64,000 bases of DNA, taken from assembly GCA_020850325.1 (NCBI GenBank), contig JADZEW010000016.1, forward strand, positions 124,001-188,000. The letters are read 5' to 3'. Positions 1 to 64,000 of the stretch are shown here, one piece after another (position 1 is the first letter of the stretch; the number at the start of each line of letters is the position of its first letter). Position numbers and translations under genes: made by a program. Under the pieces are notes generated by a model. That model was not told the origin of the DNA and did no database searches. It worked only from the letters and a program-made list of their open reading frames with translations. The DNA comes from Methanoregulaceae archaeon. Its GTDB lineage: Bacteria; Armatimonadota; Fimbriimonadia; Fimbriimonadales; Fimbriimonadaceae.

Positions 1-524
1 AGCGCGAGCATATGGAGTTCTTGGATTCGGTCTGAGGTTACGCCAGGGGCGAGCACAACGCGATCGCAAAGCGGCTGGAGCTCGCCCCCGCCCTTGCCGA
101 GAAAGCCATAGACTTGGACTCCGCGCCGCTTGGCGGCTTCGGCGGCCCTCAAGAGATTCGGGGAGCGGCCGCTGGTGGTGAGGAGCACCAAAATGTCGCC
201 TTCGTGACCGAAGGCGTCGACCATCCGCGAGAACACGTGCTCGTAGCCATAGTCGTTCGCGACGCAGGTCAGGTGAGCGGGGTCCGTGAACGCCATCGCG
301 GGCAGTGGGTCGCGGTCGTTGCGGAACCGGCCGCTAAACTCCTCGGCGAAGTGGGCGGCGTCGGTGAGGCTCCCTCCGTTGCCGCACGAGAAAACGCGAC
401 CGCGGCGCCGGAAGCAATCGGCAAGTTCGTCGGCCATCTGATCGAGAGTCGCGAGCACCATGGGGTCGCGACGGAACTCATCGAGCACTCCGGCAGCATC
501 GGCGAACGCGCGTTCGAAGATCAC
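1..524 (-). CDS. gmhA: Phosphoheptose isomerase GmhA (SIS domain), 3' end outside window
   Basis: Interconverts sedoheptulose 7-phosphate and glycero-manno-heptose 7-phosphate, the first step of ADP-heptose synthesis in the cytosol. The reverse-strand frame opens with GTG at 524 (VIFERAF) after an in-frame TAA at 549-551. About 174 residues are present before the window edge cuts the C-terminus. The SIS-domain signatures CGNGGSLTDAAHFAEE (phosphosugar loop) and LLTTSGRSPNL are clear, as is the family motif FSGRFRNDRDPLPA. No Shine-Dalgarno sequence is seen; a weak CACACT sits six bases upstream. The next gene upstream is a GT9 heptosyltransferase, so a heptose-containing cell-surface glycan is the likely context. 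DiaA is a paralogous alternative but lacks the sugar-loop wording seen here. Confidence 0.88.
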   Translation of the reverse strand, partial: MIFERAFADAAGVLDEFRRDPMVLATLDQMADELADCFRRRGRVFSCGNGGSLTDAAHFAEEFSGRFRNDRDPLPAMAFTDPAHLTCVANDYGYEHVFSRMVDAFGHEGDILVLLTTSGRSPNLLRAAEAAKRRGVQVYGFLGKGGGELQPLCDRVVLAPGVTSDRIQELHMLA

Positions 525-555
525 AGGTGAAGTGTGGCACAGAGCTTCTTAGTAG

Positions 556-579
556 GCGAGGGATGTCTTGTGCCCTCGC
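556..579 (-). repeat. Covarying-loop hairpin repeat, copy A
   Basis: Read on the minus strand: stem GCGAGGG, loop CACAAGACAT, stem CCCTCGC. It is one of the dispersed hairpin family copies in this window and faces copy B, nine bases away, in the opposite orientation. It lies between gmhA and the GT9 gene. Confidence 0.8.
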
Positions 580-587
580 ATCCGAGA

Positions 588-617
588 GTGAGGGCACAAC
601 GCATCCCTCACCCACAA
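588..617 (+). repeat. Covarying-loop hairpin repeat, copy B
   Basis: Stem GTGAGGG, loop CACAACGCAT, stem CCCTCAC, then the family tail CCCACAA. The second stem base differs from other copies (T for C) and its partner changes with it (A for G), so pairing is kept. The copy supplies the stop codon (608-610) and final residues of the GT9 gene. Confidence 0.82.
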
Positions 618-1582
618 ATGGCCTGGGCTAGCAGGAGGTCACAGACTGCCTGGGGTTCGATTCTCGCCAGTCCGGACGGATCGTACAGCGTGTTCGACAT
701 TTGGCCGTACGGACAGGAGCGGTGCGGCTTTGTGATCGAATACAGGCCGATCGCTGGCTTGCCGAGAGCGGCGGCGAGGTGGGTGCTGCCCGTGTCGCCG
801 CCGACGTGCGCCTCCGCGAGCGAAAGCAGTGCGACCAACTCCCTGACCGACGTCCCCCCGACCAAAGAGATGGGCGCGTGCTTCGCCGCCGCGGCGACTT
901 CATTGAAGGCGTCGTGATCGGCCTGAGCCCTGCCGCCCAAGAACACGCTCGCGATGCCTTGTTCGGCGAGCGCATCGGCTACCGCTGCGAACGATGCGGC
1001 GGGCCAGCGCTTTGTGGCCCAACCTGCGCCGGCGTTCATGGCGATGAATCGGCCGGTGACGCCTCGATCCGTTAGGATGGCCCTGACGGTCTTGAGGTCT
1101 TCGGGCTTGGGTTCGAGGGCGAAATCCGTTGACGTGTCGTTGTGGGCGAGGGATGGGTCGTGCCCTCGCAGCGCCTCGATCGTAGCCCGGGCGACATCGA
1201 CGTACTGGTCGACGATGTGAATGCTCGACGGATCCGGCAGCACAGGACCGGCGAAGAAGCGTGAGAGTTCACGCTGCCAATGATAGGCGAGTTTGATCGG
1301 CGACTTCGCTCGACCGACCACGATCCCGCTCTTGGTCAACCCCTGCATGTCCAGCGCGGCATCGAAAGGAGCCCCGAACGTCGGCCATGTCGATGACTTG
1401 AACCCCGGCTTCGCCCTGATGACTTCGTCCACCGCGGCGCAGCACTCGACGATCCCCGCGAACCGCGGGTCGACCACCCAGGTGATGTGAGACTCTGGAA
1501 AAGCCTGCCGAAGGCAAGAAGCCACCGGCAACGTACAGACGACGTCCCCGAGCGCGGACAGCCGACTGATGAGGAAACGCAT
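608..1582 (-). CDS. Glycosyltransferase family 9 (heptosyltransferase-like)
   Basis: Transfers a heptose or similar sugar from an NDP-sugar to a lipid-linked glycan at the cytoplasmic face of the membrane. The 324-residue protein has the GT9 layout: N-terminal RLSALGDVVCTLPV (7-20), the second-domain motif NAGAGWATKRWP (183-194) and the donor-binding motif GGDTGSTHLAAALG (261-274). The start ATG at 1582 overlaps the lepA stop by one base (TAATG), so it is translated with lepA. Residues about 138-148 (RGHDPSLAHN) are encoded by an in-frame copy of the dispersed hairpin repeat, and the last codons and stop come from a second copy. Substrate cannot be read from sequence; the adjacent gmhA favours heptose. 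Confidence 0.88.
   Translation of the reverse strand: MRFLISRLSALGDVVCTLPVASCLRQAFPESHITWVVDPRFAGIVECCAAVDEVIRAKPGFKSSTWPTFGAPFDAALDMQGLTKSGIVVGRAKSPIKLAYHWQRELSRFFAGPVLPDPSSIHIVDQYVDVARATIEALRGHDPSLAHNDTSTDFALEPKPEDLKTVRAILTDRGVTGRFIAMNAGAGWATKRWPAASFAAVADALAEQGIASVFLGGRAQADHDAFNEVAAAAKHAPISLVGGTSVRELVALLSLAEAHVGGDTGSTHLAAALGKPAIGLYSITKPHRSCPYGQMSNTLYDPSGLARIEPQAVCDLLLAQAICG
1140..1169 (-). repeat. Covarying-loop hairpin repeat, copy C, inside a coding sequence
   Basis: On the coding (minus) strand: stem GCGAGGG, loop CACGACCCAT, stem CCCTCGC, tail CCCACAA. It lies in frame inside the GT9 gene and encodes about ten residues between the two Rossmann-like domains. Confidence 0.82.
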
Positions 1583-3378
1583 TACTCAGCCACTTTGAGG
1601 ACGCTGAGGAACGCTTCCTGCGGAACCTCGATGGTGCCGATCTGCTTCATGCGCTTCTTGCCTTCCTTTTGCTTCTCGAGGAGCTTTCGCTTTCGTGTAA
1701 CGTCGCCGCCGTAACACTTGGCGATAACGTTCTTGCGGAAGGGCTTGATGGTGTCGGCCGCAATGACCTTCGCCCCGATCGCTGCTTGCACGCGCACCTC
1801 GTATTGCTGGCGCGGGACAACCTTGCGGAGCTGCTCCACCATCGCCCGGCCGCGCTGATACGCGAACTGGCGGTGCACGATGAAACACAGCGCGTCGACC
1901 GGGTCCCCGTTGAGCATGATGTCCACCTTGACCAGATCGGACCCTTGGTAATCCGCGACGTCGTAATCGAGCGATGCATAGCCTCTCGTCGAAGATTTGA
2001 GCTTGTCAAAGAAGTCGAGCAAAATTTCGGCAAGCGGAAGCGCGTAGTGCAAGATCACTCGCTTGGTGGTCGGATACTCGGTGCGCTGATAGGTGCCGCG
2101 GCGCTCCTGGCAGAGCGTCATCACCGCGCCGATGTACTCCGTCGGCACCATGATCGTCGCGTTCACGGTCGGTTCCTCGATCCGGCTGATCTCGTGTGCG
2201 GGCGGGAACTGCGAGGGGTTCGCGATGTGGAGTTCTTCTCCGTTCGTGCGCGTGACCTTGTAGTCGACACTGGGAGCCGTGAGAATCAGGTCGAGATCGA
2301 ACTCGCGTTCGAGACGCTCGCGGGCGATCTCCATATGGAGCAGACCCAGAAAGCCGCACCGGAAACCAAACCCAAGGGCGGCCGACGTCTCCGCTTCGAA
2401 CTGGAGCGAAGCGTCGTTCAACTTCAGCTTTTCAATCGCATCTCGCAGGTCTTCGTATTGATCGCCATCGGTCGGATAGAGACCACAGAACACCATGCTG
2501 AGGGCTTGACGGTAGCCGGGAAGCGCCTCGGTAGCGATCCGATCGGCAGCGGTGATCGTGTCGCCGACCCGCGCATCGCCGATCGACTTCATTGCCGCGG
2601 TGATGAATCCGACTTCACCGCAATCGAGTCCGTCGTCGACCGTGAGTCCCGGTCCAAAATGGCCCGTCGAATCGAGATCGAACATCGAGCCTGTGCTCAT
2701 CATCCGAATCCGATCGCCCTTCTTCATGTGCCCGTCTTTGACACGGACATAAGCAACGGCACCCTGATAGGGGTCGAAGTGGCTATCGTAGATCAGCGCT
2801 CGTAGTGGGGCGTCGTGGCTGCCACCGGGGGGCGGGATTCGTTCAACGATTGCCTCAAGAATCTCATCGATACCGATCCCGGACTTCGCCGAGCACGGGA
2901 TCGCGTCGGAAGCGTCGATTGCGACCGCACTCTCAATCTCCTCCCTGGCGCGTTCCACGTCTGCGTGGGGCAGATCGATCTTGTTGATGACCGGGACGAT
3001 CTCCAGGTTCTGGTTCATCGCCATGCTGGCATTGGCGATGGTTTGGGCTTCTACCCCCTGGCTCGCGTCGACCACGAGTAACGCGCCCTCACAAGCAGCG
3101 AGCGCGCGCGAGACTTCGTAGGTGAAGTCCACGTGGCCGGGGGTGTCGATCAGGTTCAGCTGGTAGCTCTTGCCGTCCTTGGCGGTGTACAGGAGTCGAA
3201 CCGCCGCCATCTTGATCGTGATGCCTCGCTCGCGTTCGATGTCCATGGAATCGAGCATCTGCTCTTGTGCAGTGCCACGAATCGCGCCACATCGTTCGAT
3301 CAGGCGGTCCGCGAGGGTGGACTTGCCGTGATCGATGTGGGCGATGATGCAGAAATTACGGATGCGAGACTGGTCCAT
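1582..3378 (-). CDS. lepA: Elongation factor 4 (LepA) GTPase
   Basis: Ribosome-binding translational GTPase that acts on stalled or newly assembled ribosomes. The 598-residue length is normal for the family. Visible GTPase motifs are AHIDHGKST (G1, about 13-21), DTPGHVDF (G3) and NKIDLPHAD (G4). The LepA-specific C-terminal end is present ([27 protein letters not shown] region, reading [19 protein letters not shown] here). The start is ATG at 3378; no Shine-Dalgarno sequence is obvious, and TACAAT lies 21 bases upstream. It is followed by the GT9 gene with a one-base overlap. Confidence 0.97.
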
Positions 3379-3399
3379 GAGGGGTAGGGACGAACTCAG

Positions 3400-3405
3400 A
3401 TTGTA
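3400..3405 (-). promoter_or_regulatory. Candidate -10 of lepA
   Basis: TACAAT on the minus strand, 21 bases before the lepA ATG. This would give a leader of about 15 bases. No convincing -35 was seen. Confidence 0.4.
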
Positions 3406-3420
3406 CCGCCAGGGGGTATC

Positions 3421-4155
3421 GTGGGCTCCGTGCTGCCCCGCGGGACTCTACTCAACACAGCGACGGTTGCCCTTGGCGGGCTGATCGGCTGGGCGGCGGG
3501 CGCGCGCATCCCCGAGAGCTACCAGGAACTGGTCTTTTCCGGACTCGGAATTGTCACCGTCGGCCTGGGTTTGAAGATGCTGCTGGGCAGCAAGAACATC
3601 CTCATCGTGGCCGCCGCCATCGCCCTCGGCGGAATGATCGGGATGGCCCTGGGCTTTCAGGGCGCGGTCGCGAACATGGCGACTTGGATGAAGACCACCA
3701 TGGGCGTCCATGACGATGCCGGTTTCGTCGACGTCCTGATCACGACCAGCGTCCTCTTCTGCGTCGGACCGATGACCCTCCTCGGCTGCATGCAAGACCG
3801 TTTGGAAGGCAAGATCGAACTGCTCGCGCTCAAGTCGACGATGGACGGGGTCGGAGCGATCTTCTTTGCGGTGAAGTCGGGGCCCGCGGTTTTGGCCACG
3901 GCACTGGTCGTGTTGGTGGTTCAGTCGGCCATCACCTTCGCCGCCAAGCCCCTGCGGCCGCTGAGCGAAGACGACGACCTCCTCGCTGAACTTAGCGCGG
4001 CGGGTGGCGTCATGCTGGTCGGCACCGGCTTAGGCTTGCTCGCCATCAAGAGTCTGCCCGTCGCGAACTACTTGCCCGCGCTTGTTCTTGCGCCTCTGTT
4101 CGTGGTCATCGGGCGGCGGTTCACCGCGAAGCGGGCTACAATCGGCAAGGCATGA
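3421..4155 (+). CDS. DUF554 family integral membrane protein
   Basis: A 244-residue polytopic inner-membrane protein of unknown biochemical role, similar to the YdfK/YqgA family. It has alternating hydrophobic segments ([21 protein letters not shown], then [47 protein letters not shown] and a C-terminal pair). The motif [18 protein letters not shown] is the strongest family marker. Translation starts at GTG 3421 after a G-rich stretch (GGGGG) that may serve as ribosome binding site. The stop overlaps the start of the mechanosensitive channel gene (ATGA), implying one transcript. Function remains unknown. Confidence 0.85.
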
Positions 4156-5705
4156 GTCTGCGAACCGCACTGTTAGTTGCGCTGTTGGGTTGGGTTGCGG
4201 TGGCGTTTGGGCAACTGCCCACTGGGCTGCCGCAGGTCAAGCCCGGACCCACCTCGCCGTCCGGATTTGTCTCAGCCCGCGCGGTGCTCGATAACCTCAT
4301 TGAGTCCGTCAAGGACGGAGACTACGATGCCGCGAGGCAGTCGCTCGATCTCTCCCGCCTCAACTTCGCGCTCCGCGAGAACGAGGGCCGCCGACGCGTC
4401 CAGATGTTGGTTGCGATCTTGAACCGCATCGATGGCTTCCTACTGGAAGAAATGAGTGATCACGCAGATCGCGATCGCGTTAGGATTCCCGTTCGCACGT
4501 CGAAGGAGTCGTTCGCGGCTGGTCAGATCGAGCTGGTTCCCGACGCGAATGGGGGATGGTTGGTGTCGTCGGAGACCGTCGATGCCCTCCCCGACGTTTG
4601 GCATGCCGTCCGAGATCAGCCCCCGATCAACAACCTCCCCAGCCGTTTCGAAGGCGAAATCGACTTGTCGCAACGACTTCGGGCACGGTTTGGGTCGGCG
4701 TGGTGGAAGGAGGTGCTGGGTCTTGAGCTTTGGCAGTGGCTGGGCTTGGCTGTGCTCGCCGTGACCGGGCTTGTCCTTCCACGTCTCGCCGCTTCAGCAG
4801 TTCGTTCGAAACCGGTGCTGCGTAAGAGGTTCGTGGTGGGCACCACTTGGATCGCGGTCTCGCTCATCTGGCAAGTTGCGCTGCTCGTGTTCGATCTGCC
4901 CACGGCACTTCACATTACCGCGTTGCTCTTAGCCCGCATTGTGGCGGCGGTCGCCGCGATCATCGTGGGGATCTCGGTCATCGACTCGGTGTTGCGTGCG
5001 GCCTCCCAGCGGACCACTGGGTTGGGACGGCGCGCCGACTCGATCTTCTTCCCGATCCTTCGCAACTTCGTGCGCTTTCTTTGGATCGTCGTCATCCTCG
5101 TCGGCTTCCTGTCCTCGCTGGACATCAACGTCACGGGTATCGTCGCGGGCCTGGGTATCGGCGGCTTGGTCTTGGCGCTTGCGGCCAAGGACAGTGTTGA
5201 GAATGTGTTTGGATCGGTCACGATCCTCTTCGATATGCCCTTTGGCATCGGCGACTGGGTGAAGATTGGCGACGTGAACGGAATTGTCGAGGAGATCAAC
5301 TTGCGATCTACGCGGATTCGCACGTTCTCCGACTCGGTGATCACGCTGCCCAACAGCAACCTGACCAAAGCCGCGGTCGAGAACTACGGGGCGCGTCGCC
5401 GCCGCCGCGTCGATATGCCGTTTGAAGTCGGCCACGCCAATGACCTTGCCGCAGTGATCGCGATGTGCGATGACGTGCGCACTTATATGGAATCTGCGGA
5501 CCGAGTTGCCCCCGACTCGGCTTACGTCTATGTCACTGCGGTGAGCGACACCGCGGTTAAGGTGACCGTGCAGGGCTACATCCTTACCGATGACTACCGC
5601 GAGGAGTTAGAGACCCGCCAGGCGTTGGTCACGAAGATTCTCGAAGTTGCGCGTGAGCGCGGGGTCCACCTGGGGCCCCACGCCGTTCCGATGCCTGCCG
5701 GATAG
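4152..5705 (+). CDS. MscS-family mechanosensitive ion channel with periplasmic N-domain
   Basis: A 517-residue channel of the small-conductance mechanosensitive family, opened by membrane tension during hypo-osmotic shock. A signal peptide (about 1-20) precedes a soluble region of about 165 residues. Hydrophobic segments follow near 192-211, 231-248, 255-281 and 307-321. The pore helix and start of the MscS core are at 329-371 (GLGIGGLVLALAAKDSVEN, then FGIGDWVKIGDVNGIVEEI). The C-terminal cytoplasmic vestibule is present. The extra N-terminal domain makes it longer than E. coli MscS (286 residues). It overlaps the preceding DUF554 gene by four bases. Confidence 0.92.
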   Translation: MSLRTALLVALLGWVAVAFGQLPTGLPQVKPGPTSPSGFVSARAVLDNLIESVKDGDYDAARQSLDLSRLNFALRENEGRRRVQMLVAILNRIDGFLLEEMSDHADRDRVRIPVRTSKESFAAGQIELVPDANGGWLVSSETVDALPDVWHAVRDQPPINNLPSRFEGEIDLSQRLRARFGSAWWKEVLGLELWQWLGLAVLAVTGLVLPRLAASAVRSKPVLRKRFVVGTTWIAVSLIWQVALLVFDLPTALHITALLLARIVAAVAAIIVGISVIDSVLRAASQRTTGLGRRADSIFFPILRNFVRFLWIVVILVGFLSSLDINVTGIVAGLGIGGLVLALAAKDSVENVFGSVTILFDMPFGIGDWVKIGDVNGIVEEINLRSTRIRTFSDSVITLPNSNLTKAAVENYGARRRRRVDMPFEVGHANDLAAVIAMCDDVRTYMESADRVAPDSAYVYVTAVSDTAVKVTVQGYILTDDYREELETRQALVTKILEVARERGVHLGPHAVPMPAG

Positions 5706-5783
5706 CTTGCGCAGAAGCGAACTCGGTTTGGGCCGAAGGTCTGTCATCGCATCTTCGCCACTACCTAGCCCGTATCGACCGAT

Positions 5784-7106
5784 ATGGAACAGACCGGAAT
5801 GCGCACGTTCGTGACGGTCTGGGTCGGTCAACTGTTCTCGCTGGTCGGCTCGGGCCTCACTCAGTTTGCCTTGGGCATCTGGGTTTATCAGAAGACGGGG
5901 TCGGCCACCTTGTTCGCGATGATCGGGATGGCAGCCATCCTCCCCGCCGTACTGGTCGCGCCCTTCGCGGGCGTCATGGTCGATCGCTGGGATCGACGCC
6001 GCACGATGATCGCCGCCGACACCGCTGCCGCCCTCGGCACCCTCTCGGTCGCTGCCGTCCTATGGTTTGGCGAACTGCAGACGTGGCACATCATCGCGTA
6101 CGTTACGCTGGCCGCTATCGCGGGCTCGTTCCAGCAGCCGGCCTATCAAGCCTCGATCACGATGCTCGTGCCGAAGGAGATGCTGAGCCGGGCCGCCGGT
6201 ATGGTCCAGTTGGGCGAGCCCATGAGTTCGATCCTCGCTCCTGTATTGGCGGGAGCGCTGTTCGGCACCATCGGACTGGCAGGCATTCTCAGCGTTGACG
6301 TGATTACGTTCCTGATTGCCATGGCGGCGCTGGCCATCGTGCGGTTTCCGGCTCCTCCACCGAAGCCAAAAGCCGAGGGCCAACATCCTTCCATGCGAAG
6401 AGAAATGCGCGAGGGGTGGCAATTCATCGCGCAACGGCCGGGACTCGTTATCCTGCTCGTCTTCTTTTGCGTGCTCAACTTCGTGTTCGCGTTCTCTAAC
6501 GCTCTGTTTGTGCCGTACGTGCTGTCGATGGCGAACGAGGCGACGCTCGGCCTCATCATGTCTGCTGCGGGAATCGGCGGTCTGGCGGGCGGGGTGCTCG
6601 CAAGCACTTGGGCGGGACCCGCGCGCAAGACCGTCGGCGTGTTTGGATTCGGAGCGGCGATCAGCCTCGCGATGATGGTGGTCGGCCTGGCCGGGTCTGC
6701 ATGGGTCGTTGGAGTTGCGCTGTGTATCGGCATGTTCTTTCTGCCGCTGGTAAACGCCTCGAGCCAAGCGCTGTGGCAGCAGAAGACCGATCCGGGAGTG
6801 CAGGGCCGCGTGTTCGCCTTGCGGCGGATGGTGGCCCTGGCGGCGATCCCGATCGCCTATATGACCGCAGGGCCTCTCGCCGATTACGTGTTCGCGCCGG
6901 AGATGAACGCGGGCGGAGCCCTGGCCGATTGGCTGGGACCGATCTTTGGCGTGGGCCCGGGCCGCGGCTATGGAGTGATGTTCGCGATCACGGGAGTGTT
7001 GGCGACGGTAACGTCGCTCGTGCCGCTGCTGATCCCCGCCTGGCGCAACCTCGAGGATCGCCTACCCGATGCCATTCCCGATGCCCCGGTCGCCGCAGTG
7101 GGGTAG
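5784..7106 (+). CDS. Major facilitator superfamily transporter (MFS_3 type)
   Basis: A 440-residue inner-membrane exporter with about twelve hydrophobic segments, resembling the enterobactin-exporter/multidrug MFS_3 group. The cytoplasmic loop motif between TM2 and TM3 is visible as GVMVDRWDRRRTMIAAD (about 60-76). A central hydrophilic loop (PAPPPKPKAEGQHPSMRREMREGW) separates the two six-helix halves. The cargo cannot be inferred. It stands alone, 78 bases after the channel gene, and faces the CsaA-like gene convergently. A related MFS protein is found at 41060-42334. Confidence 0.88.
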   Translation: MEQTGMRTFVTVWVGQLFSLVGSGLTQFALGIWVYQKTGSATLFAMIGMAAILPAVLVAPFAGVMVDRWDRRRTMIAADTAAALGTLSVAAVLWFGELQTWHIIAYVTLAAIAGSFQQPAYQASITMLVPKEMLSRAAGMVQLGEPMSSILAPVLAGALFGTIGLAGILSVDVITFLIAMAALAIVRFPAPPPKPKAEGQHPSMRREMREGWQFIAQRPGLVILLVFFCVLNFVFAFSNALFVPYVLSMANEATLGLIMSAAGIGGLAGGVLASTWAGPARKTVGVFGFGAAISLAMMVVGLAGSAWVVGVALCIGMFFLPLVNASSQALWQQKTDPGVQGRVFALRRMVALAAIPIAYMTAGPLADYVFAPEMNAGGALADWLGPIFGVGPGRGYGVMFAITGVLATVTSLVPLLIPAWRNLEDRLPDAIPDAPVAAVG

Positions 7107-7113
7107 GAGCACT

Positions 7114-7449
7114 TCAGAAGAGCTTTGCGCCGTTCGGCACCTTCTGGTCGGGGCTCAGCAGCACCACTCTGCCCAAGTCATCGGGAACGCCCGTGGTTAG
7201 ACACTCAGAGCGGAAGTTCGCAATCTGCTTCGGTGGAAAGTTCAGCAACGCGAGGACCTGCATGCCGACCAACTGATTCTTCGTGTAGAGGTCGGTGATC
7301 TGGGCGCTCGAGCGGCGCACGCCGTACTCGCCGAAGTCGATGGTCAGCTTGTAGGCCGGCTTCCGCGCTTCCGGGAAGTCTTCAACTTCAAGGATAGTGC
7401 CGACGCGCAGTTCGACGCGCTCAAAGTCCGCCCAAGTGATCAAGTCCAT
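7114..7449 (-). CDS. CsaA-like tRNA-binding-domain protein
   Basis: An 111-residue single OB-fold protein of the EMAPII/tRNA-binding type, as in CsaA, proposed to act as an export-related chaperone or tRNA-binding protein. The start ATG at 7449 (MDLITWADFERVELRVGTI) matches the family N-terminus. An upstream in-frame extension would run into the glycosyltransferase gene and is not used. The core VELRVGTILEVEDFPEARKP and the typical C-terminal phrase PNGAKLF-like end are present. It lies 23 bases after the GT2 gene on the same strand, so it may share its transcript. Confidence 0.88.
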   Translation of the reverse strand: MDLITWADFERVELRVGTILEVEDFPEARKPAYKLTIDFGEYGVRRSSAQITDLYTKNQLVGMQVLALLNFPPKQIANFRSECLTTGVPDDLGRVVLLSPDQKVPNGAKLF

Positions 7450-7472
7450 GCGGCAGAGTGTGGCATGGCGAA

Positions 7473-8519
7473 TCACGAATAAGTTCGGCCCTTCCACTCG
7501 ATCCGGCCCGATCGCTTGAGCCAAACCGATCGCAAGATCGTGGCCGCGGCAGAAAGGCAGGTGATCGGGATGAATGGTGCCGTATAGACCGGGTACCTCA
7601 CGATTCGATCGGTGACGAGCTTCGATGCGACCAACACGCCGTAGAGGGGCAGACTCAGCGAGCCTCCAAGCATCCAGCCAACACCGATGAACACAAATAG
7701 GCCAGCGAGCAGCAAGGAGCCGAACGTAGAGCCAGCGATTTGTCCCGAGTTCTTAGACATGCCATGGAGCGCTTGCTGCAGAGTGTCGTACATCCGCACC
7801 GAAAGAGACGGGGATAGCTGAAGCACCGACACGGGCTGGCCTAACTTAGCGAGTAACCGGCCGATCTTTACATCTTCGAGGACTTCGCCTCGGAGGGTCT
7901 CGTAAGGCTTCAGTTCGTGGAGATAGGTCGTCCGCCAAGCCGCGAACTGGCCGTTCGTAAAGCGGTTGTGCCCCCGGCCGGTCCGTTGAACGAGTCCAAA
8001 GGGGTTGGTGGCGAGGAGGATCCAGGGGACCCACCCGAGGTAGAGGGGTTCGAGGCCACGCCCGGGCAGCATTCGGGGAAATCCGGTGACACAGCTCACG
8101 TTGGACGGGGTTATCTCCAACGAACCGGCGAGAACGCTCGCGAACTCATCGGTGGGCTTGGTATCGGCATCGAGAAAGACGGTCCACTCGCTCGTGGCCC
8201 GAAGTGACAGCTGATGACACGCGCGGTTCTTGCCCGTCCAACCCGGCGGCAGCGGTTCGCTAGCCGTGATCACATGAGCGCCGTGCTTGGCGGCAAGCTC
8301 CCCGGTTCCGTCCGTCGATTCGTCATCGAACACGGTCACCCGAACACCTTGCCCGACCAAGGGGGGCAGAAGATCCGCCAAGTTATGGGCTTCATTTCTC
8401 GCCGGGATCATGACCTCGAACTGAGGGGCCGCCCGATCGCGGGGTCGGCGCATCCAGATGAGGTTCGTCAGCGCAACCCCAAGAAGCGTCAGGTACAGGA
8501 AGCCGAGAACCGCACTCAC
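7473..8519 (-). CDS. Family 2 glycosyltransferase, probable carotenoid glycosyltransferase (CruC/CrtQ-like)
   Basis: A membrane-bound GT2 enzyme of about 348 residues. An N-terminal transmembrane helix (about 1-22) is followed by the GT-A domain with EVMIPARNEAHNL, the DDESTDGT loop and the metal-binding FLDADTKP. RFTNGQFAAWRTTY and three C-terminal hydrophobic segments follow. I chose GTG at 8519 (VSAVLGFLYLT) because upstream codons overlap the divergent cruF-like gene and encode no hydrophobic or GT-like sequence. Its divergent neighbours are a CruF-type protein, a carotene desaturase and a PlsC acyltransferase. Glycosylation of a hydroxylated carotenoid is therefore the inferred role; the substrate is not proven by sequence. 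Confidence 0.82.
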   Translation of the reverse strand: MSAVLGFLYLTLLGVALTNLIWMRRPRDRAAPQFEVMIPARNEAHNLADLLPPLVGQGVRVTVFDDESTDGTGELAAKHGAHVITASEPLPPGWTGKNRACHQLSLRATSEWTVFLDADTKPTDEFASVLAGSLEITPSNVSCVTGFPRMLPGRGLEPLYLGWVPWILLATNPFGLVQRTGRGHNRFTNGQFAAWRTTYLHELKPYETLRGEVLEDVKIGRLLAKLGQPVSVLQLSPSLSVRMYDTLQQALHGMSKNSGQIAGSTFGSLLLAGLFVFIGVGWMLGGSLSLPLYGVLVASKLVTDRIVRYPVYTAPFIPITCLSAAATILRSVWLKRSGRIEWKGRTYS

Positions 8520-8546
8520 GGTGATGTTCCGGTAAAGTGTCGCCCA

Positions 8547-9272
8547 TTGACACTCTCGAGCTTGTTGTTCCGCATCTACTGTTTCCTCATCGGCTTCTCG
8601 ACGCTTGGCACGCTCGCCTCTCGCATCCTTAAGCTCGATCCCGGGCCGATAGCTCCTGCTGCTTCCATCCTCATCATCGCGTGTGCGGTCTCGATTATCG
8701 CAGTTGAGCTCGCTTGTTGGCGCGCCCTCGTCGCGACCGCGCTGACGGCGTCGGCCCTCGAAATCTGCAGCCTCTACACGGGATTTCCTTTCGGCGTCTA
8801 CGAGTATTCCGACGCGTGGATTCCCACCGTTCCTTTGGGAGACCACCGATTTCCACTGCTCTTGCCGGGAGCGTGGATTCTCATCGTATGGGGAGGTTAT
8901 CTCTGGGTGAGGGGATTTTTGTCGGGCTGGACCGCGGTCGTGGCAGTTGCCGCCCTGGCGATGGTGATCGACCTTCCGATGGAGCGCGCGATGACCGAGG
9001 TGTTCGGCTACTGGACTTGGGCCCCACCGGGACCCCTGTTTGGGGCGCCAGTGATGAACTCGATGGGCTGGTTCCTGACCGCCTTCCTCTGTGCGGCACC
9101 CTTCCGCAAGGTCGAAGGGGCTTCGGACCGCTACTCCCCTCGGGTGTTGGCGTTGTTTTGCTTCTTCGTGGCGGCGTCAGGGCTGATCGCGTTCTGGGAT
9201 TGGGCTTGGGTGCTGCTCACCTTGATCGGCATCGCCTTGCTGCTGATGCGGAATCGGAGGCTCCCCTCGTAG
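8547..9272 (+). CDS. Carotenoid biosynthesis protein, CruF/DUF422 family
   Basis: A polytopic membrane protein of about 241 residues. Characterised CruF members add water at C-1' of the carotenoid psi-end to give a hydroxyl group that can then be glycosylated. Family wording is clear: EICSLYTGFPFGVYEYSDAW, then MVIDLPMERAMTEVFGYWTW, and FGAPVMNSMGWFLTAF. The best start is TTG at 8547, since no ATG lies between it and the first hydrophobic helix; TTG at 8562 is an alternative. Only 27 bases separate it from the divergent GT2 start. It is followed 10 bases later by crtI. Some DUF422 proteins have other roles, so the exact reaction is inferred. Confidence 0.83.
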   Translation: MTLSSLLFRIYCFLIGFSTLGTLASRILKLDPGPIAPAASILIIACAVSIIAVELACWRALVATALTASALEICSLYTGFPFGVYEYSDAWIPTVPLGDHRFPLLLPGAWILIVWGGYLWVRGFLSGWTAVVAVAALAMVIDLPMERAMTEVFGYWTWAPPGPLFGAPVMNSMGWFLTAFLCAAPFRKVEGASDRYSPRVLALFCFFVAASGLIAFWDWAWVLLTLIGIALLLMRNRRLPS

Positions 9273-9282
9273 AAACCATCTC

Positions 9283-10731
9283 ATGGGTCAGAAGCACGTA
9301 GTGATTGTTGGCGCGGGGGCTGGTGGACTGAGCACCGCCGCGCGCTTGGCGCATCGTGGCGTGCGCGTCACCGTGCTCGAGCAGAACGACTCGGTCGGCG
9401 GCCGCAATCGAAGACAGAGCGTCAATGATTGTCAGTTTGATGGCGGCCCGACGCTGCTCATGATGCTCGACCCGTTCCGAAAGCTGTTCTCCGACCTCGG
9501 CGAGCGGTTCGAGGAGCGCGTGCCCATCACGCTGTGCAATCCCTCGTATCGGGTGTTCTATGGGGACGGGTCTCGGATCGATGCCACCGTCGACCAGGAC
9601 GTGATGACCGAGCGTATCCGCGCGCTATGCGGCGATCGCGATGCCGAACAGTTCAAGCCGTTTCTAGAGGAACTCAAAGCGCTCTATGAGGCTTCGATCC
9701 CGACCTTTGTTCGCAAGAACTACGGCTCCCTCAAGGACTTCGCTGGCCCCCGTCAGCTTGGGCTCGTGACCAAGCATCACATGCTCTCGAACCTGGCCAA
9801 GCGCGTCGAGAAGCGATTCTCCGATCCGCGGTTGCGCATGTTGTTCTCGTTCCAAACCATGTATCTGGGGCTTTCGCCGTACGACGCTCCATGGGTGTAC
9901 GCGACCTTGGCCTACATGGAGTTTGGCGAGGGAATCTGGTACCCCTCCGGCGGTTTGCCGCGCATCACCGAAGAGATCGCGAAACTGGCCCAAGAGCGAG
10001 GCGCGGAAATCCGACTGGGAGCGCGGGTCGCCGCAATCCACCCGGGCCGAGTAACGCTCGACACCGGCGAGGAAATCACCGCCGATGCCGTGGTCAGCAA
10101 TGCCGACTTGACCTACACCAATCGGGAGTTGGTGGGCAAGCCGGATCGTCGCAAGCTGCGCTTCTCCTGTTCAGCCCACGTGATGTACATCGACTATGAG
10201 GGCGAACTTGAGAACCTTCAGCACCACAACGTGATCTTCGGTTCGGACTTTCGGGGCAATCTCGACTCGCTCTTCCACGCGTTGAAAACGCCGGAAGATC
10301 CCGCCTTCTACGTGTGTCTTGCTAAACGGACCGATCCGACGGTTGCCCCAGAGGGGCACCACAGCCTCTTCATTCTGGTTCCCGTCCCCAATCTCGACTG
10401 CGCGATGAGCGATGCCGATCAAGCTCGGCTGGAAGACACGGTCTTCGCCCGCCTGACCAAGGAAAGCGGCTTCGATCCGTCGAAGATCAGGGGCGTCGCG
10501 CGGTGCGGTCCAAAGGAGTGGCATGAGCAGCTGAACCTCGACCGCGGTGCGGCCTTCGGGCTCAGCCATGACCTGTTCCAGAGCGCCTTCATGCGCCCGC
10601 AGAACGTTCGGTCGGATGTTCCGGGGCTCTACTATGTCGGGGCGAGCACCGTCCCCGGGAATGGCTTACCGATGGTGCTCATCTCGGCAGAGCTTGTGGA
10701 GCAGCGCATGATCGGCGATGGAGTGATCTAG
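9283..10731 (+). CDS. crtI: Phytoene/carotene desaturase family protein (CrtI/CrtN type)
   Basis: A 482-residue FAD-dependent oxidoreductase that introduces conjugated double bonds into phytoene, or into a C30 homologue. The N-terminal dinucleotide-binding fold (VIVGAGAGGLSTAARLA, about 7-23) continues with GGRNRR. The C-terminal CrtI signature is LYYVGASTVPGNGLPMVLIS. It lies 10 bases after the CruF-like gene and two bases before the acyltransferase, making one operon. CrtI, CrtN and CrtO-like desaturase, isomerase and oxygenase functions cannot be separated by eye. No phytoene or diapophytoene synthase gene (crtB/crtM) occurs in the window, so the substrate must be made elsewhere. Confidence 0.9.
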   Translation: MGQKHVVIVGAGAGGLSTAARLAHRGVRVTVLEQNDSVGGRNRRQSVNDCQFDGGPTLLMMLDPFRKLFSDLGERFEERVPITLCNPSYRVFYGDGSRIDATVDQDVMTERIRALCGDRDAEQFKPFLEELKALYEASIPTFVRKNYGSLKDFAGPRQLGLVTKHHMLSNLAKRVEKRFSDPRLRMLFSFQTMYLGLSPYDAPWVYATLAYMEFGEGIWYPSGGLPRITEEIAKLAQERGAEIRLGARVAAIHPGRVTLDTGEEITADAVVSNADLTYTNRELVGKPDRRKLRFSCSAHVMYIDYEGELENLQHHNVIFGSDFRGNLDSLFHALKTPEDPAFYVCLAKRTDPTVAPEGHHSLFILVPVPNLDCAMSDADQARLEDTVFARLTKESGFDPSKIRGVARCGPKEWHEQLNLDRGAAFGLSHDLFQSAFMRPQNVRSDVPGLYYVGASTVPGNGLPMVLISAELVEQRMIGDGVI

Positions 10732-10733
10732 CC

Positions 10734-11402
10734 ATGAACCAAGAGCAGGGAGCGGTGGGGCGGGCGGTCGGCGCCATGATCCGCAGGTCCGTCCGGCGAA
10801 GGTACCGCAACGTCTATTGGAGAACGGCTCAGCCCTCGATCCCGTCCCCGGCCGTGCTGTACGCCAATCACCACGGCTGGATGGACGGGTATCTGATGTT
10901 CCACCTAGCTCTCAAGCTCGACTTGGTTTGCATCGACTGGATCGAGGAGTTTGATACCTTTCCGCTTTTCCGCTTTGTCGGGGGGATCCGGTATCCCAAG
11001 GGCGATGTGGCGGGTCGCGTCGCGGCGGTCCGTCAAACCATCCAAGAACTTCAATCCGGGAAGTCGTTGGTCATCTTTCCCGAGGGCGTTATGCACCGTC
11101 CGCCCGCGGTCCTTCCCCTCGGCAAGGCCCTCACCACCATCGCCCGGCACGTCCCGAACGCCACGCTGGCTCCGGTGGCGATCTTCCATGAAATGTCGCT
11201 CCACGAGCGACCCGAGGCTTGGCTCGCCGTCGGCCCGCCCCACCGCTTCGAGTCGTTAGATGCGTGCCGAGATCGGCTAATCGACGAGCTCGATCGTCTC
11301 AAGAACGATGTACACGCTGGGGTGCACTTCGATCTGTTGGCCGCTGGTACGCCGAGCGTTAACGAGCGCATGAGCCTCAAGCGGTTCCGCCCTAAGGGCT
11401 GA
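10734..11402 (+). CDS. PlsC-family acyltransferase, probable carotenoid-sugar acyltransferase
   Basis: A 222-residue 1-acyl-glycerol-phosphate-acyltransferase-fold protein. The catalytic HX4D motif is NHHGWMDG (His46, Asp51) and the acceptor-binding block is IFPEG (about 114-118). It begins two bases after crtI. In staphyloxanthin and chlorobactene pathways an acyltransferase (CrtO, CruD) esterifies the carotenoid-bound sugar. The local pairing of a GT2, CruF-like protein, desaturase and acyltransferase suggests the same here. A general phospholipid role cannot be excluded, but the gene is shorter and less basic than typical PlsC. Confidence 0.82.
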   Translation: MNQEQGAVGRAVGAMIRRSVRRRYRNVYWRTAQPSIPSPAVLYANHHGWMDGYLMFHLALKLDLVCIDWIEEFDTFPLFRFVGGIRYPKGDVAGRVAAVRQTIQELQSGKSLVIFPEGVMHRPPAVLPLGKALTTIARHVPNATLAPVAIFHEMSLHERPEAWLAVGPPHRFESLDACRDRLIDELDRLKNDVHAGVHFDLLAAGTPSVNERMSLKRFRPKG

Positions 11403-11405
11403 ACC

Positions 11406-13856
11406 TTATCGAACGGTGTAGCGCCCGCCCTTGACGGTAGGGAATTCCACCACGCCGTCCCCGGCATCCCTGGTCGGGACCGTCTTCCCCTGATGACTCA
11501 CAACCGCAGATGAGCCGACTCGGATGCGGCACGTTTCGCCCGCCTTCGAGAGAATCTCGAGTCCCGTGATCTTGCCCTCTGCCCACGCGAAGTCCAGCTC
11601 GAAGCCGCCGCGGGTGACCACGCCCTTGAACTCGCCGCTCTTCCACTCATCGGGCAAGGCGGGCAGCAAGCGGATGAACCCTTCGTGCGATTGCACAAGC
11701 ATCTCGGAGATCGCGGCGGTGGCCCCGAGCGTTCCATCTACCTGCATGGCTCGGCCGCACAAAGCGAAGAGCTGAGCGCAGCTCTGTTCTTTCAGATACC
11801 CCTTAAAGATCTTGTTCGCGCGATTCCCATCGCCCAGCCTCGCCCAGAGCGCCATCTTCCACGACCGGGACCAGCCCACGCCGCCGTCGCCCCGCTCCTC
11901 GAGCACCTTCTTGATGGACTCGATGAGGTCGGGGGTTTGCTGATCCCACAGCGCACGTCCGGGGTACAGGCCGTACAGGTGGGAGAAGTGCCGATGGTTC
12001 TTCTCCAGCGACGTCCAGTCGTCCGCCCACTCCTGCAAGGCTCCACTCGATCCGATCTGGGGCGGCACGAGTTGAGCCCTTGCTTCTGCGACCTTGGGGA
12101 CCATCGGCGAACTCACGCCAAGTTCCTTCGCCGCTTGAAGGTAGTAGCCAAACAGGTCGTAGAGAATCTGCATGTCGATCGACGACCCCGCGCAGATCTG
12201 CGTGCCCTGCAAGATTGCTCCGGTCACCTGATCGAAGAACGGCTTGTTGCCGCCGCCATTGGGGAAGTTCTCGGGCGAGGTGGACGGGTTGGTGACCAGC
12301 CACTTGCCATTGGGGTGCTTCACGAGAAAGTCGAGGAAGAACTGAATCGAGCCTTCCATCAGCGGCAGGTTCTTTCTTAAGAACTCCTTGTCCCGGGTGT
12401 GCTGGTAGTGCTCCCACAGGTGCGTACAAAGCCACGCTCCGCCCACGGTGAACGTGCCCCAGCTGGGGCCGTCCATCGGCGCGGCGACCCGCCACAGGTC
12501 GGTGTTCTGGTGGAAGACCCACCCCCGGGCGCCGTAGTGCTCCTTCGCAACCTGCGCCCCTTGGTCCGAGACTTCCCGAATCAGCTGAAAGAGGGGCTCC
12601 GTCAGCTCGCTCAGGTTCGCCGAATCCGCCGCCCAGTAGTTCATCTCGGTGTTGATGTTGGTGGTGTACTTGGAATCCCACCAGGGGTTCATGTCGTCGT
12701 TCCAGATGCCCTGGAGGTTCGCCGGCTGTGTGCCGGGACGGGACGACGAGATCAGCACGTAGCGGCCAAAGTTGTACACAAGCGCCCCGAGACTCGGGTC
12801 GGGTTCGGTCTGGGTCTTCTCTTTGCGCTCGGTGGTGGAGAGATACGAATTCTCGGTAGCGGGAAGCTCCAGGATGGCCCGGTCAAAGAGGCGCTTGTAG
12901 TCACTCACCGCGGCGGTTCGCAGGGCCTCATAGGATTTGCCGGCCAGCTTGCGCAGTGCATCCTCGACCCGCTGGTGCGGGTCGGCACTCACGTCTTTGT
13001 AGTTGACGAAGTTCGTCGCGGCGACAAACACCAGCGTAACCGCGTCCGCGTTTTCGATCGCCATCTCGACGCCCCGCGTCTTGACCGTGCCGCCTTCGAC
13101 CGAGGCGCGAATGCGGCCCTCGTACCTCAGCTTCCCCGCGATGCCGAGGTAGTCCGCCGACTTGCCGGTGACCGCCAATCCGTCGGAGCCCACAGGGTCC
13201 ATCTGGAAGTAGTCGGTGCCGTAGTTCGAGTGGGTTTGGTTTCGCACGCCGCGCAGGTTGGCGGTCAGGTTGAGTGCTCCCGGTCGGCTCGCCGTGAGCC
13301 GAACCACGATGGCTTGGTCGGGAGCGGAGGCGAAGACTTCGCGCGTGTACTGCACTCCGTCCACCGTGTAGGTGACGCTCGAGATGCCCGTTTCTAAGTC
13401 GAGCGCCCGGCGATAGTCGGCGGCCTGTCCGCCATGCGCCATGAACAGATGGAGGTTCGCAAAGCTCTGATACTTCTGCTGTTCGACCGGGTAGCCCATC
13501 AGCTGGCGCCCAAACAGATCGTGAGCTTCGAAGTTCTTGTCGGCGAACACGAGGCGCTGGATCTCGGCGAGGAACTTGTGCCCTCCGGGCACGACGGTGG
13601 AGTACGGCCCGCCCGACCAATAGGTGTCCTCGTTGAGTTGGATGCGTTCTTCGACGACCGTGCCGAACACCATCGCCCCGAGCCGGCCATTGCCCACGGG
13701 CAGGGCCTCATCCCACTTGGTGGCGGGAGATGCGTACCAGAGGTAGGTCGACGGATTGATGGTCTTATTCCTCGCCGGTGCGCCGGCCTGGGTCGAGGGT
13801 TGGCCAGAGGCAGCAGCAGCCAGCAACCCGATGCATACTAGCAGACTCAACTTCAC
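11406..13856 (-). CDS. Secreted glycoside hydrolase family 95 (alpha-L-fucosidase type)
   Basis: An 816-residue exported enzyme with signal peptide MKLSLLVCIGLLAAAASG. GH95 enzymes remove alpha-1,2-L-fucose (some act on L-galactose) by inversion. Visible family blocks are WDEALPVGNGRLGAMVFG near residue 50, IQLNEDTYWSGGP, LQGIWNDDMNPWWDSKYTTN in the (alpha/alpha)6 barrel, and NTDLWRVAAPMDGPSWGTF. The start is GTG at 13856, with TATACT nine bases upstream. It is followed upstream by GH78 and sulfatase genes on the same strand, which suggests a polysaccharide-degradation set. The gene ends four bases from the convergent acyltransferase gene. Confidence 0.93.
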   Translation of the reverse strand: MKLSLLVCIGLLAAAASGQPSTQAGAPARNKTINPSTYLWYASPATKWDEALPVGNGRLGAMVFGTVVEERIQLNEDTYWSGGPYSTVVPGGHKFLAEIQRLVFADKNFEAHDLFGRQLMGYPVEQQKYQSFANLHLFMAHGGQAADYRRALDLETGISSVTYTVDGVQYTREVFASAPDQAIVVRLTASRPGALNLTANLRGVRNQTHSNYGTDYFQMDPVGSDGLAVTGKSADYLGIAGKLRYEGRIRASVEGGTVKTRGVEMAIENADAVTLVFVAATNFVNYKDVSADPHQRVEDALRKLAGKSYEALRTAAVSDYKRLFDRAILELPATENSYLSTTERKEKTQTEPDPSLGALVYNFGRYVLISSSRPGTQPANLQGIWNDDMNPWWDSKYTTNINTEMNYWAADSANLSELTEPLFQLIREVSDQGAQVAKEHYGARGWVFHQNTDLWRVAAPMDGPSWGTFTVGGAWLCTHLWEHYQHTRDKEFLRKNLPLMEGSIQFFLDFLVKHPNGKWLVTNPSTSPENFPNGGGNKPFFDQVTGAILQGTQICAGSSIDMQILYDLFGYYLQAAKELGVSSPMVPKVAEARAQLVPPQIGSSGALQEWADDWTSLEKNHRHFSHLYGLYPGRALWDQQTPDLIESIKKVLEERGDGGVGWSRSWKMALWARLGDGNRANKIFKGYLKEQSCAQLFALCGRAMQVDGTLGATAAISEMLVQSHEGFIRLLPALPDEWKSGEFKGVVTRGGFELDFAWAEGKITGLEILSKAGETCRIRVGSSAVVSHQGKTVPTRDAGDGVVEFPTVKGGRYTVR

Positions 13857-13865
13857 TTGCTGTGG

Positions 13866-13871
13866 AGTATA
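13866..13871 (-). promoter_or_regulatory. Candidate -10 of the GH95 gene
   Basis: TATACT on the minus strand, nine bases before the GTG start. This would give an almost leaderless mRNA. Confidence 0.45.
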
Positions 13872-13898
13872 GCCCTGTGCTGTTTGGTTGGCGGATGG

Positions 13899-16601
13899 TC
13901 AGTTCGGAGCCACGCTGAACACGTATCGTCCGGACCCGACGGTGAAGCCGTTGTCCTCGATCTTGCGGGCGAGTGGCTTACCGTTCTCGAGAACCGCCCC
14001 TTTGGGAAGCATGATGCGCGCCCGCGTGTTGGCTGGGATCGTGATCTCGAACTCGATCTTCTTGCCTTGACGCTTCCAGTTGCTGACGATCTTTCCTCGA
14101 ACACTCTGGTAGCTCGACTTCACCCAATCCAGCCCTTCCGGCGTCTGAGGCTGAATCACAATCCGGTCGTAGCCAACCGCATCGGCATCGGGGCGGATGC
14201 CTCCGAGCTGCTGCATCATCCATTGACTCACCGAGCCGAACATCGGGTGGTTGTGCGAGAACGTGTTGTCGCTGAACTCCCAGTGCTCCCACAGGGTCGT
14301 CGCGCCGTTCTTCAGCATCCAGCCCCAACCGGGGAACTCGGGCTGGGTCACGATCTTGTAGGCGAGGTCGGCACGCCCCTCTCTGGACAGCACCTCCAAC
14401 ATGAACTTGGTGCCGAGGATGCCCGTCGTGAGATGTCCCTTGTGGCTCTCGATGTTCTTGACAAGAAAATCAAAGATCTTTGACCCTGCAGCTTCTGGAG
14501 CAATGCCCGTGTAGAGGGCGATGGATTGGCTCGCCTGGGTGCCGGGGCCGACTTTGCCGGTCACAACGTCGATGAACCGTTTCCCATACTCGGCGCGGAT
14601 CTTCGCTGCCAAGTCGTCAAAATGCTGGGCGTCCGCTGAATGCCCAAGCCGCCGGGCAAGCTTGGCGAGCATCTGCGCGCACTGGAAGTACAGCGGGGTG
14701 ACCATCTCAGGAGCGGGCGCGGGCGCGAGGCCCTCGTGGTCGCTGAGACCCTCCTTGACGATGCCGTCGGGATACTGCTTCTCGACGAGCGTGAGCCAGC
14801 GCTTCGCGGCTTCGTATTGCTCGGCCCCGATCTGGCGGTTTCCGTAGTATTGGTGCAGCTGCTCGATCAGAAGGGGATGGGCCATCGCCCAAATCACGCC
14901 GCAGTAGTGGATGCCCATGAACGGTGCGGTGTCCGTAAACATCCCATTGGGCAGCGCGCTGTCCGACCAATCCCGGACCGCCTTCTCATAGAATCCAGCC
15001 ATGTCGAAGTTGCTCATCAGCGCTTCGCTGGTCGCCACAATGTCTCCGCCATACGCGAGCCGCTCGCGGTGCGGGCAGTCGCTCTGGACGCTGAAGATGT
15101 TCGACTTGAACGTGCGGAGGCACATCGCTTGGATGTCGTTGAGAAGCGGGTTGGAGCACTCGAAGGTGCCCACGGCTTCGACGTCGGAGTTCAGCCGCAT
15201 CGCGGTGACCGACTTTAGCGGCAGAGCCTTCGGGAGTCCCGAGACTTCGACATACCGAAAACCGTGGAAGGTGAACCTCGGAGTATAGGTTTCCTTCCCA
15301 CCCTTGGCGATGAACGTGTCGCTTTGCCACGCAATGTCGGGCGCACCCGGACCACCGACGCCTTGGCGCTTGATCTGCCCAGCCACGCTCGTCATCGGAT
15401 TGAGGTTGCCATCGGAGTGCACGAGCTCGCCATAGCGCATGGTGACCTGGGTCCCACGTGGCAAGTCGAACTTGAAGCTCGCCCAGCCGGCAAAGTTGAC
15501 GCCCATGTCGTAGATGAATAAGCCGGGCTCGGGTTCCGTCACCTTGACTGCGGTCCACTGTTCGGTGACTCGGATGGGAGGCTGAGGCTGGGCGATGAGG
15601 TCACCCACTTCGCCGTTTGCGACCACTGCTTTGCGCCAGGTCGAGTCATCGAAACCTGCACGTTTCCAGCCTTCGACTTCACGACGGGCGTCGTACACCT
15701 CGCCGAGGTAGATGTTGTTTCGCACGATGGGTCCATCGGCAACGCGCCAGGATGGGTCGGAGCCCACGAACCCGACCGAGCCGTCGCGGTACACGATCCG
15801 CAGCAGTGCGATCAGGCGCGGTCGTCCGATGGTGAGGTGCTCGCGCAGGTTGAAATTACCAAACAGCTTGAGCGGGAGCGGGTTGTACCAGCCGTTTCCG
15901 ACCATCACGCCGAGGCAGTTCGTGCCCGAACTTAGGAGCTTGGTGACGTCGTAGACCGAGTACGAGACGCGCTTGTCGACGTCGGTCCAGCCGGGATCGA
16001 GGACGTGGTCGCCGACCCGCTTCCCGTTGAGGGAGGCCTCGTAGTAGCCGAGACCGGTGATGTAGAGTCTCGCTCGATCGACCTGAGACTTCGCAGAGAA
16101 CTCTTTACGGAACAGGGGTGCGGGATCGTCCTGGTAGGGTTGGGCTTCGGGCCGGCTGTCCTCGATCCATCGTGCAGCCCATGCCTGCACGCCGATCAGC
16201 CCGAGTTCCCAAGTCGCGGGTCGGCTCCAGACCGGCTTGCCGTTACGGGATGCGACCGAGACCTTCCAGTGGCAAACTTGGCCCGGCACGAGTAGTTTCC
16301 CGGAATACGCGATGTTGTTCTGCTGGTCGCTGCTGACCGTTCCGCCGTCCCAAAGGTCGCCTCGGTTGCGGTCGAGTAACGCCCGCGAACTCGCCACCAG
16401 TACACGGTACGACGCCTGTATCTCGTCCTTGCCGTCGGATTTCAGCGTCCAACTGAGCCGAGGCCGGGGGTTGTCAACCCCAAGCGGATCAGATCGATAT
16501 TCACACCTGAGGTTCTCTGGAGTCATAGCCGCCGCTGCGGAACCGCTTAAGGAGGCGAAGGTCGACAACAACATCAACGCTAGGCAGGGTCCGCGCCACA
16601 T
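13899..16601 (-). CDS. Secreted glycoside hydrolase family 78 (alpha-L-rhamnosidase)
   Basis: A 900-residue exported enzyme releasing alpha-L-rhamnose from plant or algal polysaccharides and glycosides. A signal peptide (about 1-25) precedes the family N-terminus ENLRCEYRSDPLGVDNPRPR. The beta-sandwich domains contain YYEASLNGKRVGDHVLDPGWTD. The catalytic (alpha/alpha)6 region carries SVQSDCPHRERLAYGGD, the form of the DCPxRxERxGWxGD motif. Near the end LWEHWEFSDNTFSHNHPMFG is characteristic. The motif has RLAYGGD where many members have RLGWTGD. The ATG has TAGAGT six bases upstream and no Shine-Dalgarno sequence. It lies 42 bases before the GH95 gene on the same strand. Confidence 0.94.
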   Translation of the reverse strand: MWRGPCLALMLLSTFASLSGSAAAAMTPENLRCEYRSDPLGVDNPRPRLSWTLKSDGKDEIQASYRVLVASSRALLDRNRGDLWDGGTVSSDQQNNIAYSGKLLVPGQVCHWKVSVASRNGKPVWSRPATWELGLIGVQAWAARWIEDSRPEAQPYQDDPAPLFRKEFSAKSQVDRARLYITGLGYYEASLNGKRVGDHVLDPGWTDVDKRVSYSVYDVTKLLSSGTNCLGVMVGNGWYNPLPLKLFGNFNLREHLTIGRPRLIALLRIVYRDGSVGFVGSDPSWRVADGPIVRNNIYLGEVYDARREVEGWKRAGFDDSTWRKAVVANGEVGDLIAQPQPPIRVTEQWTAVKVTEPEPGLFIYDMGVNFAGWASFKFDLPRGTQVTMRYGELVHSDGNLNPMTSVAGQIKRQGVGGPGAPDIAWQSDTFIAKGGKETYTPRFTFHGFRYVEVSGLPKALPLKSVTAMRLNSDVEAVGTFECSNPLLNDIQAMCLRTFKSNIFSVQSDCPHRERLAYGGDIVATSEALMSNFDMAGFYEKAVRDWSDSALPNGMFTDTAPFMGIHYCGVIWAMAHPLLIEQLHQYYGNRQIGAEQYEAAKRWLTLVEKQYPDGIVKEGLSDHEGLAPAPAPEMVTPLYFQCAQMLAKLARRLGHSADAQHFDDLAAKIRAEYGKRFIDVVTGKVGPGTQASQSIALYTGIAPEAAGSKIFDFLVKNIESHKGHLTTGILGTKFMLEVLSREGRADLAYKIVTQPEFPGWGWMLKNGATTLWEHWEFSDNTFSHNHPMFGSVSQWMMQQLGGIRPDADAVGYDRIVIQPQTPEGLDWVKSSYQSVRGKIVSNWKRQGKKIEFEITIPANTRARIMLPKGAVLENGKPLARKIEDNGFTVGSGRYVFSVAPN

Positions 16602-16607
16602 GTGTTG

Positions 16608-16613
16608 ACTCTA
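16608..16613 (-). promoter_or_regulatory. Candidate -10 of the GH78 gene (leaderless spacing)
   Basis: TAGAGT on the minus strand with six bases between it and the ATG. One of the leaderless-type arrangements in this window. Confidence 0.45.
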
Positions 16614-16638
16614 GCCGATTTCTCAGCGAGAATCCACT

Positions 16639-18123
16639 TCAACGCACTTTCGAGGCTGAGCTCTCGGTCATCCGGATGTATTGCGGTTCTTCATTCAGCT
16701 GCCGCTGACGGGCAACCAGCTTCCGCACTAGCTCCGATCGGATCGTACGCGACACACCGCTTGGCCAGAGGTTCTTGGTCTCGTTCGAGTCCGATTCGAG
16801 GTCGAAGATCTCCCACTCATCGAGTTGATAGTAGAAGATGATCTTGAACCGGTCGGTCACCAGCGACACGTATTGGGGTGCCTTGTGGTCCCCATCCTCA
16901 CTCTCGTAGAAGTGGCCGTAAGCGGGTTGAGTGGTCATCTGCTCGCCTCGGGTCAGGGGCAGCAACGAGGATCCCTGCATCTCCTTGGGCGGCTTCACCC
17001 CGGCCATCTCCAGCACCGTCGGGGCTAGGTCGACGTTGGCCGTTATCTGCGAGATCGACTGTTGCTTCACACCCGGTCCGCGGATGATGAGCGGGGTCCC
17101 CGCCGAGGGTTCGTAGAACCAGCGTTTGTCGTACCAGCCGTTCTCTCCCAGGAAGAAGCCTTGGTCCGAGGCATAGATCACGATGGTGTTCTTCGCGAGA
17201 CCGTTCTTGTCGAGATAATCGAGCACGGTCGAGACGCCGTCGTCGACCCCTTGGGCAGCCTGCAAGTAGTGCCTCAGGTAGCGTTGATAGTTCGTGCCTA
17301 GGGGATCTCCGCCAGTTCGCAACTCGTCCTCGTACGCCCGGTCCGCGGGTTCGCTGAGCTGGAGCCATTGCTGCTGTTCGGCCTGCGGCAGCCGCGGTGG
17401 CGCGTATCGGATCATCAAGTCTTCCTTGGTGCGAAGGTTGCGCGCAATCGACATCGTAACTGTCTTGGCGGCCGAGCAGAGCGTATCGAGCGTCGATCGG
17501 AGCGTGGGCGGCTCCGCATATCGGATGATTGGTTCCTTCAACTGGTCCATTCGCGGGACCCAGGTCCGATGCGGTGCCTTGTGGCCGAGGAGCAAGAACC
17601 AGGGGCGCTCGCGACGAGCCCCCATCCACGCGAGGGCCTTCTCGGTGATCACGTTGGAGACGTATCCCGACTCGTTCCGGTCGCCACCCTGAGTCAGGAA
17701 TCGAGGGTTGTAGTAGTCGCCTTGGCCGGGCAAAATCTCCCAATGGTCGAATCCGACCGGCTGCGACTCGAGATGCCACTTGCCGATCACCGCCGACTCG
17801 TATCCCGCCTGCTTCAGCAGTTTTGGAAGGGTCTCTTGGGTGCCATCAAACGTGGAGGCGTTGTCTTTATGCCCGTTCGCATGGCTGTACTTTCCCGTCA
17901 GCAGCGTGGCTCGGCTGGGCGCACAGATGGGGTTCGACGTGTAGTGGCGGCGGAAGATCGTGCCCTCCTTCGCCAGGCGGTCGATCCCTGGTGTCTTGGC
18001 AAGCTTCGAGCCATACGCGGAGATCGCTTGGCGCGCGTGATCATCGCTGAAGATCACGATGATGTTCGGCGGTTGGACACTCGCCTGGGCCAAAGAGAGG
18101 GCAAGGAGGGCGGGGGAGACCAC
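16639..18123 (-). CDS. Secreted type I sulfatase
   Basis: A 494-residue exported sulfate-ester hydrolase of the alkaline-phosphatase fold. A short signal peptide precedes PNIIVIFSDDHA (metal-binding Asp-Asp at 27-28). The cysteine-type formylglycine motif ICAPSRATLLTGKYS is at 66-80, with Cys67 the residue to be converted. GKWHLESQPVGFDHW and HKAPHRTWVPR contain further active-site residues. Activation needs a formylglycine-generating enzyme, which is not in this window. The gene heads the same-strand group sulfatase, GH78, GH95, so removal of sulfate before fucose and rhamnose release is the inferred role. The exact target sulfate ester is unknown. Confidence 0.93.
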   Translation of the reverse strand: MVSPALLALSLAQASVQPPNIIVIFSDDHARQAISAYGSKLAKTPGIDRLAKEGTIFRRHYTSNPICAPSRATLLTGKYSHANGHKDNASTFDGTQETLPKLLKQAGYESAVIGKWHLESQPVGFDHWEILPGQGDYYNPRFLTQGGDRNESGYVSNVITEKALAWMGARRERPWFLLLGHKAPHRTWVPRMDQLKEPIIRYAEPPTLRSTLDTLCSAAKTVTMSIARNLRTKEDLMIRYAPPRLPQAEQQQWLQLSEPADRAYEDELRTGGDPLGTNYQRYLRHYLQAAQGVDDGVSTVLDYLDKNGLAKNTIVIYASDQGFFLGENGWYDKRWFYEPSAGTPLIIRGPGVKQQSISQITANVDLAPTVLEMAGVKPPKEMQGSSLLPLTRGEQMTTQPAYGHFYESEDGDHKAPQYVSLVTDRFKIIFYYQLDEWEIFDLESDSNETKNLWPSGVSRTIRSELVRKLVARQRQLNEEPQYIRMTESSASKVR

Positions 18124-18200
18124 GAGGCAGACCTTACCCGAGCTTCGCTCGCTTGGCGGATGAAGCTCGACTCATCGGCGGCGAAGACAAGTCAGAAGCC

Positions 18201-18276
18201 TGGTGGAGATGATGAGATTCGAACTCACGACCTCTGCAGTGCGATTGCAGCGCTCTCCCAGCTGAGCTACATCCCC
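18201..18276 (-). tRNA. tRNA-Ala (anticodon CGC)
   Basis: A full cloverleaf can be drawn on the minus strand starting GGGGATG at 18276. The acceptor stem GGGGATG pairs with CATCTCC and has the G3-U70 wobble that marks alanine tRNAs. The D arm is GCTC-AGCTGGGA-GAGC, the anticodon stem CTGCA/TGCAG, and the T arm GTGAG-TTCGAAT-CTCAT. The anticodon at 18241-18243 is CGC, reading GCG. The CCA end is encoded (18201-18203). The loop has A32 and C38. Confidence 0.95.
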
Positions 18277-18318
18277 ACCTAACCCAACCATTTTACCCAG
18301 CCGCTGCTTGAGACCCGC

Positions 18319-18324
18319 TACAAT
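18319..18324 (+). promoter_or_regulatory. Candidate -10 of the monooxygenase-fold gene (leaderless spacing)
   Basis: TACAAT ends five bases before the ATG at 18330, so a transcript would start at or next to the initiation codon. Confidence 0.5.
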
Positions 18325-18329
18325 GAGCT

Positions 18330-18623
18330 ATGGTAGTCCTCACCGCATACTCTCGAGTTCTCCCCGATCGCATCGCGGAGGCGATTGCGGCTTGTCGAGC
18401 GGTGCGCAGCCAGTCGGTCCATGAGCCCGGTTGCGAGCGATACGACTTTTTCCAGAGCCCCGACGATCCTCAATTGATCGTGTTTGTCGAAGAGTGGACA
18501 TCGATCCACGACTTGCATGTCCACTTCGAGCAACCCGCATTCAATACGTTCATGGAGGCCATGAACGGCATGCTCGAATCGCCGGCCGAGATCCGCATCT
18601 TCGATGCGCAGAAGGTCGGCTAG
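18330..18623 (+). CDS. Antibiotic biosynthesis monooxygenase (ABM/YgiN-like) family protein
   Basis: A 97-residue ferredoxin-like-fold protein of the ABM family, whose members act as cofactor-free quinone monooxygenases or related small enzymes. The family pattern is clear: [20 protein letters not shown] followed by [23 protein letters not shown]. No Shine-Dalgarno sequence is present, but TACAAT stands five bases before the ATG. The stop codon shares the bases CTAG (18620-18623) with the stop of the convergent malic enzyme gene. Substrate unknown. Confidence 0.85.
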
Positions 18624-20878
18624 CGCGCGGTCGTCGCCCGGAAGCAGCTGATTGTCGCGAGGTTGGCGATCTCGCGCGGGGTTGAGTTGAATGAGGCGAC
18701 GTTCACGGGGTGGCGTAAGCCCTCCAAGAGCGGGCCGATCGTTTCGTGGCCCTGACCCAGGTACGTCGCGAGCTTGAACGCAATGTTCGCGGCATCAAGG
18801 CTCGGGAAGATCAGCACCGTGGCGTCTCCCTTCACATGGCTGTGCGGGAAGTTGCGCTTCGCGAACTCGGGCAGGAGGGCGACGTCGCCGTGCATCTCGC
18901 CATCCACCACCAGGTCGGGTAGTTCGTGGCGCAGCATCGCGACCGCATCGCGGACCTTTCGGGCGCGCGGATGTCGGCTGTCTCCAAAGTTCGAGAACGA
19001 CAGCATCGCGACCCTTGGCTCGATGCCGATATCGCGAGCCAGCGCCGCCCCCATCTTGGCGATTCCGGCGAGGGCGCGCGCATCGGGATCGACTTGCAGC
19101 GTAGTGTCGCCAAAGATCAGCACCTGGCCCTCGATAATCAAGAGGTGGAACCCCGCCGCGCGGAGCACGCCTTCGCGCACCTCGATCAGGGGAAGAAGAG
19201 CGCGGATCGTGTCGGAGTAGGCGTCCTCGGCGCCGGCGACCATCGCATCGGCGCGCCCAAGCCGCACCATCATCGCGCCGAACCGCATCGAACTGCCGAC
19301 CAGGTGCCATGCCTTCTGCGGAGTAAATCCGTCGCGGGCGCCCAGCCGGTAGAGCTCCTCGGCGAACACGTTACGGTCCGGCGAGGTCTCGGGATCGATG
19401 ACGTCATAGCTGCCGGCGTCGATCGAGAGGCCGCTGGCTCGCTCGTGGATCACATCCGGGCGTCCGAGAAGCACCGGATGTCCCGTTTCTTCCTGAAGCA
19501 TGATGCGGCAGGCTTCGAGAACCCGTGTGCACTCACCGTCCGCGAAGACGATTCGCTTGCGGTTCGTACGCGCCACCGACCGGATGCGCTGCATCACGAT
19601 CTCGCTGTGGCTGGTCATGCTGCTCAGCCGGGCTGAGTAGGCATCCCAATCGGTGATCGGCTCTCTCGCGCAGCCGGTCTCGCACGCGGCTCTCGCCACG
19701 GCTGAGGAGACGACCTCCAATAGGCGCGGATCGAACGGCTTGGGGATGATGTAGTCGGGGCCGAAATCGAAGTGCTGACCGGAGTAGGCCATGCTGACCT
19801 CTTGCGGGACCGGTTCGCGGGCTAGTGCGGCGAGCGCCTTGGCCGCGGCGACCTTCATCGCCTCGTTGATGCCGGTGGCGCGGACGTCGAGCGCCCCTCG
19901 GAAGATGTACGGGAAGCCCAGCACGTTGTTGACTTGGTTTGGGTAGTCGCTGCGGCCGGTGGCGACGATCGCATCCGGGCGAGCGGCTTTCGCCTCGTCG
20001 TAGTCGATCTCGGGGTCGGGATTCGCGAGGGCGAATACGATGGGATCCTTGGCCATCGATCGAAGCATCTCACCCGTGACCAGCCCCTTCGCCGAACAGC
20101 CGAGAAACACGTCGGCCCCGACGAGCGCTTCGGCGAGCGTTCGTCGGTCGGTCTCCTGGGCAAAGTGCTCTTTATAGCGGTTCATGCCGTCCGTTCGACC
20201 CTTGAAGATCACGCCCTTCGAATCCACCATCAGGATGTGGTCGGTTCGCACGCCCAGCGCCTCGTAGAACTTGGCGCAGGCAATCGCCGATGCGCCAGCC
20301 CCGCTGACCACGACCTGGAGGTCGCCGATCGCCTTGCCGTTGATCTCGAGCGCGTTCAGCAGCGCAGCTCCAGAGATAATCGCGGTTCCGTGCTGGTCAT
20401 CGTGGAACACGGGAATCTGCATCGTGCTCCGCAGGGTCCCTTCGATCTCAAAGCATTCGGGGGCTTTGATGTCTTCCAAGTTGATGCCGCCAAAGGTGGG
20501 CTCAAGGACTTGACACGCCCGGATGATCTCGGCCGGGTCGGTCGTGTCCAACTCGATGTCGAACACGTCGACTTGGGCAAATCGCTTGAAGAGCACGGCT
20601 TTGCCCTCCATGACCGGTTTGCCCGCCAGGGCACCGATGGCGCCGAGGCCCAGCACGGCGGTGCCGTTCGAGAGAACAGCGACGAGATTGCCCTTGTTGG
20701 TATAGCGGTAGGCCAGGTGCGGATCTTCGGCGATGGCAAGGCAAGGCTCGGCGACGCCGGGCGAGTAGGCGAGGGAGAGATCGCGGGCGGTCACGCAGGG
20801 TTTGGTCGGGATCACCTCAAGCTTGCCGGGCCGTCCCTGTTCGTGATAACGGAGTGCGTCGGAATTGCGGTGAACCAT
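18620..20878 (-). CDS. maeB: NADP-dependent malic enzyme with phosphotransacetylase-like C-domain (MaeB type)
   Basis: Oxidatively decarboxylates malate to pyruvate, giving NADPH for biosynthesis. The 752-residue length matches MaeB. The malic-enzyme part starts at ATG 20878 ([20 protein letters not shown]) and shows [47 protein letters not shown] and the NAD(P) loop [13 protein letters not shown]. The C-terminal third (from about [20 protein letters not shown]) is the phosphotransacetylase-like regulatory domain. Codons further upstream stay open to 21979 but are the antisense of the 20924-21787 gene and show no family similarity. CATACT lies six bases before the ATG. Confidence 0.95.
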
Positions 20879-20884
20879 GCCCCT

Positions 20885-20890
20885 AGTATG
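20885..20890 (-). promoter_or_regulatory. Candidate -10 of maeB (leaderless spacing)
   Basis: CATACT on the minus strand, six bases before the maeB ATG. It also supports the chosen start over the longer open frame. Confidence 0.45.
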
Positions 20891-20923
20891 TCGAACCGAG
20901 GCTGACTGTAAACTAAAACGACG

Positions 20924-21787
20924 ATGCTGATTGCCGCTCTCTCGCTCCTGCCTATCGTGCTGGTCGCAAAGCCCACCACGAATCCGCTGGGCTTCCTCTA
21001 CGACTTGCCCGAGGGGTGGTCGGTTGCGGCGACTCAAGGCACCTATCAAGTCCTCAAACGTGCTGGCCAAACCGAGAACGAGATCTACATCATCGGCGGT
21101 GCCCTCGAGTTTGAAGCCAAGACCTCCTGGGATAAGAAGCTTCAAGACGAAGACATCGCAATGCTGAAGCAGATGGGTCCCTGGTCTCAGAGCGGGGAAG
21201 CGCAGAGCTTCGATGCGAAGGGCGGCAAGGGGATGCTGATGCTCTTTCGGGGGGCGAACCAAGGGGTCGAGTTCGCGGCCCAGGCTTGGTCGTTGCTCGC
21301 CGATAAGAAGCGCTTCGGGATTCTCGCGATCATGCCGATCGAGCAGTATGAGGCCCGCTATGCCGAGTTCTTCAAGATCGCGGCCACGCTGCGGCCAGAC
21401 CCCGCGCGCAAGCTTTCCACCAACAATGCCCACGCTAAGGCGTGGAGCCAGCGGATTGCCGGGTTCAAGCTGGTCGCCAGCACGGCCGGGAACAGCAACA
21501 GCGGCTCCGGATCGGCGGGCGACGCGGGGGAGTATGCGTTCACGTTTCTCCCCGACGGCACGTTTCAGTTCGCGTCGCGTCGGATGACGTTCATCAGCGC
21601 GGGCGACTTCAGCGCCAACAGCCAGAGCAGCGACGAGGCGATCGGCACATGGTCGGTGCAGTCCGACGGCAAGAAGGCACTTCTGGTGCTCCAGCCCGCA
21701 GGTAAGCCAACCGAGCAACTGCAGCTCTCGCAGAGCGGAGAATACGTGTTGCTGAGCGGTCGGGCGTTCCGTAAGGTGCGACTCTAG
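20924..21787 (+). CDS. Secreted protein of unknown function
   Basis: A 287-residue protein with a short signal peptide ([16 protein letters not shown]). The N-terminal half ([24 protein letters not shown] and [19 protein letters not shown]) is a mixed alpha/beta segment. A Ser/Gly-rich linker near [19 protein letters not shown] leads to a small beta-rich C-terminal domain ([13 protein letters not shown], then [19 protein letters not shown]). That domain has the rhythm of lipocalin-like or META-like beta barrels, though I cannot name a family. TAAACT lies nine bases before the ATG. Its stop overlaps that of the convergent membrane-protein gene through a shared CTAG. Confidence 0.75.
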
Positions 21788-22557
21788 ACTCGGGCGATTG
21801 TCCGGGCGTGCTCGAAGAATTTCACAAGGTTCTCCGCCCGAAACTCGGCGGGATATCCAACCACCACCCACCCATTGTCGATGTACCAGCGTTCGCCCTT
21901 GGGAGAGCTCATGAGCGTCGGGCGCACCTCCAGGCTGAGGAAGCGATGCGCGGTATCCGCCGAGCCGTACACGAGCCACTTGTCGTCGAACTCGTCATCG
22001 CCGAGAATCACGTCCTCGCCAAACTGGCGATTCGACATGCGAGTTTCCCCCAGCCGGGGCCGAATGGCGACCATCCAGTTCGTCACTTGGTCGGGCTTAG
22101 CCCAAGCGATGACCGTGTAAGTATGGGTGACGGTGTGCTTGCCGCTGCCCGTAACGTGCTGGTGCTCGAACAGGAGCATCTGAGGGTTGTAGGCCATCCA
22201 TTGGATGCCCGCGACGCCATTCCGAAGATCGAAGACCCGCTGCATCCCTTCGATGTGAGGCACGACATAGTTGCGGATGGAATCCGGCGGGTCAGGCACT
22301 GTCTCAAGCCCGAAGGGCACAAGCGCCGCCGCAATGTCTTTGAGACGCCGCTTCCGGATGCGCCCCGACACGACGATCGCGATGATCACCGCGATGAAGA
22401 ACGGCAAGCAAGCGAAAAGCAGAATCCACGCCTGAAGCTGATCTTGGTAGGGATGGAGCAGATACATCGTCAGGATCTGGCCAGCGAGGCCGAGGACGAT
22501 CATGAAGAACCAGAACAGGCTTTCGCGGGTGCTCCCGCCTTTGTAGGGTTTGCTCAT
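21784..22557 (-). CDS. Two-helix membrane protein of unknown function
   Basis: A 257-residue protein with two adjacent N-terminal transmembrane helices ([21 protein letters not shown] and [20 protein letters not shown]), then a basic segment ([11 protein letters not shown]) and a soluble domain of about 180 residues. The soluble part ([14 protein letters not shown], then [25 protein letters not shown]) resembles proteins with DUF3137-type cytoplasmic domains, but I cannot assign it firmly. Its ATG overlaps the kynU stop by four bases, so it is the third gene of the kynA-kynU operon. That position hints at a link to tryptophan catabolism, or only at co-expression. Confidence 0.75.
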
Positions 22558-23744
22558 CGCGCGAGCCTCCGGGCCGTAATCTCGGCCGCACGATGGAGCT
22601 CATCCATCGAGTTCAACAAGTCCGGGCCGAATCGCACGTTGCCGCTGCGGGTGTCCGTGTTGACGCCCGAATGATAAAGCTCTTGCCGAAGCCCCTTGGC
22701 ATCGACGTGGGGCATCAGGGCAAAGCCACCGAACTGGGTCGGATCAGCAGGATCGAAGAACGGTACTGCGTTCCTGCGAAATGCCTCTCGCAACTCGGCG
22801 AGCTGAACGAGCGAATACTCGCGCAGTCGATCGACGCCTATATCGAGCGTGAACTCCAACCCTGAGCGGGCCTGATAGAACGGCAGGATGGCGGGCGTGG
22901 ATTCGAGCCAACCGTCGCCCCCTTCCGCGCGTACAGGCTCTTCGGGCCGTGCGTAGCTCCAGACGTCCTTCTTCGCGAACCAGCCGGTATCCAACGTGCG
23001 AAGGTCCATCGACCGCGGATGGATCGCGAGCCAGCATGCGCCGGTGCCACCGCGCACGTACTTGTACGACCCACCGACCATGAAGTCGCAGCCGAGATCA
23101 TCCATCGAGAGCGGAATCACCCCCGCCGCATGATACGCGTCGACCACCACGCGCGCGCCGACCGCACGTGCCTTTGCGACGATCTCAGCAAGGCCGTCGA
23201 TGATCTGGCCGGTCGTGAACACGACTGCCGAAACCATGACCACGTCGACGCCATGCTCGATCGCGGCGAGAATGTCGGAGGTATCGAAGAGCGCGGGACT
23301 ACCCGGCTGCGGCTCGACCCATCGCACTTCGGCGCGGCCACGCTCGCGGTACGTCTTGAGGATAAAGTCGATGCTGTCGAACTCGCCGCGCGTGGCGACC
23401 ACGGTCACCTTGTCTTTGGGAATCGCATTCAGCACCGCGCGCAAACCCTGTCCCGCCGCCGTCTTTGGGACCACGTCTCCCGGCTTCGAGAGCCCGATCA
23501 GGCGGGCAATGTTGTCCCGAAAGCGGCGGGCCTCATCCATCCAGCCGCCGTCGTCCCAAACCCCATCGAGCCGGTCGTACCAAAGGTCTAGCGCTTCTTC
23601 GATATCGAGGGCGAGCCGATCCAGCGGACGCCCGAGCGAGTGGTTGGCGAGGTAGATCTCGTCGCGCTGCAGCACCCTGGAGAACAGCGGCCACACGTGC
23701 TGGCGCAATCCGGCTTCGGTTAGGGGCCCCGCCGGTAAGTTCAT
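22554..23744 (-). CDS. kynU: Kynureninase
   Basis: PLP-dependent hydrolase converting kynurenine to anthranilate and alanine in tryptophan degradation. The 396-residue protein has the kynureninase N-terminus YLANHSLGRPLDRL, the cofactor-binding block DAYHAAGVIPLSMDDLGCDF and the Schiff-base lysine in GGSYKYVRGGTGACW (Lys228). The phrase LDTGWFAKKDVWSY is also typical. The start ATG overlaps the kynA stop by four bases (ATGA). The formamidase that normally links KynA and KynU is not present in the window. Confidence 0.93.
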   Translation of the reverse strand: MNLPAGPLTEAGLRQHVWPLFSRVLQRDEIYLANHSLGRPLDRLALDIEEALDLWYDRLDGVWDDGGWMDEARRFRDNIARLIGLSKPGDVVPKTAAGQGLRAVLNAIPKDKVTVVATRGEFDSIDFILKTYRERGRAEVRWVEPQPGSPALFDTSDILAAIEHGVDVVMVSAVVFTTGQIIDGLAEIVAKARAVGARVVVDAYHAAGVIPLSMDDLGCDFMVGGSYKYVRGGTGACWLAIHPRSMDLRTLDTGWFAKKDVWSYARPEEPVRAEGGDGWLESTPAILPFYQARSGLEFTLDIGVDRLREYSLVQLAELREAFRRNAVPFFDPADPTQFGGFALMPHVDAKGLRQELYHSGVNTDTRSGNVRFGPDLLNSMDELHRAAEITARRLAR

Positions 23745-24577
23745 CGACCGATCTCCGTCCGCACATCCCAGAGTTCGGGGAACAGGCGGATGCTGAGCCC
23801 TTTGGCGAGGAACGGAATGCCCGACGAGCCTCCGGTGCCCATCTTGAAGCCGATGATCCGCTCGACGGTCTTCATGTGGCGGTAGCGCCAGAGCGAAAAC
23901 TGCTCTTCCACGTCGACCAGCTTCTCACACATCTCATAGGCGTCCCAATACTGCGCCGGGTCTTCGTAGATGCGCTTGAAAACGGCGATGACGTCCGCGC
24001 TCTCCTCGTAAGGTTGCGACCAATCGCGCTCCACCCGGTCGGCAGGGATCGCAAAGCGCCGCCGAGCGAGGTGGCGCAAGAACTCGTCGTACAGGCTCGG
24101 CGTGTGGAGGAGCGCCGTCAGCTCGGCATGGATCTCCGGCGCGTGCTGAAACACCTTGATCGCCTTGGCGTCTTTGTTGCCGAACAGAAACTCGATCATG
24201 CGGTTCTGGTAGCTCTGCAGGCCGCTCGCCTGCCCCAGCACGCCCCGGAACTGCGCGTACTCGCTCGGGGTCAGCGTTTCGAGGACCGCCCACTGCTCGA
24301 AGAGCATACGTTGGATCTGCTTCACCCGGGCGAGGATCTTGAAGCAGGGCTCGAGTTTGTCGTGCTTCACATGCTCCACCGCCGACTTCAGCTCGTGGAT
24401 CGCGAGCTTCATCCAGAGCTCTGAGGTCTGGTGCTGGATGATGAAGAGCAGCTCGTCGTGGTGATCCGAGATCGGTTTCTGGGAGACCAAGATCTGATCC
24501 AGTCCCAGATAGCTGCCGTAGTCAAGCTTCTCCCGAAAGTCGGTTTGGATACTGTCTTCGAAGGCGCGTTCGGCCAT
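23741..24577 (-). CDS. kynA: Tryptophan 2,3-dioxygenase
   Basis: Heme enzyme that opens the indole ring of L-tryptophan to N-formylkynurenine. The 278-residue protein has the family opening DYGSYLGLDQIL, the block HHDELLFIIQHQTSELWMKL with the distal histidine, and the substrate-loop phrase GLQSYQNRMIEFLFGNKD. Near the C-terminus come WRYRHMKTVERIIGFKMGTGGSSG and the heme-ligand region. It is the first gene of a tightly overlapping kynA-kynU-membrane-protein operon. No clear Shine-Dalgarno sequence precedes the ATG at 24577. Confidence 0.95.
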   Translation of the reverse strand: MAERAFEDSIQTDFREKLDYGSYLGLDQILVSQKPISDHHDELLFIIQHQTSELWMKLAIHELKSAVEHVKHDKLEPCFKILARVKQIQRMLFEQWAVLETLTPSEYAQFRGVLGQASGLQSYQNRMIEFLFGNKDAKAIKVFQHAPEIHAELTALLHTPSLYDEFLRHLARRRFAIPADRVERDWSQPYEESADVIAVFKRIYEDPAQYWDAYEMCEKLVDVEEQFSLWRYRHMKTVERIIGFKMGTGGSSGIPFLAKGLSIRLFPELWDVRTEIGR

Positions 24578-24603
24578 GCGTGGACGTTACCCGGGGGAGG
24601 CTT

Positions 24604-24652
24604 GGTTGGTTCGGATTGCGCGGGACTCCCCTCCGAGCCAGGCGAACCAACC
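24604..24652. terminator. Inverted repeat between DUF1501 and kynA genes
   Basis: GGTTGGTTCG (24604-24613) is the exact reverse complement of CGAACCAACC (24643-24652), with a 29-base GC-rich loop. It lies between two same-strand genes. It may end the DUF1501 transcript, although no T tract follows. The right arm merges into the 10-bp repeat. Confidence 0.45.
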
Positions 24653-24680
24653 CGATCTCACCCGATCTAACCCAATAGCC
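24641..24680. repeat. Degenerate 10-bp tandem repeat, locus 1
   Basis: Four consecutive 10-base units: GGCGAACCAA, CCCGATCTCA, CCCGATCTAA, CCCAATAGCC. The DUF1501 stop codon (24667-24669) and last codons lie in the array. Similar arrays occur near 39787 and 44590. Confidence 0.65.
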
Positions 24681-25935
24681 CCAGCGGCCGGTGCCTCAAC
24701 CCGGGAAACACCGTGTCGATCTGATCAAGCCCCATGCGCCGCGTCAAGACTTCGCCCAGTACATCGCGGTAGTCGGTGGTGACCCGCAAGTCGCCCGTGC
24801 CTTCCAGCTTGTCGTCGGCCAGTGTGGGCCAATCGCCGTAAACCTTGCCGCCGCGGGTCGAGCCGCCCATCACGAACATGCAACTGGCCCGCCCGTGGTC
24901 GGTTCCCAGGCCGCTGTTCTCATAGACGCGACGCCCAAACTCGGTCATGACCACCACCGTCGTTTTCCCCAGCCGTGGCCCGATATCCGCTGTAAATGCG
25001 GCCAGCGAGTTACCGACGTCCTCGAGCAGGCCCGCGAGCCAACCCGTTGTCGAGCCTTGCGCGACATGGGTATCCCAGCCGCCCTTGTCGAGAAACGCAA
25101 CTTCGAGCCCTACCTCGGCCTTCAACAGAAAGGCGACCTGCTTCAGCGCGTTGCCGAGGTCGCTCGATGGGTACGCCGCGGGAGCCGTCGCGCGATATCC
25201 GGCGTAGTCCAAGCGGTTCAGCGTATCGAGCACGCGCAGGGTCTCTCGCCCCGCGGTTGCAATCGCGTCGTTGCTCGAGCCGTACGCTTCGGTGAGTCGT
25301 TCTCGAAACGCGCGATCTCCGCGGAGTCGAAACGCCCCAAGATCGGGCAACGCCATCGCGGACAAACCGCCGCGCAACGAGTCGGGCATGAGGTCGCCGA
25401 TCGCCACGGCACGCAGCGGGGAGTCGCCCTCCTGGGCGGTGTGGTTGAGGTAGCGGGCCAGCCAGCCGTTGGAAGTATCCGAACCGGGGCCGAGCCGGGC
25501 CAGGCCACGCTCCATCGCCGACATCGCTTCGAAGTGCGACCGGGTCTGGTCGGCTGAGCCGACGGCTTGAATGACTGCCATCTTGCCCTCGCGGTAGAGC
25601 GGATAAAGCCCGGCAAGCGATGGGTGCAGCCCGAAGAACCCGTCCAGATCCAGCGTCTTGGTCCCCGCCGCGCTCTCCTTCGGCGAGCGAATCCGCAATG
25701 ACGGCCGTCGTCGGTGGTAGTCGTCGTCCAAGTAGGGAGGGACGACGTTCAGGCCATCGGCGCCGCCTCGTAGGAACACGACGACTAAGGTGTCGCGCCC
25801 ATCGGGTTGGGCACGGAAACCCAGATTGGCGAGCGCGCTGGGGATGCCAGCCATCCACGCCACGCCGCCCAGGGCGGCGCCGCGCAGGATCGCGCGTCGC
25901 GACCACGATTGATAGGAATCACAACCTTCTTGCAT
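24667..25935 (-). CDS. DUF1501 family Tat-exported protein
   Basis: A 422-residue protein of the DUF1501 family, which belongs to the alkaline-phosphatase/sulfatase-like fold; its biochemical function is unknown. The twin-arginine signal is SRRAILRGAALGGVAWMAG. Family blocks are DTLVVVFLRGGADGLNVVPPY, DGFFGLHPSLAGLYPLY, AFLDKGGWDTHVAQG and MTEFGRRVYENSGLGTDHGRA. It starts four bases after the DUF1800 stop on the same strand. DUF1501 and DUF1800 genes are often paired in Planctomycetota, Acidobacteriota and relatives. The last codons are drawn from a 10-bp repeat. Confidence 0.92.
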   Translation of the reverse strand: MQEGCDSYQSWSRRAILRGAALGGVAWMAGIPSALANLGFRAQPDGRDTLVVVFLRGGADGLNVVPPYLDDDYHRRRPSLRIRSPKESAAGTKTLDLDGFFGLHPSLAGLYPLYREGKMAVIQAVGSADQTRSHFEAMSAMERGLARLGPGSDTSNGWLARYLNHTAQEGDSPLRAVAIGDLMPDSLRGGLSAMALPDLGAFRLRGDRAFRERLTEAYGSSNDAIATAGRETLRVLDTLNRLDYAGYRATAPAAYPSSDLGNALKQVAFLLKAEVGLEVAFLDKGGWDTHVAQGSTTGWLAGLLEDVGNSLAAFTADIGPRLGKTTVVVMTEFGRRVYENSGLGTDHGRASCMFVMGGSTRGGKVYGDWPTLADDKLEGTGDLRVTTDYRDVLGEVLTRRMGLDQIDTVFPGLRHRPLGLLG

Positions 25936-25938
25936 GGC

Positions 25939-27327
25939 TTATCTCCACTGAAAGTCCGGCGAGGCGAGCAGGGCCGCGGCATCGCCAAGGCTCGCCCCGT
26001 CGGCACCCTCGCCGAGAACCAACGGGCCGTAAGGCGCGAGCCCGTCGGGGTTGATCGACGTGCCGCCGATCTCGTTGTTGACGAGTTGGTGGGCGAAGTT
26101 CCACCGCGCAAGCAACGTTCCGGTCCAAGCGGTGGTCCGATCGGGATAACCATCGGGCATGGGCCATCCGTAGAGGGGCTGCCCCATGGCGTCCAGATGC
26201 GCCTGTATCGGCTCGCCGCCGTCGGTCTGTGCATCCAGCGCGCGGAGCGACGACACGAGGTAGTCGTAGGGCCGCTTGAGCACCGGCGGGCCGTCCAACA
26301 TCGCGTCACTGGTCAGGATCGGCATGAGCATGGCGACGATGTCTCCTCCCGTATCGAGGTAGACCTGCTCGACGCGAGGTTGAATTGCTTCGCCAGCCTC
26401 GCCGAGGAAGAAGCGGGTGAGCTTGGTCGAGATGAACTTTGCGCAGGATGGGTGTCGGGTGACGATGTCGATCACGCGATTGCCATCCTCGATCCCACCC
26501 TTGGCGGGAATCCGCTGGCCCAGCACGAGCTTTTCGCCGTCGTCGTGGGTGTTGGGGTCGAAACGGAACCGGTCACGCGGGCGCATGAAGCGATTCTCGA
26601 TCGTCCACCCCGTGAAGCAGCGCGCGACCTCGCTGACGTCCTTCTGCGTGTAGCCCCCGTACACCCCGAGGGTGTGAAGCTCCAGCAACTCACGAGCATA
26701 GTTCTCGTTGGCGACACCCTTCCGATTGACTTGGTTGTCCAAGTAGCCGAGCATCGCCGACGATTGAGCTGACGCGCGAACCATGTCCGGAAACTTGCCC
26801 AGCGCGTGCTGTCGGACGACCATGAGATCGTCGATGTTCTTCCGGTAAGCGCCATCGCCCTTGTGGGCGAAGATGTTGAAGTGGTTTGTCCAGAAGTCGA
26901 TGACCCGCTCGCGAACTTGCCACTGGCTGTAAACCGCGCGCAGGATTGCCGCTTGGCGTAGCTGGCGCATGACGTGGCCCTCGGGTAGGTCGCGCAGTTC
27001 CGCCGAACCCATGCGCATCACGTCGAGCCGGCTGAGCAAGAACTTCATCGCGGGATCGTCATCATCCGTCGGATGCAGTTGCGACTTCAGGTAAGCATCG
27101 CGGCCCATCTCGGCGAAGCGGCGGGGCTCCCCCGGAATCGGGCCGAACGCGGCGCGATGAAGGAAGCGGTGAGCTTCAGATCCGCCACGCTTGGGCATCG
27201 AGATGTCCTCCGCGCGCCGCCGTCCGGCCACGCGCTGGGTGAGCGGAGCACACCCGACGGCGAGCGTCGAGACGGCCGCTGCCCCCAAAAGGAACTGTCG
27301 GCGGTCGATCCCGGAGTCGCGTTTCAC
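25939..27327 (-). CDS. DUF1800 family Tat-exported protein
   Basis: A 462-residue exported protein of the DUF1800 family, function unknown. The N-terminus is a twin-arginine signal (DRRQFLLGAAAVSTLAVGC) ending in a cysteine that could be a lipobox, so it may be a Tat lipoprotein. Family blocks are HRFLHRAAFGP, VIDFWTNHFNIFAHKG, ENYARELLELHTLGVYGGYT and DVSEVARCFTGWTI. It sits four bases upstream of the DUF1501 gene and five bases downstream of a small membrane-protein gene, so all three probably share one transcript. Confidence 0.92.
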   Translation of the reverse strand: MKRDSGIDRRQFLLGAAAVSTLAVGCAPLTQRVAGRRRAEDISMPKRGGSEAHRFLHRAAFGPIPGEPRRFAEMGRDAYLKSQLHPTDDDDPAMKFLLSRLDVMRMGSAELRDLPEGHVMRQLRQAAILRAVYSQWQVRERVIDFWTNHFNIFAHKGDGAYRKNIDDLMVVRQHALGKFPDMVRASAQSSAMLGYLDNQVNRKGVANENYARELLELHTLGVYGGYTQKDVSEVARCFTGWTIENRFMRPRDRFRFDPNTHDDGEKLVLGQRIPAKGGIEDGNRVIDIVTRHPSCAKFISTKLTRFFLGEAGEAIQPRVEQVYLDTGGDIVAMLMPILTSDAMLDGPPVLKRPYDYLVSSLRALDAQTDGGEPIQAHLDAMGQPLYGWPMPDGYPDRTTAWTGTLLARWNFAHQLVNNEIGGTSINPDGLAPYGPLVLGEGADGASLGDAAALLASPDFQWR

Positions 27328-27331
27328 GGCT

Positions 27332-27835
27332 TTAACCCACCTCGAAAGTGGCTTGGGTTCGCCGCACGAGGACCGAGACCCCCACGCCGAGGAACGTCAC
27401 AAACAAGACAGGGGCAATCAGGAACCAGCCGACGAACGGGAAGAAGCCGGCCACAACGATGAGCATGGCGGCGCGGGTGAGACCGCTGTAGACCGACAGG
27501 CCCGGTTCCATGGCGCGGATGCGGTCGCTAAGGTGAAGCGAAAGTCCGGCCCCGCCCAAGGCGGAGATCGCGATCAGCGTAAACAGCCCGGTCATGCCGA
27601 GCAACTTGATGGGCGGGACCGGGTTCGCGGCCATGGCGACCGAGATGAAACCCAGAGTCCCCGCGACGAGCAAGCCCAGCAGGAAGCTCTGGCCGGGCCG
27701 AGAGGCAACCCGCGATTGGGCCATCTCGGCCCGCGTTCTAAAGGTGAGCGCGGCGGCAAGGAACAGAGCCCAGGTGGTGAATCCGACTCCGATCAAGATC
27801 GCGACGATGGCAAAGCTGTCTCCAATAGTGGTCAT
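27332..27835 (-). CDS. Small polytopic membrane protein of unknown function
   Basis: A 167-residue protein with about four hydrophobic helices: FAIVAILIGVGFTTWALFLAAAL, FLLGLLVAGTLGFISVAMA, LLGMTGLFTLIAISALG and MLIVVAGFFPFVGWFLIAPVLFV. I do not recognise a family. A good Shine-Dalgarno sequence (GGAGG, seven bases before the ATG) and a TATAGT -10 further upstream mark this as the first gene of the group with DUF1800 and DUF1501. An anchoring or export-helper role for those proteins is only a guess from position. Confidence 0.75.
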   Translation of the reverse strand: MTTIGDSFAIVAILIGVGFTTWALFLAAALTFRTRAEMAQSRVASRPGQSFLLGLLVAGTLGFISVAMAANPVPPIKLLGMTGLFTLIAISALGGAGLSLHLSDRIRAMEPGLSVYSGLTRAAMLIVVAGFFPFVGWFLIAPVLFVTFLGVGVSVLVRRTQATFEVG

Positions 27836-27855
27836 GGAAATCCTCCGATAAGTTG

Positions 27856-27861
27856 ACTATA
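27856..27861 (-). promoter_or_regulatory. Candidate -10 of the small membrane-protein/DUF1800/DUF1501 operon
   Basis: TATAGT on the minus strand, 20 bases before the ATG at 27835, with a GGAGG ribosome binding site between them. Confidence 0.45.
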
Positions 27862-27921
27862 GGTCAGGTTGCTCGCAACTTGGGTCAGAAGCCCCACACC
27901 AATCGGGCGTCCCGAGTCGTA

Positions 27922-27927
27922 GATAGT
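27922..27927 (+). promoter_or_regulatory. Candidate -10 of the ARC ATPase gene (leaderless spacing)
   Basis: GATAGT with five bases before the ATG at 27933. Confidence 0.4.
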
Positions 27928-27932
27928 GCTGT

Positions 27933-29585
27933 ATGTCCGAATCCTCCTCGCTTCGCGACCTCCTTGTCCGGCTGCGTGAATCCGCGCCGAAGGATGACGT
28001 CCGCCTCCAAACCTATCTCGACGCCCTTGAAGAATCGCTCGATGCCCAGGACATCGAGCAGGAGCGAGTCGATCAGATGCTCACCGAGTATCGCGAGGCA
28101 TACGAGAAGCTTACGGCTCCCGCGAACCGCATTGGCGTCTTCCTAAAGTGGCTCGACGGCGAGATTGCCTCGGTCGCATTAGGCGACGGCGAGTATGTCG
28201 CGGAAGTCGACCCGGCGCTTGAGCGAGAACAGCTCGTTCCCGGAGTCCGGGTGCGCTTGAACGACGCGTATGCGGTTGTTGGCCTTATGGAAGCCGCGAT
28301 GGGCGGGCCGCTCTTTCGGGTGGCGGAAGTCACCGACGACGCTCGTTTGCGCCTCGGGGGAGATGAACCGGGCCGCGAATCGCGACTCGTTGGCCGCGCC
28401 GCATCGCTCGATAACGCCACGATCAAGCCGGGCGACGAAGTCCGACTCGATCCCACCGGCCGGTTTGCGATCGAGCATTTCCCGCGTCGCGAAGCCAAGG
28501 AGTATTTCTTCGAGGAGGTGCCCGATCTTCCGTGGAGTGCAGTTGGCGGACAGGAAGAGGCGATCAGTCTCATCCGGGAGACGATCGAACTCCCGCTCCT
28601 CCACCCTGAGATTTTCGCCCAGTACGAGAAGAAGCCGGTCAAGGGCATCTTGCTCTACGGCCCGCCGGGCTGCGGCAAGACCCTGATCGGCAAGGCGGCA
28701 GCATCTAACCTTACCAAGGCTTATGCAGACCGAGTCGGCCACCCGGTGAAGGAAGTTTTCCTCTCGATCAGCGGCCCGAAGATCTTGAACATGTGGCTCG
28801 GCGAGACCGAGCGCATGGTCCGCGAGATCTTCTCCGTTGCGCGGGAAAAGGCGAAGGAGGGCAACTTGGTGTTCATCTTTATGGATGAGGCCGAATCGGT
28901 CCTGCGGACGCGGTCGTCGGGTCGATTTCTCAACATCAGCAACACCGTGGTTCCTCAGTTCTGCGCCGAGTTGGATGGCCTGGTGACCCTCGAGAACGTG
29001 GTGCTCATCCTCACGTCGAATCGACCTGACTACATCGATCCGGCTGTGCTGCGACCAGAGCGAATCGACCGGAAAGTCAAAGTCACCCGCCCGAATCGTG
29101 AGGCATCTCAGACGATACTCGGCATCTACTTGAAGTCCTCGCTGCCGCTCGATCCTGAGTTGCTGGCGAAGTATGACGGGGAGTCGGATTGCGCGCGGAA
29201 GGAACTGGTCGAGGGCGCGATCGACTATCTCTGGCGCTCTGAGCGGGCGACCGAGTTCCTCAAGGTGCAGTACCGTACCGGACGATCAGAGACGCTGCAC
29301 TGGCGCGACTTGGTGAGTGGGGCGTTGCTGAAGTCGGTGGTCGACCGGGCGAAGGATACGGCGATCCGGCGGGCGATCGAGGTGCCCGACTCCCCGAACG
29401 GGATTACGCTCGCCGACCTTACCGCAGGGATCGAGGCCGAGTACCGGGAGAACGAGATTTTCCCCAAGTCGGATGTCCAGGAAGACTGGCTGAAACTGCT
29501 TGACGTCGAGCCCGACAACGTGGCCCAGGTGCGGCCGGTCGGGCCCTCCCGCGGCGAAGAGTGGGTCCGGCGAACTGTTATATGA
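27933..29585 (+). CDS. arc: Proteasome-type AAA+ ATPase (ARC/Mpa family)
   Basis: A 550-residue ring-forming unfoldase related to actinobacterial Mpa/ARC, which recognises Pup-like tags and feeds the 20S proteasome. An N-terminal coiled coil (about 22-62) is followed by tandem OB domains (about 75-185). The AAA module has Walker A GPPGCGKT (243-250), Walker B IFMDEAE (315-321) and pore loop MWLGE (287-291). The ARC-specific tail EYRENEIFPKSD is present. The protein ends VRRTVI, without the hydrophobic-Tyr-X (QYL in Mpa) tail used to dock on the proteasome. No tag, ligase, depupylase or proteasome gene is nearby. A proteasome-independent role is possible. Confidence 0.9.
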   Translation: MSESSSLRDLLVRLRESAPKDDVRLQTYLDALEESLDAQDIEQERVDQMLTEYREAYEKLTAPANRIGVFLKWLDGEIASVALGDGEYVAEVDPALEREQLVPGVRVRLNDAYAVVGLMEAAMGGPLFRVAEVTDDARLRLGGDEPGRESRLVGRAASLDNATIKPGDEVRLDPTGRFAIEHFPRREAKEYFFEEVPDLPWSAVGGQEEAISLIRETIELPLLHPEIFAQYEKKPVKGILLYGPPGCGKTLIGKAAASNLTKAYADRVGHPVKEVFLSISGPKILNMWLGETERMVREIFSVAREKAKEGNLVFIFMDEAESVLRTRSSGRFLNISNTVVPQFCAELDGLVTLENVVLILTSNRPDYIDPAVLRPERIDRKVKVTRPNREASQTILGIYLKSSLPLDPELLAKYDGESDCARKELVEGAIDYLWRSERATEFLKVQYRTGRSETLHWRDLVSGALLKSVVDRAKDTAIRRAIEVPDSPNGITLADLTAGIEAEYRENEIFPKSDVQEDWLKLLDVEPDNVAQVRPVGPSRGEEWVRRTVI

Positions 29586-29629
29586 ATGTGAAGATCAGGC
29601 TCGCGGGTCCTGCCTTGCCGCAAAAGTCT

Positions 29630-29658
29630 TTAACATTTCACGATAAGCGTGATACACT
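29630..29658 (+). promoter_or_regulatory. Sigma-70-type promoter for the CapD-like gene
   Basis: TTAACA (-35, 29630-29635) and TACACT (-10, 29653-29658) are separated by exactly 17 bases. The start codon is at 29731, giving an untranslated leader of about 65 bases that contains the small hairpin GGTTC-CGGGA-GAACC just before it. This is the best -35/-10 pair seen in the window. Confidence 0.6.
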
Positions 29659-29730
29659 AGAACCTGCCGTAGTGTTTCCTCCAGGTGTTATTACTGGGGC
29701 AGCGTACGGTTCCGGGAGAACCTAGCAGGT

Positions 29731-31647
29731 ATGAGTTCGATTCAAGTCCTCGTCCAAGCGTTGCGGCGGCCGATTTACGGCTGGCGAAGGCTGGGCCGAG
29801 ACATGGGGATTGACGTCGCCCTGCTGGTGCTCGCATTACTCGCCGCGCATTGGCTCACTTACCCTCGCAGCCAGCCGGTCGAGTTTGGTGTCCCGGTGGT
29901 TTTCGAGGCCGTAGTTCTGTCGCTAGCCTGCCTCGTGTTGTTGCTATGGAGAGGCGCCTACAGCGTCAATCCGCGCTATTTTGGCCTCGGTGATTTCTTG
30001 GGAATCGGCCTCTCGGTTTCCATCGTCACGGTCTTCCAGTTCTGTCTCCCGGTCACTCCAGACGGTGATCTGAAAAGGTCACTTGCCCGAGGTCTCCTGT
30101 TTGCCGGAATGCTTGCGGTAGGTCTCAGCTCGGTTCGCATCGTCAAGCGTATCCGCTCCTGGCAAGATAGCCGCCAGTCTGAAGTCAAGGTCCGTAGGAC
30201 GCTCATCATTGGCGCGGGCGACGCCGCCGAGATGATCATGCGCGAGATCAAGCGGAGTTCTCACCCGGTCCACCGCATCGTTGGCTTCGTCGACGACGAC
30301 CCTGAAAAGCAGTCATCGCTCATCCACCAAGTTCCCGTCCTCGGTCGCACGCCCCAGATCCCAGAACTGGTCAAGGACCACGATATCGAGGAGTTGCTGA
30401 TCGCGCTGCCGTCCGCCACGGGCGAAGATATGCGGCGGATCACTCAACTTTGCCAGAGTTCTGATGCCCGGGTGCGCACGCTGCCTCCGGTCAAGACGCT
30501 TCTCACCGGTGGCCCGCAGATCTTCTCTCACTTGCGCGAAGTCGATATTGAGGACCTGCTGCGGCGAGAACCGGTTCAGACAGATTTGGAGTCCATCGCC
30601 AAGTACATTTCTGGCGAGCGCGTGCTCATCACCGGCGGTGGAGGATCGATCGGGTCCGAGTTGGCGCGCCAGATCGCGAGCCTATCCCCGGCGAACCTTG
30701 TGCTTCTGGGCAAGGGCGAGAACAGTATCTACGAAATCGAACAAGAGCTTCTCCAGACCAACCGATTCCAGCCCAGCTGCATCATCGCCGACGTCCGGGA
30801 TAAGGCCTCGATGGAGGCCGCCTTCGAGAAGTTCCGCCCGACGGTGGTGTTCCACGCCGCGGCGCACAAGCACGTGCCGCTGATGCAGGGCAACCCGATC
30901 GAGGCGATCCGCAACAATATCCTCGGTACCTGGCAGACCTCGGACCTCGCGATCAAGTACGGGGCCAAGCGGTTCATCAATGTCTCCACCGACAAGGCGG
31001 TCAAGCCATCCAGCGTGATGGGCGCGACCAAGCGCGTCGGCGAAATGATCGTCACTTCGATGGGGCGTCGCTCCGAAACCGAGTTTGCGATTGTCCGCTT
31101 CGGCAACGTCATGGGTAGCCGTGGATCTCTGATCCCTTTGCTCAAGGCTCAGATCAAGCGTGGCGGCCCCGTGCGGGTGACTCACCCCGAGATGACGCGC
31201 TATTTCATGACGATCCCCGAAGCCGTCCAGCTCATTCTGCAGGCCGGCGCTATCGGCGAGCGAGGCGAGATTTTCATCCTCGACATGGGCGATCCGATTA
31301 AGATTCTCGATCTCGCGATGGACCTCATCCGCCTCCACGGCTTGGTGCCAGGCGAGGACATCGAGGTCCAGTTCACCGGCGTACGTCCTGGCGAAAAGCT
31401 CTACGAAGAGTTGCTCTATGACACGGAGAAGCTCTCGGATACTTCGCATCCGAAGATCCGCATGGTCGAGGAGCCGTTCACCATGCAGTGGGATTTGCTG
31501 CGGACGGAGATTCAGAACTTGCTGGAGTTGTGCGCGGAAGGCCGGGCCGAAGACGCCCGCCACTCGCTGATGGAACTGGCCTGGGGCAAGAGCGTGCTCG
31601 GTGAGTTCCCGCTGAATCAGCCTACGCGCGGCGTTGTCGAAGGCTAA
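29731..31647 (+). CDS. Membrane-anchored nucleoside-diphosphate-sugar 4,6-dehydratase (CapD/WbpM/PglF type)
   Basis: A 638-residue enzyme that makes a 4-keto-6-deoxy sugar nucleotide, probably from UDP-GlcNAc, for surface polysaccharide or protein glycans. Four N-terminal transmembrane helices (about 25-130) are followed by a first Rossmann-like domain (RTLIIGAGDAAEMIMREI). The catalytic short-chain-dehydrogenase domain opens with LITGGGGSIGSELARQIA. Further markers are FHAAAHKHVPLMQGNP, NVSTDKAVKPSSVMGATKR (the region holding the catalytic lysine; long WbpM-type enzymes lack the usual tyrosine) and RFGNVMGSRGSLIPL. The length agrees with this family. The gene has its own promoter and stands alone, so the polysaccharide it serves is not shown here. 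Confidence 0.92.
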   Translation: MSSIQVLVQALRRPIYGWRRLGRDMGIDVALLVLALLAAHWLTYPRSQPVEFGVPVVFEAVVLSLACLVLLLWRGAYSVNPRYFGLGDFLGIGLSVSIVTVFQFCLPVTPDGDLKRSLARGLLFAGMLAVGLSSVRIVKRIRSWQDSRQSEVKVRRTLIIGAGDAAEMIMREIKRSSHPVHRIVGFVDDDPEKQSSLIHQVPVLGRTPQIPELVKDHDIEELLIALPSATGEDMRRITQLCQSSDARVRTLPPVKTLLTGGPQIFSHLREVDIEDLLRREPVQTDLESIAKYISGERVLITGGGGSIGSELARQIASLSPANLVLLGKGENSIYEIEQELLQTNRFQPSCIIADVRDKASMEAAFEKFRPTVVFHAAAHKHVPLMQGNPIEAIRNNILGTWQTSDLAIKYGAKRFINVSTDKAVKPSSVMGATKRVGEMIVTSMGRRSETEFAIVRFGNVMGSRGSLIPLLKAQIKRGGPVRVTHPEMTRYFMTIPEAVQLILQAGAIGERGEIFILDMGDPIKILDLAMDLIRLHGLVPGEDIEVQFTGVRPGEKLYEELLYDTEKLSDTSHPKIRMVEEPFTMQWDLLRTEIQNLLELCAEGRAEDARHSLMELAWGKSVLGEFPLNQPTRGVVEG

Positions 31648-31702
31648 GCCTTATGGGCTTGAATCTAGGCCACCGCATGGTTCGTCCCTTGCAGTCTTAA
31701 GG

Positions 31703-31748
31703 CGCGCCGCACGATCGCATCCGCGCCCCTGCGCGATCGTATGGCGCG
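31703..31748. terminator. Long GC-rich hairpin after the CapD-like gene
   Basis: ACGATCGC (31711-31718) pairs with GCGATCGT (31733-31740), and the outer CGCGCC/GGCGCG can extend the stem. It lies between the convergent CapD-like and frr genes, so it may end either transcript. No T tract is present. Its outer arm runs into a repeat copy at 31742. Confidence 0.5.
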
Positions 31749-31774
31749 GTACGACGCCCCCGCACGCCTTGTGG
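31742..31774 (+). repeat. GC-rich variant of the covarying-loop hairpin repeat
   Basis: GGCGCGG, loop TACGACGCCC, then CCGCACGCC and tail CTTGTGG. It matches the 39724-39756 copy almost base for base. The loop resembles the CACGACGCAT loop of the main hairpin family, with a different stem. Confidence 0.7.
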
Positions 31775-31800
31775 CCACACACCAGAGCTAACCAGAGCCC

Positions 31801-32361
31801 TTAAATCTCCATCAACTCGGCGTCTTTCTTCTTCTGCAGCACGTGGGCTTCGTCCACATACTTGTCCGTCATTTTCTGAATCTTCGCCTCGAAGCCCTTA
31901 AGATCGTCCTCGCTGATTTCCTTCTTCTTCTCGAGCGCCTTCAGGTGCTCATTGGCGTCGCGGCGGACATTGCGCACCGCGACTGCGGCGTTCTCCGCGC
32001 GGCTGTTCACCTGCTTGACCATCTCCTTTCTGCGCTCTTCGGTCATCTGAGGGAAGATGAGCCGGATACCGCTGCCATCCGTCACCGGGTTGATGCCGAG
32101 GTCGCTCTTCTGAATGGCTCGCTCGATGAGCGGGATCGACGACTTGTCGTAAGGCTGAATCAGCAACTGGCGCGGCTCAGGGATGCTCACGTTCGCCATC
32201 TGCGAAATCGGAGTCTCGACACCGTAATACTCAACATGAACCCGCTCCAGAACCGACGGGCTCGCACGGCCGGTCCGGTAGGTTCCAAAGTCGTGCACCA
32301 TCGCGTCGATGGCGTGCTTCATTCTTCGTTCGGCATCCTGCAGAATCTCTTCAGCGTTCAT
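31801..32361 (-). CDS. frr: Ribosome recycling factor
   Basis: Splits the post-termination ribosome together with EF-G. The 186-residue length is standard. The start ATG at 32361 (MNAEEILQDAERRMKHAID) has a strong Shine-Dalgarno sequence (AAGGAG) and matches the family N-terminus; upstream codons do not. Family blocks are RTGRASPSVLERVHVEYYG, QPYDKSSIPLIERAI and IRLIFPQMTEERRKE. The upstream neighbour on the same strand, 35 bases away, is the homogentisate-dioxygenase-like gene. Confidence 0.97.
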   Translation of the reverse strand: MNAEEILQDAERRMKHAIDAMVHDFGTYRTGRASPSVLERVHVEYYGVETPISQMANVSIPEPRQLLIQPYDKSSIPLIERAIQKSDLGINPVTDGSGIRLIFPQMTEERRKEMVKQVNSRAENAAVAVRNVRRDANEHLKALEKKKEISEDDLKGFEAKIQKMTDKYVDEAHVLQKKKDAELMEI

Positions 32362-32396
32362 AGCGGTGTTCTCCTTAGCGGGTAGCTGATTTTGGC

Positions 32397-33593
32397 TTAA
32401 TCGCCGGTCGTGTGGGCAGTGCCCGGAGGTGCGGAAACGCGCATCTGCCAGCTCTTCCAATAGTCCGGATCTTCGAGCCCAAGGGCAGCCTTGGTCATCA
32501 TGAGCGGACGGTAGGTGTCGAGCATGACCGCGAGTTCTTCGGTCTTCGTCGCACCGATCGAAGCTTCGACCGCGCCGGGCTGGGGGCCGTGGGGCAGACC
32601 GAGCGGGTGCATCGTGATCGAACCCTCTTCGATGCCCTTTCGCGAACCGAACTTGTCGTTGCAGTAGTACAGCACCTCGTCGGAATCGACGTTCGAGTGG
32701 TTGTACGGCACCACGATCGCGTCGGGGTGGTAGTCCAACATGCGCGGGCAGAACGAGCAGATCACGAACCCGCCCGAAGCGAAGGTCTGGTGGATGGGCG
32801 GCGGCATGTGGAGTTTGCCGGTGATCGGCGAGAAATCGTGGATGCTGAACGCATAGGGGAACTCATAGCCATCCCACCCGACGATGTCGAACGGATGGTA
32901 CGGATACGTGTACATCGTGTATCGCTCGCGGGCCTTGATCAGGACCAGCGTGTCTTCGCGCTTGTCGATCGTGACCAACTCGCTCGGCGGACGAATGTCT
33001 CGCTCTTGGTACGGTGCATGCTCCAGAAGCTGCCCGACTTCGTTCCGATAGCGGCGCGGTATCTCGATCGGCGTGAAGCTCTCGATCACGATCATCCGTA
33101 CGGGCAGGGTGTTGAACTGAAGGCGGTAGATGATGCCCTTCGGGATGACGAGGTAGTCCCCGGGACGGAAGTGAACGGTGCCGAACATCGACTGCAGTTC
33201 GCCCTCGCCATCGTGGACGAACAGGCACTCATCGGCATCCGCGTTCTTGTAGTAGTAGTTCATCTGCTCGGCGACGAGCACCTGATGCCAGTACACGTCG
33301 CTGTTGCCGAGCAGGCAAATGCGTCCGGTGACAGCGTCGCCACTGGGGGTCATCCTGGCGGTGCGCAGGTGGCGGTGGCGCAAAGCTTCGTCCGCCAAGA
33401 ACTCCGGTTTGCACGATCCTCGGTCCTCCCACGACTTAACTTCGGTGGGCAGGTTGATGTGATACATCAACGACATCGGGCCGCTGAATCCGCGGGTACC
33501 AAAAAGCTGTTCCGCGTACAAGCCGCCATCCGGCTTCCGGAACTGGATGTGGCGTTGCTTAGGAATTTGGCCGAGGCTTACGTATCGGGGCAT
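32397..33593 (-). CDS. hgmA: Homogentisate 1,2-dioxygenase family protein
   Basis: A 398-residue double-cupin enzyme of the homogentisate dioxygenase family, which opens the ring of homogentisate in tyrosine and phenylalanine breakdown with a non-heme iron. The N-terminal MPRYVSLGQIPKQRHIQFR and later VGWDGYEFPYAFSIHDFSP are typical. Candidate iron ligands are the His and Glu of NHSNVDSDEVLYYC and the His of GLPHGPQPG. The spacing of the first His to the acidic residues (NHSNVDSDE) differs slightly from the mammalian HRNCMSE pattern, as in the shorter bacterial subfamily. No other tyrosine-degradation gene is nearby, so the true substrate could be a related aromatic. Confidence 0.82.
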   Translation of the reverse strand: MPRYVSLGQIPKQRHIQFRKPDGGLYAEQLFGTRGFSGPMSLMYHINLPTEVKSWEDRGSCKPEFLADEALRHRHLRTARMTPSGDAVTGRICLLGNSDVYWHQVLVAEQMNYYYKNADADECLFVHDGEGELQSMFGTVHFRPGDYLVIPKGIIYRLQFNTLPVRMIVIESFTPIEIPRRYRNEVGQLLEHAPYQERDIRPPSELVTIDKREDTLVLIKARERYTMYTYPYHPFDIVGWDGYEFPYAFSIHDFSPITGKLHMPPPIHQTFASGGFVICSFCPRMLDYHPDAIVVPYNHSNVDSDEVLYYCNDKFGSRKGIEEGSITMHPLGLPHGPQPGAVEASIGATKTEELAVMLDTYRPLMMTKAALGLEDPDYWKSWQMRVSAPPGTAHTTGD

Positions 33594-33628
33594 AACTCTA
33601 TTCTACTGTCCGCGCCGAGATACGTTCG

Positions 33629-35791
33629 CTAGGGACTGCGGAACTCGATCCAGGACATCCCCATGGGCGGAACCGTAACCTTGATCCTCGCCGTCGATCC
33701 ATCCAAAGATAGAGTTCGTCGTCGCATCTTCCCGCCGTCCGAGTCGCCTCCTTCGATCGAGGCTCGGCCCGCCAACCCCGCGTAGTAGAGCGGCAGTTCG
33801 ATCTCCTCGGTGAGTAGCCCGCTGGTCGGATTGTAAAGGACTGCCATCGCCTTGGTCGGCAGATTCGGATTGACGTGGACGACCCCGTCAATGCGGCGTC
33901 CATCAGCGCGCCGGACGTGGATCACATCGGACTCAAGGATGTCGCGACGGGCTTTGAACCACTGCACCCACTGCTGCACCATCGCTTTCGTTTCCGGAGC
34001 GTCATACAGCCGAGGTCCTCGGTAGCACGACTGGGCGCCATAGCCGAGGTTGTTGAGCAGATGGAGCCGGTAATCGACGAGATGCTCCTTCAGCGGTTCG
34101 ATCGTGGCGGCGGGACCGCCGCCTTGATACTCGACGAGCGGGGTCATCATCCAGCCCATGCTCGGGGTCTTGTCCCATGTGCCGTCAAAGAGGTTCTGCC
34201 GGGCGTGGATATGCTGCTGGGCGCGCGGCAGCGACCAGTTGACCTCGCGGTAGCCCATACCCGTCTTGTTGGACCCAGCGAGGAAGTAGTTGTCCGGCAC
34301 ATTCAAGAAGACATCGCGCGCTCGGCACCACTCGTACCACTTCCGAATGCGCTCGTATTGCCGCCACTGCGAGTCTTCGAGGCCCCGGTGCCCTGGGTGC
34401 TTGTCGGAGGCGCAGGTGTCGCCAGGATAGTTGCCGTCATGCTCCAAGAGGTCGAAACCCGTCTCGGTGAAGAACTTCTCAAGCTTTTGGAAGTACGCCT
34501 GGCCCCACCGGCTTTCGAGGCAAGGGCTGCTGCCGAAGATCGGCTTGGGATTGACGACGTTGTTCTCGGCGTCAATGCTACGGCTGGCGAGCAAGGAATA
34601 GCCGCCAAGTTCGACGCCTTGCTTGTTCGCGTATTCGCGGAAACTGCGGAACTTCGCGAGATTGGCCTCCGTCACGTCCTCCATGTCGAGGCCGCTCCAG
34701 AACGAGATGACGATCATTTCGAAGCCGCACTCGGCGGCTTGGTCGATCGCCGTCATAACCACCTTGGGATCGGTACTCGTGAGGTGGAGCATCAGCGGAT
34801 TCTGAGTGGACCACGGAGCCACCACACGATAGAGCCGCCTAATGCCGAGGCTTTGGCGCTCCCGCTCGGTGGAGTCATGGAGCATAACAAAGCTGGTGAA
34901 CGACCGAAACGGCTCGTCCTTCGTGAGCGGCACATCGGGACCGAGCGGGGGGCGCATCTCGAGGTCGCACGGCGTCTGGAGTTCGTAGTTGACTTGCGTC
35001 TTGTAGTTGGGGTCAGGCACCCAATGCGCGGTGCGGTTTGAGTTGTTCGTCGCCATTCCGCCGAAGCTGTAGTCGCTAATCGCCGTGACATTCGGCAGTC
35101 TCCAGTTCGGGTTGCGATCCACCGTGCTCTCGGCCTCGACTAACCCCAGGACCTCGGACGTGAACGACTTGACTTGCACGGGCTCACCGTCGTTCCAAAG
35201 GGTCACCCACTTCGAGAAGAGCGGGATGCCGTCGTACATCTCGTAATGCACGCCGACGCTGAGCCCCGGCCACGCATCCGACCGGTAAGTGAAGTGCAGA
35301 GCGACGCCTTTCGGTGGCCATTGGGTGTTCGGGGTGCGCCGCTTCGGCTTCCAAGTCATCCGCGGATCGACCGGACCCTGCTTCCATTCGACCAAGCGGA
35401 AAGCATCCGGCGTCGCGGTCATTTGATCGAGCCAATCGGGGGTCAGGTAGGCGAGATTCGGTTGGCCCGCCAGCCCCCCAATCTCGACCGTGACCGGTGC
35501 GGCATCGCCACGTTGCAGGGTGAGCCGGGCCTCGGGCTTCACCGCGCGGATCATCTCGTCACCGGTCACCAAGTTGAGTAGTCCGACGGTGGCACCGTTA
35601 GGGGCGATGCGAAACCGACGGGCGACGAGGCCGTTGCTGAGGACTAACTCCTCCGGGTGGTCGGTTCGATAAAGGCGGGAGGCTTCGGCCCCGGACGCGA
35701 GTAGCCAGTCTTGTCGGGGCCGGCGCGCCTCGAACAGGGGCAGGGAAGAAGTGGGTCCAAGAACAGCCATAGCACACACCGCAGCGAGCAT
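33629..35791 (-). CDS. Secreted glycosidase-like protein (alpha-galactosidase clan type)
   Basis: A 720-residue exported protein with signal peptide (MLAAVCAMAVLGPTSSLP). An N-terminal beta-sandwich of about 300 residues (LVLSNGLVARRFRIAPNGATVGL) is followed by a probable TIM barrel. The barrel includes MIVISFWSGLDMED, GVELGGYSLLASRSIDAENN and TGFDLLEHDGNYPGDTC, whose aspartate resembles the nucleophile region of GH27/GH36-clan enzymes. A small C-terminal beta domain ends the protein. I assign the fold class with moderate confidence and the substrate not at all. It stands alone and is followed by the hgmA-like gene 35 bases downstream. Confidence 0.65.
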   Translation of the reverse strand: MLAAVCAMAVLGPTSSLPLFEARRPRQDWLLASGAEASRLYRTDHPEELVLSNGLVARRFRIAPNGATVGLLNLVTGDEMIRAVKPEARLTLQRGDAAPVTVEIGGLAGQPNLAYLTPDWLDQMTATPDAFRLVEWKQGPVDPRMTWKPKRRTPNTQWPPKGVALHFTYRSDAWPGLSVGVHYEMYDGIPLFSKWVTLWNDGEPVQVKSFTSEVLGLVEAESTVDRNPNWRLPNVTAISDYSFGGMATNNSNRTAHWVPDPNYKTQVNYELQTPCDLEMRPPLGPDVPLTKDEPFRSFTSFVMLHDSTERERQSLGIRRLYRVVAPWSTQNPLMLHLTSTDPKVVMTAIDQAAECGFEMIVISFWSGLDMEDVTEANLAKFRSFREYANKQGVELGGYSLLASRSIDAENNVVNPKPIFGSSPCLESRWGQAYFQKLEKFFTETGFDLLEHDGNYPGDTCASDKHPGHRGLEDSQWRQYERIRKWYEWCRARDVFLNVPDNYFLAGSNKTGMGYREVNWSLPRAQQHIHARQNLFDGTWDKTPSMGWMMTPLVEYQGGGPAATIEPLKEHLVDYRLHLLNNLGYGAQSCYRGPRLYDAPETKAMVQQWVQWFKARRDILESDVIHVRRADGRRIDGVVHVNPNLPTKAMAVLYNPTSGLLTEEIELPLYYAGLAGRASIEGGDSDGGKMRRRTLSLDGSTARIKVTVPPMGMSWIEFRSP

Positions 35792-35853
35792 AGGCCCATG
35801 CTAGCACTTGGCGGCTGCCTTGATGGGTGGCACAACCGTTTGGGTAGTCCATC

Positions 35854-35883
35854 TTGTGGGAGAGGGATGCGTTGTGCCCTCGC
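35854..35883 (-). repeat. Covarying-loop hairpin repeat, copy D
   Basis: Minus strand: stem GCGAGGG, loop CACAACGCAT, stem CCCTC, tail TCCCACAA. It lies between divergent genes (glycosidase-like gene and cyclophilin). The rest of the gap 35792-36044 shows no gene. Confidence 0.8.
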
Positions 35884-36044
35884 TGAACCAGTTGCGGCCA
35901 CAACTCTGATCGCCGGGACGAGCCCACCGGCGCAAGAGCTCGATGCAACTTCTGCGGCCTCGGGGTATCAGCGGATACGGCCCGCTCCCGGACTCCAAGA
36001 GCAACCTTTCCCGGCTTCGCGCGTCCAAATCAGTGGTGAAGACG

Positions 36045-36602
36045 ATGTTGCAGAGAGTTCTCTTGGTACTGGTCGTTGTTTTGTCGGCCGTCGGAGCGTG
36101 GGGCCAAGAGTACGCGCCGAAGGCAGGCGAGACCATCATGAAGGTGGCGATCGAGGGCCGGGGCAACCTGTACATCAAGCTGTTCACCGCCGAGGCCCCC
36201 AAAACGACCAACCACATCATGGGCCTCGTCCGACGCAACTTCTATGACGGCCAGCGCATCTTCCGCGTGGACCGCTCCCCTAAGCCCTTCCTGCTTCAAA
36301 TGGGGGCGCCGGGCTCGCGCACGAAGAGCATGGACGACCCCACCTTGCTTACCGAGGGCACCGGCGCGAAGATCCCCTTCGAAGACTCGGGTTTCTTGCA
36401 CGACCAAGCAGGCCGGGTTGGCCTCTCCGCCCAACCAGGCGACCGTAACTCGGGCGACGCCCAGTTCCATATCCTCCTCGGACCGTCGCGGTTTCTGGAC
36501 GGCAACTACACCGTCTTTGGCCAAGTCGTCGGCGGTTTGGCTCTTCTCTCCAAGATCGAAAAGGGTGACCGAATCGTGTCGGTTACGTTGATGGGCGGTT
36601 AA
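36045..36602 (+). CDS. Secreted cyclophilin-type peptidyl-prolyl isomerase
   Basis: A 185-residue protein that speeds proline isomerisation during folding outside the cytoplasm. The signal peptide is MLQRVLLVLVVVLSAVGAWG. The cyclophilin core has GRGNLYIKLFTAEAPKTTNHI, NFYDGQRIFRV, GRVGLSAQPGDRNSGDAQFHI and FLDGNYTVFGQVVGG. The start ATG at 36045 is preceded by GGTGA six bases upstream. GTG at 36036 would add three residues (VKT) and is equally possible; the frame stays open to 35943 but codes nothing similar to the family. The usual catalytic Arg-Phe pair reads RIFRV here. Confidence 0.9.
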   Translation: MLQRVLLVLVVVLSAVGAWGQEYAPKAGETIMKVAIEGRGNLYIKLFTAEAPKTTNHIMGLVRRNFYDGQRIFRVDRSPKPFLLQMGAPGSRTKSMDDPTLLTEGTGAKIPFEDSGFLHDQAGRVGLSAQPGDRNSGDAQFHILLGPSRFLDGNYTVFGQVVGGLALLSKIEKGDRIVSVTLMGG

Positions 36603-36640
36603 GAAACCGCCAAAGGGCCCGACTCTGGGCCCGCCGCCTG

Positions 36641-36646
36641 CACAAT
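36641..36646 (+). promoter_or_regulatory. Candidate -10 of the 36653 gene (leaderless spacing)
   Basis: CACAAT with six bases before the ATG at 36653. Confidence 0.4.
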
Positions 36647-36652
36647 AAGATC

Positions 36653-37330
36653 ATGAAACGCATCCTCGTCTTCACTGTTGCCGCGGTTGCGGCCCTCGTC
36701 GTCGCCCAAGATAAGGTCAAGATTCAACCCAAGTACACGGCGGAATCTTCATCCAGCTACAAAATCACGATGAAGATGGCGGTTGGTGGAATCGAGGCCG
36801 AACTGAGCGGCAACATGGTGATGGCCGTGAAGTCAGCGGGGGAGGCGGAAGCCAAGGTCGAGTACGACTGGCAAAATGGCAAGGCAGTCGTCAATGGTGA
36901 AGAGACGCCCGTTCCGTTCGCCCCAACCCACGTGATTTACGACCTCAAGGGCGACTTGATGAAGGTTGAGGGTGGAATCGAGGGCACGGATCCGATCCGC
37001 ACCTACCTGACCGTCTTCGCCCACCTCCCCGCGGATGAACTCGTGAAGGATGGCACCTGGAAGAAGACCTATCCGAAGAGTGCGCCCCTAGGCATCGACG
37101 AGCGGACGGTCGAGGGCACCTATCTGGGCGACGAAGAAGTCGCGGGCAAGAAGAGCCACAAGTTCAAGATCAAGATGGTCGAGGGCGCATCGTTCACAAC
37201 CGTGATCATGGCATGGGTGGAGGCCGACGGCAAGATCGTCAAGTTAGAAGGCGAATTCACTGCGCTACCCCTTCCGATCGCTGGCGAGAGCGCGAACGGA
37301 ACCGTACGCCTAGAACTCGCTACAAAGTAA
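36653..37330 (+). CDS. Secreted protein of unknown function
   Basis: A 225-residue exported protein with signal peptide MKRILVFTVAAVAALVVAQ. The mature part is beta-rich and polar with repeated strand-like segments (YKITMKMAVGGIEAELSGN, KVEYDWQNGKAVVNGEE, GTYLGDEEVAGKKSHKFKI). It recalls DUF6263-like or lipid-carrier-type beta proteins, but I cannot name the family. No Shine-Dalgarno sequence is present; CACAAT stands six bases before the ATG. Two strong hairpins follow the stop codon. Confidence 0.78.
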   Translation: MKRILVFTVAAVAALVVAQDKVKIQPKYTAESSSSYKITMKMAVGGIEAELSGNMVMAVKSAGEAEAKVEYDWQNGKAVVNGEETPVPFAPTHVIYDLKGDLMKVEGGIEGTDPIRTYLTVFAHLPADELVKDGTWKKTYPKSAPLGIDERTVEGTYLGDEEVAGKKSHKFKIKMVEGASFTTVIMAWVEADGKIVKLEGEFTALPLPIAGESANGTVRLELATK

Positions 37331-37336
37331 CAGAAG

Positions 37337-37375
37337 CGGCTCGGGTGCCCCGCTCTCCCCGGGGCTCCCGAGCCG
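37337..37375. terminator. Hairpin after the 36653 gene
   Basis: CGGCTCGGG (37337-37345) pairs with CCCGAGCCG (37367-37375); inner CCCCG/CGGGG extends the stem. It follows the stop codon by six bases and lies between convergent genes. Confidence 0.7.
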
Positions 37376-37380
37376 AATGA

Positions 37381-37405
37381 GTTGCCTCGTCATGGACGAG
37401 GCAAC
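37381..37405. terminator. Perfect 11-bp hairpin between convergent genes
   Basis: GTTGCCTCGTC and GACGAGGCAAC flank the loop ATG. The hairpin ends three bases before the stop of the minus-strand lipoprotein gene and can act as terminator for both strands. Poly-T is weak. Confidence 0.7.
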
Positions 37406-37408
37406 AAC

Positions 37409-37609
37409 CTACTTCCCGCCGTCCTCGCCGCTTCCCGGCGCGCCATTGTTCGGGTTCGCTGCAGCCCATTCGCCAATGGTCTTAGCGTTTTTGCCCGACT
37501 CCAAGTCAGCCGGCGGCTGAGCCTCGACCTTGCTGAGGTCGGGCCCCGCCTTCTCACCGCATCCGGCGAGCATCCCAATCGCCAATGCGAAGGCAAGTGC
37601 GAGTCTCAT
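37409..37609 (-). CDS. Small lipoprotein of unknown function
   Basis: A 66-residue protein with a lipobox (MRLALAFALAIGMLAGC), so Cys17 is lipidated in the envelope. The mature part is short and hydrophilic (GEKAGPDLSKVEAQPPADLE, ending PGSGEDGGK). It begins one base after the stop of the pseudopilin gene and must be co-transcribed with it. Codons upstream of 37609 remain open but are antisense to no family and overlap the pseudopilin gene. Small lipoproteins of this kind commonly follow pseudopilin genes in this phylum as far as I recall; the function is unknown. Confidence 0.75.
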   Translation of the reverse strand: MRLALAFALAIGMLAGCGEKAGPDLSKVEAQPPADLESGKNAKTIGEWAAANPNNGAPGSGEDGGK

Positions 37610-37610
37610 C

Positions 37611-38498
37611 TTAGTTCGGCGACCACTCGGTCGGAACCGTGAACGGATAGTTGACGAAGTTGTCGCAGCGGATGCTGCCCAGGCTGAATCGGCTACCGTC
37701 GAGCAACTCGCTCGGATTGGCACAGTAGGCAAGTCGATCCTTTTCAGCTGCCGGAACATAAACGTAGCCGACACCAGGAGTCAAACCGCCGCGATACTGC
37801 ACGTTCTTGGCGTGGCCGTCAGCGTAGGACATGTTGAACCTGCCGCCCCAACGGAACTGGCCCTGTCGAGTCGCCGCCGTCACCGGGAACGTGTCGAGGA
37901 TCCATGCCTTTCCGCCCGCGGTGTTCGGATACATACCGATCGTGGGTCGAGGCGTGTCGTAGGTATCGCCGAACACGAACACATTAGCCGGCTCATCGAA
38001 CGAGGTCAGCGATCGGCCCGGTTGGACGGTGCCGCCACCAGGGATGGCCTGCTCGCCCAGAAGTACTCCGCCGCCCGCGTAGATTTGCGGGCCCCAGTTG
38101 TAGCCGTAGCCGAGGCAGCGGCCCGTCGGATTCAGGTCGCGGATGTGGCGACCCCACGGCGTATTGTCGCGGTCGTTCTGATTGTGATAGTAGCAACCGG
38201 TTTCGGTTCGCTCGCTGCTGAAGAACAGTTGGACGTTCTTCACATAGGGTTGCATGACCACCCAGAAGTCGGTGCGGTGGACGCCTTGCGGACCACCGGT
38301 GCTAACGTTGACCGCACTGTCGTCATGGTCGGTGGCATACATCTGCCACGCAGTGCCGATCTGCTTGACCTGCGAAAGGGCGTTGGTCTTCTTGGCGGCG
38401 GTCTTTGCCTGAGCAAACACCGGGAAAAGAATGGCGGCGAGGATCGCGATGATCGCGATCACAACTAGAAGTTCGATAAGCGTAAAGGCTCGTTTCAT
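37611..38498 (-). CDS. Type II secretion-type pseudopilin (N-methylation signal protein)
   Basis: A 295-residue secreted protein with a prepilin-type N-terminus: MKRA followed by FTLIELLVVIAIIAIL, cleaved before Phe by a prepilin peptidase and methylated. The following LFPVFAQAKTAAKKT is typical of Armatimonadota pseudopilins. The large C-terminal domain includes WGGRFNMSYADGHAKNVQYR, the H-X9-DG-like motif region. The ATG at 38498 has GGAGGAG 12 bases upstream; a TTG seven codons earlier is less likely because it would extend the signal. Such proteins occur in many copies in this phylum and are probably displayed at the envelope; the specific role is not known. Confidence 0.93.
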   Translation of the reverse strand: MKRAFTLIELLVVIAIIAILAAILFPVFAQAKTAAKKTNALSQVKQIGTAWQMYATDHDDSAVNVSTGGPQGVHRTDFWVVMQPYVKNVQLFFSSERTETGCYYHNQNDRDNTPWGRHIRDLNPTGRCLGYGYNWGPQIYAGGGVLLGEQAIPGGGTVQPGRSLTSFDEPANVFVFGDTYDTPRPTIGMYPNTAGGKAWILDTFPVTAATRQGQFRWGGRFNMSYADGHAKNVQYRGGLTPGVGYVYVPAAEKDRLAYCANPSELLDGSRFSLGSIRCDNFVNYPFTVPTEWSPN

Positions 38499-38659
38499 AA
38501 GATGGACTGACTCCTCCAATGAGCACGATACGGGGGCGATGTTAACGGACCAACATCCCCAAGTTATCGTTAGGTCAATGTCCGGTTAAGGATGATGGTG
38601 GCTTTAAGGAACGATGAAATCGAGGCGGTTTTCGGTCACCGCTGGGCACGTTCTGAGCC

Positions 38660-38665
38660 CACAAT
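38660..38665 (+). promoter_or_regulatory. Candidate -10 of the phosphoesterase gene (leaderless spacing)
   Basis: CACAAT with five bases (GGGGG) before the ATG at 38671. Confidence 0.4.
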
Positions 38666-38670
38666 GGGGG

Positions 38671-39615
38671 ATGGACTTCAAGCCTGCTCTCTCGCGCCGC
38701 GACCTGCTTGCCGCTTCGGCGGCGGGGATTCTGATGCCGTCGCTTGCCAAAGGGGCCTTCCGGGCCGATCGAAAGCGCGTCCTGCGTATCGCCCACCTTA
38801 CGGACATTCACGTCCAACCCGAGAAGGGTGCGCCAGAGGGAATGGAGGCCGCCCTTCAGCACGCCCTCGCACAGCAGGACAAGCCAGACCTGATCTTTAC
38901 TGGCGGCGATCTCATCATGGACGCCCTGGGTCAAACCCGTGAGCGAACCAAGACGCAATGGGACCTCTTCACCAAAGTCATGGGTGGGGTCAAGATCCCG
39001 GTCGAGCATACGATCGGCAACCACGATGTGTGGGGTTGGGGCAAGCGAGACGTGTACAGCAAGGAGCCGGAATACGGCAAGAAGTGGGCATGCGATGTGC
39101 TGAGCCTGGCCAAGCCCTACCGCAGCTTTGACCGGGCGGGCTGGCACTTTATCGTGCTAGACAGCACGTTCATGAAAGAGGGAAGCGGCTACACCGCCAA
39201 GCTCGACGACGAGCAGTTCGAGTGGCTCACCGGCGACCTCAAGTCGGTTCCGAAGGAGACCCCGATCATGGTGGTCAGCCATATCCCGATCGTCGCCGCG
39301 TGTCCGATGTTCGACGGGGATAACGAGAAGTCGGGCGACTGGGTGATTCCCGGCGCGTGGATGCACCTCGACGCGCGCAAGATCAAGAACGAGTTCCGCA
39401 AGTATTCGAACGTCAAGCTTTGCGTCAGCGGACACATCCACCTGATCGACCAGGTGGTGTACAACGACGTGACCTACTTCTGCAACGGCGCGGTGAGCGG
39501 CGGCTGGTGGGGCGGCGACTACCAGGAGTGCACGTATGGCTACGCGCTGGTCGACCTTTACGACGACGGCAGCTTCGAGAATCGGTATGTGCCGTTCGGA
39601 TGGAAGACGCGGTAA
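38671..39615 (+). CDS. Tat-exported calcineurin-like metallophosphoesterase
   Basis: A 314-residue exported phosphoesterase. The signal is twin-arginine (LSRRDLLAASAAGILMPSLA), which favours ATG 38671 over the earlier in-frame ATG at 38614. Metal-binding motifs are AHLTDIHVQP (D-x-H), FTGGDLIMD (G-D), TIGNHDVWG (G-N-H-D), VVSHIPIVAA and CVSGHIHLIDQ (G-H-x-H). These make a two-metal site. The family cleaves phosphomonoesters, phosphodiesters or nucleotides, and the substrate is not evident. It is a single gene; three repeat elements follow it. Confidence 0.92.
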   Translation: MDFKPALSRRDLLAASAAGILMPSLAKGAFRADRKRVLRIAHLTDIHVQPEKGAPEGMEAALQHALAQQDKPDLIFTGGDLIMDALGQTRERTKTQWDLFTKVMGGVKIPVEHTIGNHDVWGWGKRDVYSKEPEYGKKWACDVLSLAKPYRSFDRAGWHFIVLDSTFMKEGSGYTAKLDDEQFEWLTGDLKSVPKETPIMVVSHIPIVAACPMFDGDNEKSGDWVIPGAWMHLDARKIKNEFRKYSNVKLCVSGHIHLIDQVVYNDVTYFCNGAVSGGWWGGDYQECTYGYALVDLYDDGSFENRYVPFGWKTR

Positions 39616-39636
39616 GGCGTAGCCGAGCTCATCAAG

Positions 39637-39682
39637 ACTGTAGGCGCAGGTTTCGAGTCACGAAGTGACGAGGCCCTGCGCA
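39637..39682. repeat. Third palindromic element, copy 1
   Basis: ACTGTAGGCGCAGGTTTCGA (39637-39656) begins the element and GACGAGGCCCTGCGCA ends it; GCGCAGG and CCTGCGC can pair. An inverted copy with matching ends lies at 58230-58282, where only the middle differs. Confidence 0.75.
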
Positions 39683-39723
39683 CCCTGCCGTGAAGATGGC
39701 AAACAGCGGCCCCAGGGGAGGTT

Positions 39724-39756
39724 TGGCGCGGTACGACGCCCCCGCGCGCCTCGTGG
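39724..39756 (+). repeat. GC-rich variant of the covarying-loop hairpin repeat
   Basis: Nearly identical to 31742-31774: GGCGCGG, loop TACGACGCCC, CCGCGCGCC, then CTCGTGG. The third base pair differs between the copies only in the tail. Confidence 0.7.
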
Positions 39757-39786
39757 TTTGGATCTATGTGATGATCCTCCGCTTAC

Positions 39787-39836
39787 ACGGGCCAACCCGA
39801 ACTAATCCGAGCCAATCCGTGCGAACCCGAACAAAA
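39787..39836. repeat. Degenerate 10-bp tandem repeat, locus 2
   Basis: Units in register: CCCGAACTAA, TCCGAGCCAA, TCCGTGCGAA, CCCGAACAAA. The array stops a few bases before the stop codon of the zinc-ribbon lipoprotein gene. Confidence 0.7.
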
Positions 39837-39841
39837 ACGCC

Positions 39842-40057
39842 CTAGTGGCTGTCGCAGGAGGCGCACACCAGCTTACCGCCGTGGTTGTGGAGTTCGGCCT
39901 TCGGATATTCCTTGCCGCAGGTCTCGCACTTCGCGACTTCGGCGGTACTCGACATGGCGGCGCCGGCTCCCGTCGTCTCCTGCTCCGCCGGGGCGCAACC
40001 CCCGCCAACAAAGCTCAAGCACGCAACGCAAATCATTCCAATAAGAAGCTTCTTCAT
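39842..40057 (-). CDS. Small lipoprotein with a zinc-ribbon-like motif
   Basis: A 71-residue protein. The signal MKKLLIGMICVACLSFVGGGC ends in a lipobox cysteine. The mature chain carries two CxxC pairs, CETCGKEYPKAELHNHGGK and CASCDSH, plus two histidines, so it can bind a zinc ion outside the cytoplasm. Short rubredoxin-like or zinc-ribbon lipoproteins of this kind have no established function. TAAAAT lies about 30 bases upstream. The gene is complete and bounded by repeats on one side and a cupin gene on the other. Confidence 0.82.
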   Translation of the reverse strand: MKKLLIGMICVACLSFVGGGCAPAEQETTGAGAAMSSTAEVAKCETCGKEYPKAELHNHGGKLVCASCDSH

Positions 40058-40098
40058 TCAGGTTCACCCGATCGAGGATCGGTCGATTTTACCGGGCA

Positions 40099-40476
40099 TT
40101 AGGAGCCGGGGGTCGTGCGCTGACGGAAGGCATCGAGGGAGCTTGGAGCCATCTTCTTTCGCCGCTTGTGGACGTTTAGGTAGACGAGCCGTCCGGAAGT
40201 CCCTTCTACCCGCCGTTCAGTGCCCTTGGGAATCAGCAAGAACCCGCCCGGGGCAAGGCTATGCGCGACTTCCCCCACCGTAACTGAAGCCGACCCTTCG
40301 AGGACCACCATCAGGACGTCGACTTCATCGTTGGTGTGCCCAGCCACGCCTTGACCCTCCGGCCACGCCACGAGCGTAGCGTCCAGATCTTCGGATTCGG
40401 TGCCCCAAAGGGCTCCGCTGCTCGGATCACCCTGGGCGACCCGAAGCAAGTCGGCAAGTACGGTTGAATCTGCCAT
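40099..40476 (-). CDS. Single-domain cupin protein (second of a pair)
   Basis: A 125-residue small beta-barrel protein. Cupin motif 1 appears as GHTNDEVDVLMVVLEGSASV (with H and E, metal ligands) and motif 2 as LAPGGFLLIPKGTERRVEG. It starts two bases after the stop of another cupin gene and is surely co-translated with it. The substrate is unknown; roles range from sugar or carboxylate binding to mannose-6-phosphate-type isomerases. Basic C-terminus (HKRRKKM) is unusual for a secreted protein and suggests a cytosolic one. Confidence 0.83.
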   Translation of the reverse strand: MADSTVLADLLRVAQGDPSSGALWGTESEDLDATLVAWPEGQGVAGHTNDEVDVLMVVLEGSASVTVGEVAHSLAPGGFLLIPKGTERRVEGTSGRLVYLNVHKRRKKMAPSSLDAFRQRTTPGS

Positions 40477-40478
40477 GG

Positions 40479-40823
40479 CTAGGATCGAATCATCGTCAAG
40501 ATCATCTTGAACCGGGTCGTGGCGTCTAGGGCGTGGGGCACGTTGGCGGGCAGGAGGATCATCTCGCCCGCGACTACGCGGTGGGCTTCACCAGCGATCG
40601 TAATCTGCGCCTCGCCGTCGATCACTTGAACAAGCGCGTTGAAGGGGGCGGTGTGCTCGCTGAGCGCCTGGCCCTCGTCGAAGGCAAAGAAGGTGATGTT
40701 GCCTGAAGGCTCCTTGGAAACGATCCGGCTGACGATCGAGCCGTCCTGATACTCCCCCAAGGCGCATCCATGGATGACGGTGCCGGGTGTGATGCCTTTC
40801 GACTTAGAGGTTGACTCGCTCAT
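40479..40823 (-). CDS. Single-domain cupin protein (first of a pair)
   Basis: A 114-residue cupin. The motif-1 region is GQALSEHTAPFNALVQVIDG and motif 2 VVAGEMILLPANVPHALDA. This matches the small cupins often annotated as cupin_2 with a quercetinase-like or regulatory role. The ATG at 40823 has TAGAAC five bases upstream; the longer open frame toward 41060 lies in the divergent spacer and is not coding. Together with the adjacent cupin it forms a two-gene unit; the two proteins are not close copies. Confidence 0.83.
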   Translation of the reverse strand: MSESTSKSKGITPGTVIHGCALGEYQDGSIVSRIVSKEPSGNITFFAFDEGQALSEHTAPFNALVQVIDGEAQITIAGEAHRVVAGEMILLPANVPHALDATTRFKMILTMIRS

Positions 40824-41059
40824 GTCTCGTTCTACCATGGACAGACGGCCCGAACCATGAGGCAGATCATAAAGGTCGCTCTTGGGCCCCCAAGTCTCCT
40901 GGCCCATCCGGCCACCAGTGGCGCTGGTATCATCATCGCCGATATGCACATCCGTATCTGAACTTCCGGGAAGGCACGCGGTCCCTTCTCGGCTTTGTGA
41001 GAGAACCGCCTTCGGCCTAATGGCGCTCCGCGCCGCGACCCCCAAACACGGAAGATTCA
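40824..41059. other. Divergent spacer
   Basis: A 236-base region between the cupin pair (minus) and an MFS gene (plus). A TAGAAC hexamer serves the cupin side (40829-40834). No further gene, repeat copy or strong hairpin was seen. Confidence 0.6.
40829..40834 (-). promoter_or_regulatory. Candidate -10 of the cupin pair (leaderless spacing)
   Basis: TAGAAC on the minus strand, five bases before the ATG at 40823. Confidence 0.4.
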
Positions 41060-42334
41060 ATGCAACTGTTACGGATTCCTGCCTTCAGAAACCTCTGGCT
41101 CGGCCAAGCCATCTCGCAGATGGGCGACGCGCTGTATTACGTCGCCTTCATGTTCATGGTCAAGAAGATCACCGGCCAGAACAACATGGTCGGCTTCATC
41201 GGCGCGGTCGAGGTTCTGCCGTTCTTCATCTTCGGTCCCTACACCGGCGTCCTCGCGGACCGGCTCGATCGGCGCGTCATCCTGCTTTGGTCGGACCTGC
41301 TCTGCGGCTTCATCCTCGTCGGACTTGCCCTGATGGGTCTGCGCGGTGGCTTTCCACCCGTGTGGACCCTGTTTGTGGCTGCGTTCCTGCTCTCGTCGGT
41401 GCGCGCCTTCTTCATGCCGACCAAGAACGCAACCATCCCGGCGATCGTTCCCCAAGACCTGTTGGGCCGGGCCCTCGCGTTCAGCATGGGAACGCAGAAC
41501 TTCATGCAGTTGGGCGGCTTGGCGTTATCCGCGGCGGTTCTCGCCCCGCTCTACCAGCAGTCGCCGCAAGTGTTCTTCGTGTCGGTCGTCTCGCTGAACG
41601 CGCTGTCCTACTTCCTGTCCGCGTACTTCATCTACCGGCTGCCGTCGGTAAAGCCCGAGCGGACGGATGGCGATTCGCGGGTGTCGGTTCGGCGCGAGTT
41701 CATGGAGGGGTTGCGGTACATCATCGAGCGCAAGGCGTTGCTCGCGATGCGGATCGTCGGCATTCTGTTCAGCCTGATGGTGGCCCCGTTCTTCGTGGTG
41801 TACATCGCGGCCAACGATCAGTGGTTTGGCGGCAAGCCGCAGACGCTGTCGTGGTTCGAGTTCGCGTTCTTCCTCGGCATGATCATTGGTAGCGTCCTCG
41901 TCGGGCGTCGCATGCCGCAGAGGCCGGGAATCGCCAACTCGGTGGCGCTCGGGGTGGTGGCGGTGGGCATCGGACTCATGGCGTTTAGCCCGCACTTCTG
42001 GCCCTTCGCCTTCTGGAACTTGGTGTGCGGCGTGGCGGTGCCTTTTGCGGACATCACCCGCGAGACGTACACGCAGCTGGTCGTCCCGGATGCCATGCGC
42101 GGCCGGGTGAACAGCCTGCAAATGATGACGTCGACCGCGATGATGCCGATCGGGATGGCGGCTGCGGGAGCTCTGCTCGACGTCGCGGGGCTGATCACCA
42201 TGTTCCTCGTCATGGGCGGCGGAATGCTGCTGGCGGCGATGATCGGGCTTGCGTTCCGAGACTATCGGCAGGCGGTGATCCCGAAGTTCGAAGACGCTCA
42301 ATCAGGCGGACAACCGGTCAGCGCGACCGCTTAG
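41060..42334 (+). CDS. Major facilitator superfamily transporter (MFS_3 type)
   Basis: A 424-residue inner-membrane exporter with about twelve hydrophobic segments. The TM2-TM3 loop motif is GVLADRLDRRVILLWSDLL. The central loop is SVKPERTDGDSRVSVRREF. It resembles the 5784-7106 protein in layout and may be a paralogue, although it is less than clearly alike in the loops. Substrate unknown. Its 3' end overlaps the convergent DNA-methylase gene by 17 bases. Confidence 0.88.
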   Translation: MQLLRIPAFRNLWLGQAISQMGDALYYVAFMFMVKKITGQNNMVGFIGAVEVLPFFIFGPYTGVLADRLDRRVILLWSDLLCGFILVGLALMGLRGGFPPVWTLFVAAFLLSSVRAFFMPTKNATIPAIVPQDLLGRALAFSMGTQNFMQLGGLALSAAVLAPLYQQSPQVFFVSVVSLNALSYFLSAYFIYRLPSVKPERTDGDSRVSVRREFMEGLRYIIERKALLAMRIVGILFSLMVAPFFVVYIAANDQWFGGKPQTLSWFEFAFFLGMIIGSVLVGRRMPQRPGIANSVALGVVAVGIGLMAFSPHFWPFAFWNLVCGVAVPFADITRETYTQLVVPDAMRGRVNSLQMMTSTAMMPIGMAAAGALLDVAGLITMFLVMGGGMLLAAMIGLAFRDYRQAVIPKFEDAQSGGQPVSATA

Positions 42335-43319
42335 CCACGAACAGCCACTCGTGATTGTGAAGATGGGACACCTGTCCCACCTTCTCGCCTTCGCGGTTGT
42401 GGATGCCGATCGAGGCGCCCACGTATCGCCGATACGGGATCGCGGTCGCCTGAAACTCGCCCCAAGCACCGAGCATCGCCTCGATCTCGGGCAGCGAGAC
42501 ATAACCCTCGTCGTTGAAGGAGAGCAGCAGGTAGCGACACCGCAACGAACCGATGAGTTCGGCGAGCGCCTCGCGGGCGGTGCGCTTTTGGTTGAACACC
42601 GACGGGCGGGTGCGCACGTCGATCCGCTTGTTGGCTTTGCCGTACGTCTCGGGCTCGTCGTTCAGCACGAGCGTCTCCCACACGTGGTAGTTGCCGACGT
42701 ATCGGTGCTGGTTGTAGGGTGGATCGAGGTACACCAAGTCGGCGTCGATGTTCGGCGCCAGTTCCAAGGCATCCACCTGGGTCGCCACTCCGGGGCCGGG
42801 AAGCAACTCGGGCGTTTGAAGCACCATCGGCTCGAAAGATCTCGGCGCCCATTGCTTCAGGTAGGCCATCTGGACACCGGTGGTCGAATCCACGCGGTCG
42901 GCGGCGAGCATGAGCGAGGTCAGCAAAATGGGCCGCAGCTCCTCCGGCTCTTTCTCGATCGCCTGCCGGATCGTATCCATCCGCGCCGCGTTCTCGGCCT
43001 GGAAGAACTGAGCTTCTTCGCTGAACTTCTGGGCAAAGTAGCCGGGTTGACCCGGCAGTCGATTGAGGCGCGCGATGGCATCGGTGAGCGCCGCGTAGTC
43101 CACCGTGTGCGAGTCCGTCGCCACGAACGTCTCGGCCAGCACCCGGGCGAACGCCAGGTGGTCGTTGGCATGAACGTACCGCCCCGTGCGCTTCAGAGCT
43201 TGTCCCACGCGGGAGGTGCCGGAGAACAAGTCGCACACCGAGTTGACGCCCTCGAGCGCCTCGACCCGCGTCAGGATGTCCGGGATCAGCCGTCGCTTAG
43301 AACCCAGGTACTTGATCAT
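42318..43319 (-). CDS. D12-class (Dam-type) adenine-specific DNA methyltransferase
   Basis: A 333-residue enzyme that methylates adenine at N6 in DNA. The family opening is MIKYLGSKRRLIPDI, then the SAM-binding loop CDLFSGTSRVGQALKR (29-44) and the catalytic DPPYN (199-203). The D12 order (SAM loop before catalytic motif) is kept. No restriction enzyme is near, so it may be a solitary regulatory or repair-linked methylase. The ATG at 43319 overlaps the deoB stop (ATGA); a start four codons earlier lies inside deoB and is unlikely. Target sequence cannot be read from the protein. Confidence 0.88.
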   Translation of the reverse strand: MIKYLGSKRRLIPDILTRVEALEGVNSVCDLFSGTSRVGQALKRTGRYVHANDHLAFARVLAETFVATDSHTVDYAALTDAIARLNRLPGQPGYFAQKFSEEAQFFQAENAARMDTIRQAIEKEPEELRPILLTSLMLAADRVDSTTGVQMAYLKQWAPRSFEPMVLQTPELLPGPGVATQVDALELAPNIDADLVYLDPPYNQHRYVGNYHVWETLVLNDEPETYGKANKRIDVRTRPSVFNQKRTAREALAELIGSLRCRYLLLSFNDEGYVSLPEIEAMLGAWGEFQATAIPYRRYVGASIGIHNREGEKVGQVSHLHNHEWLFVAKRSR

Positions 43320-44440
43320 GCGGGCGACCAAGCCACGCCCAGGTGCTCCGCGACGGCCAACCCAACGTGCAAAAACCCCGCCCGGTCGCCCAGGTCCGTC
43401 CGCCGTCCCGAGCCTCGCCGAAGGGCGACAAACGGCACGTACTCGCGGGTGTGGTCGGTGGAGATGTCGGTCGGGTCGTTGCCGTGGTCGCTGGTGAGAA
43501 TGAGCAGATCGTCATCGGTAAGGCGCTCGAGAATCTTGGCGAGCGTCACATCGAACGTCTCGAGGCACTTCGCGAACCCAGTCGGATCGCTCCGGTGACC
43601 GTAGAGCATGTCGAAGTCCTCGAAGTTCGCAAAGATGAACCGAGCGTCGCTCGCGAGGGCGGTCTCGAGGAGCATGGCTTCGTGTTCGGGGTTGCTTTGG
43701 GTGCGCCGCACCGGGCGGAAGCCACGTCCGCCGAAGAGCTCCGGCACGACGCCGATTCCGAACACATCGCCGACCTTGTCGACCAAGTTCGCGGCCGGCT
43801 CCATCGGGAAGTCCTTTCGTCGTTCGGTTCTCCGGAAGGCTCCCGGTTTGCCTTCGAACGGTCTCGCGATGACGCGTTGATAGTGATTCGGCCGGACGCC
43901 GAGTTCGCGGGCGACACGGCAGAACTCATAGAGCTGGCCGATCGGAATGATGTCTTCATGGACGGCGATTTGGAACACGCTGTCCGCGCTGGTGTAGACG
44001 ATCGGCGATCCGGTTCGGAGGTGCTCCTCGCCCAGTTCGGCGATGATGGTCGTGCCGCTGGCGGGCCGGTTGCCGAGGGTCTTGCGCCCGATACAGCGTT
44101 CGAACTCCGCCATGAGGTCGGCGGGGAATCCGTCTGGGTAGGTCGGGAACCGATCCTCGACGAGGATGCCCATCATCTCCCAGTGCCCGGTGACGGAGTC
44201 CTTGCCCCCTTGGCTGAGCGGTTGAAGGCGTCCGAACTCGACGTTGAGGTTGGATGGGGCGTCGCCGAGATGGTTCGGACCGAAGTAGCCGAGGCTGCCG
44301 AGAAGCGGCGCGTCGATGCCGGCGTTGTGTTGCCAGACGTTTTCGAGGGTGTTGGGGTGATGTGGGTCGCCGAATGCCGCCGCGTCGGGTGCAGCCCCCG
44401 CCCCGCAACCATCGAGAACCAACACAATCGCCCGCTTCAT
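43316..44440 (-). CDS. deoB: Phosphopentomutase
   Basis: Converts (deoxy)ribose 1-phosphate to 5-phosphate in nucleoside salvage. The 374-residue protein is a metal-dependent alkaline-phosphatase-fold enzyme with VLVLDGCGAGAAPDAAAFGD at the N-terminus, SVTGHWEMMGI (nucleophile region), ASGTTIIAELG and ILTSDHGNDPTDISTDHTRE at the C-terminus. All are deoB hallmarks. It is translationally coupled to the methylase gene downstream. No other deo gene is in the window. Confidence 0.95.
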   Translation of the reverse strand: MKRAIVLVLDGCGAGAAPDAAAFGDPHHPNTLENVWQHNAGIDAPLLGSLGYFGPNHLGDAPSNLNVEFGRLQPLSQGGKDSVTGHWEMMGILVEDRFPTYPDGFPADLMAEFERCIGRKTLGNRPASGTTIIAELGEEHLRTGSPIVYTSADSVFQIAVHEDIIPIGQLYEFCRVARELGVRPNHYQRVIARPFEGKPGAFRRTERRKDFPMEPAANLVDKVGDVFGIGVVPELFGGRGFRPVRRTQSNPEHEAMLLETALASDARFIFANFEDFDMLYGHRSDPTGFAKCLETFDVTLAKILERLTDDDLLILTSDHGNDPTDISTDHTREYVPFVALRRGSGRRTDLGDRAGFLHVGLAVAEHLGVAWSPA

Positions 44441-44495
44441 CCGTAGATGGGTTTACCCGGATTGAGGTTGGCGAGGAAGCGTCGAGAGATGTCGA

Positions 44496-44524
44496 CGTGG
44501 GGCAGGGATGTCTTGTACCCTGCC
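44496..44524 (-). repeat. Covarying-loop hairpin repeat, copy E
   Basis: Minus strand: stem GGCAGGG, loop TACAAGACAT, stem CCCTGCC. Three stem positions differ from the main type and their partners change to keep pairing. The region 44441-44706 has no gene but is filled with repeat elements. Confidence 0.8.
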
Positions 44525-44589
44525 AGCCGGAGAGGATGCGGCGCTGGTACGAACCAACCTGCGCCCTCCGGTGGAGTTTCTATCGCAGT

Positions 44590-44630
44590 GCCGAGCAAAT
44601 CCGAGCTAACCCGAACCAACCCGGGCAAAA
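44590..44630. repeat. Degenerate 10-bp tandem repeat, locus 3
   Basis: Units in register: GCCGAGCAAA, TCCGAGCTAA, CCCGAACCAA, CCCGGGCAAA. A second short piece (CCCGAACCAA, CCCGCGCGAT) follows at about 44679-44698, after hairpin copy G. Confidence 0.7.
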
Positions 44631-44639
44631 AGAAAAGAG

Positions 44640-44661
44640 GCGAGGCACAAACCATCCTCGC
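44640..44661 (+). repeat. Covarying-loop hairpin repeat, copy G
   Basis: Stem GCGAGG, loop CACAAACCAT, stem CCTCGC. The shorter stem is shared with copy H. It is followed by GCCTCGTGGTTTA, the same tail as the 39724 variant. Confidence 0.78.
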
Positions 44662-44706
44662 GCCTCGTGGTTTAATGACCCGAACCAACCCGCGCGATAA
44701 GAAAGC

Positions 44707-45102
44707 CTAGCTTTCCGCCAGCATCTTCTCGGCGCGCTCGACGCAATCCGCGTCGTCCACACCTTCACATGGATTCGGTGCCTTCATCCACGTCTTGCCC
44801 CAGTCCGCCAGCGCTTCGAAGATCGCGTTGAGCGCCATCCCCTTCTCGGTGAGTTCGTACTCCACCTTGGGCGGCATCACCGAGATCACCGTGCGTTTGA
44901 TGATCTCCTCTTCTTCCAGCGCGATCAGTCGCTCTCGGAGCGTGCGGGGGTTGATGCCATTCTGGCGGCCGATCTCGTTGAACCGCATCTTGCCGTCGAG
45001 CAAGCTCCGAACAATCCGCAGATTCCAACGCTGATTGAGGAGGTCCAGCGTTGCCAACACCGGGCAAAACATCTCGGATTGGGGGTCTTGCTCCATGTTC
45101 AT
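44707..45102 (-). CDS. HxlR-family winged-helix transcriptional regulator
   Basis: A 131-residue DNA-binding protein of the HxlR family (MarR-related), usually sensing reactive electrophiles or ligands. An N-terminal Cys-Pro (CPVLATLDLLNQRWNLRIVR) is followed by the winged-helix core GKMRFNEIGRQNGINPRTL and wing VISVMPPKVEYELTEKGMAL. A ribosome binding site AGGAAC precedes the ATG. Two Cys residues at the C-terminus (PCEGVDDADCVERAEK) are unusual. The divergent neighbour is mnmG, but regulation of it is not implied. Target genes unknown. Confidence 0.9.
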   Translation of the reverse strand: MNMEQDPQSEMFCPVLATLDLLNQRWNLRIVRSLLDGKMRFNEIGRQNGINPRTLRERLIALEEEEIIKRTVISVMPPKVEYELTEKGMALNAIFEALADWGKTWMKAPNPCEGVDDADCVERAEKMLAES

Positions 45103-45146
45103 GCGGTTGTTCCTACGTCGAGTTTACTTGGCTCGTCCCGAACGGT

Positions 45147-45152
45147 CACAAT
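45147..45152 (+). promoter_or_regulatory. Candidate -10 of mnmG (leaderless spacing)
   Basis: CACAAT with six bases before the ATG at 45159. Confidence 0.45.
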
Positions 45153-45158
45153 TGACCG

Positions 45159-47027
45159 ATGCGATTCGACGTCATTGTGGTGGGCGCGGGTCATGCGGGG
45201 ATCGAGGCGGCACTGGCTTCGGCGCGTATGGGTCGGGCAACCGCCTGCATCACGCTCGATGTCAAGCGCATCGGCCACCTGCCCTGCAACTGCAGCATTG
45301 GCGGCCCCGCGAAAGGGCATCTCGCCCGCGAAGTCGACGCCCTCGGTGGGCAGATGGGCGTGACCACCGACCACACGATGACCCACATCCGCCGCGTGGG
45401 CACCAGTCGGGGACCTGCGGTGCAAACGGTGCGCGCTCATGTCTGCAAAGACGCTTACCCCGTGTTTATGCAGCAGGTTCTGACCGAAGAGCCGAACCTG
45501 AGCGTGCTCGAGGGAGAGGTCGAAGTCATCCTCGCTGAAGGTGGCCGTGTGACCGGGGTGCGCTGGCGCCCGGCGGGTTCGTCGGAACCCCAAGAAATCG
45601 AGACCCGCGCCGTCGTGCTCACGACCGGCACCTTCTTGAACGGGCTCTGCCATGAGGGTCGTAAGAAGACCGTCGCGGCACGCCACGGCGACCGTGCGGT
45701 GGCCACGCTGAGCGAGTTCCTGGGCGACCTTGGAGTGCGACGGCGGCGGTTCAAGACGGGAACGACTCCGCGAATCTCGGCGGCGAGCGTTCATTGGGAT
45801 CGTACGCTGGAAATGGGCAGCGAGCCTGAAGCCGGCGCGATCAGCTTCCTGCATGACCGACCGCTGACGGATCGCGAGCTCTATCCGTGCTGGCAGACTT
45901 CGACTTCTACCGCCACCCACGAGTTGCTCAAGGAGCGGCTTCACGAGAGTGCGATGTACTCCGGCGAGATCGAGGGCGTGGGACCGCGCTACTGCCCGAG
46001 TATCGAGGACAAGATCGTTCGGTTCGCCGACAAGGACACCCATCCGGTATTCCTCGAGCGCGAGACGTGGGACGGAGATTCGGTCTACGTCCAGGGCTTT
46101 TCGACATCGCTCCCCGCGGAGACGCAACTCGATGCGTTGCGAACGGTGCCGGGACTCGAGGAGGTCGTCATGCTGCGGCCAGGTTATGCCGTGGAGTACG
46201 ACATGGCCGATCCGACCCAGCTCGACGCCACCCTGATGTCCAAGCTCCTGCCCGGGCTGTTCCTAGCCGGACAGATCAACGGCACGAGCGGCTACGAGGA
46301 AGCGGCAGCGCAGGGCTTGGTCGCGGGGATCGGGGCGGCCATGCTCGCCTCCGATCAGGCACCGATTGCCTTCCCGAGGAGCGAGAGCTTTATCGGCGTG
46401 ATGATCGATGACCTGATCACGAAAGGCGTCGATGACCCCTACCGCATGCTCACCGCTCGCGCGGAACATCGGTTGCTCTTGCGGCACGACAATGCAGACC
46501 GGCGGTTGACTCCGGTGGGCCGCGCGGTCGGGGTCGTCGATGATCGTCGCTGGGCTCAGTTCGAGGCGAAGCGAGAGGCGATCGAGTCCACGCGCGCGAC
46601 GCTGGACGCGCACCACGTATCACCGGCGGACGATGCTTTGCTCACGGGCCTCGAGTTCGGCACCGTCAAGAACAAGACCTCGTTCTTCGATCTCCTTCGC
46701 CGCCCCGACGTGAGCTGGCAGAACCTCCTCACGCTGGTGGCGGCTCGCCAGCTCGACATCGAAGTTCATCCGGCTATTGGCCAGCAGATCGAGCTTGCCG
46801 CGAAGTACGACGGGTACATCAAGGTTCAGCAGCGGCATGTGGACCAGCACGAGCGGTTGGAGTCGCTGCGGATTCCCGTCGGGCTCGACTACGCGGGGCT
46901 GAAGGGTCTGAGCTACGAGTCGATCGAAAAGCTGACGCGCGTTCGCCCGGAAACCATCGGGCAAGCATCCCGCGTGCCGGGGGTGCGTCCGAGCGACATC
47001 GCGCTGCTGATCGGGCATTTGCGGTAG
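45159..47027 (+). CDS. mnmG: tRNA uridine 5-carboxymethylaminomethyl modification enzyme (MnmG/GidA)
   Basis: FAD-dependent enzyme that works with MnmE to modify wobble uridine of several tRNAs. The 622-residue length is normal. The FAD loop [21 protein letters not shown] (about 5-24), [22 protein letters not shown] and the [11 protein letters not shown] block are hallmarks. The C-terminal MnmE-binding region ends in [19 protein letters not shown]. The gene has CACAAT six bases before its ATG. The mnmE gene is not here. Confidence 0.96.
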
Positions 47028-47035
47028 CGGGGCTT

Positions 47036-47100
47036 GTTGGCTCGTTGGTTGTTGGATTGTTGGTGTGTTGGCCTGTTGGTGTGTTGGCCTGTTGGTGTTG
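47036..47100. repeat. GTTGG-rich simple-repeat stretch after mnmG
   Basis: Repeated GTTGG words; TGTTGGCCTGTTGGTG occurs twice in tandem (about 47065-47097). A related stretch (AACACGCC repeated) occurs at 56036-56053 on the other strand. Confidence 0.65.
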
Positions 47101-47112
47101 TAGCCACGAAGC

Positions 47113-47134
47113 GCGAGGATGGTTGGTGCCTCGC
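47113..47134 (-). repeat. Covarying-loop hairpin repeat, copy H
   Basis: Minus strand: stem GCGAGG, loop CACCAACCAT, stem CCTCGC. It lies just after the stop of the frame-broken lipoprotein gene (47141), downstream of the simple-repeat stretch. Confidence 0.75.
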
Positions 47135-47140
47135 TTGTTT

Positions 47141-47637
47141 CTAGCCTTTTCCCTTCAAGGTGAGATACCAGAATATTCGCTGACCATTAATCAGGCCGGT
47201 GACGGTAACGCCATCCCCTGTCCGATTCCACCTTGTGCCTTGATAGGTATCAAACCCCTTTGACACTCTTGACTCATACATTAACAGATATCCGTCTGCC
47301 GATCGACCGTAGATCCCGCAGTGAATAGCGATAGCGCCAGAGCCCGTGTCCGCGGCAATCAGAATGTACTCTCTTCCAGAGACATCACGAAAACGCAGCT
47401 GGTCCAAGATATAGTCCGGCCCTGAGCCATTCTCATCAAGTCGAGGCGAGAGCCATTTGCTTGTCCTGTATGGACGATTTCGGAACTCCCAGCCCTCGAG
47501 GAAGCCTCCTAGCGAAGTCTTCAGACTCGCGATCGGTTCGGTTGGGCTTGCTATGCTCTCTTTGGAGACTTCGGGGTCCTTGGACGAACGGCATGAACAC
47601 AGCAAGGCCCCAACGACCAGATTAGCGCTTTAATCAA
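47141..47637 (-). pseudogene. Lipoprotein gene with a one-base frame break in its signal sequence
   Basis: From 47605 the reading frame encodes about 150 residues (LLCSCRSSKDPEVSKES, ending LTLKGKG) that look like a secreted, beta-rich lipoprotein of unknown family. A separate frame upstream starts with TTG at 47637, reads MIKALIWSLG and has AGGAGG 11 bases before it. The two join only if the C4 run at 47608-47611 (G4 in the gene) had five bases; the joined product would be MIKALIWSLGALLCSC, a perfect lipobox. So the gene is either frameshifted, phase-variable, or affected by a sequence error. No start codon in the open frame gives a good signal peptide. Confidence 0.7.
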
Positions 47638-47941
47638 AGGGGACACCGCCTCCTGGATTCCAGATCGTGGTTGCGGCCATGCGCGCAGGCTCGACGTTTC
47701 CTGAAATGCACTCCTCTTTCATCTCCCACCGCTGTTTACTTGCGCCTGCTGCGCTTCATGGTTCCGTCGCATTCCCCCCCCATGTACTGATCATACTGCC
47801 ATCGAGTCTCGCGCGGAGAACGTACCACCGCCAAACACTTCGAATGTCGAGTGTCGAGTGTCGAATGTCGAATGTGGAACGTGGCACCCTCCGGGCGACA
47901 TCCGACATCTGACATTCCACCTCCACGGGTAACTTACGCCC
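47638..47941. other. Spacer with inverted repeat
   Basis: A 304-base region before the DUF4434 gene. The right half holds the GAATGTCG-type repeat (47841-47922). The left half (47655-47840) shows no convincing gene on either strand. Confidence 0.55.
47841..47922. repeat. GAATGTCG-type repeat with inverted arm, locus 1
   Basis: Five tandem copies of the 8-mer TCGARTGT (about 47840-47875) face an inverted arm with CCGACATCTGACATTCCAC (47902-47920). A related element lies at 55946-56022. Confidence 0.7.
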
Positions 47942-48853
47942 ATGCCCTGCCGCCCGCTGGTCACCGGAACGTTCCTCGACGAGATCACCCACGACATCCC
48001 GAGCCAGAATTGGGGCGCGAGCGAATGGCGGCGCGAGTTCGAGCTGTACCGGCAGATCGGTATCGACACCGTCATCATCATCCGCGCGGGCTACAAACGG
48101 CGCTGCATCTTCCCCTCGAAGACCCTGCCCGACCAGCTGCCCGTCTATGACGACCTCGCCGAACTCTTCTTCTCCCTTGCGGACGAGATCGGGCTCAAGG
48201 TGTTCTTCGGCACCTACGACTCTGGCCACTATTGGCAGAAGCGAACCTGGTGGAAGGAAGTCGAGATCAACCAGGCGTTCCTCGACGAGGTTGTCGAGCG
48301 CTACGGCCACCACCCCAGCTTCGCGGGTTGGTATCTCACCCACGAGACCGGAAAGAACCACGCCCACATCATCGACCTGTTCAATGGCATCGGCGGCCAC
48401 TGCCGCCAGATCAAAGACCTGCCGATCCTGATCTCGCCCTACCCGCAAGGCTCAAAGCAGCTTGGCGAGGACGCGCTCACGCTCAACGAATCGTTCGATC
48501 ATTGGAATCGCATCTTCGAGGCGACCCGCGGTGCATTCGATATCTGCGCGTTTCAAGACGGCCAGGTTCACTATGAGGAGTTGCCGAGGTTTCAAGAAGG
48601 CATCCGCGAGCTTGGAGACAAGTACAACCTGACGATCTGGGCGAACGTCGAGTCCTTCGACCGCGACATGCCGATCAAGTTTCCTCCCGCCGACTGGCGA
48701 AACCTACGCTACAAGTTGGAGACCGCCGCCCAGAGCGCGGAGAAGATCATCACCTTCGAGTTCGCGCACTTCATGTCGCCGCACAGCAGCTACGTCTCCG
48801 CGCACCGGCTCTTCGACCGCTACCGGGAGTATTCAGAGTCGCTCGCGGAGTAG
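47942..48853 (+). CDS. DUF4434 family protein (TIM-barrel, glycosidase-like)
   Basis: A 303-residue cytosolic or membrane-free protein (no signal peptide) of the DUF4434 family, a TIM-barrel fold related to glycoside hydrolases. Family blocks are TGTFLDEITHDIPSQNW, WRREFELYRQIGIDTVIII, GLKVFFGTYDSGHYW, and FAGWYLTHETGKNHAHIID. The Glu in HETGKNH and the Glu in ANVESFD are plausible catalytic acids. The start ATG at 47942 lies at the right edge of a repeat. The next gene is a sugar dehydrogenase nine bases later, so the two may be co-transcribed. Confidence 0.82.
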   Translation: MPCRPLVTGTFLDEITHDIPSQNWGASEWRREFELYRQIGIDTVIIIRAGYKRRCIFPSKTLPDQLPVYDDLAELFFSLADEIGLKVFFGTYDSGHYWQKRTWWKEVEINQAFLDEVVERYGHHPSFAGWYLTHETGKNHAHIIDLFNGIGGHCRQIKDLPILISPYPQGSKQLGEDALTLNESFDHWNRIFEATRGAFDICAFQDGQVHYEELPRFQEGIRELGDKYNLTIWANVESFDRDMPIKFPPADWRNLRYKLETAAQSAEKIITFEFAHFMSPHSSYVSAHRLFDRYREYSESLAE

Positions 48854-48856
48854 TAT
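48851..48856 (+). promoter_or_regulatory. Possible -10 of the cytochrome-sugar dehydrogenase gene
   Basis: TAGTAT six bases before the GTG at 48863, but the first three bases are the DUF4434 stop codon, so this could be chance. Confidence 0.3.
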
Positions 48857-48862
48857 TCCTCT

Positions 48863-50347
48863 GTGATCAAGTCTCCTTATATGTTCCTCGTGTTCGCGAG
48901 TGCCGGACTCGGATTGGCGTGCGTAGGCGCCTCCGGCTCGTCGGCAAATGCCCAACCTGCTGAAGCCAATCCTCAGCGCGCCCAAGCCATCAATTTGACC
49001 CGTGCCTACGCCGAAAACTGCGCCAGCTGCCACGGCCAAGACGGCTCGGGCGGGGGCGCCGGCACCCAGACGCTGAACACCGAAGAGCTGTTCGACCAGA
49101 AGCACGACCGCCGGTTCTTCGACGCGATCAAGAATGGTTTGCCAGACAACGGCATGCCCGCCTTCGGCGAGACGATGTCCGACGAAGCCGTCTGGGGTCT
49201 CGTGGTCAAAGTCCGCGAAATGCAAGCCCGCGCGCTGCGCACGAAGAACGGCTCACCCACGCCCGTCAATGGCGTGTACAAGTCGAAGCGCCACGACTTC
49301 AAAGTCGAGACCGTCATCACCGAAGGCCTGAACACGCCCTGGGGCATCGATTGGCTCCCCGACGGCCGCATGCTGGTCACGAACCGCAACGGGGTCCTCA
49401 AGCTCTACGACGCGAACCATAAGCTGATCGGGGACATCAACGGCATCCCGACCAGCCTGGAGATGGGCCAAGGCGGCCTGATGGAGGTCACCGTCCACCC
49501 CGAGTACGACAAGAACGGCTGGATCTACCTCGCCTATACCGAGCCGGCGAAGGAAGGGCGCGGCGGCTTGACGAAGATCGTCCGGGGCAAGCTTGTTTCG
49601 CGTTCGCAACCGCCGGTGTGGTCGGGTCAGGAGACGATTTACGAGGGCAAGCAGGAGTATTACACCGGTGCAGGAGTTCACTTCGGAAGCCGCATCGTGT
49701 TCGACAAGGACGGCTACCTGTTCTTCGCCATCGGCGAGCGCGGCTCGAACATGGGTGCGCAAAGCCTCGCGACCCCGTTCGGCAAGATCATGCGGCTGAA
49801 CGCGGACGGCACGGTTCCCAAGGACAACCCGTTTGTCGGTACGGCTGACGCTGATCCTGCCGTCTGGACCTACGGCCACCGCAACCAGCAGGGCCTCGTC
49901 TTTGACCTCGAAGGCAAGCTCTGGACGACCGAGCACGGCCCCCGTGGCGGCGACGAGCTGAACCAAGTCAAGAAGGGCTCGAACTACGGCTGGCCGGTCG
50001 TGGCATGGTCCATCAACTACAACGACGCTCCGTTCCGCACGCCGTGGCCGAAGGACGATATGAAGGTCGAGCAGCCCGTGTTCCGCTGGCTTCCCTCGAT
50101 TGGCGCTTGCGGCCTTGATCTCGCACGGGGAACGGCATTCCCGAACTGGAGTGGCGACCTGCTCGCCGGTGGCCTTGCCGGCCAGAATCTCGATCGCATC
50201 CGCGTAAAGGATGGCAAGCTGGTCGAGCGAGAGGAGCTTCTCCACAATCTCGGTCGAATCCGCGAGGTCGCGGTCCACAAGGACGGCACGATCTACGTCG
50301 CGCTGAACAGCCCGAATCACATCATCCGGCTCGTGCCGGCGAAGTAG
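48863..50347 (+). CDS. Exported cytochrome c-linked PQQ-type sugar dehydrogenase
   Basis: A 494-residue two-domain exported protein. A signal region ends at a cysteine (SAGLGLAC), possibly a lipobox. A c-type cytochrome domain (heme site CASCH, Cys53, Cys56, His57) is followed by a six-bladed beta-propeller of the glucose/sorbosone dehydrogenase family (TEGLNTPWGIDWLPDGRM, HRNQQGLVFDLEGKLWTTEHG, PRGGDELNQVKKGSNYGWP). The propeller family uses PQQ. This arrangement would oxidise an aldose in the periplasm and pass electrons to the attached heme. PQQ-synthesis genes are not in the window. The start codon is GTG. Confidence 0.88.
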   Translation: MIKSPYMFLVFASAGLGLACVGASGSSANAQPAEANPQRAQAINLTRAYAENCASCHGQDGSGGGAGTQTLNTEELFDQKHDRRFFDAIKNGLPDNGMPAFGETMSDEAVWGLVVKVREMQARALRTKNGSPTPVNGVYKSKRHDFKVETVITEGLNTPWGIDWLPDGRMLVTNRNGVLKLYDANHKLIGDINGIPTSLEMGQGGLMEVTVHPEYDKNGWIYLAYTEPAKEGRGGLTKIVRGKLVSRSQPPVWSGQETIYEGKQEYYTGAGVHFGSRIVFDKDGYLFFAIGERGSNMGAQSLATPFGKIMRLNADGTVPKDNPFVGTADADPAVWTYGHRNQQGLVFDLEGKLWTTEHGPRGGDELNQVKKGSNYGWPVVAWSINYNDAPFRTPWPKDDMKVEQPVFRWLPSIGACGLDLARGTAFPNWSGDLLAGGLAGQNLDRIRVKDGKLVEREELLHNLGRIREVAVHKDGTIYVALNSPNHIIRLVPAK

Positions 50348-50348
50348 C

Positions 50349-51293
50349 CTAAGACGTTGCCATCGCGAGCTGGATCAGCTCGCGGTGGGGCTTGAAGTGA
50401 ACGTCCTCGCGAATCGTCTCGAGGACGTTCACGGGCACTTCGGGGTGGTCTTCGAGCAGCCGACCAATGACGCCCTGAACCAGATGCTCCGGCGTCGACG
50501 CGCCGCTCGATACGCCGATGACCTTTCGCTCGCGCCAAGCGATGTCGACATTGGCGGCGCTGTCCACGAGGTGGGCTTCCGTGCCACACGACTCAGCCAC
50601 TTCGCGGAGCCGATTGCTGTTCGACGACATGTGCGAGCCGACGATGATGACGAGATCGCACTGCTCGGCAAGCTCACGGATCGCCACCTGGCGGTTTGTG
50701 GTCGCGTAGCAGATGTCTTCTTTCTTCGGGCGCTCGATGTGCGGGTACTTGGTGAGAAGAGCGTCCATGGTGCGTTGGACCTCGTCGACACTCAAGGTAG
50801 TTTGGGTGAGAACCGCAAGTTTGTCGTAGTGCGGGATCTCGAGGGCGGCGACGTCCTCGGGCGACTCGACCAGCACCATGCGGTCGGGGGCTTCGCCCAT
50901 CGTTCCCTCAGCTTCGACGTGCCCGTCGTGGCCGATGTAGATCATGAAATAGCCCTTGTTCGCGTAGTGTTTGGCCTCGTTGTGCACCTTGGTGACGAGG
51001 GGGCAAGTGGCGTCGATGATCTTCAGGTTGCGCTCCGCGGACTGGCGGCGAACCGCGGGGGAGACGCCGTGGGCGGAGTACACGACGACCGAGCCTTCCG
51101 GGATGTCGTCGATGTCTTCGACAAAGATGACGCCGCGCTGCTCAAACGACCGCACCACCCACTGGTTGTGCACGATCGCGTGTCGCACGTAAAGAGGCGC
51201 ACCGTAGATTCGCAACGCGAGGTCCACGACCTCGATCGCATAGGCGACGCCCGCACAAAACCCTCTAGGGGCGGCCAGAAGAATGCGCTCCAC
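50349..51293 (-). CDS. ispH: 4-hydroxy-3-methylbut-2-enyl diphosphate reductase
   Basis: Last step of the methylerythritol phosphate isoprenoid pathway; an Fe-S enzyme. The 314-residue frame starts at GTG 51293 (VERILLAAPRGFCAGV). Cysteines for the cluster occur in GFCAG, ATCPLV and SCGTEAH regions, and VGSHMSSNSNRL and SSGASTPEHLVQ are hallmarks. The earlier in-frame start at 51368 is not needed by homology. TACAAT stands six bases before the GTG. It supplies precursors for the carotenoids encoded at 7473-11402. Confidence 0.96.
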   Translation of the reverse strand: MERILLAAPRGFCAGVAYAIEVVDLALRIYGAPLYVRHAIVHNQWVVRSFEQRGVIFVEDIDDIPEGSVVVYSAHGVSPAVRRQSAERNLKIIDATCPLVTKVHNEAKHYANKGYFMIYIGHDGHVEAEGTMGEAPDRMVLVESPEDVAALEIPHYDKLAVLTQTTLSVDEVQRTMDALLTKYPHIERPKKEDICYATTNRQVAIRELAEQCDLVIIVGSHMSSNSNRLREVAESCGTEAHLVDSAANVDIAWRERKVIGVSSGASTPEHLVQGVIGRLLEDHPEVPVNVLETIREDVHFKPHRELIQLAMATS

Positions 51294-51299
51294 GCTGTA

Positions 51300-51305
51300 A
51301 TTGTA
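51300..51305 (-). promoter_or_regulatory. Candidate -10 of ispH (leaderless spacing)
   Basis: TACAAT on the minus strand, six bases before the GTG at 51293. Confidence 0.5.
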
Positions 51306-51444
51306 CGCGGGTTGGAGTGGGGATGGCTCGGATGGGCAAGGCAGGCTCGGACAGGCTCCCATCGACACCGAGCCAGGTGAGGGTGTGGGCTCAGGGCGAA
51401 CTCATTCCAAACTAAGCCGGGCTCCGAACCTGGACCCACACCGG

Positions 51445-51450
51445 TAGAAT
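51445..51450 (+). promoter_or_regulatory. Candidate -10 of nhaA (leaderless spacing)
   Basis: TAGAAT with five bases before the ATG at 51456. Confidence 0.45.
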
Positions 51451-51455
51451 GTCTT

Positions 51456-52805
51456 ATGCCCCGACGCTCCACACGCCGCCGGTTGCTGCAACCCATCGTC
51501 CAGTTCATTCAGACGGAAGCCTCTTCGGGCATTCTGCTGATGGCGATGGCGCTCATCGCGCTGATCTGGGCGAACTCACCGTGGGCTTCGTACTACAAAG
51601 AGCTTTGGGACACCAAGATCACCGTTGCGGTCGGCACGTTCGAGATTAGCAAGAAGGCGATTCTGTGGATCAACGACGGCCTCATGGCCGTGTTCTTCTT
51701 GCTGGTGGGCCTTGAGATCAAGCGGGAGTTGCTCCTTGGGCAGCTATCCTCCTTCCGCCGAGCCGCACTACCTGTCGCGGCCGCGATCGGCGGCATGGTG
51801 TTCCCGGCCCTGCTGTATTTCGCGTTCAACCCGTCCGGGCCAGCAACGCGAGGCTGGGGCATTCCCATGGCGACCGACATCGCCTTCGCGTTGGGCATCC
51901 TGGCCCTACTCGGCCCGCGCGTTCCGATTGGACTGAAGGTTTTCCTGGCGGCCCTGGCGATCGTGGACGACCTCGGCGCCGTGCTGGTCATCGCGCTCTT
52001 CTACACCGCCGAGATCAATATGTCCGCTCTCCTTGGCGGCTTCGGCGTCTTCGCTCTCTTGCTGGCCCTCAACCGGGCCGGAGTCCGCAAGCCGACCCCT
52101 TACGCGCTAGCGGGCGTTGTGCTGTGGGTGCTGTTCCTTAAGTCGGGCGTTCACGCCACGATCGCGGGAGTTCTGCTCGCGCTCACGATTCCAACCCGCG
52201 TTCACCTGAATGCCCGGGAGTACCTCGATCAGATTCGCGCGGTGACCGACGAGTTCGAGGGCTCCGGAGACGTCGGCGAGCACGTGCTCATGAGTGAAGC
52301 GCGTACAACTGCCATCGAGGAGATCGAGCGCGCCTCCGAAGAAGCGCAGATGCCCTTGGAGCGGCTCGAGCATAGCTTGCACCCGTGGGTTTCCTACTTC
52401 ATCATGCCGATCTTCGCGCTGGCCAACGCCGGCATTCCGCTCGGTGAGGGTGTTCAGCAAGCGGCCGGAAGCCCGATCGCTTGGGGCGTCTTCGCGGGCC
52501 TCGTGCTCGGAAAGCCGATCGGCATCTTCGTGATGTCGTGGCTTGCCGTGAAGCTGAACCTCGGCGCGCTACCCGACGGTGTCGGCTGGCGCCACATCTT
52601 CGGCGTGGGCATGCTGGGTGGCGTTGGCTTTACGATGGCGCTCTTTATCGCGGAACTTGCCCTAGGCACCCCAGAAAAACTCGTCGTCGCCAAGATGGGC
52701 ATCATGGCCGCATCGCTGGTGGCTGGCCTTCTCGGATTCTTAGTGTTGAGAAAACAGGGCCGGGTCCGTCGCCCTAGTCCCCCTCCGGCAACGCCCCCAA
52801 GCTAG
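51456..52805 (+). CDS. nhaA: Na+/H+ antiporter NhaA
   Basis: A 449-residue inner-membrane exchanger that pumps Na+ out in return for protons. Hydrophobic helices run through the chain; the paired aspartates of the ion site are in AIVDDLGAVLVIALFY. Further family wording: FFLLVGLEIKRELLLGQL, GWGIPMATDIAFALGIL and SGVHATIAGVLLAL. It is longer than E. coli NhaA because of a C-terminal extension. Its 3' end overlaps the convergent lipoprotein gene by 32 bases. No regulator (NhaR) is nearby. Confidence 0.96.
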   Translation: MPRRSTRRRLLQPIVQFIQTEASSGILLMAMALIALIWANSPWASYYKELWDTKITVAVGTFEISKKAILWINDGLMAVFFLLVGLEIKRELLLGQLSSFRRAALPVAAAIGGMVFPALLYFAFNPSGPATRGWGIPMATDIAFALGILALLGPRVPIGLKVFLAALAIVDDLGAVLVIALFYTAEINMSALLGGFGVFALLLALNRAGVRKPTPYALAGVVLWVLFLKSGVHATIAGVLLALTIPTRVHLNAREYLDQIRAVTDEFEGSGDVGEHVLMSEARTTAIEEIERASEEAQMPLERLEHSLHPWVSYFIMPIFALANAGIPLGEGVQQAAGSPIAWGVFAGLVLGKPIGIFVMSWLAVKLNLGALPDGVGWRHIFGVGMLGGVGFTMALFIAELALGTPEKLVVAKMGIMAASLVAGLLGFLVLRKQGRVRRPSPPPATPPS

Positions 52806-53073
52806 ACCCTGACGCCTTGTTTGCCGCATCCTTGGCGCGGTCCTTAGCGATCGTGCCGACCGCCGACCCGCCGCCCTGCAGCGACTCGGTTCCCGTGACC
52901 GGGGCATTGGGAACAGCAGAAGGCGTCACCAGGGTCACGCCGCCATCGCCCCCCGCGGGTTGTTGGCTTGCGGTGCCCCTCGTGGGTTCAGTGGGTGCCG
53001 GAGTCTCGGGTGCGGGGGACTGGCATCCGATGAGAACGAGCACAACGAGCATCGAGAGTGGAAGGTAGCGCAT
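52774..53073 (-). CDS. Small lipoprotein of unknown function
   Basis: A 99-residue protein with a lipobox (MRYLPLSMLVVLVLIGC). The mature chain is Pro/Thr/Gly-rich and disordered-looking (QSPAPETPAPTEPTRG, then GGDGGVTLVTPS). The start ATG at 53073 is favoured by the signal sequence; an earlier ATG at 53139 would place a hydrophilic stretch first. The 3' end overlaps nhaA. It lies downstream of a terminator for the subtilase gene, so has its own transcript or read-through. Confidence 0.7.
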   Translation of the reverse strand: MRYLPLSMLVVLVLIGCQSPAPETPAPTEPTRGTASQQPAGGDGGVTLVTPSAVPNAPVTGTESLQGGGSAVGTIAKDRAKDAANKASGSSLGALPEGD

Positions 53074-53095
53074 GGGTTTTATCCGGATGTAGCAA

Positions 53096-53131
53096 AACGC
53101 CTCCCTTGCCTTGGCAGGCAAGGGAGGCGTT
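53096..53131 (-). terminator. Rho-independent terminator of the subtilase gene
   Basis: AACGCCTCCCTTGCC and GGCAAGGGAGGCGTT form a perfect 15-bp stem with loop TTGGCA. On the minus strand the stem is followed by TTTTGC. It starts nine bases after the protease stop codon. Confidence 0.85.
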
Positions 53132-53139
53132 AAGGTCAC

Positions 53140-54747
53140 TTACCGCGGGATGCGGCCATTGAGTCGAAGGTGGTCCACCTTCATGGTGAACTGCTTTGCG
53201 GAGGAACTCATCGTTTGCGGCCATACGCACCGGACGAGAACCTGCAGTTCGCGGTTCGCGTTCCAATACTTGGTGTACGGGGCCGTGAACGAGAAGGACT
53301 TCTTGACGTCCGTGCCGTTCATCGGGAACGCACCGACATACTGCCACTTCGATGTCGAGTTATCCCAGATGAAGAAGTTGGCCGTCACCCGAGAGGGGGC
53401 GTTGACTTCAAGATCGAGGGACAACTGGCTAATGGTCCGAGGGTCACGGTTCGTCTTGAACGTGCCGCGCATCGAGCCGACGTGGCCAACGCGATTAACG
53501 GCCTTGCTGACGACGGTGAAGTAGCTGTTGTCAGAGGCCGCGATTTGCGCCACGCCCCCCGCGGTAACCGTGCCTTCAAACATCGAAGCCGCGTTTGGCG
53601 CAAGCGCATACGGATCCGTCGTCACCAGCGTGGGCACCGAGCGGAGCACGTTGATGCGCCCGTACTTGACGAACGTACCAACGAAGTCCGAGTTGTTCTG
53701 GATCTGGTTTCGGATCTGGACCGGAGTGGCGGCGCGCCACGTGGACTTGATCAAGCCCGCGAGACCGGCCACGTACGGGCAGGCCATGCTGGTACCGGTG
53801 TTGTTGCCATAGCTGTTGCCCGGCAGCGTGCTCATGATGCTCGTGCCCGGAGCGGCCACATCGACCCAGTCACCGTAAGCCGAAGACGGGTTGCGATTGT
53901 CGTTCTGGTCGGTGTTCGCGACGGCGAGAACCTCGGGGTGGCCCGCCGGATAGACCATCTGGGTCGTTCCGTGGTTGCCCGCCGCAGCGATCGGAATCGC
54001 ACCACGGGTGATCGAATACTTGCAGGCGTCGTGAATCGCGGTCGAGGGGCTGCCACCGGCCAGGCTCATGCTGATGACATGGGCTCCGTTATCCGCGGAG
54101 TAGGTGATTCCTGCCGCGACTCCCGCCGCCGTACCACCACCCGGGCCGAGAACTCGGACCGGCATGATCGAACAGTTCGGGGCCATGCCCGCTATACCGA
54201 TGCCGTTATTCGTGGCGGCCGCGGCAATGCCAGCGCAGTGGGTGCCATGCCCTTCCTCGTCCATCGGGTCAGCATCGTCGTCGACAAAGTCATAACCCGG
54301 CAACATCTTGGCGGCAAGATCCTCGTGGTTGTAATCGACGCCGGTGTCGACGATCGCGATCACGATGTCCTGGGCACCGCGCATCTGGTCCCAGCCTTCG
54401 ATGGCCTTGGTGCGCGGCATCGCATACTGCTGGCTCAGCCGAGGATCGTTCGGCGTCCACGCCGCGCGGTAAATGTAGTTCGGCTCGGCGTAAACCACTT
54501 CCAGCTTGGAGCTGTAGTAAGCGACCGCCTGACTCACCGACATGTTCTTCGGCAAGATCACGCGCGTCGCGCCGATCGATGCAATGTAGCCAGCTTCCTG
54601 GGCTCCGATCGCCTGGTTGACGCTCGCGCTCTTGCCCGGAATAAACTTCACCATCAGTTCACCAGGCACGTGCTCGGTGTACTGACCCATTGAAAATGCA
54701 GCGGCGCAGACAAACGCCGCCACAGAAAGATTTCTATACATCACCAT
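53140..54747 (-). CDS. Secreted subtilisin-like serine protease (S8)
   Basis: A 535-residue exported protease. A signal peptide (about 1-21) and a short N-terminal prodomain (PGELMVKFIPGKSASVNQAI) precede the S8 catalytic domain: Asp134 (IVDTGVDYNH), His167 (EEGHGTHCAG), Asn258 (AAAGNHG) and Ser320 (GTSMACPYVAG). The order and spacing match thermitase/fervidolysin-type enzymes. The last 130 residues after RINVLRSVPT look like a beta-sandwich domain, possibly for cell-surface binding. A near-consensus TATAAT stands 23 bases before the ATG, and a strong terminator follows the gene. Confidence 0.95.
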   Translation of the reverse strand: MVMYRNLSVAAFVCAAAFSMGQYTEHVPGELMVKFIPGKSASVNQAIGAQEAGYIASIGATRVILPKNMSVSQAVAYYSSKLEVVYAEPNYIYRAAWTPNDPRLSQQYAMPRTKAIEGWDQMRGAQDIVIAIVDTGVDYNHEDLAAKMLPGYDFVDDDADPMDEEGHGTHCAGIAAAATNNGIGIAGMAPNCSIMPVRVLGPGGGTAAGVAAGITYSADNGAHVISMSLAGGSPSTAIHDACKYSITRGAIPIAAAGNHGTTQMVYPAGHPEVLAVANTDQNDNRNPSSAYGDWVDVAAPGTSIMSTLPGNSYGNNTGTSMACPYVAGLAGLIKSTWRAATPVQIRNQIQNNSDFVGTFVKYGRINVLRSVPTLVTTDPYALAPNAASMFEGTVTAGGVAQIAASDNSYFTVVSKAVNRVGHVGSMRGTFKTNRDPRTISQLSLDLEVNAPSRVTANFFIWDNSTSKWQYVGAFPMNGTDVKKSFSFTAPYTKYWNANRELQVLVRCVWPQTMSSSAKQFTMKVDHLRLNGRIPR

Positions 54748-54769
54748 GGCTGTCCCTCAGAACACCCCC

Positions 54770-54775
54770 ATTATA
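54770..54775 (-). promoter_or_regulatory. Candidate -10 of the subtilase gene
   Basis: TATAAT, the exact consensus, on the minus strand 22 bases before the ATG at 54747. No clear -35 is seen. A GAGGG ribosome binding site lies between. Confidence 0.55.
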
Positions 54776-54817
54776 GTGGAAATGCCAGGAGATTGAGTGA
54801 TTTTCCACAGATCAAGG

Positions 54818-54823
54818 TAGAAT
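54818..54823 (+). promoter_or_regulatory. Candidate -10 of prfB (leaderless spacing)
   Basis: TAGAAT seven bases before the ATG at 54831. TTGAGT lies 19 bases further upstream, a weak -35. Confidence 0.5.
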
Positions 54824-54830
54824 TTCGCCC

Positions 54831-55944
54831 ATGTTGAACCTAGAGCAACATGAAGCGCTGTCGAAGGCGAGAGGTCGCCTCGACGCTATCCGGGGGCATC
54901 TTTGACCTGGATCGGCGCCTTGCTCAAATCCGAACCTTAGAAGCTAAGTCCGAACTCCCCAACTTCTGGGATGACCCGGCTTCTGCCAACCAAGATCTCC
55001 GCCGTCTAAGCCAGCTGCGCGATCTCATCAATCCGTTTCTCCGCCTCGATAAGACTGAGCGGGATATCGCGGAGCTGTATGAGATGCTCAAGCTGGAGCC
55101 CAGCGAGAGCATGGCGGCGGAGATGGATCAGATGTCCATCACGTTCCTGCGAGACCTCGACGACTACGAACTCGAGACCCTGCTCAGCGGCGAATACGAC
55201 GACCGCAATGCTCTGCTCGAAATCAATGCCGGAGCCGGAGGATCAGAAGCGTGTGACTGGGCCTCGATGCTGTGCCGCATGTACATCCGCTGGGCGGAGC
55301 GCAAGGGGTTCAAGGTCGAGATCCTCAGCGAGACTCCCGGCGACGTGACCGGCTATCGCGCCGTGCAACTCGATGTTCGCGGACGCAACGCCTACGGCTA
55401 TCTGAAGGCGGATAACGGCGTCCACCGTTTGGTGCGCATTTCGCCCTTCGATGCCGCCGCACGGAGGCACACCTCGTTCTGCAAGGTCGAAGTGCTGCCC
55501 GAGATCGAGAGCAGCGAAGTGCAGATCAACCCGGATGACCTCAAGGTCGAGACGCTTCGCGCAGGCGGGGCGGGCGGTCAGCACGTCAACAAGACGGAGA
55601 GCGCGGTCCGCATCACCCACCTGCCGTCGGGCATCGTTGTTCAATGCCAAAACGAGCGCAGCCAGCACAAGAACCGCGATGCGGCGATGACCGTTCTCGC
55701 GGCGCGGCTCGCCGAACTGCAGCGAAAGCAAGCTGAGCAGCACATGAACACGATGAAAGTCACCGGCCCCGCGGAGTGGGGCCGCCAGATACGCAGCTAC
55801 GTGATGCAGCCGTACACGATGGTGAAGGACCACCGCACCGCTCACGAGACCGGAAACGTGTCGGGAGTCATGGACGGTGAGATCGACGGCTTCATCGAAG
55901 CGTATCTCAAGCAGCGTCCCTCCGAAGATGCGTACGTGGAGTGA
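54831..55944 (+). CDS. prfB: Peptide chain release factor 2 (programmed +1 frameshift)
   Basis: Ends translation at UGA and UAA codons. The gene starts at ATG 54831 and reads 24 codons (MLNLEQHEALSKARGRLDAI and RGHL) to an in-frame TGA at 54903-54905. A +1 shift at CTT-TGA then continues at GAC 54904 to 55944, giving about 370 residues. The shift site GGGGG-CAT-CTT-TGA-C is the classic autoregulatory arrangement. The recognition tripeptide SPF (RISPFDAAARR) and the catalytic GGQ (AGGQHVNKTES) are both present. A start at 54850 would miss the N-terminal domain helix and is not used. A TAGAAT -10 suggests a leaderless start. Confidence 0.96.
54891..54905 (+). other. Programmed +1 frameshift site of prfB
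   Basis: CGGGGG (Shine-Dalgarno-like, 54891-54896) lies three bases before the slippery CTT (54900-54902), which is followed by TGA and then C. At low RF2 the ribosome pauses at TGA and slips one base. Confidence 0.93.
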
Positions 55945-55945
55945 G

Positions 55946-56022
55946 GATGTAGGATGTCGAATGTCGGAATGTGGCTGGTAGCAGCTCCTCGGTCAGCAAC
56001 ATTCGACATTCCCCATCCTAAG
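55946..56022. repeat. GAATGTCG-type repeat with inverted arm, locus 2
   Basis: Left arm TAGGATGTCGAATGTCGGAA (55950-55969) and right arm AACATTCGACATTCCCCATC are imperfect inverted repeats. It begins just after the prfB stop codon and may double as its transcript end. Confidence 0.72.
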
Positions 56023-56053
56023 AGTCCAACAAGCTAACACGCCAACACGCCAA

Positions 56054-56701
56054 ATGCTGACCGCCAACCAAGCCTCCCTGATCTATGCCGACCAAGAGGG
56101 CGATGTGTTCGCCTGCGCCGAGGTGTCGCTGGAGATCGGCCCCGGCGAGTTCGTGGGCATCCTCGGCCCGTCGGGTTCGGGCAAGTCCTCGTTGCTCTAC
56201 TTGCTGAGCGGGCTCAAGTTGCCCACCCGCGGCGAAGTCCGTTATCGCGGAGACAGCCTTGCCGCACTGTCGGATGAAGCGCGCGCCAAGCTGCGCCTCG
56301 CGGAGTTTGGCTTCGTCTTTCAGCAGCCGTACCTTCTGGGCTACTTGTCCGCGCTCGAAAACGTGTCGGTAGCAGCGGGAGGGATCGACGCCCGCGAGGA
56401 GGCTTCGCGCTGGCTGACCGAGCTCGGACTGGGCGAAAAGTTGCACCGTCTCCCCCACGAGCTTAGCGGCGGCGAACGGCAGCGGGTGTGCGTGGCTCGG
56501 GCATTGCTCGGCAAGCCGAAGGTGATCTTCGCCGACGAGCCGACCGCAGCGCTCGATCACGTCCACGGAGTTCAGGTGGTTGAACTCATCGACCAACACC
56601 GGGGCGAGGGCTCGCTCGTAATGGTCACCCACGACCCGTCGATGCTCGAACGCGCCGACCGCATCTTGCACATGGCCGACGGACGGCTGGAATCTGAGTA
56701 A
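56054..56701 (+). CDS. ABC transporter ATP-binding protein (MacB/LolD-like)
   Basis: A 215-residue nucleotide-binding subunit. Walker A is GPSGSGKSS, the Q-loop is FVFQQPYL, the signature LSGGERQR, and Walker B VIFADEPTAALD. The order and the length match the LolD/MacB/YknY group that pairs with FtsX-like permeases to move lipoproteins or peptides. No permease gene follows; the next gene is a PhyH-type oxygenase, 13 bases downstream. The permease partner is therefore encoded elsewhere, or this is an orphan subunit. Confidence 0.88.
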   Translation: MLTANQASLIYADQEGDVFACAEVSLEIGPGEFVGILGPSGSGKSSLLYLLSGLKLPTRGEVRYRGDSLAALSDEARAKLRLAEFGFVFQQPYLLGYLSALENVSVAAGGIDAREEASRWLTELGLGEKLHRLPHELSGGERQRVCVARALLGKPKVIFADEPTAALDHVHGVQVVELIDQHRGEGSLVMVTHDPSMLERADRILHMADGRLESE

Positions 56702-56714
56702 CATCCCACCCGTC

Positions 56715-57512
56715 ATGCGAGACCAGTTAGACGAGCGTCAAATTGCGCAGTATCGTGAGCAGGGATTTCTCATTATCGAGGGGTTTCTCGATGCCGAAGA
56801 ACTCGCCGATTGGCGCAAGCAGGTGGACGAAGCCGTCTACGAGCGGCTGGAATCTCGCGACCAAGGACTCCACAATCAGGGCGACCCGGACAGCTATTAC
56901 GCCCGCGTGTTCACCCAGTGCCTGAAACTCGCCGACACCCACGAGGGGATGCATCGGCTGATGCACGATGAGCGGCTTGGGCGACTAGCGGGGACGCTCG
57001 CCGGGGTCGAGGGCATCCGAATCTGGCACGACCAGGCGCTCATCAAGCCGCCGTTCGGCAATCCCACCGCGTGGCACCTCGATAATCCCTACTGGTCGTT
57101 TAGTTCTCGCGATGCGATCTCGCTGTGGGTTGCCCTCGACGATGCCACCCAGGCCAACGGCTGCATGTGGTACCTGCCCGGAACCCACCTCACCGCCCGT
57201 CCCGACAACGCAGGAATCGCGGAAGATATCGCCGGACTGTTCCGCATCTATCCCGAGTGGCGGAGCATCGAGCCGGTGTGCGCGGCCTGCCCGGCGGGAT
57301 CCGCAGTGCTGCATAACGGACTCACTGCGCATGGCGCTGGGGCGAACATGACAAACCGCCCGCGCCGGGCGATGACGTGCGCCTACATGCCCGACGGATC
57401 AACCTTCAACGGCATCCAGAACGTCCTCCCCGCCGACTACTTCGCCACTCTGAGCGTCGGCGATCCGCTCGATGACCAGGCGGTGAATCCCCTGATTTGG
57501 AGCAAGGCTTGA
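56715..57512 (+). CDS. Phytanoyl-CoA dioxygenase (PhyH) family protein
   Basis: A 265-residue Fe(II)/2-oxoglutarate-dependent oxygenase. The family opening is QYREQGFLIIEGFLDAEELADW. The iron site is formed by His and Asp in AWHLDNPYW and by a later His in HNGLTAHGAGANMT. It hydroxylates or modifies a small molecule in the cytosol; the substrate is unknown. It lies in a short same-direction group after an ABC ATPase and overlaps the next gene (TTGA). The neighbouring CmcI-like methyltransferase suggests a small secondary-metabolite or surface-sugar tailoring pair. Confidence 0.86.
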   Translation: MRDQLDERQIAQYREQGFLIIEGFLDAEELADWRKQVDEAVYERLESRDQGLHNQGDPDSYYARVFTQCLKLADTHEGMHRLMHDERLGRLAGTLAGVEGIRIWHDQALIKPPFGNPTAWHLDNPYWSFSSRDAISLWVALDDATQANGCMWYLPGTHLTARPDNAGIAEDIAGLFRIYPEWRSIEPVCAACPAGSAVLHNGLTAHGAGANMTNRPRRAMTCAYMPDGSTFNGIQNVLPADYFATLSVGDPLDDQAVNPLIWSKA

Positions 57513-58189
57513 AGAAGGTTCGGTCCTTTTTGGGGCGGAGCCGGCGAGCGATGCGCCGCCCGATCATCGCGTGGGTGAGCCGCCAGTTCCACCGCATTTA
57601 CTACCACTGGGCGGGGCCACAGACGTGGGAGGTCAACCAGTTCCTCAGCGTCAAGGTGCTCAAGTGCCCGTTCGATCTCTGGATCTATCAAGAGATTCTC
57701 TTCGAGACCAAACCCGAACTCATCATCGAGTGCGGCACGTTCAACGGGGGCAGCACGCTGTACTTCGCGACGATGCTGGACATCCTCGGCCAGGGCGAGA
57801 TCGTGAGCATCGACATCTCTCCGCAGGAGGGCCTGCCGACCCACCCCCGCGCGCGGTTCATCAAAGCCTCGTCGGTCGCACCGGAGATCGTGGCCGAGAT
57901 GACGGCGCTGTCTCAAGGCAAGCGCACGATGGTGATCTTGGACTCGGATCACTCCTGTGACCACGTGATCAAGGAGCTTCGCGCCTATGCGGGATTGGTC
58001 ACGCCGGGGTGCTACCTGGTGGTCGAGGATGGGAACATCAACGGGCACCCGGTATTCCGAAAGCATGGACCGGGGCCGACGGAGGCGCTGGAAATCTTCC
58101 ATCGCGAGAACCGCGACTTCGAAGTCGACCAGAGCCGCGAGCGGCACTTGGTGAGCTTCAACCCCGGCGGATACTTGCGCAGGAAGTAG
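57509..58189 (+). CDS. CmcI/rhamnosyl O-methyltransferase family protein
   Basis: About 226 residues of the CmcI family (PF04989-type), originally called cephalosporin hydroxylase and now known as SAM-dependent O-methyltransferases acting on sugars. Visible features are YYHWAGPQTWEVNQFLSVKV, the SAM-binding region LIIECGTFNGGSTLYFATML and ILDSDHSCDHVIKELRAYAG. TTG at 57509 overlaps the PhyH stop; TTG at 57497 would add four residues. The basic N-terminus (RRAMRRPIIAWVSRQFHR) is not a clear signal. A PhyH gene precedes it directly. Role and acceptor unknown. Confidence 0.82.
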   Translation: MKKVRSFLGRSRRAMRRPIIAWVSRQFHRIYYHWAGPQTWEVNQFLSVKVLKCPFDLWIYQEILFETKPELIIECGTFNGGSTLYFATMLDILGQGEIVSIDISPQEGLPTHPRARFIKASSVAPEIVAEMTALSQGKRTMVILDSDHSCDHVIKELRAYAGLVTPGCYLVVEDGNINGHPVFRKHGPGPTEALEIFHRENRDFEVDQSRERHLVSFNPGGYLRRK

Positions 58190-58229
58190 AACATTGCGTC
58201 GGGCTCGGATTAGGTTCCAAATCACGAGA

Positions 58230-58282
58230 TGCGCAGGGCCTCGTCCTTCGCTAGGCTCGGACTCGAAACCTGCGCCTACAGT
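58230..58282. repeat. Third palindromic element, copy 2 (inverted)
   Basis: Begins TGCGCAGGGCCTCGTC (58230-58245) and ends TCGAAACCTGCGCCTACAGT (58263-58282), the reverse complement of the ends of the 39637 copy. The middle part differs. It is followed by TCTAACCACGAGGCGCGCGA, part of the hairpin-tail sequence. Confidence 0.75.
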
Positions 58283-58359
58283 TGGGAACCGCCTCGTGCC
58301 CCGCGGCAGATTGCTCGGATTTGCTTGGATGGCGTCTAACCACGAGGCGCGCGAGGGGC

Positions 58360-58365
58360 TAAAAT
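58360..58365 (+). promoter_or_regulatory. Candidate -10 of the sugar-permease gene (leaderless spacing)
   Basis: TAAAAT with six bases before the ATG at 58372. Confidence 0.45.
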
Positions 58366-58371
58366 GCGCCC

Positions 58372-59916
58372 ATGGGTTTGGTGGGACGAGTGGGCCGAAA
58401 GCGGTGGCGGGCACGCATCGCGATGGCCGTCGTCTACTTCATCCTCTCCCTCGGCGCGTTGACTACGCTCTACCCCTTCGCGATCATGGTCTCGACCGGC
58501 TTCAAGGGCCCGACCGACCAGAATGACCCGAGCCTGATCCCACCCTACTGGTCAAACCTGGCGAACGACGAGGAGCCGGGCAGGCTCGACCCGAAGTCGC
58601 TCCTCGGCAAGTACCTCGCCGACAAGTACGCTGGGGATCAGAGCCAGATCGCCAGCACGCGCGGCGGCCCCACCGAGACGAAGGATTACGAGCAGTTCCT
58701 CATGGAACTGCCCCTCGACCACTGGGCGGCCGGGTTCCGCACCGCGCCGAACCAGGTCACCGGCCGCCTCTCGCTGCGCTATCAATCCTGGCTGCGAGCC
58801 AAGTACCGCACCATCGACGACCTGAACCGCGCTTACATCGAAGAGCACACCGCCTTTCAAACCGTACAGCCGCCCGCCGAACTGCTCGAACGCGCCAACT
58901 GGCAGGCGGCGGACACCCCCAAGTACCGGGAGTGGCTGGAGTTCAAAGCCACCCTCCCCGCCGAGTTCCGCTTGCCGGTGCGCGGACAGCGCATGTGGCA
59001 GGAGTATCTGCGCGCGAAGTTCGAGAACCAGTTCGACCGCGTTCCCGCCGAGTTCGTCGGCCAAGCCACCAGGTTCGAGGCGGTCCCCCTGCCGAACGAC
59101 TTCAGCACCGGCCTTCCACTTGCCTTCCGCCAGACGGTCCCCAAGCGTTATCAGGGCAAGTTCGTCGAGGACCACTGGGGCGGACCGATGCCGATTGAAG
59201 CCTATGAGGGCGACTTCGTCGCGCGTCAAGCCGAGACGCTGCGTCGGGAGTTCACCACCCGCAACTACCGCTACGTGCTGGATTACATCGCGCTGAACGG
59301 GCGCGCCCTGTGGAACACCGCGCTCTTCTGCATCCTCGCGATCCTCACCCAACTGACCGTGAACCCGCTCGCGGCGTACGCGCTATCACGGTATCCGATT
59401 CGGGCGTCGGGCAAGATCCTGCTATTCCTGCTGGCGACCATGGCGTTCCCCGCCGAGGTAGCGATGATTCCCTCGTTCCTGCTGCTGAAGGACCTCGGCC
59501 TGCTGAACACGTTCGCCGCGCTGGTGCTGCCGACGGCGGCCAGCGGCTACATGATCTATCTGCTCAAAGGCTTCTTCGACTCGCTGCCCCCCGAACTCTT
59601 CGAGAGCGGGCAGATCGACGGAGCGAAGGAGTCCACGATGATGTTCCGCATTGCGATGCCGCTCAGTAAGCCGGTGCTCGGCTACCTTGCGCTGATGGCG
59701 TTCATGGGCGCGTACGGTGCTTTCCTGTACGCGTTCTTGGTCGCCCAAGATCAGCGCGTGTGGACCCTGATGGTGTTCATCTACCAGCTGCAGAACACGG
59801 CTCCCAAAGCGGTGATGATGGCGGCGCTGACGCTAGCCGCGATCCCGACACTCTTCGTGTTCCTCATCGCCCAGCGTGCGATCCTCCGCGGCATCATCTT
59901 GCCCGGCGAAAAGTAG
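58372..59916 (+). CDS. Carbohydrate ABC transporter permease (MalG type) with large periplasmic insertion
   Basis: A 514-residue inner-membrane subunit of a binding-protein-dependent sugar importer. TM1 is about 17-42. Unlike MalG (about 300 residues), about 235 extra residues (roughly 62-297) are inserted before TM2 (NGRALWNTALFCILAILTQL). The insertion is soluble and contains YQSWLRAKYRTIDDLNRAY, a phrase like one in GH42-type galactosidases. The EAA loop that contacts the ATPase is ESGQIDGAKESTMMFRIAMP. No binding protein or ATPase gene is adjacent. The insertion may bind ligand or the solute receptor; this is inference. Confidence 0.88.
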   Translation: MGLVGRVGRKRWRARIAMAVVYFILSLGALTTLYPFAIMVSTGFKGPTDQNDPSLIPPYWSNLANDEEPGRLDPKSLLGKYLADKYAGDQSQIASTRGGPTETKDYEQFLMELPLDHWAAGFRTAPNQVTGRLSLRYQSWLRAKYRTIDDLNRAYIEEHTAFQTVQPPAELLERANWQAADTPKYREWLEFKATLPAEFRLPVRGQRMWQEYLRAKFENQFDRVPAEFVGQATRFEAVPLPNDFSTGLPLAFRQTVPKRYQGKFVEDHWGGPMPIEAYEGDFVARQAETLRREFTTRNYRYVLDYIALNGRALWNTALFCILAILTQLTVNPLAAYALSRYPIRASGKILLFLLATMAFPAEVAMIPSFLLLKDLGLLNTFAALVLPTAASGYMIYLLKGFFDSLPPELFESGQIDGAKESTMMFRIAMPLSKPVLGYLALMAFMGAYGAFLYAFLVAQDQRVWTLMVFIYQLQNTAPKAVMMAALTLAAIPTLFVFLIAQRAILRGIILPGEK

Positions 59917-59968
59917 ATCGATCGTTCCCTCACCCAACAAGCAGTAGTGGTCTCTGGTCAATCAATGC

Positions 59969-59974
59969 GATAAT
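59969..59974 (+). promoter_or_regulatory. Candidate -10 of the 59980 gene (leaderless spacing)
   Basis: GATAAT with five bases before the ATG at 59980. Confidence 0.45.
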
Positions 59975-59979
59975 GGCGC

Positions 59980-61281
59980 ATGGCGAAGAAGCGGAGATTT
60001 GCGCCGTGGAAGCTGGCGATCGGCCTCGTTGTCGTGATCGTTGGCGGGGGTTGGGGCACGCTCAAAATCGCCGAAGTACGAGCTACCGCCGAGGCCGAAC
60101 GCGCAGCCTCTAGGCTGCGCAAGTTGGGCTACCCCACCACGATCGCCGAGTTCCGGGCGCGCCTGCCCAAGGACGGCCCCGACAACGCCGCACCGCTGTA
60201 CAAAGAAGCCATCGCGCTTATGGAGCAGATCGGCACGCCCAAGTTCGACTTCTCCACGCCCGACGGCAAGATCGACGAGCAGAAGCGCATCGCGGTCGTT
60301 ACGGCCATGGAGCCCGTCTACCAGCTGCTGACCCGAGCGGCCGAACTGCCACGATGCACCTTCGACCGCAAGTGGGAAGATGCGTTCAACGTGCCGTTTC
60401 CCGAGTTCGCGCACATGCGGAACTTCGGCCGCATTTGCACGGCTCGCGCCGAGGACGCCAGCTCAAAGGGCAACTGGGAAATCGCCCTCGACAGCTTGGC
60501 GATCGGGGCCAAGATCGCCAACCACGCGCGGGAGCCGAGCCTGATTGCTCACCTTGTGGCGACCGCCGGGGAGTCGGTGACCATGAAGTCGTTCTACAAC
60601 GTCCTCATCCGACACCGTAGGGATCCGCGGTTCCTGAGCGCGGCCCGGAAGTGGCTCGCCGCCTTGCCTCCCCCCACCGACCGCCAGCGGGCGCATGACT
60701 TCGAAATCGTGGGCTTCCGCGCGGGACTGGACGAGATCGCGAAGGACCCGAAGGCGTTCCCCGTCGAGCAGGATTCGTGGGAGGGCTACCTGGTCACCGG
60801 CTATTTGCGAATGCCGCTGGGCCGCCGGTCGGTCGAGGCGCTCTATCTCAACCGCATGGCCAACGCGCTCGAAGACCCGTACGAGGATCCGTGGCAGGAT
60901 CTCCAGCGGTGGAGAGATCTCGATGCGGTGTTCGAGTCAGACAAGTCTCTGCTCGGACGCGTCACCTCGATCTTCGGACCGGTGTACGCGCAGGCCCAAG
61001 TTGCCTTCGCCCGCGGCGCAACCCACCGACGTATGGCGGACGTCGCGCTCTGGGTGTGCGAGCAGCGGGTGCAGCTCGGCACGTTCCCGTATCAGCTCCC
61101 TGACCAAGAGCGATTCCACGACCCGTGGACCGGCAAGCGGTTCATCTACTCGACCAGTGGCGACCAGTTCAGGATTCGCTCGGTGGGACCCAACAAGGTC
61201 GATGACGGCGGGCAGACTTCGGGCGGAGGCACGCGCACCGATGACGATGAAGTGATCATCGATCCGGCTAAGGTACGTTAA
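59980..61281 (+). CDS. Membrane-anchored protein of unknown function
   Basis: A 433-residue protein with one N-terminal transmembrane segment (LAIGLVVVIVGGGWGTL) and a long helical soluble domain (AEAERAASRLRKLGYPTTIAEF, and NWEIALDSLAIGAKIANHA). The C-terminal end QFRIRSVGPNKVDDGG resembles the end of pseudopilin-type or Planctomycete hypothetical proteins. I cannot name the family. GATAAT lies five bases before the ATG. It overlaps the convergent H-X9-DG gene by 14 bases. Confidence 0.72.
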   Translation: MAKKRRFAPWKLAIGLVVVIVGGGWGTLKIAEVRATAEAERAASRLRKLGYPTTIAEFRARLPKDGPDNAAPLYKEAIALMEQIGTPKFDFSTPDGKIDEQKRIAVVTAMEPVYQLLTRAAELPRCTFDRKWEDAFNVPFPEFAHMRNFGRICTARAEDASSKGNWEIALDSLAIGAKIANHAREPSLIAHLVATAGESVTMKSFYNVLIRHRRDPRFLSAARKWLAALPPPTDRQRAHDFEIVGFRAGLDEIAKDPKAFPVEQDSWEGYLVTGYLRMPLGRRSVEALYLNRMANALEDPYEDPWQDLQRWRDLDAVFESDKSLLGRVTSIFGPVYAQAQVAFARGATHRRMADVALWVCEQRVQLGTFPYQLPDQERFHDPWTGKRFIYSTSGDQFRIRSVGPNKVDDGGQTSGGGTRTDDDEVIIDPAKVR

Positions 61282-61798
61282 GCGTCTCGACGTGGCCATC
61301 GACGAACGCGACATTGTTGGCGCGCTGGTTGCGGTGCCGCCCTGGCCGAGGCACTTCTGCCGGATCAGCGACGACCCCAAACGCGGTCGCCTTAGAATCA
61401 AACAGCAGCGGAGTGCGCGTCGGATTGTCGATCTTGTCCAGCACCGCCCCATCGACTTCCTTCGATAGGGCATAACCGCTCGATCGAGGATCGACTCGCC
61501 GCTGCGCGGGGCATGAGTAGGTCAGTTCGTCCGGCTCGTAGGGCTCGAGGAGTGTGTCCCAGCCCTCGGCGGGCAACAAACCTCCGTTCTCCTCGGCGTA
61601 AAGGAAGGACGCTCGCGACAATCGCCGAAGGTGGTCCATGCAGGTGTTCGTCTGCATCGACTGGCCCGCGCTGGAGAGGATCGGCGCGATGATCGCGGCC
61701 CCGGCGCACAGCAGGGCGGCGAGGCACCCGACGATACCGAGGGTCCAACTGACCTTGATTCCCTTTTCCGGAACGTGGATCGGGCTGGGCTCGCTCAT
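61268..61798 (-). CDS. H-X9-DG-motif membrane protein without pilin signal
   Basis: A 176-residue protein with one N-terminal transmembrane helix (WTLGIVGCLAALLCAGAAIIAPIL) rather than a prepilin signal. The C-terminal motif HRNQRANNVAFVDGHVE is the H-X9-DG-like element seen in the DUF1559-type pseudopilins and their relatives. It may be a diverged pseudopilin that has lost its cleavage site, or a stand-alone protein with the same C-terminal fold. The ATG shares one base with the stop of the response regulator gene (TGATG), so it is translated with it. Confidence 0.8.
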   Translation of the reverse strand: MSEPSPIHVPEKGIKVSWTLGIVGCLAALLCAGAAIIAPILSSAGQSMQTNTCMDHLRRLSRASFLYAEENGGLLPAEGWDTLLEPYEPDELTYSCPAQRRVDPRSSGYALSKEVDGAVLDKIDNPTRTPLLFDSKATAFGVVADPAEVPRPGRHRNQRANNVAFVDGHVETLNVP

Positions 61799-62457
61799 CA
61801 GTCGCGATCCACAAGCCGCGCCTTCACGGCCTTCATCGCGGCCTCGGTCCGGCTGTTGACCTGCAGCGCCTTGAGGATGTTGGACACGTGGTTCTTCACC
61901 GTCTTTTCGGCGATGCCGAGGCGGCTCGCGATTTCTTTGTTACGCAGACCCTGCGCCACCAAGTCGAGGATCTCGGCCTCGCGGTCGCTGAGTACGAACA
62001 GTTCGGTGTCGTCGGTGTCCTCGTCTTCCTTCACGCGGCGGAAGTCTTCGAGCACTTTGGCCGCGATCTTCGGCGTGATCTTCGCCTCGCCGCGGTAGGC
62101 GAGCCGCACTGCGTCGACGACGTCGTTGGGCATGGAGGTCTTCAGCAAGTAGCCGAGCGCCCCCGCGCGGAACGCCTGAAAGACCGTGTCATCGTCTTCG
62201 TGGCTGGTCAGAATCACGACGGCGACGTCCTTTTCCTGGCGAAGAAGACGCTTGATCAGCTCGAGGCCGTCCATGCGCGGCATGCTGATGTCGGTGAGAA
62301 GCACGTCGGGCGGATCGGCAAGGCACTCGTCGAGGGCTTCGCGACCGTCCTGGCAGACGGCGACCAACTCGCACTCGGTCATGAGCTTGAGGGTCTTTTG
62401 CAGAACAGAACGCCAAGCTGGCTCGTCTTCGGCCACCACTACGCGGATCGTGGACAT
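61798..62457 (-). CDS. NarL/FixJ-family response regulator
   Basis: A 219-residue two-component regulator. The receiver domain (about 1-120) has the acidic pair AEDE, phosphorylation site Asp56 (LLTDISMPRMDG), and Lys in YLLKTSMPNDV. The C-terminal LuxR-type helix-turn-helix is VLSDREAEILDLVAQG and IASRLGIAEKTVKNHVSNIL. The partner histidine kinase is not in the window. TATACT stands seven bases before the ATG. A perfect 14-bp palindrome is in the divergent spacer to accD and could be an autoregulatory operator. Confidence 0.95.
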   Translation of the reverse strand: MSTIRVVVAEDEPAWRSVLQKTLKLMTECELVAVCQDGREALDECLADPPDVLLTDISMPRMDGLELIKRLLRQEKDVAVVILTSHEDDDTVFQAFRAGALGYLLKTSMPNDVVDAVRLAYRGEAKITPKIAAKVLEDFRRVKEDEDTDDTELFVLSDREAEILDLVAQGLRNKEIASRLGIAEKTVKNHVSNILKALQVNSRTEAAMKAVKARLVDRD

Positions 62458-62464
62458 GTCCGAG

Positions 62465-62470
62465 AGTATA
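62465..62470 (-). promoter_or_regulatory. Candidate -10 of the response regulator gene (leaderless spacing)
   Basis: TATACT on the minus strand, seven bases before the ATG at 62457. Confidence 0.5.
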
Positions 62471-62479
62471 GCGCGGGTA

Positions 62480-62493
62480 ACCTACCGGTAGGT
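62480..62493. promoter_or_regulatory. Perfect 14-bp palindrome between response regulator and accD
   Basis: ACCTACCGGTAGGT is its own reverse complement and lies 11 bases before the accD ATG and just upstream of the response regulator -10. A candidate operator for a dimeric regulator. Confidence 0.5.
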
Positions 62494-62504
62494 AGCGAAC
62501 ACTT

Positions 62505-63281
62505 ATGAGCGCGTTTCTTCAATGTGCGGGATGCAAGAAGATCCTGTTCGCGGCCGAGTTTGAGCAGAACTTGCGCGTGTGCCAGTATTGCGGGCACCAT
62601 CATCGGCTCCCCGCGCGAGATCGCATTCTGCTTACCTTCGACCCCGACTCCTTTGTGGAGATGGACGCGGAACTGCGTTCGGGGAACCCCCTTCAGTTTC
62701 CGGATTATCAAGAGAAGCGCGAAGCCGCGGAGGCCAAAACGGGCTCGTTCGACTCGATCGTCAGCGGATACGCCGCGCTGGGCGGCGTCCGGGTGGTGAC
62801 CGCCGTTTCCGACTTCGCGTTCATGGGCGGCTCGATGGGCTCGGTGGCGGGTGAGAAGATCACGCGCACCTTGGAGCGCGCCGCCGAAGAGCGGATTCCT
62901 GCCGTGATCTTTACGACTTCGGGTGGAGCGCGCATGCAGGAAGGGTTGCTGTCGCTGATGCAAATGGCGAAGACCACCGCCGCCGTCCAGCGGTGCAACG
63001 AAGCCGGCGCGCCGTACATCTGCGTGTTCACCGACCCCACCATGGCAGGTGTACTCGCCTCGTACGCTTCGGTCGCGGACGTGATTCTCGCCGAGCCGAA
63101 GGCGCTGATTGGTCTGGCCGGGGCGCGGGTTTCGAAGCAGGCGGGCGTGTCGAAGATTCCCGACGACTTCCAGACGACTGAGTTCGTGTTCAACCACGGC
63201 CTCATCGACCGAATCGTGCCCCGCAAGGAACTGCGCAATACGCTGGTGTCGCTGGTTCGGATGTTGGGCAACGCGGCGTAG
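62505..63281 (+). CDS. accD: Acetyl-CoA carboxylase carboxyltransferase subunit beta
   Basis: Forms malonyl-CoA with AccA in fatty acid synthesis. The 258-residue protein has the N-terminal zinc ribbon (Cys7, Cys10, Cys26, Cys29) and the crotonase-like core with DFAFMGGSMGSVAGEKI, TTSGGARMQEGLLSLMQMAK and PTMAGVLASYASVADVILAEP. It is shorter than E. coli AccD (304 residues) but contains all core motifs. The accA gene is not adjacent. A 14-bp palindrome lies 11 bases upstream of the ATG. Confidence 0.96.
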   Translation: MSAFLQCAGCKKILFAAEFEQNLRVCQYCGHHHRLPARDRILLTFDPDSFVEMDAELRSGNPLQFPDYQEKREAAEAKTGSFDSIVSGYAALGGVRVVTAVSDFAFMGGSMGSVAGEKITRTLERAAEERIPAVIFTTSGGARMQEGLLSLMQMAKTTAAVQRCNEAGAPYICVFTDPTMAGVLASYASVADVILAEPKALIGLAGARVSKQAGVSKIPDDFQTTEFVFNHGLIDRIVPRKELRNTLVSLVRMLGNAA

Positions 63282-63304
63282 TCTTGGCTAGGGTTTAAGT
63301 AGTT

Positions 63305-63334
63305 GCGAGGGCACGACGCATCCCTCGCCCACAA
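63305..63334 (+). repeat. Covarying-loop hairpin repeat, copy F
   Basis: Stem GCGAGGG, loop CACGACGCAT, stem CCCTCGC, tail CCCACAA: the clearest consensus copy. It lies 24 bases after the accD stop. A weaker related element follows at about 63350-63385 (CTGG, loop TACGAC, CCAG on the minus strand). Confidence 0.85.
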
Positions 63335-63389
63335 GAGACGTAACTAACCACGGAGGGCCCAGGCTGGGTCGTACCAGGGGCTATCAGGG

Positions 63390-64000
63390 CTACTGCGGAG
63401 CGCGGGGGCCGGCCATGCGGAGCGGCATCATCTTCCGAGGCGCAGGCGCGTCGTTGCCCTCGACCGCGCCATACAGGTCGTACGGCTCGGCGTCTTCCAC
63501 CTCAACCTCGATGATGCTCCCAAGCGGAGCCGAACCGCGAGCGAACACCAAACCGTCGATTTCGGGCGCGTCCCGGAACGAGCGTCCGACCACCCAGCCG
63601 TCGCGCTCTTCTTCGACCAGCATCGGCAGCGACTTGCCGATCCAGCCGCGATTAACCGCGAGCGAGATTGACTGTTGGCGGCGCATCAGCCGGTCGTATC
63701 GCTCGTTTTTGAGTTTAAGCGGCACCTGATCGGGCATATCGTGGCTCGGCGTACCCGGCTCTCGGCTGAACTTGAACGCGCCCACGCGGTCGAGCTGCGC
63801 GGCATCGAGAAAGTCGAGCACGCTCTGGAACTCTTCCTCGGTCTCGCCGGGGAAGCCCACGATGAACGTCGTGCGGATGGCCACCTCGGGGATCGACGCT
63901 CGGACCTTCTCGAACAGCCGCAGGTAGCGCTCGCCGTCCCAGGGTCGCTTCATGCGCCGAAGGGTGTCGGGGTGGACGTGCTGAAGCGGGATGTCGATGT
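63390..64000 (-). CDS. rimO: Ribosomal protein S12 methylthiotransferase RimO, 5' end outside window
   Basis: Radical-SAM enzyme that adds a methylthio group to an aspartate of ribosomal protein S12. The visible 200 residues are the C-terminal half: IDIPLQHVHPDTLRRM, TTFIVGFPGETEEEFQ, FKFSREPGTPSHD, and the TRAM domain with FRDAPEIDGLVFARG. The DAPEIDG wording separates it from MiaB. The frame runs through the window edge at 64000 without a start, so the Fe-S N-terminal domain is missing here. The stop codon lies 56 bases downstream of hairpin copy F. Confidence 0.92.
   Translation of the reverse strand, partial: IDIPLQHVHPDTLRRMKRPWDGERYLRLFEKVRASIPEVAIRTTFIVGFPGETEEEFQSVLDFLDAAQLDRVGAFKFSREPGTPSHDMPDQVPLKLKNERYDRLMRRQQSISLAVNRGWIGKSLPMLVEEERDGWVVGRSFRDAPEIDGLVFARGSAPLGSIIEVEVEDAEPYDLYGAVEGNDAPAPRKMMPLRMAGPRAPQ

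Follow-up and report, generated by a model that had tools for sequence, protein, structure and literature searches.

Four clustered genes, together with two distant partners in the same genome, probably make an acyclic carotenoid glycosyl ester. The four lie in a window of 64,000 nucleotides, the whole stretch of DNA that was analysed (C16:124001-188000). By its named relatives, the genome is that of a little-studied member of the Fimbriimonadaceae (Armatimonadota). An earlier note had proposed that they form a tightly spaced cluster for a glycosylated and acylated carotenoid. All four ORFs between 7473 and 11402 are open, and their products match the expected Pfam families above cut-off. The features of the window referred to below are:

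7473..8519, minus strand: GT2 glycosyltransferase, 348 aa, GTG start at 8519 (PF00535)
8520..8546: gap of 27 bases separating the start codons of GT2 and CruF, which are transcribed divergently
8547..9272, plus strand: membrane protein predicted to be a CruF-like carotenoid 1,2-hydratase, 241 aa with the TTG start at 8547 (PF04240)
9283..10731, plus strand: CrtI-type carotenoid desaturase, 482 aa (TIGR02734, PF01593)
10734..11402, plus strand: PlsC-type acyltransferase, 222 aa (PF01553)
50349..51368, minus strand: ispH, isoprenoid precursor supply, unlinked to the carotenoid cluster (TIGR00216 300 bits, cut-off 187.85)

In the pathway that we infer, including its step order, regiochemistry, sugar, acyl group, chain length and role, the window genes would be the tailoring half, with the synthase and a second desaturase encoded elsewhere. 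The phytoene synthase (C16:32300) would supply the backbone, most likely C40, from which the CrtI-type desaturase would produce an acyclic lycopene-like chain. CruF would add water across the terminal double bond, yielding a tertiary alcohol, and the second CrtI-family enzyme (CrtI2, C21:113445) would probably introduce one more double bond in the manner of CrtD or CrtNb. The GT2 enzyme is predicted to transfer a sugar onto the tertiary hydroxyl and the PlsC-type enzyme to acylate that sugar. The end product would be membrane-anchored and presumably serve in photoprotection.

Gene families of the cluster and its distant partners

With the starts at GTG 8519 and TTG 8547, the GT2/CruF, CruF/CrtI and CrtI/PlsC spacings are 27, 10 and 2 bases, exactly as first described. 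CruF may start at the in-frame TTG 8565, which would widen the divergent gap to 45 bases, since the sister species has an ATG at the equivalent place. A scan of 8300-8700, which spans this gap, yielded no sigma-70-like promoter. The ispH gene, said to be 40 kb away, lies about 39 kb from the cluster.

The CruF-like protein scores 67.4 bits with PF04240 (cut-off 25), and 20 columns are invariant in an alignment of 24 sequences that includes it. It stays below three NCBIfam equivalog cut-offs (TIGR03460, 64.7 bits against 154.7; NF041333, 32.4 against 300; NF045693, 28.5 against 400), which the CruF of Cytobacillus also misses (76, 48.9 and 47.9 bits), and among the NCBIfam models it scores best with the archaeal one. 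A tblastn search of a plasmid collection returned no match to it, although the Cytobacillus and Deinococcus CruF are present there, because the sequences are too divergent.

The CrtI-type protein reaches 109.1 bits with PF01593 (cut-off 19.8) and 420 bits with the NCBIfam family crtI_fam TIGR02734 (cut-off 238.1), and remains below the CrtID/CrtD cut-offs (NF058655, 355 of 640; NF045637, 281.9 of 580; NF042421, 191.1 of 500). Its best solved relative is the phytoene dehydrogenase 4dgk. It scores 256 with Halarchaeum CrtI, followed by Thermus CrtI (221), CrtN (219) and Pantoea CrtI (218) at one level, and groups with Halarchaeum CrtI in the tree (support 87/85, not starred). CrtI2, on another contig, scores 226.7 bits with TIGR02734, just under the cut-off. 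The C-terminal pattern searched for in CrtI2 occurs in none of eight sequences (CrtI2 and relatives), CrtI2 itself reading PGAGLP, a variant outside the pattern.

The GT2 enzyme scores 46.6 bits with PF00535 (cut-off 23.3) and carries a D-x-D type motif, DAD at 117, of a kind present in 11 of 11 relatives. Its best NCBIfam match is CruG (NF045692), at 62.7 bits well short of the cut-off of 600. The acyltransferase (PF01553, 36.9 bits; cut-off 23) has an H-x4-D motif at 46, shared by 18/18 PlsC relatives, and FPEG at 115, found literally in only 4/18.

The claim that a cyclase is lacking holds for the two families searched: a profile search of the genome, with the CruA and CruP types outside its range, gave only below-cut-off matches to the CrtY-type PF05834 and none to the CrtYcd-type PF18916. 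At E <= 0.01 there are three UbiA genes. Two score above a cut-off, one as heme O synthase and the other as DPPR synthase, and the third encodes a prenyltransferase resembling MqnP, which makes a C50 prenyltransferase improbable; with no LyeJ-type UbiA among them, a bacterioruberin (C50) pathway was rejected. A rhodopsin antenna role was rejected too, since a search of the genome for PF01036 gave no match at E <= 1e-10.

Synthase, prenyl supply and chain length

The window was said to lack a synthase, and the only PF00494 gene of the genome (250 bits) indeed sits outside it, about 100 kb upstream. It is the crtB whose search in the genome had been suggested (C16:32300-33061). The synthase is 39% identical to the CrtB of a haloarchaeon, 35% to those of Deinococcus and Thermus and 24% to Staphylococcus CrtM; each of the five C40 CrtB in the comparison is nearer to it than the single CrtM. 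Where that CrtM has F26, it carries T, its relatives T or S (18/18) and the five C40 synthases S or T; HpnC also has S here, so a small residue is no proof of C40. A C40 backbone thus appears more likely than a C30 one.

Model scores and trees say less. The synthase misses the NCBIfam CrtB cut-offs (183.2 of 550, 162.7 of 500 and 112.7 of 480), as do the CrtB of Thermus, Deinococcus and Halarchaeum; those of Pantoea and Sulfitobacter score above the cut-offs of their respective models. HpnD is its best NCBIfam match (211 of 278.6) and was rejected as an identity, since HpnD is likewise the best match of the same three CrtB and of Staphylococcus CrtM. The synthase tree is silent on C30 versus C40 because Staphylococcus CrtM comes out amid the CrtB of Thermus and Deinococcus, and the branches are long.

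Possible, if rather unlikely, is a C30 backbone, for which the synthase would join two FPP, the two CrtI-family enzymes would be CrtNa and CrtNb, CruF would hydrate C5, and GT2 and the acyltransferase would complete a C30 glycosyl ester. The parts list is nearly that of Planococcus maritimus iso-3, whose C30 cluster comprises crtNa, crtNc, crtM, crtNb, GT, AT and cruF (PMC8502411). We regard this crtM/crtN/cruF/GT/AT set, rather than that for staphyloxanthin, as the closest characterised one. Compared by gene list, it shares with the gene set described here a synthase, desaturases, a CruF-like hydratase, GT and AT grouped in one cluster, and an acyclic product. In contrast, it is C30, whereas the synthase residue here looks C40; its third desaturase has no counterpart, and the window's GT2 is divergent. 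A C30 chain is also favoured by CrtI2, whose scores with the Staphylococcus enzymes CrtN (166 bits) and CrtP (163 bits) exceed that with Halarchaeum CrtI (157), and by the solved relatives of the synthase, the best of which are C30-type (5iys, HpnC, CrtM). Among 12 structure matches no C40 CrtB is named, leaving aside 5iys, which is labelled phytoene synthase and counted as CrtM (PMC13304436).

Prenyl supply may point the same way. The genome holds two PF00348 genes only. The sole short-chain one (C1:379243-380118) has F five residues before the first Asp motif and scores above the FPPsyn cut-off (324.5; 275) and below that of CrtE (299.8; 460). In one report, FPP is the only product of cyanobacterial CrtE M87F (PMC7261888). 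A GGPP source is therefore not evident, and the enzyme looks like an FPP synthase (PMC7261888 and PMC11048977). The other PF00348 gene has A at the -5 place and adjoins a gene that is MenG/UbiE-like, as named by eye. The -5 F recurs in 30/30 relatives, the window's genome included (30 of 110 genomes with a match), and is equally constant whether carotenoid genes are present (20/20) or absent (10/10). However, an archaeal GGPP synthase with F at the same place (Phe-77) goes with C20 (PMC4244643), which argues against C30, as do the resemblance of the synthase to C40 CrtB and its T at the CrtM F26 position.

Conservation and co-occurrence among relatives

Of 50 distinct relative loci, 37 have CrtI directly after CruF, and the following counts refer to these 37. 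PlsC comes after CrtI in 25, CrtB is next in 23, and GT2 is divergent from CruF in 15; in the other 22, two of which are cut off at that point, CruF has no such neighbour. All five of these genes occur together in 15 loci, and in seven all six form one cluster (GT2 <-> CruF-CrtI-PlsC-CrtB-CrtI2). Since relatives hold the six together, the window contains this cluster in split form, and we take the clustering of its four genes to be no chance event because the same gene set recurs. In a sister family, GT2-PlsC-CrtB stand in a row in four of seven crtB loci examined. Moreover, among 113 genomes of the order, the 59 with CruF have CrtI in 59 cases, a synthase in 56 and GT2 in 57, the latter (E <= 1e-12) as a single copy each, one split copy excepted; Fisher values for this co-occurrence are uncorrected for kinship. 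The recurring cluster, the linkage of GT2 and PlsC to CrtB and the co-occurrence across the order support the glycosylated and acylated carotenoid first proposed.

We consider it improbable that the substrate of GT2 and PlsC is a different lipid (a glycolipid, or one resembling hopanoids) and that only CruF and CrtI serve a carotenoid. HpnB is the second-best NCBIfam match of GT2 (58.6 bits), five of 64 GT2-bearing genomes lack both CrtI and CruF, and GT2 is missing nearby in many carotenoid loci, including that of the sister species. However, GT2 is found in nearly all CruF genomes and, with PlsC, stays linked to CrtB in the different arrangement of the sister family. Moreover, the orphan GT2 of one genome without crtI (G088) nests within the cluster-linked GT2s, which fits a loss of carotenoid genes there, and the genome, with its lone PF00494 gene, has no HpnC/HpnD pair with which to make hopanoids. 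Finally, that the pathway is dead and the cluster a remnant is very improbable: crtB and CrtI2 lie away from it, unlike in relatives, where CrtB adjoins PlsC in 15/15 loci with GT2, but all six ORFs are open, the searched motifs are present, the CrtI2 C-terminal pattern excepted, and CrtI and CruF are 95% and 89% identical in the sister species.

Known pathways and meaning of the cluster

The likeness to staphyloxanthin in the earlier note calls for correction. The Staphylococcus acyltransferase belongs to PF18927 (CrtO), a family absent among the Pfam matches of the window's PF01553 enzyme, and BLAST detects no similarity between the two (E 2.8), which rules out the analogy for this step. The staphyloxanthin-type locus on a Staphylococcus pasteuri plasmid shares GT2, two CrtI-family enzymes and a synthase (a CrtM with F26) but has no CruF in the stretch retrieved. 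Planococcus and Chloroflexus are better comparisons. Chloroflexus cruF/cruC/cruD yield glucoside esters of 1'-OH-gamma-carotene (PMC4155588); likened by description, they match the window in CruF, a 1'-OH glycosyltransferase and a glycoside acyltransferase. Chloroflexus has crtY listed, whereas the window's genome has no CrtY over cut-off.

The same four families stand side by side on a Cytobacillus spongiae plasmid (NZ_CP089998; CruF-PlsC-GT2-CrtI), unlike in the window all on one strand, with 24-27% identity to its proteins and a CrtI-type enzyme that groups with Sulfitobacter CrtD and Staphylococcus CrtP and not with the window's CrtI. Plasmid 2 of Deinococcus deserti (crtI-crtB, a CarR/CruF fusion, PlsC, DoxX and GT2) shares a CruF domain, PlsC, GT2, CrtI and CrtB at one locus, but its CruF is fused to a lycopene-cyclase domain and extra oxidoreductases are present. 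Halarchaeum (crtB-crtI-prenyltransferase-cruF), whose CrtI groups with that of the window, has a C50 pathway; at 754 bits its CrtI lies above the CrtID threshold of 640, which the window's CrtI (355) does not reach, and such a prenyltransferase is absent from the window's genome.

Pathways of this type have been described before, and if the chain is C40, this one would be of an ordinary, well-understood kind. A C30 acyclic glycosyl ester, made via a CrtB-like synthase fed by FPP, would mean an independently derived C30 (or mixed C30/C40) pathway outside Bacillales with its own divergent gene order, a prospect we regard as doubtful. The clash between the synthase pocket residue and the prenyl synthase residue makes C30 versus C40 directly testable. 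The CruF, GT and acyltransferase variants differ widely from the references used for comparison, with 24-36% identity, and the synthase and CrtI2 found elsewhere complete a pathway that seemed partial in the window. For Armatimonadota, on whose pigments we found little in the literature, the gene set thus provides a testable pigment prediction.

Gene content of the cluster and its partners elsewhere in the genome

The four ORFs and their spacing lie in the sequence as the earlier note had described them, and all four score above their Pfam cut-offs, the desaturase also above that of TIGR02734. In the sister species an ATG stands where the window has an in-frame TTG (8565), and CruF may therefore start 18 bases downstream of 8547. 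An alignment of 24 CruF sequences contains 20 invariant columns. A promoter scan of 8300-8700 was negative for sigma-70-like sites. The same note had suggested looking for crtB/crtM in the genome (3.52 Mb, 41 contigs, 98% complete), and one PF00494 gene is indeed present, about 100 kb from the cluster; the window itself is C16:124001-188000. The relevant genes are:

7473-8519, minus strand: GT2 glycosyltransferase
8547-9272, plus strand: CruF
9283-10731, plus strand: CrtI-family desaturase
10734-11402, plus strand: PlsC acyltransferase
C16:32300-33061 (the window's contig): PF00494 synthase gene (CrtB), 294 aa, the sole PF00494 gene of the genome
C21:113445-114854 (another contig): second CrtI-family gene (CrtI2), full-length, TIGR02734 score 226.7, just below cut-off

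The C21 gene is the only full-length CrtI-family gene besides the window's desaturase; three further TIGR02734 matches are short and N-terminal. Tail to tail with the end of the cluster lies a GH95-type glycoside hydrolase (816 aa, 11406-13856), 95% identical in the sister species, which carries about 2.4 kb extra past this gene, including a regulator-like ORF (named by eye).

Conservation and co-occurrence in relatives

CruF surroundings were taken from 34 other genomes (35 loci) of the 58 with a CruF match. Searching named genomes with the desaturase alignment gave 38 loci, 35 of them labelled Fimbriimonadaceae, Fimbriimonas, Fimbriimonadales, Fimbriimonadia, Armatimonadetes or Chthonomonas and the other three just 'bacterium'; the closest, from a Fimbriimonadaceae bacterium, has a 95% identical CrtI. 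We accordingly take the genome to belong to Armatimonadota. The two sets together, 73 loci, contain 50 distinct ones, and CruF and CrtI are adjacent on the same strand in 37 of them. PlsC comes next in 25 of the 37 and CrtB follows PlsC in 23, while a divergent GT2 precedes CruF in 15 (two loci end too near upstream to reveal it). All 15 loci with GT2 have PlsC and CrtB. Seven continue from CrtB into CrtI2, giving the complete order GT2 <-> CruF-CrtI-PlsC-CrtB-CrtI2. One locus (L062/L131) was left out of the counts, its CruF and CrtI forming a single open frame scored as CrtI only; it also carries GT2, PlsC and CrtB, with a second desaturase beyond GT2. Given this gene order, the window is a split version of the cluster, with CrtB and CrtI2 separated from the rest.

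At the sister-species locus (L096, 5941-6579) the GT2 gene alone is missing: 639 unrelated bases replace window 7470-8520, and the DNA on either side is colinear at about 88% identity. The sister species' genome (G065, the one other same-genus genome among those searched) has a 53% identical GT2 elsewhere (G065:C34:797-1816), on another branch of the GT2 tree.

Among 113 genomes of the order, some incomplete, CruF is found in 59 (E <= 1e-5), the CrtI family in 62 (E <= 1e-40), PF00494 in 62 (E <= 1e-20) and a GT2 homologue in 64 (E <= 1e-12). The 59 CruF genomes all have CrtI, 56 have PF00494 and 57 have GT2; Fisher values on this co-occurrence ignore kinship. Ten genera of family f1 are mixed for CruF, and in seven of these GT2 is absent from every CruF-negative member. 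The exceptions are g29 and g32, with GT2 but no CrtI, and g31, where one genome has GT2, CrtI and synthase and no CruF match. We consider it very probable that the product is a carotenoid glycosyl ester, of whatever chain length. Five genomes with GT2 but neither CrtI nor CruF (G057, G078, G088, G089 and G092) count against such an ester. In a tree covering three of them, the GT2 of G088 is nested among cluster-linked GT2s of its own genus, and those of G057 and G078 have both linked and unlinked GT2s as neighbours. These orphans would be explained if the carotenoid genes had been lost and GT2 left over or reused.

At four of seven crtB loci in the sister family f3 (L134, L135, L146 and L149; L136 and L147 are outside this count), GT2, PlsC and CrtB form a same-strand row. 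The row was not seen within 1.5 kb flanks at L141, L152 and L154, whose genomes have the GT2 homologue and crtB on different contigs. Judged by gene order, the four loci link a putative glycosyltransferase and acyltransferase to the carotenoid synthase without adjoining CruF or CrtI.

Two side observations concern the same genome sets. Four genomes of the family (G047, G049, G050 and G067) have a PF00494 gene without a CrtI or CruF match. Rhodopsin (PF01036) occurs in 14 of the 113 genomes, 13 of them with CrtI, and gave no match in the window's genome; xanthorhodopsins have been reported from Armatimonadetes (PMC5459899).

Length of the carotenoid backbone

The synthase is 30-39% identical to C40 synthases (Halarchaeum 39, Deinococcus 35, Thermus 35, Sulfitobacter 33, Pantoea 30), which speaks for C40, and 24% identical to Staphylococcus CrtM. 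In CrtM, F26 is described as a size gate whose alteration allows C40 synthesis (PMC13304436, PMC4510654). The window's genome has T at this position and 18 of 18 relatives have T or S, again favouring C40; five C40 CrtB proteins have S or T, CrtM has F, HpnC S and HpnD M. In the printed alignments, the CrtM-type structures 5iys and 8is6 have F, and the dehydrosqualene synthase entry 3ae0 has A, which looks like a mutant.

Solved structures point towards C30, the best matches being 5iys (116 bits), HpnC (109) and CrtM 8is6 (104), and because of them we set the odds slightly closer to C30. Entry 5iys is labelled phytoene synthase, yet is counted as CrtM in PMC13304436; among the 12 structure matches the only other entry so labelled is YisP, a 'putative phytoene/squalene synthase'. 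The genome has only two PF00348 genes. One has A five places ahead of the first Asp motif and adjoins a MenG/UbiE-like gene (named by eye). The other, with F at this place and the motif DDxxxxD, scores over the FPP synthase subfamily cut-off and under that of CrtE. An aromatic residue there together with DDxxxxD is given as a mark of bacterial FPP synthases (PMC11048977), and Synechococcus CrtE M87F, altered at the same place, is reported to make FPP only (PMC7261888); on the other side, Phe stands at this place in an archaeal GGPP synthase too (PMC4244643). Overall, these sequence comparisons make a C40 glycosyl ester the more likely product, a C30 one being less likely but plausible.

A C50 pathway is unlikely, given the identities of the three UbiA enzymes: one scores over the cut-off for heme O synthase, one is MqnP-like, and the third is a DPPR synthase (NF008978 210.1, cut-off 207). 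The last lies in a row with a short-chain dehydrogenase and an FAD oxidase-like ORF, both named by eye (L015:7558-10573, contig C26), a row resembling the actinobacterial decaprenyl-phosphoryl arabinose pathway, here in an Armatimonadota genome. No CrtY-type or CrtYcd-type cyclase scores over cut-off.

Desaturase roles and known counterparts

The desaturase tree pairs the window's CrtI with that of a haloarchaeon (87/85, not starred, on a long row), and the second desaturase stands apart on a long branch of its own (100/100). Of the solved structures, phytoene dehydrogenase 4dgk is the best match to the window's CrtI (208.5; 4rep 188.4), and gamma-carotene desaturase 4rep the best match to the second desaturase (163.8; 4dgk 114.2). 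From tree and scores we infer that the window's CrtI is probably the main desaturase and the second a CrtD- or CrtNb-like enzyme. Modelled on the Planococcus pathway (PMC8502411), the hydratase would act first, followed by the second desaturase, the glycosyltransferase and the acyltransferase.

The same kit is found in Planococcus (PMC8502411), in Cytobacillus, with no synthase in the stretch compared, and at one locus of Deinococcus deserti, where a CarR-type lycopene cyclase domain precedes the CruF domain in a single fusion protein (L089:3352-4800; TIGR03462, TIGR03460/PF04240). Thermus has PlsC and a glycosyltransferase beside a lycopene cyclase-domain protein, with no CruF in the stretch. 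For Chloroflexus, PMC4155588 lists cruF, cruC and cruD in relation to 1'-OH-gamma-carotene glucoside esters. The likeness to staphyloxanthin drawn in the earlier note does not extend to the acyltransferase, as PlsC is not of the staphyloxanthin type. We found no earlier description of such a pathway in Armatimonadota in a search of mainly open-access literature, judged mostly by titles and abstract openings. Thus, the kind of pathway is already known from Planococcus, Cytobacillus and Deinococcus deserti, and what the cluster offers is a solid, testable prediction for a poorly known phylum.

Follow-up and report, generated by a model that had tools for sequence, protein, structure and literature searches.

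The window, by which we mean the whole 64,000-nucleotide stretch of DNA analysed here, encodes a protein whose sequence marks it as the MalG subunit of an ABC sugar importer of the maltose type (CUT1) (Table 1). Its first periplasmic loop (P1) is enlarged by a predicted soluble domain made of tandem repeats, which resemble one segment of GH42 beta-galactosidases. We lean towards reading this protein as part of an importer in which the receptor is tethered to the MalF half and the P1 loop of MalG has been enlarged as a docking scaffold. The substrate class would be oligosaccharides, not further specified.

Table 1 Features of the long MalG gene, with their positions in the window
Feature	Position	Strand	Basis
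MalG-type (CUT1) permease gene, enlarged periplasmic loop P1	58372..59916	+	ORF, 514 aa; PF00528; PDB relatives; Foldseek
TM1 (residues 12-44)	58405..58503	+	model helix 12-44; hydrophobic stretch 12-43
Inserted periplasmic domain (predicted), residues ~61-285	58552..59226	+	pLDDT; separate fold; identity contrast
Degenerate repeat unit 1 (residues 77-121: KYLADKYAGD...KDYEQFLMELPLDHW)	58600..58734	+	profile 1.2 + 3.6 bits, weak
Repeat unit 2, GH42-like (residues 137-202: YQSWLRAKYRTIDDLNRAY...WLEFKATLPAEFRLP)	58780..58977	+	profile 43.7 bits; Pfam GH42
Repeat unit 3 (residues 209-262: WQEYLRAKFENQFDRVPAEF...FEAVPLP)	58996..59157	+	profile 13.2 bits, 5.4e-6
BPD_transp_1 permease core (residues 344-508), incl. 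EAA loop	59401..59895	+	Pfam

Several comparisons support the assignment to the MalG type. The permease core matched BPD_transp_1 in Pfam (E 7.8e-13; 49 bits against a curated cut-off of 26.4), and the closest NCBIfam and PDB relatives were MalG, UgpE, SugB and AlgM2, the last matching at E 3.4e-17 among PDB sequences. Similarly, in Foldseek searches the permease part matched solved MalG-type folds (8hps_B, E 2.6e-07; 3rlf_G; 4xtc_N). The EAA loop, which couples the permease to the ATPase, reads ELFESGQIDGA (residues 408-418), with E408, D416, G417 and A418 conserved in both our 25- and 65-member alignments. The protein thus combines a domain match above cut-off, an EAA loop and the permease fold with a genome that also encodes a MalF, a receptor and a MalK-type ATPase, as expected of a CUT1 permease. 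Its core, EAA loop and P1 position are as in the E. coli/Salmonella MalFGK2-MalE system, AlgM2 and SugB.

The alignments with MalG, UgpE, SugB and AlgM2 start only at about residue 290-313 of the 514-aa permease. Since residue 85 of E. coli MalG aligns to residue 313, the TM1-TM2 loop exceeds that of the E. coli protein by about 225 residues. After the hydrophobic stretch at residues 12-43 there is none until about residue 306, and nothing within residues 60-297 resembles a transmembrane segment (the highest Kyte-Doolittle mean over 19 residues is 0.31). Because the N-terminus before TM1 is positively charged (GRVGRKRWRAR), the positive-inside rule places it inside and the TM1-TM2 loop outside, where P1 of MalG likewise lies. 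AlphaFold2 modelled the TM1 helix, a helical soluble domain and the permease core in that order (mean pLDDT 86.2, pTM 0.83; insert mostly >90; 65-member alignment). Modelled alone, residues 56-304 reached a pLDDT of 94.7 and a pTM of 0.90, and were helical with three short strands. These models predict that the insert is a soluble domain that folds independently. A first-pass annotation of this DNA had proposed an extra soluble domain of about 235 residues between TM1 and TM2 on the outer face; our analysis bears this out, with an excess of about 225 residues, and the confident fold of residues 56-304 on their own speaks against an insert that folds within the membrane domain.

The insert is composed of a repeat of about 61 residues, present in two clear copies and a remnant. 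We built a repeat profile from distant relatives only, leaving the window sequence out. This profile placed units at residues 137-199 (43.7 bits) and 209-246 (13.2 bits); it also picked up a remnant around residues 77-120. The insert as a whole scored 64.2 bits, compared with 12.7 for the best shuffle (1,000 shuffles made, 890 sequences reported). Unit 2 is the most conserved repeat. Where the window permease has the degenerate unit 1, distant relatives such as L133 (residues 66-128) carry a complete unit; the L133 insert holds five units of about 61 residues each, with the consensus LYQEFLRSKYKNDIEALNAAYGTVAPSFEELELPAWAPTAGPKWADWLEFKKTLPARFRIP. Fimbriimonadales-type members have two detectable copies (43 of 46) or three, and other members two to six. 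The window copy is a reduced version, with 2-3 repeats as against up to six elsewhere.

The first-pass annotation had also likened a phrase in the insert, YQSWLRAKYRTIDDLNRAY (residues 137-155), to GH42-type galactosidases, and this similarity is real. The window permease matched the Pfam GH42 profile at 16.8 bits, below the cut-off of 21 (residues 136-176 to profile positions 153-198), and relatives clearly exceeded the cut-off. For example, L133 matched GH42 with E 4.7e-20; four of its stretches were involved, and the strongest covered profile positions 148-217; at E <0.01, Pfam matched GH42 to 17 of the 65 homologues. The catalytic glutamates of GH42 are E136 and E295 in model positions (PMC5725463). 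The matched profile segment follows the acid/base glutamate E136, and both glutamates lie outside the match; from its position after E136, we infer that the segment is subdomain H. Foldseek searches of the insert against the PDB returned no global match. Nearly all of its weak local matches were GH-A or GH14 glycosidases (GH35, GH42, GH14, GH50 and GH167 enzymes; best E 0.059), and in the local alignment with 7vl0_B 34 insert residues superposed at 0.8 A.

These results bear on a possible origin of the insert by capture or decay of a glycoside hydrolase, which might still act on the sugar being imported. The GH42 labels that Pfam gives to some homologues would favour such an origin, but a single short profile segment is matched, repeatedly in some members, with E136 and E295 excluded; the insert model contains no TIM barrel, and the fold matches are local fragments. 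We consider this explanation very improbable and in substance refuted, and with the sub-threshold score of the window permease we rejected the insert as a GH42 enzyme. The resemblance, as far as the alignments reach, covers one non-catalytic segment only, repeated in tandem. The subdomain H segment of the Thermus A4 GH42 enzyme resembles the MalG repeats in sequence (profile 148-217) and, locally, in structure, but it occurs there as a single copy in a TIM-barrel enzyme, whereas the MalG repeats are tandem and free-standing, without barrel or catalytic residues. In these repeats, a segment of TIM-barrel glycosidases persists as a free-standing repeated unit. The Pfam GH42 labels on many long MalG permeases also carry a risk of misannotation as beta-galactosidases. 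The sole other weak match to the insert profile in the window's genome was L198 (G000:C5), a 1004-1082 aa ORF whose N-terminus is charged and repetitive and which matches GH42 below the threshold (15.9 bits, profile 125-234).

To place the insert in the phylum, we examined 80 loci from a search of named genomes, nearly all of them in Armatimonadota; the matches elsewhere came from single or few MAGs labelled Phycisphaeraceae, Chlamydiae and Actinomycetota. The window therefore most probably belongs to an Armatimonadota genome near the order Fimbriimonadales. A Rhizobium plasmid match over 86% of the query was rejected, as it spans overlapping MalF and ordinary MalG genes. We then surveyed 291 genomes of the phylum (long MalG at E<=1e-60, SBP-MalF fusion at E<=1e-80) and found the long MalG in 145. 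Other MalG matches in these genomes align to the permease part only, many in frames of about 250-330 aa. By these comparisons, the insert is one of the features that define an old MalG subfamily found across the phylum. A recent local insertion in the window's genome was rejected, because orthologues across the family and the phylum carry the insert; the idea that the window permease had privately gained a module does not hold. As to whether the insert is common to all MalG proteins of the group, it is so within the long-MalG subfamily, and other MalG proteins are without it. A divergent pair (L188 / L065, G002:C70), in which a 1020-aa SBP-MalF fusion adjoins a 665-aa MalG whose repeats are arranged differently, falls below the survey thresholds.

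At many loci outside the window's taxonomic order, the long MalG adjoins a protein of about 805-956 aa in which SBP_bac_1 is followed by a MalF-type permease. The best homologue of this SBP-MalF fusion in the window's genome (G000:C11:25030-27375, minus strand, 809-827 aa) holds SBP_bac_1 and BPD_transp_1 in one chain, and a hydrophobic stretch (461-486) joins the two domains in the fusion. The two genes often share an operon: among the 68 matches listed outside the window's order, 40 have the long MalG and the fusion <=4 kb apart. The fusion occurs in 138 of the 291 genomes, 134 of which have the long MalG as well, and 142 genomes have neither (Fisher p 1.5e-63, with shared ancestry ignored). 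In the window's family the two genes are unlinked, so that their pairing there rests on co-occurrence. The C11 fusion is most likely the partner MalF of the window MalG, with which it would form one complex. This putative partner joins a receptor domain to a permease subunit; a tethered receptor would follow for the window's importer, given the partnership suggested by co-occurrence. One OB_MalK ATPase is encoded in the window's genome, on contig C1, and is therefore probably shared, like the multitask ATPases known in other bacteria (PMC7658222); it would then serve this importer too. The E. coli maltose importer, in contrast, has a free periplasmic receptor and an ATPase encoded with the system, whereas here the receptor is putatively tethered and the ATPase lies elsewhere.

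In the window's family, the gene neighbourhoods gave no hint of the substrate: the orphan MalG gene lies beside a flagellin-like gene, and the orphan fusion gene beside RecA-, YmdB- and PriA-like genes, which were named from their sequences. The operons of distant relatives contain mixed neighbours that point to no consistent substrate. Glycosidase genes lie near some relatives, namely a GH106-type gene beside L132 and a gene for a GH42-trimerisation-domain protein beside L143. Many Fimbriimonadaceae relatives (L031-L063) have a divergent flagellin-like gene upstream of their long MalG, whereas in the window's genome the long MalG is preceded by an RMNT_CmcI-family methyltransferase gene.

In the arrangement that we propose, the MalF half would be fused at its N-terminus to a solute-binding protein, and GH42 subdomain H-like modules would have enlarged the P1 loop of MalG. 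The resulting repeat array would lie above the entrance to the permease on its periplasmic side and act as a docking scaffold, holding or orienting the tethered binding protein, while the importer would draw its power from a shared MalK-type ATPase whose gene lies elsewhere. A 2007 paper by Daus et al. (cited in PMC3150292) describes, to judge from its title, contact of MalG P1 with the binding protein during the E. coli/Salmonella transport cycle. Because P1 makes this contact and the receptor is putatively tethered to the other subunit, the enlarged loop is best read as a docking scaffold, and by the same analogy the insert may dock the receptor. The receptor-docking suggestion of the first-pass annotation is thus plausible; its interpretation stands in part, for the soluble domain, the GH42 phrase and the plausibility of docking, though not for a private gain. 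In its most specific form, a phylum-wide importer subfamily whose MalF-tethered receptor is clamped by a tandem GH42 subdomain-H-like array from MalG P1, the proposal is tentative, and we give it slightly less than even confidence.

We also asked whether insert and receptor diverge together. Their partial correlation was 0.55 in 29 genomes without housekeeping controls, and 0.26-0.28 (p 0.02-0.05) in 19 genomes with PriA and MutS2 as controls. The insert correlated with MutS2 itself at 0.22 (p 0.08; 19 genomes). Co-divergence is not clearly above this control, and we set it aside as proof of docking.

Conservation of the insert is uneven, and it bears on two other explanations. Mean identity to Fimbriimonadales-type orthologues is 47% in the insert versus 80% in the permease part. 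This faster divergence would suit a spacer or anchor that touches peptidoglycan, the S-layer, an outer-membrane porin or another periplasmic protein, or that stabilises the permease, as would a repeat number ranging from two to six, as often in spacers. SBP-MalF fusions also adjoin ordinary MalG proteins of about 280-300 aa; we therefore rejected the notion that every fused receptor needs a MalG of enlarged size, since a tethered receptor alone does not call for the enlarged domain, and this pairing too is in keeping with a spacer. However, P57, K80, N152, P168, E170, W177, F191, K192, L195, F252, P257 and P274 are near-invariant across distant lineages, and the insert is retained in every full-length gene examined, so that we consider a spacer or anchor decidedly unlikely.

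The insert might alternatively be the permease's own glycan-binding module, which would capture a sugar chain or a glycan of the cell surface and pass it on to the receptor or the channel. Its repeats contain conserved aromatic residues (Y81, Y86, Y106, F109, Y137, Y145, Y155, W177, W188, W269), it is akin to a segment of sugar-active enzymes, and there are the glycosidase genes near L132 and L143. Yet the matching GH42 segment excludes both catalytic glutamates, many of the aromatics may be positions of the repeat core, and the putative partner already carries a dedicated sugar-binding protein. In the A4 enzyme, moreover, the segment is implicated in forming the pocket when the protein trimerises (PMC5725463). 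We regard a glycan-binding module as somewhat unlikely, and retain the docking scaffold as our preferred reading. Lineage differences in repeat number offer natural variants with which the function of the domain can be probed.

Each element is already known on its own, be it the maltose-type importer, the tethered receptor or the large periplasmic loop. Receptor domains are fused to the permease of an ABC importer in OpuA and GlnPQ, which thereby tether the receptor to the transporter like the putative SBP-MalF partner; these systems import osmolytes or amino acids, whereas here SBP_bac_1 is fused to a MalF-type N-terminus and it is the opposite subunit that carries the enlarged loop. OpuA has two substrate-binding domains (PMC11065425). 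Similarly, E. coli MalF has in its P2 loop (residues 91-271, anti-parallel beta-sheets; PMC3150292) an insertion that, like the window insert, is large, folded and periplasmic and belongs to a permease subunit of the maltose type; P2 contacts the receptor. P2, however, is another loop of another subunit and consists of beta-sheets, whereas the MalG insert is helical and repetitive. For the combination of a tethered receptor with tandem GH42-segment repeats in MalG P1, we found no description in the literature searched, from which most subscription journals were excluded. If our reading is true, a canonical ABC importer has altered its handling of the receptor by tethering it to one subunit and enlarging the receptor-facing loop of the other, and a fragment of an enzyme fold has found a new use on a transporter, where it forms a repetitive scaffold for docking.

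Several further observations concern these genes and their surroundings. Directly downstream of the long MalG, the window encodes a 433-aa protein (59980-61281, plus strand) with no Pfam match at E up to 1, which relatives do not retain next to the long MalG. In the relatives L138 and L142, cysteine-rich, zinc-ribbon-like stretches (CPKCG, CSKCG, CPVCG) occur within the fused solute-binding domain, which is unusual for a periplasmic protein. Finally, contig G000:C11 holds, at locus L052 (7700-11889, minus strand), a second SBP-MalF fusion, of 817 aa, and after it a MalG-type permease of 581 aa with apparent extra N-terminal membrane helices and a different TM1-TM2 insert of about 140 residues; the gene for the putative partner of the window MalG lies directly downstream.
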